The notes beneath the pieces were generated by a model. It saw only the letters and a list, made by a program, of their open reading frames with translations. It was not told where the DNA came from and ran no database searches. The translations under genes and the position numbers were made by a program. This document shows, one piece after another, positions 1 to 36,090 of a stretch of DNA of 36,090 nt. Position 1 is the first letter of the stretch; every line of letters starts with the position of its first letter. The stretch comes from Candidatus Peregrinibacteria bacterium (GTDB taxonomy: Bacteria > Patescibacteriota > Gracilibacteria > UBA1369 > LOWO2-01-FULL-3): positions 1 to 36,090 of the forward strand of contig JAUYJL010000014.1 of the NCBI GenBank assembly GCA_030688025.1, written 5' to 3'.

Positions 1-2
1 AT

Positions 3-113
3 CATAAAAAAATATCAGAAGGGCATCATTATTATTCTGCACTATTAGCCGTATCTAGGAAGTTTTTAAGAGAATTTTTCTATATGGCAAAGCAAAATGC
101 CTTCTTCTCTTGA
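3..113 (+). pseudogene. C-terminal tail of a probable IS110-family transposase (cut by window edge)
   Basis: An open frame enters from the left edge and stops at TGA 111-113, giving 36 residues. The tail reads HKKISEGHHYYSALLAVSRK and onward. This resembles the end of IS110/IS116 transposases, where a basic stretch is followed by an ALxAVxRKLL helix and a short tail. Only the C-terminus is visible, so whether the element is intact cannot be judged. The carB promoter starts less than 40 bp downstream, so the element ends directly against a housekeeping gene. Family assignment is pattern recognition on a short fragment. Confidence 0.4.
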
Positions 114-149
114 CCGATTCGTTATAACAAGTTTTCTAAAATCTTTTTG

Positions 150-178
150 TTGACCTTATGTCCGATTTTGCCTAAAAT
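150..178 (+). promoter_or_regulatory. carB promoter, predicted leaderless start
   Basis: TTGACC (150-155), a 17 bp spacer and TAAAAT (173-178). Only 8 bp separate the -10 box from the ATG at 187, so transcription should begin at or next to the start codon. Confidence 0.7.
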
Positions 179-186
179 CTCTGTAA

Positions 187-3100
187 ATGAAGACTGTAAT
201 TAAAGGAAATCCTTCGAAAAAAATCTCCAATAAATTTAAGAAGGTTTTGGTATTGGGAAGTGGCGCACTTAAAATCGGCGAGGCCGGTGAGTTTGATTAT
301 TCCGGTTCTCAAGCCATAAAGGCGCTAAAAGAGGAAGGAATAAAAGTCGTTCTTATCAATCCAAATATTGCGACAATTCAAACGAGCGAAGGACTTGCAG
401 ACAAGATTTATTTCTTGCCGGTAAATCCTTTTTTCGTGGAAAAGGTTATTAAAAAAGAAAAACCCGATGGCATATTTTTGGCTTTTGGAGGCCAAACCGC
501 GCTAAATTGTGGAATAAAACTTTTTGAAAAAGGAATTTTGAAAAAACATGGAGTTGAAGTTTTGGGAACACAAGTAGAGGCAATTCAAAAGACTGAAGAT
601 CGTGCACTTTTCAATAAAGAACTTCAAACAATTGGCGTAAGGGTGCCAAGAAGTCATGCATGTACTACTAAAGATCAAGCGGTTAAGGCGGCGAAAGATA
701 TTGGATTTCCGCTTATTATCAGGGCGGCGTTTACACTTGGAGGAAAGGGAAGTGGATTTGCGAGTGACTTTGCAGAACTTGATGAAATGCTAGATACGGC
801 TTTTGCATTTAGTCCACAGGTTTTGGTTGAGGAAAATTTGAAAGGATGGAAAGAGGTCGAATACGAGGTTGTACGGGACAAAAACGATAATTGCATCACG
901 GTTTGTAATATGGAAAATTTTGATCCACTTGGAATTCATACAGGTGAATCGATCGTTATTGCGCCATCACAAACGCTTACAAATAGCGAATATCACAAAC
1001 TTCGAGAGCTTGCGATAAAAGTTATCAGACATTTCAAAATCGTTGGAGAATGCAATATCCAGTATGCCTTAGATCCTCTTTCTGAGGACTATAGGGTCAT
1101 CGAAGTGAATGCGAGGCTATCTCGTTCATCTGCATTGGCCTCGAAGGCGACAGGCTATCCTTTGGCCCACGTAGCGGCAAAATTGGCGCTCGGATATACT
1201 TTACCGGAATTAAAAAATGCAGTTACAAAAACAACGACGGCTTGTTTTGAGCCTGCATTAGACTATATCGCGCTTAAAATTCCTCGATGGGATTTGAATA
1301 AATTCAGAATGGTTTCAAAAGAAATCACTAGTGAAATGAAATCTGTGGGTGAAATTATGGCCTTAGGAAGGAGTTTTGAGGAGGTCATGCAAAAAGGACT
1401 TCGAATGCTTCAAGTTGGAATGCATGGATTTGTTGCAAATGAAGATATTCAGATAGATATTGATAAAATTGAGAATGATATTGTTCATCCGACTCCAAAA
1501 AGAATCTTGGTGATTGCGGAGGCACTGAAGAGAGGGTGGACTGTTGAGAAAATTTCTAAGATTTCAGGTATTGATAAATGGTTTTTGGACAAATTGAAGA
1601 ATATCGTAGACATGTCGAAGCGCATAACACAGGCAAAAAATGACATTTCGGCTGAGGAGATGCGTGAAGCGAAAAAATCCGGATTTTCGGATAAACAAAT
1701 TGGTTTTTTGACTGACAAAACGGAGCTAGAAGTAAGAACTAAACGAAAGAAATTTGGGATATTGCCATCTATAAAACAGATCGATACTTTGGCGGCGGAA
1801 TATCCGGCAAATACGAATTATCTTTATCTGACTTACCACGGAAATTCTAATGATATTGTCGCGGGAAAAAAGAAAAAAGCGATTATTTTAGGGTCTGGGG
1901 CATACTGTATCGGATCAAGTGTGGAGTTTGATTGGTGTTGCGTAAATGCTGTACAAACAGCCAAAAAAGCTGGATATGAGACAGTGATGATCAACTACAA
2001 TCCGGAAACTGTTTCAACTGATTATGACATTTGTGACAAACTTTATTTTGATGAACTTTCCCTAGAAAGAGTTTTGGATATTTATGAATTTGAAGGTTCT
2101 GTAGAAGGTGTCATAGTGTCAACTGGAGGACAAGTGCCTAATAATTTGGCTTTAAAACTGGATAAACTCGGGGTGAAGATTTTTGGAACTGATGCTAAAA
2201 ACATCGATCGCGCGGAAGATAGAAATAAATTTTCTGAGATGTGCGACAAACTTGGAGTAGATCAGCCAAAATGGAAAGAGCTCGCAAAACTAGAAGATAT
2301 TTATAAATTCGCAGAAGACGTCGGATATCCAGTTTTAGTAAGGCCTTCTTATGTTTTATCGGGCGCGGCGATGAGTGTTGCATATGACAAGCAAGCCATG
2401 GAAACGTTTTTGAACAAGGCTGTTAAAATCTCAAAAGAAGAGAGCGTTGTTGTGTCAAAATTTGAACTTGGAGCGAAAGAAGTTGAAATTGATGCGGTTG
2501 CTTATAAAGGTCAATTGGTCATTTATGCTATCTCTGAACATATCGAAAATGCGGGAGTGCACAGCGGTGATGCGACGATTGTTTTGCCTCCTCAAAAACT
2601 TTATATAGAAACTATTCGCAGAATAAAAGTCATTGCAAAACAAATTGCGAAAGAACTCGATATTTCCGGACCGTTCAATATGCAATTTTTGGCCAAAAAT
2701 AACCGAGTAATGGTCATCGAATGTAACTTGCGAGCGAGCCGAAGTTTCCCATTTTCTTCAAAAGTTACGGGGTATAATTTTATAGAAATTGCGACCCATG
2801 CGATGACTTCAAAAACTTCAAAACATTTGAGCAAAGAAGCGAAAAAACTTTTGGAATATCGAAACTATAAGACTTTGGATTTGGATCATGTCGGAGTAAA
2901 AGCGCCGCAATTTAGTTTCCCGAGACTTAAGGGAGCAGATCCTGTGTCGGGCGTAGAAATGGCTTCTACCGGAGAAGTTGGATGTTTCGGAGAAGACTTA
3001 TATGAGGCATTTTTAAAAGCGATGATCTCTGTCGGATTTGAATTGCCTAAAAAAGGAGTTTTGTTTAGTGTCGGCGGACTGCATGATAAAGCTGAAATCC

Positions 3101-3453
3101 TTCCCATTGCACAAAATTTTGCGGACATGGGATTTGAGATTTTTGCGACCGAAGGGACGAGCGATTTCTTCAAAGAAAATGGAATTAAAAATGAGAAACT
3201 TTGTAAAATTTCGACAAAATGTAAGCCAAATATTATCGATGCAATGATGAAACGCGAATTTGATTTGATTGTAAATATTCCAAAAAATTACAGCAGGACT
3301 ATCGCTACGGATGGCTACATGATCAGAAGAAAGTCAGTTGACCTGAACATTCCACTTATCACAAATGTGCAGGTTGCAAAGATCGTTTCCGAGGCAATTA
3401 AGAAATATTCCGCAGATGATTTGTCGATAAAGGAGAGAGGGGAATATTTTTAG
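187..3453 (+). CDS. carB: Carbamoyl phosphate synthase large subunit
   Basis: Makes carbamoyl phosphate from bicarbonate, ammonia (normally from glutamine via CarA) and two ATP, for pyrimidine and arginine synthesis. At 1088 residues it is full length: two tandem carboxyphosphate/carbamate ATP-grasp halves (about 15-420 and 570-930), an oligomerisation region between them, and a C-terminal MGS-like regulatory domain from about 950. The first half opens with GSGALKIGEAGEFDYSGSQ and the second has GSSVEFDW and NPETVSTDYD. These strings, with KQIDTLAAEYP and GFSDKQI, match the CAD/CPS1-like clade that also occurs in Bacteroidetes rather than the usual GSGPIVIGQACEFDYSG bacterial type. No carA or other pyr gene lies in the window. 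The promoter sits immediately before the ATG, and a terminator follows at 3482. Confidence 0.96.
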   Translation: MKTVIKGNPSKKISNKFKKVLVLGSGALKIGEAGEFDYSGSQAIKALKEEGIKVVLINPNIATIQTSEGLADKIYFLPVNPFFVEKVIKKEKPDGIFLAFGGQTALNCGIKLFEKGILKKHGVEVLGTQVEAIQKTEDRALFNKELQTIGVRVPRSHACTTKDQAVKAAKDIGFPLIIRAAFTLGGKGSGFASDFAELDEMLDTAFAFSPQVLVEENLKGWKEVEYEVVRDKNDNCITVCNMENFDPLGIHTGESIVIAPSQTLTNSEYHKLRELAIKVIRHFKIVGECNIQYALDPLSEDYRVIEVNARLSRSSALASKATGYPLAHVAAKLALGYTLPELKNAVTKTTTACFEPALDYIALKIPRWDLNKFRMVSKEITSEMKSVGEIMALGRSFEEVMQKGLRMLQVGMHGFVANEDIQIDIDKIENDIVHPTPKRILVIAEALKRGWTVEKISKISGIDKWFLDKLKNIVDMSKRITQAKNDISAEEMREAKKSGFSDKQIGFLTDKTELEVRTKRKKFGILPSIKQIDTLAAEYPANTNYLYLTYHGNSNDIVAGKKKKAIILGSGAYCIGSSVEFDWCCVNAVQTAKKAGYETVMINYNPETVSTDYDICDKLYFDELSLERVLDIYEFEGSVEGVIVSTGGQVPNNLALKLDKLGVKIFGTDAKNIDRAEDRNKFSEMCDKLGVDQPKWKELAKLEDIYKFAEDVGYPVLVRPSYVLSGAAMSVAYDKQAMETFLNKAVKISKEESVVVSKFELGAKEVEIDAVAYKGQLVIYAISEHIENAGVHSGDATIVLPPQKLYIETIRRIKVIAKQIAKELDISGPFNMQFLAKNNRVMVIECNLRASRSFPFSSKVTGYNFIEIATHAMTSKTSKHLSKEAKKLLEYRNYKTLDLDHVGVKAPQFSFPRLKGADPVSGVEMASTGEVGCFGEDLYEAFLKAMISVGFELPKKGVLFSVGGLHDKAEILPIAQNFADMGFEIFATEGTSDFFKENGIKNEKLCKISTKCKPNIIDAMMKREFDLIVNIPKNYSRTIATDGYMIRRKSVDLNIPLITNVQVAKIVSEAIKKYSADDLSIKERGEYF

Positions 3454-3481
3454 GAGGATTGACTCTGCGAATCATGGATTT

Positions 3482-3505
3482 CGGCCTTTTAAAGGTCGCT
3501 TTTTT
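3482..3505 (+). terminator. Rho-independent terminator after carB
   Basis: CGGCCTTT and AAAGGTCG pair (one G-U) around a minimal loop, followed by CTTTTTT. It lies 29 bp past the carB stop and just ahead of the next gene's -10 box. Confidence 0.7.
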
Positions 3506-3506
3506 G

Positions 3507-3515
3507 TGGTATAAT
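3507..3515 (+). promoter_or_regulatory. Extended -10 promoter of the 1177-residue protein gene
   Basis: TGGTATAAT is a perfect extended -10 element; no strong -35 is seen because the preceding bases belong to the carB terminator. The predicted leader is about 18 nt, AT-rich and without a Shine-Dalgarno sequence. Confidence 0.6.
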
Positions 3516-3539
3516 GTTTCGATATTTAAATTTTAAGAA

Positions 3540-6500
3540 ATGGCTGGTCCCGAATTAAATACAGAGGCCCCGAGGTTAAGCAATAATGTTGCCTTAAACT
3601 TCAAATATAACTTTAAAGACGAAAAACCTGAGGGGTTTGATGTCCTTAGGTGGAATCTGTATGCGGCTTGTTCTAGCGCAAGCCGAGCACTTGGATTTAA
3701 AGGAAGAGATATCTATTTAACTTCGAGTACTCAGTCCCGAGCGATAATGTCAGCCCTTAGGAACACCAAAATTAAAAGCCCTAGAAGCGACAAACAAGTG
3801 TCTGCATTGCTATATCTTAGAGTTTTGGCTGCCGAGAAAAAAATCGCAAAAATTGTAGTTAAAAAAAATTCTTCTTTTTCTTTTTTAGATAAAAATGGAG
3901 ATGAAATTTTCAGTTTCAATGAGCGTGGTGCTAACATAGAAGCTCTTTTGTCAGATTCTGTGCGTAGACGCAGAGGAATACAGGAATCTCTTTTGGGATT
4001 TCTTTCTCGAAAGACCAAAGAATTTGTCCGCAAGACGAAAAAAGCTTCTAAAAAGATCGGCATAGATTTCGATAGAGACGATTTTCAGCCATCGGAAAAA
4101 GTTCCGACTCTTGGGGTTGCAAGCCTCGAACAAGGATTTTCGCCTCTTGATTTGATGCGTACTTCCGGAAAGGCGCCTGATGTTATTGAAGATAGATTTA
4201 GAAAATTGGCCGTCTGTTCGTCTTATGCAACTCAATTGCTTATTCAAGAATTTGGAAAGACTGCTGTCGCTAGGGCCGGACTTATCAAAAACGGTAAATT
4301 CCCAAATGCTTGGGACATAAAAGAAAATGGGCTTAGGGCCGGCGGAATTTCTGTCGCCGCGAGCACAGTTAATTCTTTGAGACAAAGATCTGATGGGAGA
4401 ATGGAGGTCAGTAATAAGTCTGGCTATGTAAGAAATATCGGAAAAATTTTTGAGAATACGGATGATGGACATTATCCTTCTCTTATCACTGCTTTTCATT
4501 TTACGACTCATTATGCAAAATCGGTTGTTGCGGCAAATATGGCCAGAGACCCCGAATTTAGAAGTTATAATTCTCACGTTTTAGTGTGTATTGGAAGAGA
4601 AGATCCAAAATTTGCCGATGTTAAATCTAGAGGAAAATTAGAAAAATTTATACGATCAAAAACAAAAATTGCTTCTAAGTTTCATGGATTTTTGAACATA
4701 AAAATTTATAAAAAAGATGGTAGGGTTGTAGATCTTGCTTATAAAAAGACTCACGGCGTTACGGTGGAAGCCGGTGATCGTGTGTCTTGGCAAGACGTAT
4801 TGGTTTCAGATTTTTTCCACAGAAAAGAGCGAGTTTTGGGGTTGGCTTTATACGCTTCAAGCTCCATAGAAATTATTACGGAGCAGTTGGTTTTGAATGG
4901 AGTTAAGAAGGCCACGCCTAAATATGAAGCTGCGGATTATTTCCATTTTAAACCTGGTGCTTCAATCACCGTACAATTGAAAGAACGCTTTAATCTAGAC
5001 GACACCGGTGTTCGTTATTATTTGGCCGCGTTGGCAGATGCAGGAATTGACACGAATAGAGTTTCTCCAAAAACTATTATTCCTGTCTTCGATATTGCAA
5101 AAATGAAAGCGGGAATTGACGCCAAAGGTGGGCCTGAAAAAGTTTTGGCCAGCATAAGAATCGACAGGGCCAGAGATTATAATGAAAGCAGAACTGATGG
5201 AGCCTTCACGGTTTTGGAAGCGGGAAAAACTCCTTGGGATCATTTTGGAAAACATTTTGAATCGAATTTTAAAGGAAATCATGCGCTAACAAATGAGGAA
5301 AAAAATTATATTTTGAAGGCTGTCGATTGGAGTTGTCCGACGATGGATTTGGCGTCAACGCCAATCAGGTTTCAGGCTGGAGACAGCGTGTTTCTATCTT
5401 ACAAGCGGATTGGAGAGATCATCTCGGCCGTCAAAGAAATTCAGGCCAAAAAATTTGGAAAAAATGATTACGTTAAGATTATTAAACCCGGCGAATATCC
5501 TTATGGATTTGTTCAAAGCAGTTTTGATGCCGAAGCCGCGGCGCTTGGATATAAAACTCTTAGATATGAAAATTTGGATGGAACGGATAAAGGTTATCTT
5601 TTGCGTGTTCTTGATGTTTGCAGTGATGATGTGGATTTAGGGCTTACTTCTGACTCAAAAGGAAGAAGTCTGTTTAAACATTTTGTTGAGGGAGCAAGGC
5701 TTATTCTTAGAAAAACAGATTTGAAAAATGCAATTAAAATAATTGCTGAAAAACAGGAATTACAGGCTGCTCCGGAATCTGTCGCCTTATCAAGTTCCAA
5801 GGGAAAATTTGATGTTAATCCGGACGTAAAAACGGCTATCGATTCTGTTTTCGGGAACGATATTGTTGTCAGAAATTGTCTGTATTTAGTTTGGCTGAAC
5901 GAGCAGGCAAGAGGTGGATGGAGGGCCTTTGCAAAAAAAACATATGTGGCTGTTGGCGGAACGGCTCGTTCCGTTGGGGAATTCCAGATAAGAGTGACCA
6001 ACCAAGATTTGAAGGCGTGCCGCGGAATGTTTGAAAAACATGGAATTAAGCCTCCACAAAATCGAGATGAACTTGTCACTTTGGTAAGGGATAACTTAAC
6101 TGCCGCAACAATTGTCGCGGGAATGAGAATCAAAGAGTCCGCAACTTCATTTAGCCATTTTATGGTACGAAATGGAGAATCTCCTCATCTCCTTGATAAA
6201 AATTTCACTGTTATGACTGTGAATAGTTATAACAGGTCGATAGATTCCGTGTACAAAGCCGTTTTTCAAAACTGGGCTTATAATTTGGCAAGTCAATCTG
6301 GGGCTTCGGGCAAAGTGAATCTTTCTAATATAGATTCTTTGATCAAAGAGCCCGGAGCAAGAGCATCTGCAAAAAAGAATATTATTTTGACATTTAAAGC
6401 CGTTGCTGAAAAATTGATTGCCGAGGGAAAAATAAAATTTAGTGGAAATGTAGACAGAGAAGTTTCAAAAATTCTTACAAATAATATTGCCTTTATCGAA

Positions 6501-7073
6501 GGTGATCTTTTCCGCCAAATGAAGGGTTGGTATGAATCCGATTCAGGGAAAAAACTTTCGTTTGTTTTCACCAATCAAGAACTTGCGCGTGGAGATGGTG
6601 TTTTCTCTTATGGACAGCGTTTTCTGAAGCAAGAAAAAGCTTGGGGTGGCCTTTTCAAAGATCATACCGCTCTTGCATCTTCTTTTGATGAACTTGGAAA
6701 AGAGCCCGTGGTTGCCGCCTTTGTTCCGGAGATTGAGCATGAGAATATTGGCGCCAAGATGGTTGCGGAACGAAAAGAAGAGTTGAGAAAAAAATTATTT
6801 AGGTCTTGTGGAATTGATAGATGCTTAGTCGACGGGAATTTGACCTGTCAGGCAGATGGGATGCCTATGTATTCTCGTGCTGGAAGAGGAAAAGAATCAA
6901 TTTTGCCAGCTTATTCAAAATTACGCTTCGTTGATCTTGTTCAGGAAAATGGCGTCCTTTGGGCAAAAGTTGAAAAAGGAGGAGATGGAAATAAGAAAAA
7001 ACAAGTGGGATACGTTATGTTTAATCAAGATTTATTCGCTCCTGCTGAAGGCAATATTGCCACTGTCTGGTAA
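3540..7073 (+). CDS. Large uncharacterised protein with possible lysozyme-like and SH3-like regions
   Basis: A 1177-residue protein that I do not recognise as a whole. It has no signal peptide and no membrane segment. Around residues 780-900 a stretch resembles lytic-transglycosylase/lysozyme-like folds: a Glu at about 788 (VWLNEQARGG), then TARSVGEFQIRV near 805-817, comparable to the GLMQI/GPMQV turn of such enzymes, then a helical part with TVNSYNRS. The last 65 residues (from about 1108) look like a bacterial SH3 domain: SRAGRGKESILPAYSKLRFV, LWAKVEK, KKQVGYV. Two internal stretches (FKPGASITVQLKERF, FQAGDSVFLSYKRIGEII) vaguely recall LysM. Taken together a role on peptidoglycan is possible, but the lack of a secretion signal argues against certainty. 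It is transcribed alone between carB and pdxS from its own promoter. Confidence 0.85.
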   Translation: MAGPELNTEAPRLSNNVALNFKYNFKDEKPEGFDVLRWNLYAACSSASRALGFKGRDIYLTSSTQSRAIMSALRNTKIKSPRSDKQVSALLYLRVLAAEKKIAKIVVKKNSSFSFLDKNGDEIFSFNERGANIEALLSDSVRRRRGIQESLLGFLSRKTKEFVRKTKKASKKIGIDFDRDDFQPSEKVPTLGVASLEQGFSPLDLMRTSGKAPDVIEDRFRKLAVCSSYATQLLIQEFGKTAVARAGLIKNGKFPNAWDIKENGLRAGGISVAASTVNSLRQRSDGRMEVSNKSGYVRNIGKIFENTDDGHYPSLITAFHFTTHYAKSVVAANMARDPEFRSYNSHVLVCIGREDPKFADVKSRGKLEKFIRSKTKIASKFHGFLNIKIYKKDGRVVDLAYKKTHGVTVEAGDRVSWQDVLVSDFFHRKERVLGLALYASSSIEIITEQLVLNGVKKATPKYEAADYFHFKPGASITVQLKERFNLDDTGVRYYLAALADAGIDTNRVSPKTIIPVFDIAKMKAGIDAKGGPEKVLASIRIDRARDYNESRTDGAFTVLEAGKTPWDHFGKHFESNFKGNHALTNEEKNYILKAVDWSCPTMDLASTPIRFQAGDSVFLSYKRIGEIISAVKEIQAKKFGKNDYVKIIKPGEYPYGFVQSSFDAEAAALGYKTLRYENLDGTDKGYLLRVLDVCSDDVDLGLTSDSKGRSLFKHFVEGARLILRKTDLKNAIKIIAEKQELQAAPESVALSSSKGKFDVNPDVKTAIDSVFGNDIVVRNCLYLVWLNEQARGGWRAFAKKTYVAVGGTARSVGEFQIRVTNQDLKACRGMFEKHGIKPPQNRDELVTLVRDNLTAATIVAGMRIKESATSFSHFMVRNGESPHLLDKNFTVMTVNSYNRSIDSVYKAVFQNWAYNLASQSGASGKVNLSNIDSLIKEPGARASAKKNIILTFKAVAEKLIAEGKIKFSGNVDREVSKILTNNIAFIEGDLFRQMKGWYESDSGKKLSFVFTNQELARGDGVFSYGQRFLKQEKAWGGLFKDHTALASSFDELGKEPVVAAFVPEIEHENIGAKMVAERKEELRKKLFRSCGIDRCLVDGNLTCQADGMPMYSRAGRGKESILPAYSKLRFVDLVQENGVLWAKVEKGGDGNKKKQVGYVMFNQDLFAPAEGNIATVW

Positions 7074-7079
7074 ATACAA

Positions 7080-7108
7080 TTGAACTTTGCTGGCTTGGCA
7101 TATACAAT
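7080..7108 (+). promoter_or_regulatory. pdxS promoter
   Basis: TTGAAC (7080-7085), a 17 bp spacer and TACAAT (7103-7108). It starts only 4 bp past the previous stop codon. It excludes a TTG start at 7087 and supports ATG 7141. Confidence 0.75.
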
Positions 7109-7140
7109 ACGGGGGCTTTTTACTTGTGAAAGAAAGATTT

Positions 7141-8022
7141 ATGAAAGAACAAAAAAATACATTTAAGTTGAAGTCTGGTTTGGCGCAAATGCTGAAAGGT
7201 GGAGTTATCATGGATGTTGTTAATGCTGAACAGGCAAAGATCGCAGAGGCTGCCGGTGCGTGCGCGGTGATGGCTCTTGAACGCGTTCCGTCTGATATTC
7301 GAAGAGATGGCGGCGTTGCGAGAATGAGCGATCCTAAAATGATTAAAGAAATCATGAAAGTTTCTTCAATTCCTGTGATGGCAAAGGTGAGAATCGGGCA
7401 TTTTGTTGAGGCGCAAATTTTGGAAAGTTTGGGAGTTGATTATATTGATGAAAGTGAAGTTTTGACTCCAGCAGATGAAAAATATCATATCGATAAATCA
7501 AAATTCAAAGTTCCTTTTGTTTGTGGAGCTCGAAATTTGGGCGAGGCACTGCGAAGAATTGAAGAAGGTGCGGCTATGATTAGAACGAAAGGTGAGGCCG
7601 GAACCGGTAATGTTGTTGAGGCGGTTAGACATATGAGAACTATGAATGAAGAAATTGAGGCGTTGAGATTAATGACTGACGTAAAATTGAAAGAATTTGC
7701 AAAAAAAGAAAGAATAAGCCTTGAGACCGTGAAAGAAGTAAGGCGGCTAGGCCGCCTTATGGTCGTAAATTTTGCGGCTGGCGGAATTGCTACTCCTGCA
7801 GATGCGGCCTTGATGATGCAACTTGGATGCGATGGAGTTTTTGTTGGAAGTGGAATTTTTAAATCATCAAATCCTCCCGCTCGTGCGAAATCTATTGTCG
7901 AAGCAACTCTTCATTTTAGAGATGCGGCGATTTTGGCAAAATGCTCTGAAGGGCTAGGCGAGCCGATGGCGAGCCTTGAGATCTCGAAGCTTGAAGATAA
8001 ATATGCGGAGAGAGGATGGTAA
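7141..8022 (+). CDS. pdxS: Pyridoxal 5'-phosphate synthase subunit PdxS
   Basis: Synthase subunit of the DXP-independent vitamin B6 pathway. It condenses ribose 5-phosphate, glyceraldehyde 3-phosphate and ammonia into PLP in a dodecamer, with ammonia supplied by PdxT. At 293 residues it is full length with near-canonical sequence: [14 protein letters not shown] at the N-terminus, the Schiff-base lysine in VMAKVRIGH, the second catalytic lysine in [18 protein letters not shown], and the phosphate-binding [19 protein letters not shown] and [12 protein letters not shown] loops. The frame is open upstream to 7087, but a promoter lies there and family members begin near this Met. pdxT is not adjacent; it sits 2.7 kb downstream. 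The gene ends one base from the convergent hydrolase gene. Confidence 0.97.
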
Positions 8023-9273
8023 TTATCTTGGATTAAGTCTTCCGGCTTGGCCGTGACCATTATGCCATGTCAATGGATACTGGAGCCCTGAAAGGTCCAT
8101 GTGGCTGTTCGTGCTGTATCGGCTTTTTATTAAGCTTGCTTCATATCCGGAGTCTCTCCATCTTTTTACCATTTCGAAAATTTTCGATGCGGGAACTGTT
8201 TTGTCTCCTGGACGGAAAATCACTTTAATTGGAATTCTGCTTACTAAATCCCTATGATCCTGCATTTTTTTATCTTTTGACATTTTCACGAGAGGATCTC
8301 CGTCTAGCTGAGCAACTAATTCCGGGAAAACTCCTGTTGCCCTGAAACATGCGGTATTTACTTCTCTTATTATTGCTTTTGCTTTTATTTTAAATGGATT
8401 ATCTTCTTCTCCTTCGTGAGCCATGGTTCGCAATTCAGGCATCATTAATTTACCTAATACTTCTTCTCCTATTTGAGCTGATGCTCCAAATGCTCCCGGA
8501 AATCCATGCGCCACCGAAGTCCCCACCATCTTTAATAGATGCATGCCTGTTCCCAATGGAAAAGCTCCTGTCGGTACCGGTGCGTCTAAATTCACGCCAT
8601 TGATTCTTCTTACATGCCTATCTGGCAAAAGATCCGGTCTAGCTAATGCTTTTGAAACAATTAATCCTCCTAAACTATAACCTTCCAGTGCTATTGGGCT
8701 ATCATTGAATTCTTCTATTAAATTCGAAATTTGCTCGGCCGCTTCTCTTAAATAATCATTATCTATATTTGTCTTGCCTCCCAATAAAGAAATTCTTTTT
8801 GATCTGTTTGCATATTCTTCTGTTCCTCCTCCAAGTAAATTTATAAAAACATATCTAATTCCTGTAACGGCAAATGGTATGAAATTTTGATAATAATGAG
8901 GCGTGTTTACGCTGTATCCTCCAAGGATTATGTGGGTTTCTTTGATTATTTCCGGATCTTTCGGTTCGACTATTGTTTCTGCAACTTCATGTTCGCATTC
9001 TCCGACTTTAATTTTTCGTTTTCTAACTTCGAAGGTGATTCCTTGTCCACCTACGTCAATTGTTTCTTTTCCATTTGTCGGAGTGTAAATATTTTCAGGA
9101 GGCGCAACAACATGTGAGTAAAGAGCGTCTCTTACTTGTAGTCTTGTTTTATCTGCAACGTTGCGATCATTTACAAGGGGCTGGATTTGCTCAGGAATAG
9201 CCCTGTTGAAAGAATGATTATATGATGCGGCTTCAGGACGGTTTGGTCTCATGGTTGATTTATTTTTTAGCAT
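8023..9273 (-). CDS. Alpha/beta-hydrolase fold protein
   Basis: A 416-residue protein with a serine-hydrolase signature: nucleophile elbow GYSLGGL (Ser near residue 200), an acid candidate in FRPGDKTVP and a C-terminal His in NSHMDL, in the order expected of the fold. The first 100 residues are variable and may form a separate N-terminal segment. No signal peptide or membrane anchor is seen, so it is probably cytoplasmic; the substrate is unknown (lipase, esterase and thioesterase are all possible). Translation may start at Met1 (9273) or at Met8 (9252), which is preceded by an AT-rich AAATAAATCAACC leader typical of this genome. A TTGACA box lies on the minus strand at 9306-9301, but no good -10 matches it. 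Convergent with pdxS, with no gap. Confidence 0.8.
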   Translation of the reverse strand: MLKNKSTMRPNRPEAASYNHSFNRAIPEQIQPLVNDRNVADKTRLQVRDALYSHVVAPPENIYTPTNGKETIDVGGQGITFEVRKRKIKVGECEHEVAETIVEPKDPEIIKETHIILGGYSVNTPHYYQNFIPFAVTGIRYVFINLLGGGTEEYANRSKRISLLGGKTNIDNDYLREAAEQISNLIEEFNDSPIALEGYSLGGLIVSKALARPDLLPDRHVRRINGVNLDAPVPTGAFPLGTGMHLLKMVGTSVAHGFPGAFGASAQIGEEVLGKLMMPELRTMAHEGEEDNPFKIKAKAIIREVNTACFRATGVFPELVAQLDGDPLVKMSKDKKMQDHRDLVSRIPIKVIFRPGDKTVPASKIFEMVKRWRDSGYEASLIKSRYSTNSHMDLSGLQYPLTWHNGHGQAGRLNPR

Positions 9274-9340
9274 GCTAGGCTACCCCCAAATGCGCCGCTT
9301 TGTCAAGCCCAGCCTTGCTCAAGGAACAAAGTCTTTAATT

Positions 9341-9368
9341 TTAGATTATTGTTATTTTTTGCTATAAT
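9341..9368 (+). promoter_or_regulatory. Promoter of the 9409 membrane-protein gene
   Basis: TTAGAT (9341-9346), 16 bp, then TATAAT (9363-9368) with an upstream TG (extended -10, TGCTATAAT). The leader of about 33 nt carries TTTAACCAATT and no Shine-Dalgarno sequence. Confidence 0.65.
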
Positions 9369-9408
9369 CTTTTTGTTTAATTAATAAAATAAATTTAACC
9401 AATTTCCT

Positions 9409-9945
9409 ATGGATTATATTTTTTTCACTGGCATTATTGGCTCATTGATTCTCGTAACAGGAGCGGCTTGGCCGGAAAGTAAAGATGTTAAACATCCGAT
9501 GAAATCGCTAAAAAATTGGCTTTTTGCCATCGGAGGACTTGGCATGCTGTTATATGCGATTTTTGGCTACATGCAGGGTGGTCCGATTTTTTTCATGATT
9601 CTCGAAATTCTAGTTGTTGCGGCAAGTGTACTTATGATGCTAAATACGCCGGACAAAATTGACGTGCCGGTTTTAATTATCAGTAGTTTTGGGTTAATTG
9701 TTTGGTCATTATTCCTTTTTGAGGGATATTCTACTATTATTTTTATTCTTGGTCTTTGCGGAATAGGACTTGGATATACCTTCCAAGTTGGCACGTTGCG
9801 ACGTAGCGTTGCGTTGACTGTTGGAAGCATTCTTATCGCGGTATTTAGCTATATCGGAGCGAGCTGGATATTTTTCTGGTTAAATGTTTTCTTCGCTATT
9901 TTCTCAGCATATTACGTTTACAAAGGGCTTGCGAAGAAGAAATAA
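9409..9945 (+). CDS. Polytopic membrane protein of unknown function
   Basis: A 178-residue, very hydrophobic protein with about six predicted membrane helices (roughly 3-20, 37-53, 58-77, 84-102, 105-122 and 134-172, the last probably two). It has a basic C-terminal end (KGLAKKK). I find no diagnostic transporter motif, and it is too short for most transporter families. It could be a small DUF-type membrane protein or a half-transporter working as a dimer. It is monocistronic, with its own strong promoter, between the divergent hydrolase gene and the convergent toxin gene. Confidence 0.75.
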   Translation: MDYIFFTGIIGSLILVTGAAWPESKDVKHPMKSLKNWLFAIGGLGMLLYAIFGYMQGGPIFFMILEILVVAASVLMMLNTPDKIDVPVLIISSFGLIVWSLFLFEGYSTIIFILGLCGIGLGYTFQVGTLRRSVALTVGSILIAVFSYIGASWIFFWLNVFFAIFSAYYVYKGLAKKK

Positions 9946-9956
9946 ATTGTGAAATT

Positions 9957-10289
9957 TTAGAGAAGTTTTTCCATTTCTTCTTTTGTTTTTTCAAGTGCAA
10001 TATTTAATTCTTTTAAAGAAAGATTTTCTTTTTCATTCTTTGGGTAAATAAAAATCGGACACAATATTCCTTTTATTTCTAGAACAAAAATGTAAAGCCT
10101 ATATCCTCCGGATTTGCCTTTCCCCAGCCCTTGAATCCTCAGCTTATAAACATTGTTCCCTATGGAAACTGCTATTTCTTTTCTAAAATTTATTAAAACT
10201 TTTTTGAAGTGTTCTTTCAATTGAGCGTCTTTTTTCGTAAGGCGCTTTAATTGTTTCTTGAAAAAGTTTGTGACTATAAATCTATGCAT
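9957..10289 (-). CDS. RelE/HigB-like toxin
   Basis: A 110-residue basic protein. It has the RelE-superfamily pattern: N-terminal FxKQLKRLTKKD helices, then a beta sheet with the KGKSGGYRLYIFV strand typical of HigB/RelE mRNA interferases, then a last strand PIFIYPKNEKENLSLKEL. Toxins of this type cleave mRNA, often at the ribosome. The start overlaps the antitoxin end by 8 bp (10282-10289), which implies translational coupling. The antitoxin is encoded first, as usual for RelBE-like modules. Function is inferred from family features and gene pairing. Confidence 0.8.
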   Translation of the reverse strand: MHRFIVTNFFKKQLKRLTKKDAQLKEHFKKVLINFRKEIAVSIGNNVYKLRIQGLGKGKSGGYRLYIFVLEIKGILCPIFIYPKNEKENLSLKELNIALEKTKEEMEKLL

Positions 10290-10524
10290 CTTTTAATTGC
10301 TCGGTCAGGGATTTGAATTTCCCTTTTTTGTCCAACTTTGCAATTATTTCCGCTAATTCTTGTGTTGTTTTTTCGAAGCGGATTTCTTCCGGAGACTTGT
10401 GATATTTGTAAAATTTCACAAGAAACCTGAAAAATTCCGCCTTATTCGTGTATCCTTCCTCTTTCATTAGAGTTTTCACTTCTTTTTCTTGAGTATTGTT
10501 TATTTTAAAGAATACGGTTGCCAT
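10282..10524 (-). CDS. Ribbon-helix-helix antitoxin, partner of the 9957-10289 toxin
   Basis: An 80-residue protein. The N-terminal TVFFKINNTQEKEVKTLM followed by GYTNKAEFFRFLVKFY fits a MetJ/Arc-type ribbon-helix-helix DNA-binding domain, and the charged C-terminal half would wrap the toxin. Upstream on the minus strand a TTGCAA box and a TAACAT or TATAAC -10 candidate are present. A near-palindrome ATATAACATTACTATAT lies around 10556-10575 and could be the autoregulatory operator. The leader is long and AT-rich. Antitoxin role rests on the paired toxin and the RHH pattern. Confidence 0.75.
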   Translation of the reverse strand: MATVFFKINNTQEKEVKTLMKEEGYTNKAEFFRFLVKFYKYHKSPEEIRFEKTTQELAEIIAKLDKKGKFKSLTEQLKDA

Positions 10525-10680
10525 ATATAATATATTTAGTAAATCTTTAGTGTTTATATAGTAATGTTATATTATTTTGGCTTTTTTTGCAAGTTGGACT
10601 TTTCTTGGGATTTGATTAAGATATAAACACATTCACATTAAATAATCGTTAAATTTTCTTAAAATTATTCTAAAATAATT

Positions 10681-11298
10681 ATGAAAATCGGGATTTTGGA
10701 CATTCAGGGATCGGTGGAAGAGCATTTAAAATGCTTAAAAAAACTGAAAAATGTGGAAGCGGTTTTGGTGAAGAAAAGTGAAGATTTGAAAGAGATAAAA
10801 GGGCTGATAATCCCTGGGGGAGAGAGCACCACTATCGGAAAACTGCTCCGAAGATTTGGGCTTAGGGATGAGATAATCAAGCGCGTAAAAAAAGGTATGG
10901 CGGTGTGGGGGACTTGCGCGGGAGCGATACTTTTGGCAAAAAAAATTGTCGGAAAAGAAAATGCGGATAGTCTTGGCTTGATGAATATTGTTGTTGAGAG
11001 AAATGCTTACGGAAGGCAACTTGATAGCTTTGAGACACAGGTGGAATTTGATACATCTCCAAAAAAAGATTGTTGCGGTAAAAAATTAAAAAATACCGTG
11101 CGACTTTGTCGCATTCCTGCAATATTCATTCGCGCACCGAAGATTTTGGAAGTCGGGAAAGGGGTTGAGATTTTGGCTAAACATAAAGGAGAAATCGTAG
11201 CGGCTAGAGAAAAGAATATGCTTGTGACAAATTTTCATCCGGAATTAACTGACGACAAAAAAGTTCACCAATATTTCGTGGGGATGTGTGAGAAATAA
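10681..11298 (+). CDS. pdxT: Pyridoxal 5'-phosphate synthase glutaminase subunit PdxT
   Basis: Class I glutamine amidotransferase that hydrolyses glutamine and channels ammonia to PdxS. At 205 residues it has the full catalytic set: oxyanion/substrate loop IIPGGESTTIGKLL, nucleophile Cys in WGTCAGAILLAK, and the His-Glu pair in TNFHPELTDD. The N-terminal GILDIQGSVEEH is characteristic of the family. Start is at ATG 10681; a TAAAAT box at 10671-10676 lies 4 bp before the ATG, so the message may be leaderless or start further upstream. It is encoded 2.7 kb from pdxS instead of in the usual pdxST operon. Its stop abuts the convergent gene at 11299. Confidence 0.95.
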   Translation: MKIGILDIQGSVEEHLKCLKKLKNVEAVLVKKSEDLKEIKGLIIPGGESTTIGKLLRRFGLRDEIIKRVKKGMAVWGTCAGAILLAKKIVGKENADSLGLMNIVVERNAYGRQLDSFETQVEFDTSPKKDCCGKKLKNTVRLCRIPAIFIRAPKILEVGKGVEILAKHKGEIVAAREKNMLVTNFHPELTDDKKVHQYFVGMCEK

Positions 11299-11598
11299 TT
11301 ATTTGTCAGCATTATTTGGGTTCTCTCTTTGCGCAATCACCTCCATTGCTCTTCTTTCTATTTCTCGGATAGTTGTTATTCGCGGAACTTCTTCCCGCGT
11401 TACTGTTCGTTGGTTTGGGTCGACAAATTCAAGCACATTGTCGGGACTGCTTTTGACTTTTCCCCTAAGCAAAAGCACTTTTTGTTCTTGCTCGGTGAGA
11501 TTTTTTTTCCTCATGTCCACGACTGTTGATTTTTTCACTTCGGGAGTCGTGTTTTCCGAATCATCTTTTCCTCCCTGAATTATTCTTAAGTCTGCCAT
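11299..11598 (-). CDS. Small protein resembling sigma-70 region 4
   Basis: A 99-residue protein with no confident annotation. Its middle and end follow the layout of sigma factor region 4: LTEQEQKVLLLRGKV resembles the LTEREREVLRLRFGL helix of region 4.1, and VTREEVPRITTIREIERRAMEVI resembles the TLEEVG-x-VTRERIRQIERRALEKL helix-turn-helix of region 4.2, shortened by about three residues at the turn. Regions 2 and 3 are absent, so it could not act as an ordinary sigma factor; a regulator touching promoter -35 elements or RNA polymerase is conceivable. Its promoter is close to consensus (TTGACT, 17 bp, TACAAT, minus strand), and it is divergent from recR. Confidence 0.7.
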   Translation of the reverse strand: MADLRIIQGGKDDSENTTPEVKKSTVVDMRKKNLTEQEQKVLLLRGKVKSSPDNVLEFVDPNQRTVTREEVPRITTIREIERRAMEVIAQRENPNNADK

Positions 11599-11627
11599 AG
11601 TTATGGTTGTTTGGATTTTACAGGTAG

Positions 11628-11656
11628 ATTGTACAATTTTTGGGCTATTTAGTCAA
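11628..11656 (-). promoter_or_regulatory. Promoter of the sigma-region-4-like gene
   Basis: Minus strand TTGACT (11656-11651), 17 bp, TACAAT (11633-11628). It overlaps the upstream region of divergent recR. Confidence 0.75.
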
Positions 11657-11705
11657 GATTAAGCGTGGATGTTTTTGTCTTGTTCTTATGATAATATATT
11701 TTTCG

Positions 11706-12332
11706 ATGACAAATTTTTTACCAAAATCAATCAGGACTCTTATCGAGGAATTTTCAAGACTTCCCGGAGTCGGACCAAAGTCGGCGCAAAGGCTTGCGAT
11801 GCATCTTTTGCGTTCACCTAGAGATAAGATTGAATCGCTTGGACACGCCGTAACTGGACTTAAGGATGATATCGTTTTTTGTGAAACTTGCTGGAATATT
11901 GCGGAAAAAAATCCGTGTTATGTTTGCGATAATCCTTCTCGAGATAAATCTTTGATTTGTGTAGTCGAAGAAATTTTGGATGCAGTTGCAATCGAGAAAA
12001 CGGCTGAGTTTAGCGGAGTTTATCATGTTCTTCATGGTCGACTTTCGCCTGTGGACAGTATTAGTCCGGATCAATTGAAAATTTTGGAACTGGTGAAAAG
12101 AGTTGAAAAAGGTATGGAGGATTCCATCGAAAATCCAAAAATTCGCGAAGTGATTTTGGCTACGAATCCAAGTCTTGAGGGGGAAGCGACCGCTCTTTAT
12201 ATTCAAAAAGCTTTGATCGGATTTGACGTAAAAGTCACAAGAATCGCACGAGGACTTCCTGTCGGTGGAGATGTTGAATATGCCGATGAAATTACGCTTA
12301 TGCGAGCCATGAAAGGCAGGGGGGATTTCTAA
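11706..12332 (+). CDS. recR: Recombination mediator protein RecR
   Basis: DNA-binding ring protein that works with RecO (and RecF) to load RecA on SSB-coated single-stranded DNA during gap repair. At 208 residues it shows the whole RecR layout: helix-hairpin-helix FSRLPGVGPKSAQRLAMHLL near the N-terminus, a C4 zinc motif (CETCWNIAEKNPCYVC), a Toprim domain beginning ICVVEEILDAVAIE, and the C-terminal Walker-B-like part ending near GGDVEYADEITL. ATG 11706 is chosen because family members begin just before PKSIRTLIEEFSRLPG and because the divergent promoter occupies 11628-11656. A GATAAT box at 11690-11695 lies 10 bp before this ATG. Confidence 0.96.
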   Translation: MTNFLPKSIRTLIEEFSRLPGVGPKSAQRLAMHLLRSPRDKIESLGHAVTGLKDDIVFCETCWNIAEKNPCYVCDNPSRDKSLICVVEEILDAVAIEKTAEFSGVYHVLHGRLSPVDSISPDQLKILELVKRVEKGMEDSIENPKIREVILATNPSLEGEATALYIQKALIGFDVKVTRIARGLPVGGDVEYADEITLMRAMKGRGDF

Positions 12333-12362
12333 AAGCTAGAAGCAAGCCTTTGTAATAAAATA

Positions 12363-12390
12363 TTGTTTTTTGCCTTTTTCTTTGTATAAT
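12363..12390 (+). promoter_or_regulatory. Promoter of the 12412 gene
   Basis: TTGTTT (12363-12368), 16 bp, TATAAT (12385-12390). The leader is about 15 nt with CTTAACCAAATATTT directly before the ATG. It rules out a TTG start at 12370. Confidence 0.7.
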
Positions 12391-12411
12391 GGCGCTCTTA
12401 ACCAAATATTT

Positions 12412-12735
12412 ATGGACGGGAATAGAATGCCGGATACAACAAGAATGGATCGAATTTTTGTTCCTGACGACGATGAATCTATGCGAATTCCAGAAGAGGA
12501 AAGGACGGCCGTTAACCATATTTCCGATCTTATTTTCAACAGAATAATGGTTATTTTTGAAATGAGTGTCTTTAGGGTTAGTATTGGGACTGCGCTCAAG
12601 CCAGTTGCAAGAGAATTGGTAGACAGGTTTGTTGCCGAAATGACCTCAAATCGTCTTCACGGAAGACACATAGGCTTAATTGCACAAAATGTGCTTCGCA
12701 GGCTCGATAAATACTTAAATACAGTTAAAAACTGA
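12412..12735 (+). CDS. Hypothetical protein, 107 residues
   Basis: A small soluble protein I do not recognise. It has no signal peptide or membrane helix. It contains several predicted amphipathic helices; the C-terminal half (LKPVARELVDRFVAEMTSNR, then HIGLIAQNVLRRLDKYL) is strongly helical and basic. The start at ATG 12412 is set by the strong TATAAT box 22 bp upstream. Its last 21 bp overlap the 3' end of the convergent ispE gene, whose C-terminus looks shortened. Upstream and downstream neighbours (recR, ispE) give no functional hint. Confidence 0.65.
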   Translation: MDGNRMPDTTRMDRIFVPDDDESMRIPEEERTAVNHISDLIFNRIMVIFEMSVFRVSIGTALKPVARELVDRFVAEMTSNRLHGRHIGLIAQNVLRRLDKYLNTVKN

Positions 12736-13485
12736 AGGGCCGGAGCCTGAGAGGTGGGTGTTTTTTGGGAGCGGTTTTTCGAGTAGGGTTTCGAAATCGT
12801 TGTGGAGGTTTTCGAGAATCAGGGCTTTGTTTCCGGTTTTTATGGCGGTTATGAGAAGTGCTGTTTTCGCCTTGTTCTTGCCACATTTCGAGAGGTCGAG
12901 GGCGGCGTAGGCTTGGCTGGTTTTTTCTTTTAGGGGCGATGATTTCGGGAAGATTTTTATTTTTAGCAGTGATGGATTTATGTCCGGAAGTTTTGTGATT
13001 TTTTCGCCGTAGTGCGTGCCAAGCGCGGTTCCTCCGATGATGAAAAATGGCACGTCCATGCCGATTTGTTCCGCTAAAAACATAAGGCGTTTTTCGGAAA
13101 GATTCAGTTTGAATATCTCACTTAGTCCTTTCAAAACCGCCGCGGCGTCCGAAGATGCGCCTCCAAGACCGGATGAAATTGGAATATTTTTGTGAATTTT
13201 TATAGAGACAAAGTCCTTTATTTTGAATGTCTTTTTGAATAAATCGAGCGCTTTTTTTGCGAGATTTTCTGAAAGTTTTATCTCTGTTTTGTGTGTTTGA
13301 ATAGGCGATTTTTTGACGCCTTTTGCTATTGACACTTCGTCGGATAATTTTGTTTTATTGATTTCGATGATGTCTTTGAAATTTTTGATTTCATGAAAAA
13401 TCGTGCTGATTTCGTGGTATCCGCTTGGCGTTTTTCCGAGTATGTCTAGACAAAGATTTACCTTCGCATAAGCTGTAATTTGCAT
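12715..13485 (-). CDS. ispE: 4-diphosphocytidyl-2-C-methyl-D-erythritol kinase
   Basis: GHMP-family kinase that phosphorylates CDP-methylerythritol in the MEP isoprenoid pathway. Visible motifs are the N-terminal AYAKVNLCLDILGK (catalytic Lys8), glycine-rich ATP loop IPISSGLGGASSDAA (102-115), GMDVPFFIIGG (catalytic Asp144) and the third GHMP motif HLSGSGPSVF (244-253). The protein stops three residues after this motif at 256 residues, whereas family members usually continue for another 25-35 residues. The gene end overlaps the convergent 12412 gene by 21 bp. The missing C-terminal helix is peripheral, so activity may persist. A minus-strand TTGACT-17-CACAAT promoter lies upstream. Confidence 0.93.
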   Translation of the reverse strand: MQITAYAKVNLCLDILGKTPSGYHEISTIFHEIKNFKDIIEINKTKLSDEVSIAKGVKKSPIQTHKTEIKLSENLAKKALDLFKKTFKIKDFVSIKIHKNIPISSGLGGASSDAAAVLKGLSEIFKLNLSEKRLMFLAEQIGMDVPFFIIGGTALGTHYGEKITKLPDINPSLLKIKIFPKSSPLKEKTSQAYAALDLSKCGKNKAKTALLITAIKTGNKALILENLHNDFETLLEKPLPKNTHLSGSGPSVFNCI

Positions 13486-13528
13486 GTTTTGTGGTGAAAT
13501 TGTGGGGAATATTGACTAAACTGAGAAG

Positions 13529-13557
13529 ATTGTGGGGGTTTTTGTGTGGATAGTCAA
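13529..13557 (-). promoter_or_regulatory. ispE promoter
   Basis: Minus strand TTGACT (13557-13552), 17 bp, CACAAT (13534-13529). The leader would be about 40 nt. It is divergent from the bPH gene promoter. Confidence 0.5.
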
Positions 13558-13586
13558 CGTGTCTCCTCGTATTTATACCATTGTTC

Positions 13587-13595
13587 TGTTATACT
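13587..13595 (+). promoter_or_regulatory. Extended -10 promoter of the bPH gene, predicted leaderless
   Basis: TGTTATACT is an extended -10 box; only 6 bp (TGTGGC) separate it from ATG 13602. It excludes the alternative TTG start at 13581. Confidence 0.6.
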
Positions 13596-13601
13596 TGTGG
13601 C

Positions 13602-14129
13602 ATGAAAAAGGTTAACAATTATGGTTTTGAGAGTAATTATAAAGTTAGAGCGCATATGGCTGTTCTAATAGGAAGGATTATTATGGCTGAGGTTGTTTTG
13701 GCTTTCGTCGGCGTTCTTTTGAGCCTGCCTATGTTTACAAGCGATGAATCAACTTTAGATTTTGAAACTAATTTTTATGTACGGGTTATATTTTTAGGAC
13801 TGAGTCTTATAATATTTATTTATTTTTTACTTAGTTGGAATTATGAGTATTATATTGTTTCCCCGCACGGTGTTTCTTCAAATTCCGGGATTATTGTTAG
13901 AAAAGCTCAAAGCATAGACATCCCTGCTGTTCGGTCTGTCCTTATTAATCAAAGTTTTTTGGGTCGCATTCTTAATTACGGGACCTTAACCCTCGAAAGT
14001 CCATTATTGAAAGACTTTTTCTTGTTGAAAAATCTCCCAAATCCTTTTAGGCACGCCACCTTGATTGAAAAGGCAAGGCTGGAAGCTATTGAGAAGATGG
14101 GGGCTGAGAATGTTATAATCCCGAAATAA
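13602..14129 (+). CDS. Membrane protein with bacterial PH (bPH2-like) domain
   Basis: 175 residues. Two hydrophobic helices (about 22-45 and 60-82) form a hairpin, followed by a cytoplasmic domain with the bPH2/YdbS-YdbT-like pattern: YYIVSPHGVSSNSGIIVRKAQSIDIPAVRSVLINQSFLGRILNYGTLTLES. The strand order, and the phrase about the start of the segment having been rewritten as a conserved I-x-x-VRSV-x-I-x-QSFLGRI-x-NYGTL core, match that family. Such proteins are membrane-associated; their molecular role is largely unknown. ATG 13602 is chosen because the extended -10 box lies six bases upstream. It is divergent from ispE and convergent with the GerMN lipoprotein gene. Confidence 0.8.
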   Translation: MKKVNNYGFESNYKVRAHMAVLIGRIIMAEVVLAFVGVLLSLPMFTSDESTLDFETNFYVRVIFLGLSLIIFIYFLLSWNYEYYIVSPHGVSSNSGIIVRKAQSIDIPAVRSVLINQSFLGRILNYGTLTLESPLLKDFFLLKNLPNPFRHATLIEKARLEAIEKMGAENVIIPK

Positions 14130-14134
14130 TCTAC

Positions 14135-14740
14135 TTAGGGCTGTAGGATTGCTTCGGATTCGCCGTCTATTGAAATGATTACGTCTTTAATCGTTTTGAA
14201 TTGTTTCAGTGTTTGCTTGATTTGGGCGATTATTGCGGAAATTTTGCAAGAACCACCGACTTGATATTGCAACTGTTCGTTGAAATCGATTTTAGCTACC
14301 GAATTTACAATGTTTAATTTTTGGACTTTTACGCCGGAATTAATGTTGGACATATATCCTTGTGTTTTTTCTGCGCTCAGAGGCCCTTTAAGTAATTCGT
14401 TAATTGCTGCAAGTGCAACAGATTTTGTGTAAGGAATTTCTCTTTCCACTGCGAAAACATTGCTGCATTCTGTGTCCCAATTCGGGTCAATTTTTGGATT
14501 ATTAAAATAAACTTTTACTATCATCGTTTTGGCTGGAGTTTCTGCGGCAATCGGTGCCACAGGCTCTGTTGCGGCCTGCGCCGTAGACTCAAGTACTGCG
14601 GCTTCAGCGGGCTTTTGTTCTTGTTGAGTAGGGATTTGATCGGGAATAACCGCTGGTGTGGCCGGTTTAACTAAATTACAGCCTAAAGTTAGAGAGGCAA
14701 TGATAAGAAGCGCTCCTGTGATTTTAAAATATTTTTTCAT
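14135..14740 (-). CDS. GerMN-domain lipoprotein
   Basis: 201 residues. The N-terminus is a lipoprotein signal (MKKYFKITGALLIIASLTLGC, lipobox LTLGC with Cys21), followed by an Ala/Pro/Glu-rich linker (about 22-70), as is usual for exported lipoproteins of cells without a classical outer membrane. The C-terminal domain (about 72-200) fits GerMN: MIVKVYFNN at the start, EREIPYTKSVALAAINELLKGP, then SGVKVQKLNIVNSVAKIDFNEQL and a final DVIISIDGESE. GerMN domains occur in sporulation protein GerM and in many non-sporulating envelope proteins; ligand unknown. No other sporulation gene is present here. Confidence 0.87.
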   Translation of the reverse strand: MKKYFKITGALLIIASLTLGCNLVKPATPAVIPDQIPTQQEQKPAEAAVLESTAQAATEPVAPIAAETPAKTMIVKVYFNNPKIDPNWDTECSNVFAVEREIPYTKSVALAAINELLKGPLSAEKTQGYMSNINSGVKVQKLNIVNSVAKIDFNEQLQYQVGGSCKISAIIAQIKQTLKQFKTIKDVIISIDGESEAILQP

Positions 14741-14805
14741 AAGTCAAGCGTAGCAAGAAATGGCTTATTCTCCTAATCTCGATTATTTTTGACGAGCTGG
14801 ACTCT

Positions 14806-14834
14806 TTGACTTTAGTTTATTATTAGGATAATAT
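14806..14834 (+). promoter_or_regulatory. Promoter of the SLH-domain gene
   Basis: TTGACT (14806-14811), 17 bp, TAATAT (14829-14834). The leader of about 25 nt contains GTCAATTAACAACATTGTGT and no Shine-Dalgarno sequence. Confidence 0.65.
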
Positions 14835-14865
14835 CTTCAGTTGATGTCAATTAACAACATTGTGT

Positions 14866-16032
14866 ATGAATAATATGAAGAAATTTTTAGTTTTCGGGGT
14901 TTTGATTTTTGCACTTTTATCTCAAAGTGTGTTTGCAAGTTTTACCGACGTTCCGAGCGATTATAAATTTTTTAAATCCATCGATTGGATGGAGAAAAAT
15001 GGCGTCGTAGAGGGGTATGGCGATGGAAATTTTGGAGTGGATCAGCTTGTGAGTAGGGCTGAGTTTTTGAAAATGCTTTATGGAGCGATGGGGACTGTAA
15101 CTTTTGATTATGCTGGAAAAGTGCCTTTTACGGATGTTTTCGCTGGAGATTGGTATTTTAAATATGTGAAAAAAGCTTATGCAGACGGCATTATTAATGG
15201 TTATCCTGATGGGACTTTCGGACCTAATAACACGATAAATTTAGCGGAATCCGTGAAAATTGTTGCGAATGCTTTTTTGGAAGTTGATGTTCTTTATGGA
15301 AACGGATCGACTTACAAACCTTGTGAATTTGATTCTTCTCAGGATCCTCACTCTCCCGATGCGAGTTTTGATACAGGCGCATGGTCTTGGAAATATATTT
15401 ATGTCACGGATAATTTGTGTATTATCCCTTCAACTACCAATGTTTCCGGGAATTGGGGTTTTGATATTTCAAGAATGGTAACTAGAAGTAATGTGGCCGA
15501 GATGATTTATCGTGCGAAGGCAGTACACGACAATGTGGTTTATCCCGCAACTCAAGGCAAGAAGTATAAAAAATATGATGGGAATATAGTGCCGACTGAT
15601 CTTTTGATTTTTAATACGTTTGACGTGGCGGACTTGAAAGTGGGAATGGAAATCGGAGATTTGACGGTGAAGAGTTTTGGGCCATTTAATGCGGACTTTG
15701 GCGCTATTGCTTATAACAATTTGAAGGTAGTTTTTGAGGGGGAGATGACTGTGGCGGGAAAATACACAGATACTACTAACAATCCCGGGGCATTTGGACC
15801 TATAACTTGTTTTTATCCTAACATAACTTCCGATGCCGAGATGCCTCATCTAGTAAATGATGAGCTTTCAAACCAGTGGTTTTGTTTCAACAATATAGAA
15901 TTTGCTCAATCAAAATTGGGAACCGGAAAAACTTTGGACGAAATCACTATCGGAATCAAAAATTACACATACATCAGATATCCTTCCGAAGTTTCTCCAA
16001 CCGCTGATTTGGTGGAGGTGATGGCGGAATAA
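14866..16032 (+). CDS. Secreted S-layer homology (SLH) domain protein
   Basis: 388 residues from ATG 14866 (an alternative Met lies 3 codons on). A classical signal peptide (KKFLVFGVLIFALLSQSVFA) precedes three SLH repeats: FTDVPSDYKFFKSIDWMEKN, GVVEGYGDGNFG, SRAEFLKML; then FTDVFAGDWYFKYVKKAYAD, GIINGYPDGTFGPNNTINLAE; then a weaker third (SWKYIYVTDNLCI ... VTRSNVAEMIYRAK). SLH triplets bind pyruvylated or similar secondary wall polymers, so the protein is probably surface anchored. The remaining C-terminal part, about 170 residues, is beta-rich, of unknown function, and carries Cys residues that could form disulfides. Convergent with ispDF, with a 6 bp gap. Confidence 0.88.
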   Translation: MNNMKKFLVFGVLIFALLSQSVFASFTDVPSDYKFFKSIDWMEKNGVVEGYGDGNFGVDQLVSRAEFLKMLYGAMGTVTFDYAGKVPFTDVFAGDWYFKYVKKAYADGIINGYPDGTFGPNNTINLAESVKIVANAFLEVDVLYGNGSTYKPCEFDSSQDPHSPDASFDTGAWSWKYIYVTDNLCIIPSTTNVSGNWGFDISRMVTRSNVAEMIYRAKAVHDNVVYPATQGKKYKKYDGNIVPTDLLIFNTFDVADLKVGMEIGDLTVKSFGPFNADFGAIAYNNLKVVFEGEMTVAGKYTDTTNNPGAFGPITCFYPNITSDAEMPHLVNDELSNQWFCFNNIEFAQSKLGTGKTLDEITIGIKNYTYIRYPSEVSPTADLVEVMAE

Positions 16033-16038
16033 ATACGC

Positions 16039-17229
16039 TTATTTTACCAATGAAACTATCGCGAAACATTGAATTGCTTGGCCTTTGCCGAAGGGCGTTA
16101 GGGCTTCGCCGGAGGTGGCCGTGATGCCGATTTTGGCTTGAGGAAGGCTTAGGAGGTCGCTTAGGGATTTCTTAATTTTGTGTGAAATTGGATCGATTGT
16201 TGGGTGGGAACATTCGAGCATAAGACCTATGTTGTTTAGCTTGTAGCCTTGTTTGTGCGCTTTTTTGAGGATTAACTCTATGTATTTTTTGCTGTCTTTG
16301 ATTCCTTCTTTTACTTTTTCGTCGGCATAAAAGCCGAGGGATTTTTCGCCGAGAGCTTGGGAAATGGCGTTAAATAAAGCATGAAGGATTACGTCGCCAT
16401 CGGAATTTGCTTTTAGTTTTGGTTCGGTGGGAATTTTTATGCCGCCGAGGGTGAGGTGTGATTTTGCGCTTTTAGACGCCTCGAATTCGTGGCTGTCCTG
16501 CCCAATTCCTACGATAAAATCGTCAGGTTTTTCGCCTAAAATTGATTTTAATTTTTGGTAATCAGCTTCCGTTGTGATTTTAAAATTGTGATCATGTGAA
16601 TGGACGTATGCTGTTTTTTGGCCTATAGCTTCAAACATCATGGCTTCGTCGGTTACATTTAATTTTTTCTTTTTTGCATTTGTGATAGCTTTTTTGAAGA
16701 CTTCGTAAGTTGCGGATTGCGGTGTTTGTGCGGCAAAAAATTTGTTTCGATCGTGAGTTTTTATTATGTGAGTTGCGTTTATTTCTTTCATCGTCGATGT
16801 CACTTTGTGGCCGCAGATAGCCGAGCCTGACGATTTGGATTTCTTGATTACTTCAGAAATTTCTTTGAAAGAGGGAAGTGGATTTGCGCCGTTGTGGACT
16901 AAAATTATGTCGGATTTTGACAATGATTTTTTCGCCATTTTTTCAATCGCAGAAAATCCTTTCTGTACCGATTCTTGGCGAGTGGATCCACCTAAAACCA
17001 CTTTTTTGACTTTGGAAAATTTGTATAAATCGAGCGTTTTTTCTATTTTTGATTTATTTTGTTTATTTGCAACGACGACGATTTCATTTATTTCAGGATG
17101 GTCATTTAAAGAGGTGAGGGTATAGTAAATTATTGGCTTACCGTCGACCGGAAGAAGAAGTTTGTCGCCTGATTTTGCGCCGCTAAATCTTTCGGATTTT
17201 CCTGCGGCGAGAATGATTGTGTAGGTCAT
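16039..17229 (-). CDS. ispDF: Bifunctional IspD/IspF (MEP cytidylyltransferase and cyclodiphosphate synthase)
   Basis: 396 residues catalysing the third and fifth MEP-pathway steps. The N-terminal IspD part (about 1-230) shows ILAAGKSERF, DKLLLPVDGKPIIYYTL, GGSTRQESVQKGF, TDEAMMFEAIG and KITTEADYQ. Its usual VHDAARP string is VHNGANP, so two CTP-site residues differ. The IspF part (about 240-396) keeps metal ligands in GIGQDSHEF and the His of GDVILHAL, but the usual HSD is NSD, the HFPDTDP loop is GFYADEK, and KATTTE is TATSGE. Fusion is known in other bacteria; the substitutions make this a divergent version. ATG 17229 is chosen over GTG 17247 because IspD begins TIILAAG and the promoter ends 8 bp upstream. 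Confidence 0.92.
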   Translation of the reverse strand: MTYTIILAAGKSERFSGAKSGDKLLLPVDGKPIIYYTLTSLNDHPEINEIVVVANKQNKSKIEKTLDLYKFSKVKKVVLGGSTRQESVQKGFSAIEKMAKKSLSKSDIILVHNGANPLPSFKEISEVIKKSKSSGSAICGHKVTSTMKEINATHIIKTHDRNKFFAAQTPQSATYEVFKKAITNAKKKKLNVTDEAMMFEAIGQKTAYVHSHDHNFKITTEADYQKLKSILGEKPDDFIVGIGQDSHEFEASKSAKSHLTLGGIKIPTEPKLKANSDGDVILHALFNAISQALGEKSLGFYADEKVKEGIKDSKKYIELILKKAHKQGYKLNNIGLMLECSHPTIDPISHKIKKSLSDLLSLPQAKIGITATSGEALTPFGKGQAIQCFAIVSLVK

Positions 17230-17237
17230 GCTTGGTG

Positions 17238-17266
17238 ATTTTGACACGACTTTCGAGAAACATCAA
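17238..17266 (-). promoter_or_regulatory. ispDF promoter, predicted leaderless
   Basis: Minus strand TTGATG (17266-17261), 17 bp, CAAAAT (17243-17238), then 8 bp to the ATG. It is divergent from the response regulator promoter. Confidence 0.55.
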
Positions 17267-17274
17267 GTTTTGTC

Positions 17275-17303
17275 TTGACAGCGCATGGGTTTTGTATTAT
17301 TGT
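17275..17303 (+). promoter_or_regulatory. Response regulator promoter
   Basis: Perfect TTGACA (17275-17280), 17 bp, TATTGT (17298-17303). The leader of about 24 nt is AT-rich (ATATTAAAAAAATTAAT before the ATG). Confidence 0.6.
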
Positions 17304-17333
17304 TGAGGTCTTTTAGATATTAAAAAAATTAAT

Positions 17334-17855
17334 ATGAGTAATGTAATTGGACAACCTAAAGGCGTGATCGGTGAACAAACATCGGAGGTGGCAAAAACAC
17401 CTTTTGAAAGATTACTTGAAGCGCGAGGAATTTCTGCTGAGGACGCGCAAGCGGTGGCGGTTGATGACGAGGAGGCGTTGGCGAGAATGGGAAAGCGAAT
17501 TCTTTCGCGTGGATTAAGAGTTGAGGCGCAGACCGCGCACAGTGGAGCGGAAGGACTTGCAGTTATGGAAGGCTTGCATGGTAAAATTGCTTGTGTAGTT
17601 ACTGATGTAAATATGGGAAGGATGTCTGGACCTGAGATGGTCAAGCAGGCAAATGCTCGTAGACTGCTTGAGAATGTTCCTGTTGTTGTTATGACCGGAG
17701 AGCTAATCAGGAATGCTGAAGAAATTGATACTGTAACTGCTGGCGGAATTGCTCATGAAGTTTTGGAAAAACCTTTTAATCCTGACCAACTTGTTGCCGC
17801 AATTCAAAGTGCTTGCCAGAAAGTTTTGGACAAAATGGAGGCGGGAGCTAAATAA
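17334..17855 (+). CDS. Stand-alone response regulator receiver protein
   Basis: 173 residues: a 38-residue N-terminal extension, then one receiver (REC) domain and no output domain. All phosphorylation residues are present: acidic pair Asp44-Asp45 (VAVDDEE), phospho-acceptor Asp91 (CVVTDVNM), Thr121 (VVVMTGE) and Lys146 (LEKPFNP). It should therefore accept phosphate from a histidine kinase, but no kinase or effector gene lies nearby. Single-domain receivers act in phosphorelays, motility or by protein contact. The extension (KTPFERLLEARGISAEDAQA) is probably helical. Convergent with dxr, whose stop is 3 bp away. Confidence 0.92.
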   Translation: MSNVIGQPKGVIGEQTSEVAKTPFERLLEARGISAEDAQAVAVDDEEALARMGKRILSRGLRVEAQTAHSGAEGLAVMEGLHGKIACVVTDVNMGRMSGPEMVKQANARRLLENVPVVVMTGELIRNAEEIDTVTAGGIAHEVLEKPFNPDQLVAAIQSACQKVLDKMEAGAK

Positions 17856-17858
17856 GTT

Positions 17859-18854
17859 TCAGTGGAGACGGAGGAAAACCTGAGGAAATGTGATTTTGTT
17901 TTGAAGGAATTTTTGAATAATTTTTTCTTCCAAGGCGAGGAATGGCTTCATGTTGCGTTTTTTGAAATGTTTCAAGACTATCGAGATGCCTTTTAAAACG
18001 ATGGACTGAGGATTTTGTATGATTTTTGGTTCGTATAATTTTTTTGGAATTTTTTTGATTACGCGTTTTGCGGTTTTGTTTATTGACTCCAGAAGCGCGT
18101 TTTCGATGTGTTCTCGCATATCGGGGTTTGAAACGTAGGCATAAGAGGTGAGATCTGTGAATTCCACGATGGCATGGATAAGACAATCCGGGTTTATGAA
18201 TGCGTGGATTTTTGAGAGAGGAAGTGAGAATAAATAAAATGCTTCGACTATTTCGAGGCCTTTGTTTATCAATGTCGCAGATTCGATGGAGATTTTTGCG
18301 CCCATGTCCCATTTCGGATGCGCAAGCGCTTTTTCCGGCGTTAGCGTTTCGAGTTCTTTTTCAGTTTTACCCCAAAATGGACCGCCGGAACATGAAAGAT
18401 ATATGTTTTTTATTTTTTTATTTGGGAATTTTTTTAAAATTTCGTGAATTGAATTATGTTCGGAATCGAGCGGAATTAGTGTCGCGTTTTTTGCGAGTTT
18501 CATAACTTTGTCTCCGTCTGCGACAAGTGATTCTTTATTGCCAAGGAGAAGGATTTTTTTGGCCTTTAGCGCTGTCGTGGTTGGCGAAATGCCCGAGACT
18601 CCCGAAAGGACATTTATGATGATGTCAGCGTCTCTTAGGGAGGCTAAATTTAGTAGGTTTTTTGAGGGATGTTTTTTTGCGATGAAAATATTTTTGGGCG
18701 GCACGGCGAATTTTTTTGCCTGAATTTTTATGAGTTTTTCATTTTGATTGCAGGCGAGGGCGATTACTTTGAAATCTTTTGGATATTTTTCCAAAACCTC
18801 CAAAGTTTGTGTGCCGAGAGAGCCTGTTGAGCCGAGGATTACTACGTTTTTCAT
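17859..18854 (-). CDS. dxr: 1-deoxy-D-xylulose 5-phosphate reductoisomerase, C-terminally short
   Basis: First committed enzyme of the MEP pathway (DXP to MEP with NADPH). 331 residues: NADPH fold with VILGSTGSLGTQTLEV; LGNKESLVADG; metal ligands Asp130 and Glu132 (PLDSEHN); fosmidomycin-loop region SGGPFW (156-161), HPKWDMG (179-185), SATLINKGLEIVEA (Ser192, Asn197, Lys198, Glu201). The His of the INPDCLIHAIVEF segment is kept, while a preceding HP is NP. Family members are about 385-400 residues; this one ends soon after the ALxxANE-like helix (here FLALEEKIIQKFL), lacking about 50-60 residues. ATG 18854 fits the family start and lies 6 bp from its -10 box. Convergent with the response regulator. 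Confidence 0.93.
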   Translation of the reverse strand: MKNVVILGSTGSLGTQTLEVLEKYPKDFKVIALACNQNEKLIKIQAKKFAVPPKNIFIAKKHPSKNLLNLASLRDADIIINVLSGVSGISPTTTALKAKKILLLGNKESLVADGDKVMKLAKNATLIPLDSEHNSIHEILKKFPNKKIKNIYLSCSGGPFWGKTEKELETLTPEKALAHPKWDMGAKISIESATLINKGLEIVEAFYLFSLPLSKIHAFINPDCLIHAIVEFTDLTSYAYVSNPDMREHIENALLESINKTAKRVIKKIPKKLYEPKIIQNPQSIVLKGISIVLKHFKKRNMKPFLALEEKIIQKFLQNKITFPQVFLRLH

Positions 18855-18860
18855 GTTACG

Positions 18861-18890
18861 AGTATATCCCTGTCGTTGAAAATCCAACAA
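18861..18890 (-). promoter_or_regulatory. dxr promoter with shared A-tract/GTGTTGTTGG motif, predicted leaderless
   Basis: Minus strand TTGTTG (18890-18885), 18 bp, TATACT (18866-18861), then CGTAAC and the ATG. An 18 bp string covering the -35 and an A7 tract (18884-18901) recurs exactly at the cyclophilin promoter. Confidence 0.6.
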
Positions 18891-18931
18891 CACTTTTTTT
18901 GACATAAAGTCAGGGGGCTTTTTTAATTCTA

Positions 18932-18972
18932 TTGACCCCTGTATACAAAAATGATAAAATGTATACGGTCAA
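18932..18972 (+). promoter_or_regulatory. Palindromic operator-promoter of the UPF0175/PIN toxin-antitoxin locus
   Basis: TTGACC (18932-18937), 17 bp, TAAAAT (18955-18960) form a near-consensus promoter. Inverted arms surround it: TTGACC-CCT-GTATAC on the left and GTATAC-GGTCAA (18961-18972) on the right. The two GTATAC sites (18941, 18961) are 20 bp apart, i.e. two helical turns, as expected for cooperative binding by a dimeric antitoxin. Confidence 0.8.
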
Positions 18973-18986
18973 TTAAATAATCACTC

Positions 18987-19289
18987 ATGAGTACAGTTTT
19001 AAGCACCCGTATCGAAGAAAAATTAGCAAAAAGGCTGGAGGCTGCCAGTAAAAAATCCAACCTCGATAAGACCTCGCTGATCAGAATAGTTCTCCTGAAG
19101 GGTCTAAAAGAGATGGAAGAAGATGATGCTCTTGAATCTTATAGGCAAGGTGAAATTTCTCTCGGAAAGCTTGGAGATTTATTAAACCTCAATAAATGGG
19201 ATGCCATCAACCTGTTAACTGAGAAAAAAATCTCCCTCAACTACGGCAAGGAAAATTTTGAAGATGATATAAAAATTCTGAATACATGA
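18987..19289 (+). CDS. UPF0175-family antitoxin with ribbon-helix-helix N-terminus
   Basis: 100 residues. The first half (STVLSTRIEEKLAKRLEAAS ... DKTSLIRIVLLKGLKEM) is a ribbon-helix-helix type DNA-binding segment. The second half (ALESYRQGEISLGKLGDLLN, then KWDAINLLTEKKISLNYGKENFEDD) matches the UPF0175 helix-turn-helix family. UPF0175 proteins are commonly paired with DUF3368 PIN-domain toxins, as here. The toxin start overlaps the stop in an ATGA (19286-19289), so translation is coupled. It is expected to neutralise the toxin and to repress the locus through the GTATAC palindromes upstream. Confidence 0.88.
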   Translation: MSTVLSTRIEEKLAKRLEAASKKSNLDKTSLIRIVLLKGLKEMEEDDALESYRQGEISLGKLGDLLNLNKWDAINLLTEKKISLNYGKENFEDDIKILNT

Positions 19290-19759
19290 AATTAGTTTCC
19301 AATAGCTCTCCATTAATATTTCTGGCTAAATTAAATTTTCTGGAATTGTTATCAAAAGATCAAATACTCATACCGTCTGGCGTACAGAAAGAAATTTTAG
19401 CAAAAGAATCTGCCGAAAAGGACGGGCTAATCCGATTTTTCAGAGAGAAAAATGTCACTATTTTAAGTCTAAAAAATAAAAACATACGAAGTTCCTCTCT
19501 AGGAATAGGGGAAATTGAAGCCGTAAACCTAGCCCTAGAGCAACAGGCTACTCACGTTCTAATGGATGATAGGCGAGCCTGCTCATTTGCAAAGATTCAA
19601 AATCTTGAACCACACGGGACTCTATGGATAATACTAAGAGCCTATAAGAATCGTGACCTCACAAAAACCCAAGCCCGTGATCTGATCTACGACCTTCCCT
19701 CCGTCGGGTTTCGGATCGGTCAGGAATTTTTATTCCAAGTTCTGAAAAAACTGGATTAA
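19286..19759 (+). CDS. PIN-domain (DUF3368-type) ribonuclease toxin
   Basis: 157 residues with the PIN/VapC-like order of acidic residues: N-terminal VSNSSPLIFLAKLNFLELL (the first Asp of classical PIN is replaced by Asn-Ser, as is usual in DUF3368), a central Glu pair in GIGEIEAVNLALEQ, and HVLMDDRRACSFAK with the later Asp residues. It ends with a C-terminal helical part (GTLWIILRAYKNRDLTKTQA). Such toxins are Mg-dependent RNases. It is translated from an ATGA overlap with the antitoxin. Base composition looks slightly richer in C and A than its neighbours, compatible with horizontal arrival but not proof. Confidence 0.85.
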   Translation: MKLVSNSSPLIFLAKLNFLELLSKDQILIPSGVQKEILAKESAEKDGLIRFFREKNVTILSLKNKNIRSSSLGIGEIEAVNLALEQQATHVLMDDRRACSFAKIQNLEPHGTLWIILRAYKNRDLTKTQARDLIYDLPSVGFRIGQEFLFQVLKKLD

Positions 19760-19793
19760 TAAAAAGCTCAAATACGTTGAAAGTCAAATAAGC

Positions 19794-19928
19794 GGGAGAG
19801 CATGTGCTTCAATTTTAAATATGGCTAAACCACTGAAGCAGTCTAACGTGTACGACTGCTTCAGTGTCTCCTCGCATGCGAGTCAACAAGTTTAGCAATA
19901 TATTTAAAATTGAAGCACATGCTCTCCC
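19794..19928. repeat. Nested inverted-repeat element (29 bp perfect outer arms)
   Basis: Outer arms 19794-19822 and 19900-19928 are perfect 29 bp inverted repeats beginning GGGAGAGCATGTGCTTC. A second pair, GCTAAAC (19824-19830) and GTTTAGC (19890-19896), extends the stem. Inside lie a perfect 13 bp hairpin (CACTGAAGCAGTC 19831-19843 with GACTGCTTCAGTG 19854-19866) and a 12 bp palindrome CTCGCATGCGAG (19871-19882). The 7-mer TGCTTCA/TGAAGCA occurs four times (19805, 19834, 19857, 19911), so alternative pairings are possible. There is no ORF inside. It sits between the toxin stop and the infC promoter. It could be a MITE-like or REP-like element, a structured RNA or a large terminator. Confidence 0.9.
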
Positions 19929-19960
19929 TTTAAATATTCTACTTTTAAGACATACTTCGC

Positions 19961-19989
19961 TTGACAATAGGGCTTAGTTCTCGTAATAT
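19961..19989 (+). promoter_or_regulatory. infC operon promoter
   Basis: Perfect TTGACA (19961-19966), 17 bp, TAATAT (19984-19989). Transcription should start near 19996, leaving about 19 nt before the ATT at 20015. Confidence 0.75.
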
Positions 19990-20014
19990 CCAGTAGCTTT
20001 TTTGTGAAAGAAGC

Positions 20015-20551
20015 ATTTTATTTCTTTATAAGAAATATATCGCTAAGGATTTACGTATAAACAGGGCCATTCGTTCTCCGTCAATAAGGCTGATCGGAAA
20101 TGAAGGCGAGCAACTCGGGATTATAGCTTTGGAAAAAGCACTTGAAATGGCCCGAGAGCAGGAGCTTGACCTAGCAGAGGTTGCTCCGAACGCAAAGCCT
20201 CCTGTATGTAAAATTCTCGATTATGGAAAATATTTGTATCATCAGAAAAAAGTTGATACGAAGCACAAGAAAATGCAAAAAAAGGCAGAGATAAAAGGTG
20301 TTCGCCTCGGATTCAAGACGGGGGATCACGATATCGAAACCAAGGCAAAGCAGGCGAGAGGGTTCCTTGCAGAAGGAAACAGCGTGAAAGTCACCTTGAT
20401 TTTCAGGGGAAGAGAGTCTATGTATAAAGACCTTGCAACAGATAAATTACGAAAATTTTATGAGAGCCTGAAGGACGTTGCCAATGTCGATATGTCACCA
20501 AAGAACCAAGGAAATATGTTAATAATGATTCTAACACCTAATAAATCGTAA
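20015..20551 (+). CDS. infC: Translation initiation factor IF-3, non-AUG start
   Basis: IF-3 binds the 30S subunit, prevents premature 50S joining and proofreads the start codon. The conserved N-terminal domain (INRAIRSPSIRLIGNEGEQLG, then IIALEKALEMAREQELDLAE, VAPNAKPPVCKILDYGKYLY) and C-terminal domain (IKGVRLGFKTGDHDIETKAK, VKVTLIFRGRE, KNQGNMLIMIL) are complete. The frame is open from the TAG at 19994-19996, yet contains no ATG, GTG or TTG before the conserved region; the first such codon is an internal TTG at 20129. ATT 20015 gives 178 residues, the normal size, and mirrors the AUU start of Escherichia coli infC; ATC 20039 is the next candidate. First gene of an infC-rpmI-rplT operon. 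Confidence 0.92.
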   Translation: MLFLYKKYIAKDLRINRAIRSPSIRLIGNEGEQLGIIALEKALEMAREQELDLAEVAPNAKPPVCKILDYGKYLYHQKKVDTKHKKMQKKAEIKGVRLGFKTGDHDIETKAKQARGFLAEGNSVKVTLIFRGRESMYKDLATDKLRKFYESLKDVANVDMSPKNQGNMLIMILTPNKS

Positions 20552-20553
20552 AT

Positions 20554-20766
20554 ATGAAGCAGAAAAGCCATAGCGGACTAAAAAAACGCTTAAAAATAAG
20601 AAAAAGTGGAACAGCTACATTTGATAAATCTGCCAAGAAGCATCTTCTTGCCGACAAATCAAAAAGACAAAAGAAGCTTTATCCATCAGGAATGCCTATA
20701 AATCACACACAACGCAAGACTTTTGCGTTTATTTTGCCGGGCAAACTTAAAACACAGGGCAGATAA
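20554..20766 (+). CDS. rpmI: 50S ribosomal protein L35
   Basis: 70 residues, basic, with the L35 signature: MKQKSHSGLKKRLKIRKSGT, then KKHLLADKSKRQKKLYPSGM. The usual N-terminal K-x-K-T-x-x-S/G-x-x-KR is present as KQKSHSGLKKR. It lies 2 bp after infC, in the almost universal infC-rpmI-rplT order, with no separate promoter and no Shine-Dalgarno sequence. It is probably translated by coupling to infC. In other bacteria this operon is feedback-regulated by L20; no obvious L20-binding leader was identified in the short 5' leader here. Confidence 0.95.
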   Translation: MKQKSHSGLKKRLKIRKSGTATFDKSAKKHLLADKSKRQKKLYPSGMPINHTQRKTFAFILPGKLKTQGR

Positions 20767-20805
20767 TTCGAAATTATTAAAAATTATATTTCTTAAGTTT
20801 ATATC

Positions 20806-21153
20806 ATGACCAGAGTTAAAAGAGGCGTAACAGCCCACCGTAGGCACCAGACAATGGTGAAAAAAGCCAAAGGTTTCCGTGGCCAGAGAAGTAGACTCTT
20901 CACTTGGGCCAAAAATGCCATGATGAAGGCAGGTCTACACAGCTATGTAGACAGGAAGCGCAAAAAACGAGATTTCCGCAGGCTTTGGATCACAAGGATC
21001 AACATAGCATGTAGGGATCTTGGAGTCACATATAGCAGACTTATTGCGGCGATGACCCTAAAAGACATCGCGGTAAATCGCAAGATGCTCGCAGATCTAG
21101 CTATTAAAGAGCCTGAAGTTTTCAAAAAGATCGTTGAAGAGGCGATGAAATAG
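20806..21153 (+). CDS. rplT: 50S ribosomal protein L20
   Basis: 115 residues, full length. Canonical N-terminus MTRVKRGVTAHRRHQTMVKKAKGFRGQRSR is recognisable (basic tail that threads into 23S rRNA); the globular part contains YVDRKRKKRDFRRLWITRIN and LGVTYSRLIAAMTLKDIAVNRKMLADLA. L20 is a primary 23S rRNA binding protein needed for 50S assembly and represses its own operon in several bacteria. It is third in the infC operon after a 39 bp AT-rich gap, and is followed by a terminator at 21184. Confidence 0.97.
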   Translation: MTRVKRGVTAHRRHQTMVKKAKGFRGQRSRLFTWAKNAMMKAGLHSYVDRKRKKRDFRRLWITRINIACRDLGVTYSRLIAAMTLKDIAVNRKMLADLAIKEPEVFKKIVEEAMK

Positions 21154-21183
21154 TTTTATTGAGCCGAAATAAACGGTGAAATT

Positions 21184-21215
21184 AAAAGCCCTACTTAGGT
21201 GAGCGGGGCTTTTTT
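21184..21215 (+). terminator. Terminator of the infC-rpmI-rplT operon
   Basis: AAAAGCCC (21184-21191) pairs with GGGCTTTT, then a T run to 21215. The loop contains a smaller CCTAC/TAGG hairpin option. Confidence 0.8.
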
Positions 21216-21249
21216 GTTGTGTGAATTTTGCGTGAGTTATGCGAAAGAT

Positions 21250-21903
21250 TTATTCCTGTGTTTGGATTTCCACTTTTTCAAGAACCACGTCTTTTAGAGG
21301 TTTGTCGGATCCGTTTTTCTCAACCGCTGCAATTTTATCAACTACATCCATTCCTTCGTATGCGAATCCAAATAGTGAATACCCACCATCAAGGAATGTT
21401 GCACCTTCCGGATTTTGCACGATAAAGAATTGGCTTCCTGATGTGTTTGGGCCGGCGTTGGCCATTGATAGCGCGCCGCGAACGTGGCTTAGGGCTGGGT
21501 TTATTTCGTCAGCCAAACGTGTGCCTTTTCCTTTATAGCTGTATCCACCTGTTCCGTTTCTGTTTTCAAAATCTCCTCCTTGAATCATGAAATTGTTGAT
21601 AACTCTGTGAAAAATTGTGTCGTCATATTTTTTTTCTTTTGCTAGTTCTACGAAATTTTTTGCGGTTTCAGGAGCGTCTTTTGCGTAAAGAAGTATTTTT
21701 ATTTCGCCCATGTTTGTCGTAAGAACTGCGATTGTATCGCCTTTTTCCGGTGTTGTTTGCATTGTTGCTGGTGCGTTAATTTGTAAAGGTACTGTTATTT
21801 CGGTTGGAGGTTGCGATGTTTGTTCTGTATCCGTTTTTGGCGCGCAAGCTGTCAATGTCGCGAAGATTACGGCTGACACGAGAAGGACTTTTGAAATTTT
21901 CAT
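21250..21903 (-). CDS. Cyclophilin-type peptidyl-prolyl isomerase lipoprotein
   Basis: 217 residues. A lipoprotein signal (MKISKVLLVSAVIFATLTAC, Cys20) is followed by a Thr/Pro-rich linker and a single cyclophilin domain (about 57-215): LTTNMGEIKILLYAKDAPET, then the catalytic FHRVINNFMIQGGD (Arg and Phe/Gln of the active site), SMANAGPNTSGSQFFI and GFAYEGMDVVDKI. It accelerates proline isomerisation, here presumably for extracytoplasmic proteins. Its promoter contains an 18 bp string shared with the dxr promoter. It is convergent with the rplT operon across the terminator. Confidence 0.94.
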   Translation of the reverse strand: MKISKVLLVSAVIFATLTACAPKTDTEQTSQPPTEITVPLQINAPATMQTTPEKGDTIAVLTTNMGEIKILLYAKDAPETAKNFVELAKEKKYDDTIFHRVINNFMIQGGDFENRNGTGGYSYKGKGTRLADEINPALSHVRGALSMANAGPNTSGSQFFIVQNPEGATFLDGGYSLFGFAYEGMDVVDKIAAVEKNGSDKPLKDVVLEKVEIQTQE

Positions 21904-21926
21904 ATGGGTGAGTTAAATGTGATTGT

Positions 21927-21955
21927 ATTTTAGCCTGTTGTCGGAAAACCAACAA
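21927..21955 (-). promoter_or_regulatory. Cyclophilin gene promoter with shared GTGTTGTTGG motif
   Basis: Minus strand TTGTTG (21955-21950), 17 bp, TAAAAT (21932-21927). The 18 bp string at 21949-21966 is identical to 18884-18901 upstream of dxr. Leader is about 17 nt. Confidence 0.6.
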
Positions 21956-22014
21956 CACTTTTTTTGCGAACATCTATCTGTGATTCTTGTTAAGCTGTTG
22001 ACCTTTTGCAAAAA

Positions 22015-22036
22015 TTGTAATACAGTTGTAATACAG
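22015..22036 (+). repeat. Tandem 11 bp direct repeat, candidate operator of the RelBE-like locus
   Basis: TTGTAATACAG occurs twice head to tail (22015-22025, 22026-22036). It ends 5 bp before the -35 region of the following toxin-antitoxin promoter. An 11 bp period puts both sites on the same DNA face. Confidence 0.65.
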
Positions 22037-22041
22037 AAAAT

Positions 22042-22070
22042 TTTGGAGATTTATTTTTCTGTAAGATAAT
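22042..22070 (+). promoter_or_regulatory. Promoter of the RelBE-like locus
   Basis: TTTGGA (22042-22047), 17 bp, GATAAT (22065-22070). The short leader has TTTAACCAAATTAACA before ATG 22086. Confidence 0.6.
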
Positions 22071-22085
22071 TTAACCAAATTAACA

Positions 22086-22343
22086 ATGAGATCGATTATG
22101 AGTATATCTTTGCCCTCTGAAAAAAAGGCTGAGCTTGAAAAAAGGGCTAAAAAAGCAGGAAAAACCGTGAGTTCTTATGTCATGTATCTTGCCGATCTTG
22201 AAAAAAACATGATTTCCGAGGATGAGCTTGTGGAAATAGTGAAACTGTCTGAAGCCGCTTACAAGGCTGGAAAAACAAAAGTTGTTTCGAGTTTATCTGA
22301 ATTAATGACTAAAAATGCGAATAAGAAAAATCCATTATTATGA
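22086..22343 (+). CDS. Ribbon-helix-helix-like antitoxin
   Basis: 85 residues (81 if Met5 at 22098 is used). The N-terminal MSISLPSEKKAELEKRAKKA, then KTVSSYVMYLADLE, is a typical RHH strand-helix-helix of RelB/CopG-type antitoxins. The C-terminal half (SEAAYKAGKTKVVSSLSELM) resembles the toxin-binding tail. It overlaps the toxin start by 29 bp, so the two are translationally coupled. Expected to bind the tandem 11 bp repeats at 22015-22036 and repress the locus together with the toxin. Confidence 0.8.
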   Translation: MRSIMSISLPSEKKAELEKRAKKAGKTVSSYVMYLADLEKNMISEDELVEIVKLSEAAYKAGKTKVVSSLSELMTKNANKKNPLL

Positions 22344-22587
22344 TATTTTTGCCAAACAGTTTGATTCTTTGCCTGTCGAAATAAAGAGAAAAGTTGTCAA
22401 GCAGGAACTGCTTTTAAAAGAAAATCCTTTTCATCCCTCCCTCAGGCTTCATAAGCTTAGGGGTAGACTTGACGGGTTTTGGAGTATTTCCATAGATATG
22501 AAATATAGATTGATTTTCAGTATTATCGATAAAGAGACTGTTTTGTTTCATAGCGTTGGTGTACACGCTATTTATGAGGATTTTTAA
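22315..22587 (+). CDS. RelE/ParE-superfamily toxin
   Basis: 90 residues with a clear RelE-like pattern: YYDIFAKQFDSLPVEIKRKV, LLLKENPFHPSLRLHKLRGR, GFWSISIDMKYRLIFSI, and a last strand ETVLFHSVGVHAIYED. The HPSLRxHKLxGxLxGxWSISI core is characteristic of the RelE/YoeB-like mRNA interferase and ParE groups. The start codon lies within the antitoxin gene. Which target (mRNA or gyrase) it has cannot be told from sequence alone. Confidence 0.87.
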   Translation: MRIRKIHYYDIFAKQFDSLPVEIKRKVVKQELLLKENPFHPSLRLHKLRGRLDGFWSISIDMKYRLIFSIIDKETVLFHSVGVHAIYEDF

Positions 22588-22633
22588 TTTTAAAACCTCT
22601 CGCGTTTTTTGCCTTGCCGTGGTAGGATCTTGG

Positions 22634-22648
22634 CGCAATTAGATTGCG
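22634..22648. repeat. Small hairpin upstream of the murF-like gene
   Basis: CGCAAT-TAG-ATTGCG, 6 bp stem and 3 nt loop, ending 8 bp before ATG 22657. It may influence translation start or simply mark the leader; there is no T run. Confidence 0.4.
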
Positions 22649-22656
22649 TTTCTTTT

Positions 22657-23964
22657 ATGAAAAATTTGTTTAAAAAAATAGTACTTCTAATCCTAAAAAG
22701 GCTTGCTATAGATAGGATGAAAAAGTTTACCGGAAAGGTCGTTGCGGTAACCGGATCCGCTGGAAAAACCAGCACAAAGGATGCTGTTTTTGCGGTTTTG
22801 AATACTCAATTTAAAGTAAAGAGAAATGAGAAAAGCATGAATTCTGAATTTGGCTTGCTTCTCACAATTTTGGATATTCCGAGTGGATATTCTTCCGCTT
22901 TAACGTGGTCGTGGCTGCTTTTGAAAGCGGCGTTTAATTCTCTTTTTAAAGATCATAGCGAAATTTTGCTTTTGGAATATGGCGTAGACAAGCTGGGGGA
23001 TATGGATTTTTTGACTTTTGTGGCAAAGCCGGATGTTGCGATTATGACAAATATTTATCCTGTGCATTTGGACGAGGGGCAATTTGAAAATGTTGAGGAA
23101 ATTTTCCAAGAAAAATCAAAAATTGCGAACGCGCTAAAGGATGGCGGAAAATTGATTTTGAATATTGATAATTCTCTTTTGTATGATTTTGCGAAAAGCT
23201 GGGGGAAGAAGGGCGTTATTACTTTTGGAAAGAATGAGGAGTCGGATTATCTTGTGTCTTCAGCCAAAACTTCGCTTGATGGAGTGAATTTTATGATAAC
23301 GCATCATGATATAAAAATGCAGGTTTCCGCGCCAATTGTCGGGGGTTATCAATTTTATGTGCTGACTCCTGCGATAATTTGTGCGGACATTTTTGGGATT
23401 CCTTTGCAAAATGCATTGAACACTTTGACGAAATTCAGACTTCCGCCGGGAAGGATGAATATTATTGAAGGAATTGAGGGGTCGACTATTTTGGATGGCT
23501 CATACAATGCTTCTCCTGAAGTCGTGAAAGAGGCCTTGAAGACTCTTAAAGACGTGGCAAGAGAGGCCGACACTGGCAGAGAAAAGGGCGAAAAACCACA
23601 TAGGCGCGTAGCTGTTTTGGGGAACATGAATGAGCTCGGAAGTGATTCAAAAACTTTACATGAATTGGTTGGGGCAGAGGTGAAAGACAGCGCAGATATT
23701 CTTATAACTGTTGGTGGAAATGCGCGACTGGTTGGAGAAATTGCGCTCGGAAAAGGCATGGACGAGAAATCAGTATTTTATTTTGATACAGCGCTTGATG
23801 CGGCTGAATTTTTTAAGAAAAAAATTGAAGAGGGGGATATAATTTTAGTAAAAGGTTCTCAAAACAATGTTCGTCTTGAGCGTTTTGTAAAAGAGATTAT
23901 GGCGCATCCTGAAGACGCAAAAAAGCTTTTAGTGCGACAAGAAAAAGTTTGGGAGAATTTGTAG
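22657..23964 (+). CDS. Mur ligase family protein, MurF-like
   Basis: 435 residues from ATG 22657; the frame is open to 22609 but the upstream part is not family-like. The middle Mur-ligase domain has the ATP loop AVTGSAGKTSTKDAVFAVL (about 31-49), the S-x-NSEFGLLLTIL segment typical of MurF, the LLLEYGVDKLGDMDFL acidic motif and MTNIYPVHLDEGQF. The C-terminal domain has RLPPGRMNIIEG and DGSYNASPEVVKEALKTL. MurF adds D-Ala-D-Ala to UDP-MurNAc-tripeptide in peptidoglycan synthesis. An amphipathic basic N-terminus (MKNLFKKIVLLILKRLAIDR) replaces most of the usual N-terminal substrate domain, so it could be a MurF paralogue with another amino acid or acceptor. Confidence 0.87.
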   Translation: MKNLFKKIVLLILKRLAIDRMKKFTGKVVAVTGSAGKTSTKDAVFAVLNTQFKVKRNEKSMNSEFGLLLTILDIPSGYSSALTWSWLLLKAAFNSLFKDHSEILLLEYGVDKLGDMDFLTFVAKPDVAIMTNIYPVHLDEGQFENVEEIFQEKSKIANALKDGGKLILNIDNSLLYDFAKSWGKKGVITFGKNEESDYLVSSAKTSLDGVNFMITHHDIKMQVSAPIVGGYQFYVLTPAIICADIFGIPLQNALNTLTKFRLPPGRMNIIEGIEGSTILDGSYNASPEVVKEALKTLKDVAREADTGREKGEKPHRRVAVLGNMNELGSDSKTLHELVGAEVKDSADILITVGGNARLVGEIALGKGMDEKSVFYFDTALDAAEFFKKKIEEGDIILVKGSQNNVRLERFVKEIMAHPEDAKKLLVRQEKVWENL

Positions 23965-23977
23965 GACGCACTGCAAA

Positions 23978-24006
23978 TTGACGAGTGCGCTCTTTTGGTG
24001 TACAGT
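23978..24006 (+). promoter_or_regulatory. Promoter of the small lipoprotein gene
   Basis: TTGACG (23978-23983), 17 bp, TACAGT (24001-24006). Leader of about 29 nt with TTTTTTAACAAAATTTTAT before the ATG. Confidence 0.6.
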
Positions 24007-24041
24007 TTTTTTCCTGTAATGATTTTTTAACAAAATTTTAT

Positions 24042-24416
24042 ATGAAACTATCAAATTCTTTGGCGGCTGGAGCAATGGCCGTAAGCGCACTTGTTTCCGG
24101 ATGTAGCGGAGCACAACGCGCGGAGGGATGTAATACTGAAATAAGCAAAGCCACTGGTTTTGAAAAAAATACTGATATTGCTATGCGGGTTGCGAAAATT
24201 CGTCCTGACAAAATGACGATTTATTCTGACGTATCATTAAACCCTCGCGAAGAGTATTTGGACGGTTTGTGTTCTCGTGTTCCTGAACTTAAAGCTCATG
24301 CCGGTGCTTTGGACGGACAATGTTCTCCGACAGATAACGCCGCTATGGGGGTTAAAGCGAAGCTTGAGGCATATATGGCAAAAATAAAGGCCGACGCTCC
24401 TTCAGGTTGTAAATAA
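24042..24416 (+). CDS. Small Cys-containing lipoprotein of unknown function
   Basis: 124 residues from ATG 24042, which lies behind the promoter; upstream in-frame codons from 23985 fall inside it. The N-terminus is a lipoprotein-type signal: hydrophobic NSLAAGAMAVSALVSGC with a lipobox-like VSGC. The mature part is hydrophilic with four more Cys (EGC, GLC, GQC, and SGC near the end), suggesting two disulfides outside the membrane. I recognise no family. It is transcribed from its own promoter and followed by holB. Confidence 0.72.
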   Translation: MKLSNSLAAGAMAVSALVSGCSGAQRAEGCNTEISKATGFEKNTDIAMRVAKIRPDKMTIYSDVSLNPREEYLDGLCSRVPELKAHAGALDGQCSPTDNAAMGVKAKLEAYMAKIKADAPSGCK

Positions 24417-24473
24417 GCGCTTTTGGGCATTAAGTTCGTAGACTTTTTGCTTTAAATCGTGTAAAAGATTGGC

Positions 24474-25376
24474 ATGAAGTACAATTGGTCAATAATCGGA
24501 CACTCGAAACAGCTCAGCGTAATTGAGTCGGATATTTTGAATGGAAATCTTTTTCACGCATATCTTTTGGCCGGACCGAATAGCGTCGGGAAAAACACCG
24601 TGGCAAAGAAAATGGCTGGAATTTTGCAATGTTCGAATGATTTTTGTCACGCTTGCCCTGTTTGCCTTCAGGTCGAAAAAGGCGGCCACTTGGACACAAT
24701 CGAGATGATTGACGACAAGGAATCCATAAAAATTGATGATGTCCGAAAAATTATCGAAAGATGCAATATGACTCGGCAGGCGAATTATAAAATTTTCCTT
24801 ATTCAAACTATCGAAAGGATGACCGTGGAGGCCGCAAACAGCTTTTTAAAAATGCTTGAAGAGCCTCCGGAACGTACTATTTTTATTTTGACGACAAACA
24901 ATATTAGGGCGGTTTTACCGACGATTATTTCGAGGGTTAGGGTTATGAATTTTGCGGCCGTTTCGTCTGGATATCTCGAGAAAAAACTGCGCGAGCTTTA
25001 TCCTGATCACGATGAAGATATTATTAAAAAAGTGAGTTTATTTTCTCTTGGAAAAACGGGGAAAGCCGTGAACCTCATGGAAAATCCGGAGGAACTTGCA
25101 AATTATATTAAAATTTATAATGAAGTTATGTTTTTTTTGCAGTACAGGAATATCGCGGACAGGTTTTCGTATGTTAACGATCTTGCTGAAGATGAAGGCA
25201 AAATCGAGACCTTTGTTAGTATTTTGTCGAATGTTTTGCGAAGTAAAATTTTGGACGGAGAAAATACCGAGGAGCACATTAAAACCGTGCTAAAAATAGA
25301 TGAAGCTATGACTTTGATCAAAAAGAATGTAAATTTAAAACTGGTCTTGGAAAATTTAATGCTTTCTTTAAAATAA
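24474..25376 (+). CDS. holB: DNA polymerase III delta' subunit (clamp-loader ATPase-like)
   Basis: 300 residues. Clamp-loader AAA+ layout: N-terminal WSIIGHSKQLSVIE; a modified P-loop LLAGPNSVGKNTVAKKMA; four Cys of the zinc module in CSNDFCHACPVC; Walker B-like IFLIQTIERMT; EAANSFLKMLEEPPERTIFIL; and sensor 1 LTTNNIRAVLPTIISRVRV. The usual SRC motif of delta'/tau arginine fingers is SRV. It helps load the beta clamp (dnaN, 30827) onto primed DNA. A TAAAAG box lies 6 bp upstream of the ATG, so the message may be leaderless. Probably co-transcribed with the TPR gene, which starts 5 bp after its stop. Confidence 0.9.
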   Translation: MKYNWSIIGHSKQLSVIESDILNGNLFHAYLLAGPNSVGKNTVAKKMAGILQCSNDFCHACPVCLQVEKGGHLDTIEMIDDKESIKIDDVRKIIERCNMTRQANYKIFLIQTIERMTVEAANSFLKMLEEPPERTIFILTTNNIRAVLPTIISRVRVMNFAAVSSGYLEKKLRELYPDHDEDIIKKVSLFSLGKTGKAVNLMENPEELANYIKIYNEVMFFLQYRNIADRFSYVNDLAEDEGKIETFVSILSNVLRSKILDGENTEEHIKTVLKIDEAMTLIKKNVNLKLVLENLMLSLK

Positions 25377-25380
25377 AACT

Positions 25381-26130
25381 ATGTGGACTTATCTTTTATT
25401 GTTTTTGAGTATTTCGCTTTTTGTCGGAGTGTTTGCTCGCAGGGCTTACATTTTGAAGGTTAAAAAAAATGAACCTCCTGTTCAGAAAAAATCACTTATA
25501 GACGACGAACCCCTTGATATTGATGAAAATAAAAAACTTTCAAAACAAGAAAAAATCGATATTTCCGATCTGTGTGAAAAGGCTGACGTGAAACTTAAAG
25601 TTGGGGAAGAGGATGAAGCTATAAGGTTGCTTGTGCAGGCTTTAGCTGTTGATCCTGCAAATACTACAGCTCAGCAAAAACTTGCGATGCTGTATATGCA
25701 AAAACAGATGTATTCTGCGGCGGCGGCTCTTTTTAAACAACTTGGAGAGCTTACAAATGACGCAGTTCACTATAGTAATCTTGGGTTGGCGCTTTATCAA
25801 CAACAGGAGTTTGAGGCGGCTAAAGAGGCCTACCAGAGGGCTGTAGCGCTCGATCCTTCTCGTCCGCAAAGGTTTATCAGTCTTGCGCAGGTTTACAGAA
25901 GCTTGGACCAGCTTTCGAATGCTGTTGTTGCGGCAAATAAAGCTCACGACATGGATCCAGAAAATATGGATTTTTTATTTTTACTTGCCGATTTACACAT
26001 GGACTCGAAAAATTATGACGAGTCCGTGAGTGTTTTAACTAAAATTATAGAGGCTGACCCAGGTAACACCGAAGCAAAGACCTACTTAAAGAAAGTCAAA
26101 AAGGCTAAAAGCGAGGAAGAAAAAGTTTAA
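25381..26130 (+). CDS. Membrane-anchored tetratricopeptide-repeat protein
   Basis: 249 residues. One N-terminal membrane helix (WTYLLLFLSISLFVGVFARR) is followed by a charged linker (about 28-62) and at least five TPR units from about residue 62: ADVKLKVGEEDEAIRLLVQA, AQQKLAMLYMQKQMYSAAAA, VHYSNLGLALYQQQEFEAAK, RFISLAQVYRSLDQLSNAVV and DFLFLLADLHMDSKNYDESV. With such a layout it probably scaffolds envelope or assembly complexes from the cytoplasmic side or outside; topology is undecided. It follows holB after 4 bp. Its stop overlaps that of the convergent pentapeptide gene by 4 bp. Confidence 0.88.
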   Translation: MWTYLLLFLSISLFVGVFARRAYILKVKKNEPPVQKKSLIDDEPLDIDENKKLSKQEKIDISDLCEKADVKLKVGEEDEAIRLLVQALAVDPANTTAQQKLAMLYMQKQMYSAAAALFKQLGELTNDAVHYSNLGLALYQQQEFEAAKEAYQRAVALDPSRPQRFISLAQVYRSLDQLSNAVVAANKAHDMDPENMDFLFLLADLHMDSKNYDESVSVLTKIIEADPGNTEAKTYLKKVKKAKSEEEKV

Positions 26131-26870
26131 TGATTCGTTTGCTCTAAAACGGCTTCTACTGAGGCGACGATGCGTTTTCCCGCTAAATGTATGGAAGATC
26201 GTGTTTCTCCAGGACTTGTTTTTTCCGGAAGGGTTGTTTTGCTGTTAAACTTTACGCCTAGCACCGTTAAGACCTTCGCCTTTCTCCCTTTTTGGTCAGT
26301 AACTTCTCCCAGATAACCTGTGTCCATTTCTGTCGTTCTCATTTGCGCTCCTCTTATGTCTGAGCCATGAAGAATCGAGCAGGATAAGTCCGCTAAAGAA
26401 AAATCTGCGTTTTGAAGATTTGCATCCCTTAGGTTTGCTGATGATATCATCGCCTTTGAACAATTTGCTCCTTCTAGGTTTGCGTTTTCTAAATTTGAGC
26501 CGATGAAGCTTGTTCTTTGTAGATTTGCGCCACTCAGATTTACCCCACTAAGATTTATTTGCTCAAAACGTTTTCCTGAAAAATCCGGTTTCCATTGCGG
26601 AAACTGAGCCCTTAATGCGTTAAAGGCATTTACGCCTGCTCGAATGAGGGTTTCTCCCGCTGAGTTTAATTGTTCATCAAGCTGTTTTTTGCTGAGACTT
26701 CTAATTGAAACTACCGCCCCAGTGATTCTTTCCCCCGTACCAAATTGCGCCATAAAAATCATATCTCCTGTGGCTGTGCCGCCCATAGAAGTCTGCTCGA
26801 GGCTTATTTTAACCTCTCTCACCCCTACTTCTGCCTCTTCTTCCTTTTTTACACCTTCTGGCGTTGTCAT
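26127..26870 (-). CDS. Pentapeptide-repeat protein
   Basis: 247 residues. Residues about 115-190 hold a run of pentapeptide repeats with the central Leu/Phe pattern: FEQINLSGVNLSGANLQRTS, FIGSNLENANLEGANCSKAM, SSANLRDANLQNADFSLADL, which would fold as a right-handed quadrilateral beta helix. The N-terminal 110 residues are beta-rich followed by a helical piece (LSKKQLDEQLNSAGETLIRA); the C-terminus is unknown. No signal peptide. Some pentapeptide proteins mimic DNA and protect gyrase, but this one has only about 14 repeats and no proof of that role. The promoter lies at 26897-26925. Confidence 0.85.
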   Translation of the reverse strand: MTTPEGVKKEEEAEVGVREVKISLEQTSMGGTATGDMIFMAQFGTGERITGAVVSIRSLSKKQLDEQLNSAGETLIRAGVNAFNALRAQFPQWKPDFSGKRFEQINLSGVNLSGANLQRTSFIGSNLENANLEGANCSKAMISSANLRDANLQNADFSLADLSCSILHGSDIRGAQMRTTEMDTGYLGEVTDQKGRKAKVLTVLGVKFNSKTTLPEKTSPGETRSSIHLAGKRIVASVEAVLEQTNH

Positions 26871-26896
26871 CTTAAATTTTTTATAAGTGGAATATA

Positions 26897-26925
26897 ACTT
26901 TAGATGTTCTTTAGCATTTTGTCAA
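26897..26925 (-). promoter_or_regulatory. Promoter of the pentapeptide-repeat gene
   Basis: Minus strand perfect TTGACA (26925-26920), 17 bp, TAAAGT (26902-26897). Leader about 20 nt, AT-rich. Confidence 0.65.
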
Positions 26926-26944
26926 CCCGCTTGTGGTAAAACTG

Positions 26945-28729
26945 TTACTGTTTTATAATTGATGGATCTTTCGAGTTTTCAGCGTCTCCCACGAGGATTT
27001 TATCGGGGACAGCTTTGTAGTGAGTCCTAATTTCTTCTTCGTTTTTTGTTCCGTCTTTTGTTGTAATAATTCTTTGCCACAAGACGTCGAAGCCTGTGTG
27101 GGCTTTTTCAACCTGCTTTGTTTGCCCCCTCAAAAGGTCTTTTGTTTTTTCGTAAACCGTTTCGCCCGGATATTTGTATCCTGAAATTTCCGGACCTTTC
27201 ATTTCCACAGATCTTCCGTCCGAAGTTCCATAAAAAATAAAATACAATTCATTGTCTTTGTCCACATGTGTCTGCACTAAAATCGAGTTTTCTGTGTCGT
27301 TTAAAAACTTTAAATCGGCGCCTCCGAGATAAATCGTTGCGTCCAAGCCGTGACCTAAAACCTGAGAATAATACGAAACAGCGTACGAATGCTCGTTTCT
27401 TTCGACCACCGGAAGTCCCGCGAAAAGTATTGCCCTATACATGGTCGTTGAAACTTGGCAAATTCCTCCGCCATATTCTGGAATTGTTCCCTCCGGTTTT
27501 ATCACTAACTCTTCCCTGTATCCTGTTGATTTATCCACTTTTCCAAGATTTTTATTGAAAGAAAAAGTGTCGCCCGGCTTTATTAATTTTCCGTTAAATT
27601 TTCCCGCGCCTGTTTTTATATTATATTTTCTATTTATTGGTGATCCATAATATGAAGTGTGGCCTACACTAAGCCTTTCTTTGATTCCTAATTCTCGTAA
27701 ATCTTCCGAGACAGTAATGGTTGGAACTATTTTTTCAGTTGGGACTTCTATCTCTGTTTTTTCCTCATTTATTGCGGCCTCGAAATTTGTTAGAAGTAAA
27801 TCTCTTTGTACGCTTATTCCATCTTTTCCCACACCGTCTATCGCGGGGTTTCCTTTTTCATCTGTGTAAATTTTTACTTCGTCAGCTTTTACATCCAACC
27901 ATTTTGAAACATTTTCATTTAAAAATTCATCTAGTTTTTCTTTTTTTATCGTTACTGTGATGTACTTTTTCCCGTCCTCTTCTCTCCATTCAAAACCAAC
28001 CCAGTCCAAGTGTTTTAGCGGTTTTATGTACCAATCGTCTCGATAAATTGGATCAGAAAGGGTGACAACATTTGATAATTTGCTTATCATCGCTGGTTTT
28101 TCTTTTTCCAAATCTTCTTTGTTTTTTTCCGGTGGCGCAGGTGAAATTTCTATTTTTAATGCCGCTGGCGTTAGGTTTTTTGTAGACTGTTCTATTCCTT
28201 TTATCAATTTTTCTTCTTTAATTACGTATCCAGCTTCACCGTCTGTTATTTGTAAAGTGTTTTTTTCGTCCACCGAGAAAATGGCTGACTTTGGGTAAAA
28301 TTCCTTTATTTTTAATTTTTCATCTAGCTCTTTTATTAATTTCTTTTTATCTACTTTTACTATTAAATTTTTTGTTTCCCCTTTTATTGAAAAATCTGGA
28401 AATATTTTGTTTTTCAAGTCCATGGTTTTTATTTCCGCCAGAGTTTCGTTTGTTAAAAACTCAACCCCGAGGTCTTTCATCGTGCTTGTTGCCACAACAT
28501 CTTTAACTGATATTTTTATCTCTTTATTTAAAAATCTTTCCTCCTCTTTTAGAAGTTCTTTTTCTGCGGCTGGTTTTGTTAAAAACCCTATTTTTACCCC
28601 AGAAACGACCGTTTCTTTTGGAAACTTCCCATCCAGATAAATTCTTGCACCCAAAACGGCGGCTGCAAAAAACATTCCGGAAATAATTCCGACAAAAACA
28701 GACAGAATAAGTTTTTTAAACATTTTCAT
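26945..28729 (-). CDS. VanW-family cell-wall protein with PG_binding_4-like region
   Basis: 594 residues. One N-terminal membrane helix (KLILSVFVGIISGMFFAAAV) leads to an extracytoplasmic part. Residues about 40-330 hold duplicated YoaR-like/PG_binding_4-type modules (e.g. VSGVKIGFLTKPAAEKELLK at the start). The VanW domain is at about 350-510: SYYGSPINRKYNIKTGAGKF, IKPGDTFSFNKNLG, YGGGICQVSTTMYRAILFAG and RNEHSYAVSYY. The C-terminal tail is beta-rich and Lys-rich, similar to the G5-like ends seen in this family. VanW was named from vancomycin-resistance clusters, but most members are of unknown biochemistry and are widespread in Gram-positives and CPR. Last gene of the rny-ytxH-vanW run; its ATG follows the ytxH stop with no gap. 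Confidence 0.92.
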   Translation of the reverse strand: MKMFKKLILSVFVGIISGMFFAAAVLGARIYLDGKFPKETVVSGVKIGFLTKPAAEKELLKEEERFLNKEIKISVKDVVATSTMKDLGVEFLTNETLAEIKTMDLKNKIFPDFSIKGETKNLIVKVDKKKLIKELDEKLKIKEFYPKSAIFSVDEKNTLQITDGEAGYVIKEEKLIKGIEQSTKNLTPAALKIEISPAPPEKNKEDLEKEKPAMISKLSNVVTLSDPIYRDDWYIKPLKHLDWVGFEWREEDGKKYITVTIKKEKLDEFLNENVSKWLDVKADEVKIYTDEKGNPAIDGVGKDGISVQRDLLLTNFEAAINEEKTEIEVPTEKIVPTITVSEDLRELGIKERLSVGHTSYYGSPINRKYNIKTGAGKFNGKLIKPGDTFSFNKNLGKVDKSTGYREELVIKPEGTIPEYGGGICQVSTTMYRAILFAGLPVVERNEHSYAVSYYSQVLGHGLDATIYLGGADLKFLNDTENSILVQTHVDKDNELYFIFYGTSDGRSVEMKGPEISGYKYPGETVYEKTKDLLRGQTKQVEKAHTGFDVLWQRIITTKDGTKNEEEIRTHYKAVPDKILVGDAENSKDPSIIKQ

Positions 28730-28963
28730 TTATTTGTCTTTTTTTCTAAAAATGTGTGTAATTTTATGAAAAAATGAGAATGATTTTTCTTTTGCAGTTG
28801 ATGCTATTTCTTTTATATCATTTCTTGTCTCAACCCCTTTTTTTGGCGCTATAGACGCCCCAAGCACTGAACCTATTGCGCCACCAATTATTGCTCCCAT
28901 CACAACCTTATCAAGGATTTTTGATTTTCCGTCTGATTTTTCTTCGGGTTTTTCTTCTGACAT
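28730..28963 (-). CDS. YtxH-like small membrane protein
   Basis: 77 residues: an acidic-basic N-terminus (SEEKPEEKSDGKSKILDK), one glycine-rich membrane segment (VVMGAIIGGAIGSVLGASIAP), then the KKGVETRNDI basic stretch characteristic of YtxH-domain proteins and a short amphipathic tail (FFHKITHIFRKKDK). YtxH proteins are general-stress-linked in Bacillus, with unknown mechanism. It lies between rny and vanW, one base after the rny stop, so the three are surely one transcript. Confidence 0.8.
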   Translation of the reverse strand: MSEEKPEEKSDGKSKILDKVVMGAIIGGAIGSVLGASIAPKKGVETRNDIKEIASTAKEKSFSFFHKITHIFRKKDK

Positions 28964-28964
28964 A

Positions 28965-30512
28965 TTATTTTGTTGATGCGGCTATTTCTGTTTTCTCAAC
29001 TTTTCTTATTATATTTACCCTTATTTTTCCAGGGTAAACAACGTTTTCTTCTATTTTTCCTGCTAGTTTTTTTGCGATTTCTCTCATGTTTTCGTCTGTT
29101 ATCTTTTCAGGGTCAACAAACGCTCTAATATCTCTTCCTGCTGACATTATAAAGGACTTCTGGATTTCGCTAAACTCTTTTATAGTTTCGTCTATTTGTT
29201 GGATTCTATCTGAGTAGCTATATCGTGATTCTTGCCTTGCGCCCGGTCTTCCTGCAGAGACAGCATCTGCCGCTTTTATAATTAACGCTTCCGGTGTTTT
29301 TTGTTTTTCTGAATCATGGTGTGCCCATGCCGCATTCACTTGGTCATCTGTGAATCCGTATTTTTCCATAAGCTCTTTTGTGATCCGATCGTGTGCGTCT
29401 TTTTCTCCCGGCTCTTGGTCTATTGCTTTTCCAAGGTCATGCAAAAATCCACTTATTCTACACATTTCTACGTCTAACCCAAGTTCGCCACCAATCATCA
29501 CTGCAACCCATGCAACCTCCATTGAGTGCTTCATAATATTTTGTCCATAACTAGTCCTATATTGTAACCTTCCAATTATTCTTATTAACTCTTTGTCTGT
29601 TGTTTCAGAATACATCCCAAGCCTTTCTAATGCCGCTTTTCCAATTCCGTATAACTCTTTATCTACATCAACACCTGCGTCTTTTATTGTTTTAACAACA
29701 ACATCTTTTGTTATATCTCCTGAAAGTCTTATTAGTTTTTCTATAGCCACCTGTGCGATTCTTCTTGTGACTAAATTAAAACATGACACGCTTATCGTAT
29801 TAGGAAGGTCGTTAAAAATAACCGCGACGTCTAGGTGTTTTTCAAATTCTTCTATATTTTTCCCGTTTTTTCCAACTATTTTTCCTTTTATAAAGTCTTT
29901 TGGAACCGTTATGTTTACAGATCTAGATTCAACAGACGTTGGAGAGGTTATCCTTTGTATAATATTGATAAGAATTTTTTGCGCTATCTTTTGTGTGTTT
30001 TCTTTCAAAAACTCTTCTTCTTTTGCCAGCCTTTCTACTGCTTCATTTTCAAGGTCAACTCTATATCCATCAAGTATTTCTTTTTTTTGTTGTTCAATTG
30101 TTTTTCCGGCTTTTTTTGAAAGCTCTACAATTTGTTTTTCCTCTAATAATTTTCCTTCTTCTTGTTTTTTCTTTAACTCTTCTTTATCTGTTGTGATCTT
30201 CAAACTCATCTCTTTAAACCTCTCTTCTTTTTTTAAAAATGATTTTTCCCTCAACTCCGTCAACTCCTCTATTTTTTTAATTCTTTCTTTTCTTTTTTCC
30301 GTGTCTTCTTCTGAGCTTTTTTTAAAATTTTCAACTTTTAATAAAATCTCTTCTTTTATTTTTACAGCGTCCTCTTTTGTTTTCACTAAAAGTTCTTGAG
30401 CCTCTTTCTTTTTTTTCTCAACATCTATAAGGTCTGTGCCTTTGTAAAAAAAATATACAAGACCTCCCGTTAAAACTAATGAAATTAAAGTTGTTACTAT
30501 GTTTTGTGTCAT
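28965..30512 (-). CDS. rny: Ribonuclease Y
   Basis: 515 residues, full length. N-terminal membrane anchor (VTTLISLVLTGGLVYFFYKG), long charged coiled coil (about 30-190), KH domain (SVNITVPKDFIKGKIVGKNG and NIEEFEKHLDVAVIF), then the HD domain (from about 320): YGQNIMKHSMEVAWVA, metal-binding GFLHDLGKAID, AHDRITKELMEKYG and NAAWAHHDSEKQ. RNase Y is the main decay-initiating endonuclease in Firmicutes and many CPR, tethered to the membrane. First gene of the minus-strand operon; a consensus-like promoter at 30554-30582 drives it. It diverges from dnaN across the 30.5-30.8 kb gap. Confidence 0.97.
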   Translation of the reverse strand: MTQNIVTTLISLVLTGGLVYFFYKGTDLIDVEKKKKEAQELLVKTKEDAVKIKEEILLKVENFKKSSEEDTEKRKERIKKIEELTELREKSFLKKEERFKEMSLKITTDKEELKKKQEEGKLLEEKQIVELSKKAGKTIEQQKKEILDGYRVDLENEAVERLAKEEEFLKENTQKIAQKILINIIQRITSPTSVESRSVNITVPKDFIKGKIVGKNGKNIEEFEKHLDVAVIFNDLPNTISVSCFNLVTRRIAQVAIEKLIRLSGDITKDVVVKTIKDAGVDVDKELYGIGKAALERLGMYSETTDKELIRIIGRLQYRTSYGQNIMKHSMEVAWVAVMIGGELGLDVEMCRISGFLHDLGKAIDQEPGEKDAHDRITKELMEKYGFTDDQVNAAWAHHDSEKQKTPEALIIKAADAVSAGRPGARQESRYSYSDRIQQIDETIKEFSEIQKSFIMSAGRDIRAFVDPEKITDENMREIAKKLAGKIEENVVYPGKIRVNIIRKVEKTEIAASTK

Positions 30513-30553
30513 TTTTCCAGTTTTTATTAAATCTCTTTAAATATTGCCGGTTC

Positions 30554-30582
30554 ATTATACTTTATTAAAATATGTATAGCAA
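30554..30582 (-). promoter_or_regulatory. rny operon promoter
   Basis: Minus strand TTGCTA (30582-30577), 17 bp, TATAAT (30559-30554). Leader about 40 nt; CTGGAAAA before the ATG is the closest thing to a Shine-Dalgarno sequence in the window. Confidence 0.7.
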
Positions 30583-30780
30583 AGTCTTAAAGGGGTTTTG
30601 AACAACTTTTACACTTATTTTTATAGTTTTTATGTTTTATTTTGATCAACTTTTTTGTTTTTTGTTTAAATTAAGGCGTTTATTTGGTTTGTTTTATTTA
30701 CAATGTTTTTAAGGTTTTGGGTAGTCACTACTATTACTATTTAATATATATATTGTTTATTATAAATATTCTTATATAAT
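30583..30780 (+). other. Candidate replication-origin region upstream of dnaN
   Basis: The 314 bp rny-dnaN gap is the longest gene-free stretch here. It contains a one-mismatch DnaA box TTATTTACA (30694-30702), a weaker TTTTACACT (30607-30615), a G-rich patch (30711-30725), then CTA-CTA-TTA-CTA (30728-30739), which has the (C/T)TA period of the DnaA-trio, followed directly by a 40 bp almost pure A/T tract (30740-30780). From memory, this trio-then-AT-rich order resembles the Bacillus subtilis dnaA-dnaN unwinding region. Genes diverge from it on both sides. dnaA is not in the window and perfect DnaA boxes are lacking, so origin status is inference. Confidence 0.4.
30753..30780 (+). promoter_or_regulatory. 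dnaN promoter
   Basis: TTGTTT (30753-30758), 16 bp, TATAAT (30775-30780), embedded in the AT-rich tract. Leader about 40 nt. Confidence 0.65.
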
Positions 30781-30826
30781 GCGAGTGGCGATAGAAAAGT
30801 TTTTGTAACAGGTTAAATTTAAACAT

Positions 30827-31933
30827 ATGAAACTCTTTTGTTCACAGAGAGATTTGGATTCAGCTCTTAATATCGTAAACAAAGCGATAAGTCCAAATAA
30901 CACATTACCAGTTTTAAATAATATTTTAATAAAGGCTGAAAGTAAAAGACTTTATTTTTCTTCAACAAATTTAGAAATAGCTATAAGTTGTTCAATTTCC
31001 GCAGACATTAGAAGCGAAGGATCAATCACAGTTCCTGCGAAATTAATAACAAGTTATGTTTCTCTTTTATCAGATGAAAAAGTTGAAATGAGCGTCACAG
31101 AGGGGCTTAATTTAGCTATAAACTCAACATCTTCTTCCACAAAAATTAAATGTATTTCAGCGGACGAATTTCCTTTGATTCCAAAAATAGAAAAAGAACA
31201 AGAATTTTCTATAAAAAACTCAAAACTTTATGAGGCAATAACTGAAACCGTGTTTGCAGCATCTCTAAACACATCAAGGCCTGTTTTGTCAGGAGTTTAT
31301 TTATATTCAAAAGATAAAGAAGTGTGTTTTGCCGCTACAGACAGTTATAGATTGGCGGAAAAAACCGTAGGTGTAGAGAATAAACCAAACGGGAATATTT
31401 CTTGTATTATTCCAGCTAGAACAATGATGGAGCTATCTAAAATTATAAGTAAATCCGGAGATGATGAAGTTAAAATAAGTGTTTCCAAAAATCAAATATT
31501 GTTTTTAATTGGAGACACCGAGCTTATTTCAAGGCTTATAGAAGGGAAGTTTCCTGATTACGAAAAAATCATTCCAAAGGAAAATAAAACAAAACTTGAA
31601 ATTTCTACCGAAGACTTTTCTCTTGTGCTTAAAAGGGTTAGCCTTTTTGCCAGAGAAAACAATAATAGCGTGAAGCTTTCCGCCACAAACGATGGGAAAC
31701 TTACCGTTTCTTCCGAGGAAACCAAAGTTGGAGAAGAAAAAGCGGAAATCGCTATAAAAATCGAAGGTGATAATAATAAAATTTCCCTAAACGCTCAATA
31801 TTTACTTGATGTTTTAACTTACATAGGGGAGGATAAGGTTACATTCTCCCTGAACGATAATGTTTCTCCGGCAGTTATAAGGCCGGTTAAAGGGGATGAC
31901 TATGTTTACATTATAATGCCACTTAAGGCCTAG
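30827..31933 (+). CDS. dnaN: DNA polymerase III beta subunit (sliding clamp)
   Basis: Ring-shaped processivity clamp. 368 residues, full length, three repeated clamp domains. N-terminal MKLFCSQRDLDSALNIVNKA and NNTLPVLNNILIKAE; middle domain PVLSGVYLYSKDKEVCFAAT-DSYRLAEK; later LISRLIEGKFPDYEKIIP; third domain ends VIRPVKGDDYVYIIMPL, the standard C-terminal M-P-x-x-hydrophobic segment that forms part of the peptide-binding pocket. The start ATG 30827 fits the family. It is the first gene of a two-gene run with mfd (8 bp gap). No dnaA or recF is adjacent. Confidence 0.97.
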   Translation: MKLFCSQRDLDSALNIVNKAISPNNTLPVLNNILIKAESKRLYFSSTNLEIAISCSISADIRSEGSITVPAKLITSYVSLLSDEKVEMSVTEGLNLAINSTSSSTKIKCISADEFPLIPKIEKEQEFSIKNSKLYEAITETVFAASLNTSRPVLSGVYLYSKDKEVCFAATDSYRLAEKTVGVENKPNGNISCIIPARTMMELSKIISKSGDDEVKISVSKNQILFLIGDTELISRLIEGKFPDYEKIIPKENKTKLEISTEDFSLVLKRVSLFARENNNSVKLSATNDGKLTVSSEETKVGEEKAEIAIKIEGDNNKISLNAQYLLDVLTYIGEDKVTFSLNDNVSPAVIRPVKGDDYVYIIMPLKA

Positions 31934-31941
31934 ATCTTTAC

Positions 31942-34900
31942 ATGAAAAATATAATCTCCTTCTTTCCCGAGGGGGAGCTTAAAGAGGCTGCGGATCTTTT
32001 TGCGGGATCTAGTAATATTAGCTTTTCTGGTGCAGGAAATAGCTCTTCTAAGGCTATGTTGATTAGCCGAATATATGGGGACGCAAAAGTTGGGATTGGA
32101 AATAGTCTTTGGATTGTTAACGACCCAGGTGACCAACATCTTATTAAAAATGCTATAGAGATGTGGGGAGATAGAGAGGTTTTTATTTACAAAAAACGCG
32201 GGGACGACGAGAAGGCTTCTTTTCCAACATTAAGTAGTTTTGAGAGAGATAAACAACTTTCTGTTATAGAGTTTGTTTCTAGGGTTTTTACACACAAGAA
32301 TGCGGTTTTTGTTGTTGATTTTCTTTCTATTTTGCAAACTTTTCCAGACGCAAGAAGGCTTGATGAGACTAAAATTTCTTTAAAAAAGGGTGGAGAGATT
32401 GATCTTGTTTTGTTTGTGGAAAATCTTGTTAATTTGGGATACGAAATCACAGACGATAAGATTCTTAAAAAAGGCGAATATTATCGTGTTGGGGATAGTT
32501 TGTTAGTTTGGCCAATCAATAGTGAAAATGTTTTAAGAATTGAGTTTGGTTTTGATAAAATTGAGGATATGTTTTTTGTTGAAAACCTCGATTACTCTGT
32601 GCCACACAAAAGGCTTACCTCTGCCGATATTTTTCCGATAGAGTGTGACAGTGAGACTTCTGATGTTACAAATTTTTTTAGTAAAAAAGATTTAATAATT
32701 GACGACGAAATAGATGTTGTTGATGATTATTATGAGGTGTGGAATGAGTTTTTGGATAAAGCTACAGGGTTATGTAAAACAGTTTCTTTTTCTTCTTTTA
32801 ATGAAGACGAAAGGACACATTTACATTTACATTTTTTATCTGTTTTGAAGTACAGAAGTGCGTACGATTTAGCTAACGATATTCGTGATAAAATAGCCAA
32901 CAATTGGAAGATTTTATTCTTCACAAAAAATACAGAATACGTTCGAGGGCTTTTTACTGATCAAGGTGTTCCTTTTGTGGTTGGAATGAGTGATGTTAAC
33001 TTTGGAGGGAAGTCCGTTTTTCTTTTGAATGTCGAGAAGGAAGACTCTTTTCCTGTTTCTTTTCAAGCGCCGAAGCTAAAGGTTATTTTAATAAATGATA
33101 CTGACGTTTCTTTTGTTAAAGATGAGAAGAGAGCTAGAAACGTTTCGCGAAATATTTTTGATGACTTTTTAACAAGCCTTAAGTCTGGAGATTTTGTGGT
33201 ACATACTGACCACGGAATTGCGAAATTTATGGGGCTTGATCAAAAAACTGTTGATGGAATTACGAAAGAATATTTAAAGCTTGGGTATGCGGAAAACGAT
33301 AAACTTTTTGTGCCGATTGATCAGGCGGATAAGGTTAGTAAATATATCGGATCCGAGGAGTCTATGCCAAAACTTACGCGTCTTGGAAGCGCGGAGTGGA
33401 ACACAATTACAAGTAAAGTTCGAAAAGAAACACAGAAGATTGCGAAAGAACTTTTGAAGCTTTATGCGGAAAGGAGAACAGCGAAAGGTTTTGGTTTCAG
33501 TAAAGATATAGATTTGCAGGAAAAATTCGAAGAAACGTTTCCGTACGAGGAGACTCCGGGGCAAATAAAAGCCATAAATGACACTAAGGCTGATATGGAA
33601 AAACCTGTTCCTATGGATAGGCTTGTTTGTGGAGATGTTGGGTTTGGAAAGACCGAAGTTGCGATGAGGGCGGCGTTTAAAGCAATTCAAAGTAAGAAGC
33701 AAGTTGCGTTTATTTCGCCGATTACAATTTTGGCGGATCAGCATTATAAATCTTGCAAAAAAAGGATGGAACCTTTCAATATTCGCGTTGAAATGATGAG
33801 TCGTTTTAGGAGCGCCAAAGAGCAAAAAGAGACATTGGCAAGGCTTGCAAAAGGGGAAGTTGACCTTGTTGTCGGCACACATAGATTGATTCAGCCGGAT
33901 GTAAAATTTAAAGATCTTGGGCTTGTGATTATTGATGAGGAACAAAGATTTGGGGTAAAACAGAAAGAAAAATTTAAAGAACTCAGAAGGGAGGTGGATA
34001 TACTTACATTGACCGCCACACCTATCCCTAGGACTCTAAATATTTGTTTAAACAAGCTTAGGGATATAACAACGATAACGACTCCACCTTTTGGTCGATT
34101 GCCTATTATAACGGAAGTAAGGAAGTATTCTCCAAGTCTTGTTCGCGAGGCGATTTTGACTGAAGTTAAAAGAGGTGGGCAGGTTTATTTTTTACATAAC
34201 AGGGTTCAAACTATCGATAGTGTGGCGGATAAATTGCGTGCGCTTGTGCCGGAGGCGAGGTTTGGTGTTGCGCATGGAAAACTCGGAAGTGGAGATCTTG
34301 AAGATAGAATTATGTCGTTCAAAGAGGGAAAATTCGACGTTCTTGTAAGTTCGACAATTATTGAAAACGGAATTGATTTATCTAATGCGAATACATTGAT
34401 TGTGAATAATGCGGAGAGGTTTGGTTTGTCGCAATTATATCAATTACGTGGACGTGTTGGGCGCGGAAAGGCGCAAGCTTATGCGTATTTCTTGTATCAA
34501 GGGCAGAGGTTGAAGTTGGATGCGAAAAAGAGACTTCGTGCGATTGTTGAGGCTTCAGAGCTTGGAAGTGGATTCCAAATTGCAATGAAGGATCTTGAAA
34601 TTCGTGGAGCCGGAGACATTCTTGGGGCGAATCAGCATGGTGTTATAAATGTGGTTGGAGTTTCACATTTTATGAGGATGCTTAATCGTGCGGTTGAGGA
34701 TCTTAAGGCCGGCAGAATTGCTGATGGTGAAGAGGAAATAACGGATGTTACAGTTGAGCTTCCGGTTGAAGCGTATATTCCGGATGAGTATGTTCCTGAC
34801 GCAAAAGACAAGATTTCGGCTTATCAAAAGCTTTCTTCGGCGGATAGCGTTGAATACTTAAAAGATGTTCAGGAAGATATGATTGAGGATTATGGAAAAA

Positions 34901-35217
34901 TGCCCGAAGAGGTTAAAAATTTGTTTAATATCATTGAACTTAAGATTTTTGCGAAGGCGGCGGGATTGATTAATGTTAAAGCGGAAAGCGTGCCTATGAG
35001 TAAGGAAAAAGAGATTGTTTTGATTATGTCTAAGAAAGTTAAGCCTGCAAATATAATTAGCCTGCTTGAGTTTAATTCTAAGTGGATGATCTCAGGAACA
35101 CGGCTTAGAATAAACGTAAAAGACCTCGGGGTGGACTGGTTTGGTATGTTGAAAGAATGTGCAAAAGCTCTCGGTCAAAGTGCAAAACATGGAGCGAGAA
35201 GTGCAAAAGTAGAGTGA
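31942..35217 (+). CDS. mfd: Transcription-repair coupling factor Mfd
   Basis: Removes RNA polymerase stalled at DNA lesions and recruits UvrA. 1091 residues. The RNA polymerase interaction (CarD-like) domain is at about 410-480 (FVVHTDHGIAKFMGL, KEYLKLGYAENDKLFVPIDQ). The RecG-like translocase follows: Walker A CGDVGFGKTEVAMRAAF (near 565), ISPITILADQH, VDLVVGTHRLI, Walker B-type IIDEEQRFGVKQKEK, LTLTATPIPRTLN, VSSTIIENGIDL and QLRGRVGRGKAQAYAYFLY. The TRCF C-terminal domain (VELPVEAYIPDEYV) is present. The UvrB-like N-terminal third is poorly conserved, without a visible ATPase motif, which is normal for Mfd. It forms a dnaN-mfd transcript; a hairpin overlaps its stop. Confidence 0.96.
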   Translation: MKNIISFFPEGELKEAADLFAGSSNISFSGAGNSSSKAMLISRIYGDAKVGIGNSLWIVNDPGDQHLIKNAIEMWGDREVFIYKKRGDDEKASFPTLSSFERDKQLSVIEFVSRVFTHKNAVFVVDFLSILQTFPDARRLDETKISLKKGGEIDLVLFVENLVNLGYEITDDKILKKGEYYRVGDSLLVWPINSENVLRIEFGFDKIEDMFFVENLDYSVPHKRLTSADIFPIECDSETSDVTNFFSKKDLIIDDEIDVVDDYYEVWNEFLDKATGLCKTVSFSSFNEDERTHLHLHFLSVLKYRSAYDLANDIRDKIANNWKILFFTKNTEYVRGLFTDQGVPFVVGMSDVNFGGKSVFLLNVEKEDSFPVSFQAPKLKVILINDTDVSFVKDEKRARNVSRNIFDDFLTSLKSGDFVVHTDHGIAKFMGLDQKTVDGITKEYLKLGYAENDKLFVPIDQADKVSKYIGSEESMPKLTRLGSAEWNTITSKVRKETQKIAKELLKLYAERRTAKGFGFSKDIDLQEKFEETFPYEETPGQIKAINDTKADMEKPVPMDRLVCGDVGFGKTEVAMRAAFKAIQSKKQVAFISPITILADQHYKSCKKRMEPFNIRVEMMSRFRSAKEQKETLARLAKGEVDLVVGTHRLIQPDVKFKDLGLVIIDEEQRFGVKQKEKFKELRREVDILTLTATPIPRTLNICLNKLRDITTITTPPFGRLPIITEVRKYSPSLVREAILTEVKRGGQVYFLHNRVQTIDSVADKLRALVPEARFGVAHGKLGSGDLEDRIMSFKEGKFDVLVSSTIIENGIDLSNANTLIVNNAERFGLSQLYQLRGRVGRGKAQAYAYFLYQGQRLKLDAKKRLRAIVEASELGSGFQIAMKDLEIRGAGDILGANQHGVINVVGVSHFMRMLNRAVEDLKAGRIADGEEEITDVTVELPVEAYIPDEYVPDAKDKISAYQKLSSADSVEYLKDVQEDMIEDYGKMPEEVKNLFNIIELKIFAKAAGLINVKAESVPMSKEKEIVLIMSKKVKPANIISLLEFNSKWMISGTRLRINVKDLGVDWFGMLKECAKALGQSAKHGARSAKVE

Positions 35218-35244
35218 AAGTTTTGACTATTTCGTTAAAACTTT
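35217..35244. terminator. Hairpin between convergent mfd and aquaporin genes
   Basis: AAAGTTTT (35217-35224) and AAAACTTT (35237-35244) are perfect inverted repeats spanning both gene ends. It has no long T run, so a bidirectional terminator is only likely. Confidence 0.45.
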
Positions 35245-35850
35245 GAAGAACCAGGCGGCAACTACTCCTCCAATAATTGGCGCTAAAAAGTAAACAAAAT
35301 TTGTATAAGGTACGCCTACTCCTAAGGCGACTGCTGGATTTAGTGTGCCAAACGATAAGCCTCCCGTGAGCATTATTCCGATAAGTAGGGCGCTTCCGAT
35401 GACAATTCCGTAAACATCTTCTTTTACTTTTCCTGCAACCACTGTTGAAACTCCAAGTACTAATATTCCTGCGCCTACGGCTTCAGCTAACGCGATTTTC
35501 CATAAAACTACGTCTGTTGTTGCGCTTTCTACGCCGGTCGTTCCTCCCATGAAGCGTGTGCTGAAATAATATGCCAAGGCTCCACCAGCGAGTTGGAATA
35601 AAACATACATTAGCGCATCAAGTGGTTTGATTTTTTTAACACTGGCCATTGCGATTGTTACTGCTGGATTTAAATGTGCTCCACTAATCCCGCCTAAAAT
35701 GTAAACAAAAGTTCCAAGAGTAAGTCCTGCAAGAACCTGAGTTGGGACAGGCGTGCGGCTCATGATCGAAATTGCAACTACGGATGCTAAAACAAATGCA
35801 CCGAACATTTCGGCTATATATTTACGAAATTGAAGTTTTTGAGCTTTCAT
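35227..35850 (-). CDS. MIP-family channel (aquaporin/glyceroporin-like)
   Basis: 207 residues with six membrane helices and two half-helices bearing the NPA boxes: GAHLNPAVTIAM (about 59-70) and GTLNPAVALGV (about 168-178). The second box is normally NPAR; the Arg of the selectivity filter is Val here, so selectivity may differ from classic AqpZ. N-terminal KYIAEMFGAFVLASVVAIS and the inter-repeat symmetry are typical. Water, glycerol or other small neutral solutes are possible cargo. Transcribed alone, convergent with mfd. A minus-strand TTTACA-17-TTAAAT box pair lies at 35910-35882. Confidence 0.92.
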   Translation of the reverse strand: MKAQKLQFRKYIAEMFGAFVLASVVAISIMSRTPVPTQVLAGLTLGTFVYILGGISGAHLNPAVTIAMASVKKIKPLDALMYVLFQLAGGALAYYFSTRFMGGTTGVESATTDVVLWKIALAEAVGAGILVLGVSTVVAGKVKEDVYGIVIGSALLIGIMLTGGLSFGTLNPAVALGVGVPYTNFVYFLAPIIGGVVAAWFFKVLTK

Positions 35851-35881
35851 AGGAAATAGGTTAAATAATGAGGTTATGTTT

Positions 35882-35910
35882 ATTTAATCAGATTTTGTTG
35901 GTTCTGTAAA
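35882..35910 (-). promoter_or_regulatory. Possible promoter of the aquaporin gene
   Basis: Minus strand TTTACA (35910-35905), 17 bp, TTAAAT (35887-35882). Leader about 25 nt ending TTATTTAACCTATTTCCT, of the same style as other genes here. Confidence 0.4.
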
Positions 35911-35960
35911 TTGGCTGTGGGTGTGTTAGAATACATGCTGTATCTTGGCTTGTAGTAGTT

Positions 35961-36089
35961 TCAAACATTTAGGACAGTGTAGTTGAGTTTTTGTTTATGC
36001 AACTGGTATTTCAGGATTCCAAATTTCAATGGTGACATAAAATGTTTGGTTTTTTGTGGACGGTTTTCGTTGAAATATTTAAGTGTCTT
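35961..36089 (-). pseudogene. C-terminal tail of a probable DDE (rve/IS481- or IS3-like) transposase, cut by window edge
   Basis: On the minus strand an open frame enters from the right edge and ends at TGA 35963-35961, giving 42 residues: LKYFNENRPQKTKHFMSPLK followed by FGILKYQL. The Y-N-x-x-RP ... K-x-x-SP-x-F layout is the usual end of integrase-core transposases (YNxxRPHxxLGYxTPxEF). Only the end is visible, so family and integrity are uncertain. Confidence 0.45.
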
Positions 36090-36090
36090 T

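Follow-up and report, generated by a model that had tools for sequence, protein, structure and literature searches.

The region immediately upstream of dnaN in this small genome of an uncultured Candidatus Peregrinibacteria bacterium is very probably the site at which chromosome replication starts, and base composition in its relatives suggests that, unlike nearly all known bacterial main chromosomes, this chromosome is copied around the circle in one direction instead of two. The analysed window is a whole contig of 36,090 bp (C26) of a 1.18-Mb, 34-contig genome (G000; 98% complete), and the closest named relative found is Candidatus Peregrinibacteria CG_4_10_14_0_2_um_filter_38_24 (dnaN 96% identical). 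The most likely reading, with a probability of about 0.68, is that positions 30583-30826 are a DnaA-dependent origin from which replication proceeds almost wholly by one fork through dnaN and mfd, with the terminus just behind the origin. As no replication was measured, DnaA binding, strand opening, fork direction and loss of the left fork are inferred, and for this draft genome the one-way mode is an extension from relatives.

Searches with curated models confirmed dnaN (30827-31933, + strand; TIGR00663, 314 bits), mfd (31942-35217, + strand; TIGR00580) and rny (28965-30512, - strand), although rny falls below the cut-off of its model, which is nevertheless its best match over the full length. 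The rny gene runs left and dnaN-mfd right, and the divergent intergenic region (30513-30826), the putative oriC, has a G+C content of 22%. The gene for DnaA is found on another contig (C30:64850-66259), and in a complete relative (G007; one contig of 998,424 bp) dnaA (854-856 kb) and dnaN (196-197 kb) are also far apart. In Patescibacteria of other groups (loci L098-L101, L103), by contrast with the rny-dnaN arrangement observed here, dnaN has an unidentified same-strand neighbour of about 445-510 codons directly upstream, starting about 1.5-1.8 kb before dnaN, where dnaA would be expected. No Rfam elements were found in the window. Elsewhere in the contig, small toxin-antitoxin-like pairs (RelE-like; UPF0175 + DUF3368; HigB/YafQ-like) are scattered at 9957-10524, 18987-19759 and 22086-22587, and a 1177-aa ORF without any Pfam match (3540-7073, + strand) is located just upstream of pdxS.

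The first-pass annotation had proposed an origin here on the basis of a DnaA-trio-like tract, an adjoining A/T tract and a one-mismatch DnaA box, and these elements were confirmed. The trio tract CTACTATTACTA at 30728-30739, i.e., 3'-GAT-GAT-AAT-GAT-5' on the - strand, consists of four in-frame triplets and is the only ([CT]TA)x4 run on either strand of the window. The tract that follows (30740-30780) is nearly, not wholly, A/T: positions 30740-30779 hold 2 G/C in 40, the lowest of any 40-mer in the window, and the 60 bp from 30721 are its least stable duplex. The one-mismatch box TTATTTACA at 30694-30702 (+ strand) ends 25 bp before the trio, but single one-mismatch boxes are common (159 in the window against 110 expected), so it means little alone. 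Similarly, exact TTATNCACA boxes were not informative, as 60 scattered sites occur in the genome with no cluster at dnaN or dnaA. What the first-pass annotation missed is a tandem of DnaA-box-like TTTTNNACA sites about 130 bp upstream of the trio (30596-30615, + strand), composed of TTTTGAACA (30596-30604) and TTTTACACT (30607-30615) with 11-bp spacing and followed by a third weak unit, TTTTTATAG, at 30618-30626, as well as the conservation of the whole arrangement.

Comparison of the upstream regions of dnaN from the genus, family and order revealed a common plan in the direction of dnaN: two or three TTTTNNACA sites spaced 11 bp, about 100-150 bp, a TGTAAA(C) or GTAAACCCC element in many, in some relatives TGTAAAC directly before the trio, a CTA-rich trio, and a TATATATTAATA-like tract. 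Among 39 regions, the trio (>=8 of 9 to CTACTACTA) occurs in 25, against 2.05 in dinucleotide shuffles (maximum 6) and 0 on the opposite strand, whereas the tandem (>=13 of 14) occurs in 22, against 0.65 in shuffles (maximum 4) and 2 on the opposite strand, with 11-bp spacing almost throughout. These regions include close relatives, so the counts are not all independent, and the motif was defined partly on the sequences on which it was then tested. Members of other orders of the class (for example L161, L162, L165) do not show the arrangement by eye and were left out of the count. Within the genus, 66 of 67 positions of the core block with the trio and A/T tract (30714-30780) are identical in four genomes, one of which has a 2-bp TA insertion, while over the same pairs dnaN is 82-91% and rny 75-90% identical in DNA.

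A combined box+trio score has its best site at exactly this place in about 440 kb of this genome and in 400 kb of G007 (21 against 19 for the next). The dnaA neighbourhood does not compete: the region around L001 2980-3268, next to dnaA, has single boxes only and no high-scoring box+trio site. It could be argued that the conserved block is only the promoter and a DnaA-regulated control region of dnaN, with the true origin elsewhere, since a possible -10 box of dnaN, TATAAT (30775-30780), lies in the A/T tract, conservation in the genus extends to it, and DnaA boxes can act in regulation. However, a trio with phased boxes about 130 bp upstream is not needed for a promoter, no better site was found in the 440 kb examined or near dnaA, and the step in strand composition is at dnaN, making this explanation very unlikely. 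Thus, an origin at dnaN without dnaA beside it, as the first-pass annotation had suggested, is well supported.

The cumulative GC skew minimum near 30.7 kb expected by the first-pass annotation is present only locally. In the window, the 4-5 kb left of dnaN are negative and the right side is positive (mfd, the first long gene of the strongly G-skewed side, has a skew of +0.54 at fourfold-degenerate (4D) sites), but further left the skew is positive again, in genes of both orientations, and 5-30 kb upstream is positive overall. Notably, in G007 one strand is G-rich all the way round. All of the 20 sampled 20-kb stretches have negative + strand skew (-0.19 to -0.39), and the 4D skew is -0.71 in + genes and -0.64 in - genes, with 136 of 138 + genes and 136 of 139 - genes (272 of 277 scored genes) in agreement. 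Gene-strand bias was rejected as the cause, because gene numbers on the strands are nearly equal (138 vs 140) and both strands have the same 4D sign. In G007 the skew steps at dnaN and declines downstream. A count of GGTGGTG over the whole G007 genome agrees (30 forward, 486 reverse), while six other complete genomes of the class are much nearer balance (20/16 to 22/39). As a contig-wise test, such counts were too noisy in this genome (54/59 over all contigs, the orientation of which is arbitrary) and in the family member G015 (91/154, with blocks of either sign).

In other family members, no mirrored arm was seen. On the dnaN strand, the 4D skew upstream and downstream is +0.38 to +0.59 (to -217 kb) and +0.59 to +0.75 in G021, +0.26 to +0.42 (to -183 kb) and +0.46 to +0.53 in G015, and +0.03 (only 10 kb available) and +0.54 to +0.70 (to 213 kb) in G004. 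In G001, of the same genus, it is about 0 (to -121 kb) and +0.17 to +0.35, then -0.05 at 99-119 kb, and in G019 it is -0.01 and +0.41, then +0.18. G040 and G031, of other families, are weak and unclear. Several contigs of the present genome have skew near zero; the sampled ones range from about 0 to 0.57, with a smooth gradient along the 187-kb contig C15, which fits a one-way gradient but cannot prove it without contig order. It is possible that the site is an ordinary two-way oriC in this genome and that the one-sign skew is peculiar to the lineage of G007, given that the upstream skew in G000 and G001 is much weaker, near zero, and negative within about 4-10 kb. This appears unlikely, as the upstream skew is not the mirror image of the downstream skew in any family member with long contigs. 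In G137, of another order, the skew on contig C3 (L218-L224) is one-sign overall but strong only from about 780 kb onwards (dnaN at 881 kb), so that the step lies 100-260 kb upstream of dnaN, indicating a moved origin or an inversion; the claim is therefore limited to this family.

The zone of dipped or reversed skew behind the origin (26945-30512, - strand) comprises a VanW-like gene (26945-28729) and rny, with 4D skews of -0.19 and -0.44. In 14 family members, rny has lower 4D skew than mfd in 13 (p 0.0004) and lower than the genes 4-10 kb upstream in 13 (p 0.001), and the VanW-like gene is lower than those in 12, although the p values are optimistic because the 14 are related. Opposite-strand genes elsewhere do not show such a dip, so gene orientation alone is a poor explanation. 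This pattern is expected if a leftward fork, where it exists, dies within about 4 kb and the fork coming round the circle ends there. Alternatively, replication may be two-way with very unequal arms, the left fork being stopped by a barrier or meeting the right fork a few kb upstream, so that the terminus merely lies beside the origin. A short left arm would give such a dip, and the same two options were named for Ch65 (PMC7143001), but the dip also coincides with two leftward genes and no barrier was found, nor any convincing dif-like site in a scan with two dif consensus sequences; this alternative remains tentative. At the left edge of the dip, 4 kb behind the origin, a pentapeptide-repeat protein (PF00805) is encoded at 26127-26870 (- strand), where most family members have a gene of the other orientation; QnrB, a pentapeptide-type resistance protein, is reported to bind DnaA (PMC6617969).

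The genome encodes a full-length DnaA (473 bits to TIGR00362), the best match of which among solved structures is B. subtilis DnaA (8btg; aligned over domains I, III and IV). It has GGRNHTTV in the DNA-binding domain where B. subtilis has GGRDHTTV, which may relate to the divergent boxes. In the proposed mechanism, DnaA binds the distal 11-bp-phased boxes and the trio-proximal box, spreads onto the - strand of the trio and opens the A/T tract. In B. subtilis, DnaA on the trio strand is thought to guide one helicase to that strand, while DnaD guides the second to the opposite strand (PMC10201434). A rightward fork needs the helicase on the + strand (5'->3'), opposite the trio. If the proposal is right, the productive fork here is the one that B. 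subtilis loads through DnaD, and the fork on the trio strand, which must pass back through the boxes, is lost. DciA-type loaders were found in 6 of 7 genomes. Fork direction rests on the usual rule that the leading strand is G-rich and on the side of the dip, and gene orientation gave contradictory results: rRNA lies on the G-rich strand in the four genomes where this can be read, but rpoB and rplB in G007 and G004, and rpoB on contig C18 of G000, lie on the C-rich strand, head-on to the proposed fork, which is unusual for essential highly expressed operons. Direction is thus less sure than one-wayness. It is more likely than not that in this family the single main chromosome is copied by one fork from a natural DnaA/DnaA-trio oriC that fires productively in one direction only. 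Bidirectional replication is treated as a rule for main bacterial chromosomes, and such a lineage, with related lineages that work two ways, would show which origin elements and loaders are needed for the second fork. It would also invalidate peak-to-trough growth estimates that assume two arms, and it gives a compact conserved origin to use for vectors in uncultured Patescibacteria.

According to the literature, monotonic cumulative GC skew with little gene-strand bias has been reported for the small chromosomes of Ch65, Collierbacteria and Beckwithbacteria (Microgenomates), for which unidirectional theta replication was proposed (Kadnikov 2020, PMC7143001). No origin was located there, their rRNA genes are on the C-rich strand, while here they are on the G-rich one, and Peregrinibacteria were described as typical two-way replicators. 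No report of one-way replication in the present lineage, or of its connection to a located DnaA origin, was found among open-access papers, subscription papers and preprints being outside the search. Unidirectional replication, with one-sign skew and the terminus near the origin, has been shown by read depth for Pseudoalteromonas chromids (PMC7858055), but these are secondary, plasmid-derived replicons started by RepA at ori2, not main chromosomes with a DnaA-trio oriC. In Candidatus Peribacter riflensis, also of the Peregrinibacteria, DnaA-box-like repeats were reported at the origin, yet the skew has the ordinary two-way form (PMC4736985), and two complete genomes of another family of the class sampled here (G155, G176; two G176 stretches were masked) also show weak skew that changes sign. 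With the basal unwinding system of Bacillus subtilis (incC DnaA boxes 6/7 and DnaA-trios; PMC6669920, PMC8287927), the present region shares direct CTA/TTA triplets (3'-GAT-5' on the bottom strand) between box-like sites and the dnaN side, distal plus possibly proximal boxes, and an A/T tract. It differs in that dnaA is not adjacent, the box consensus is TTTTNNACA rather than TTATCCACA, the distal boxes are 11 bp apart, and replication seems one-way.
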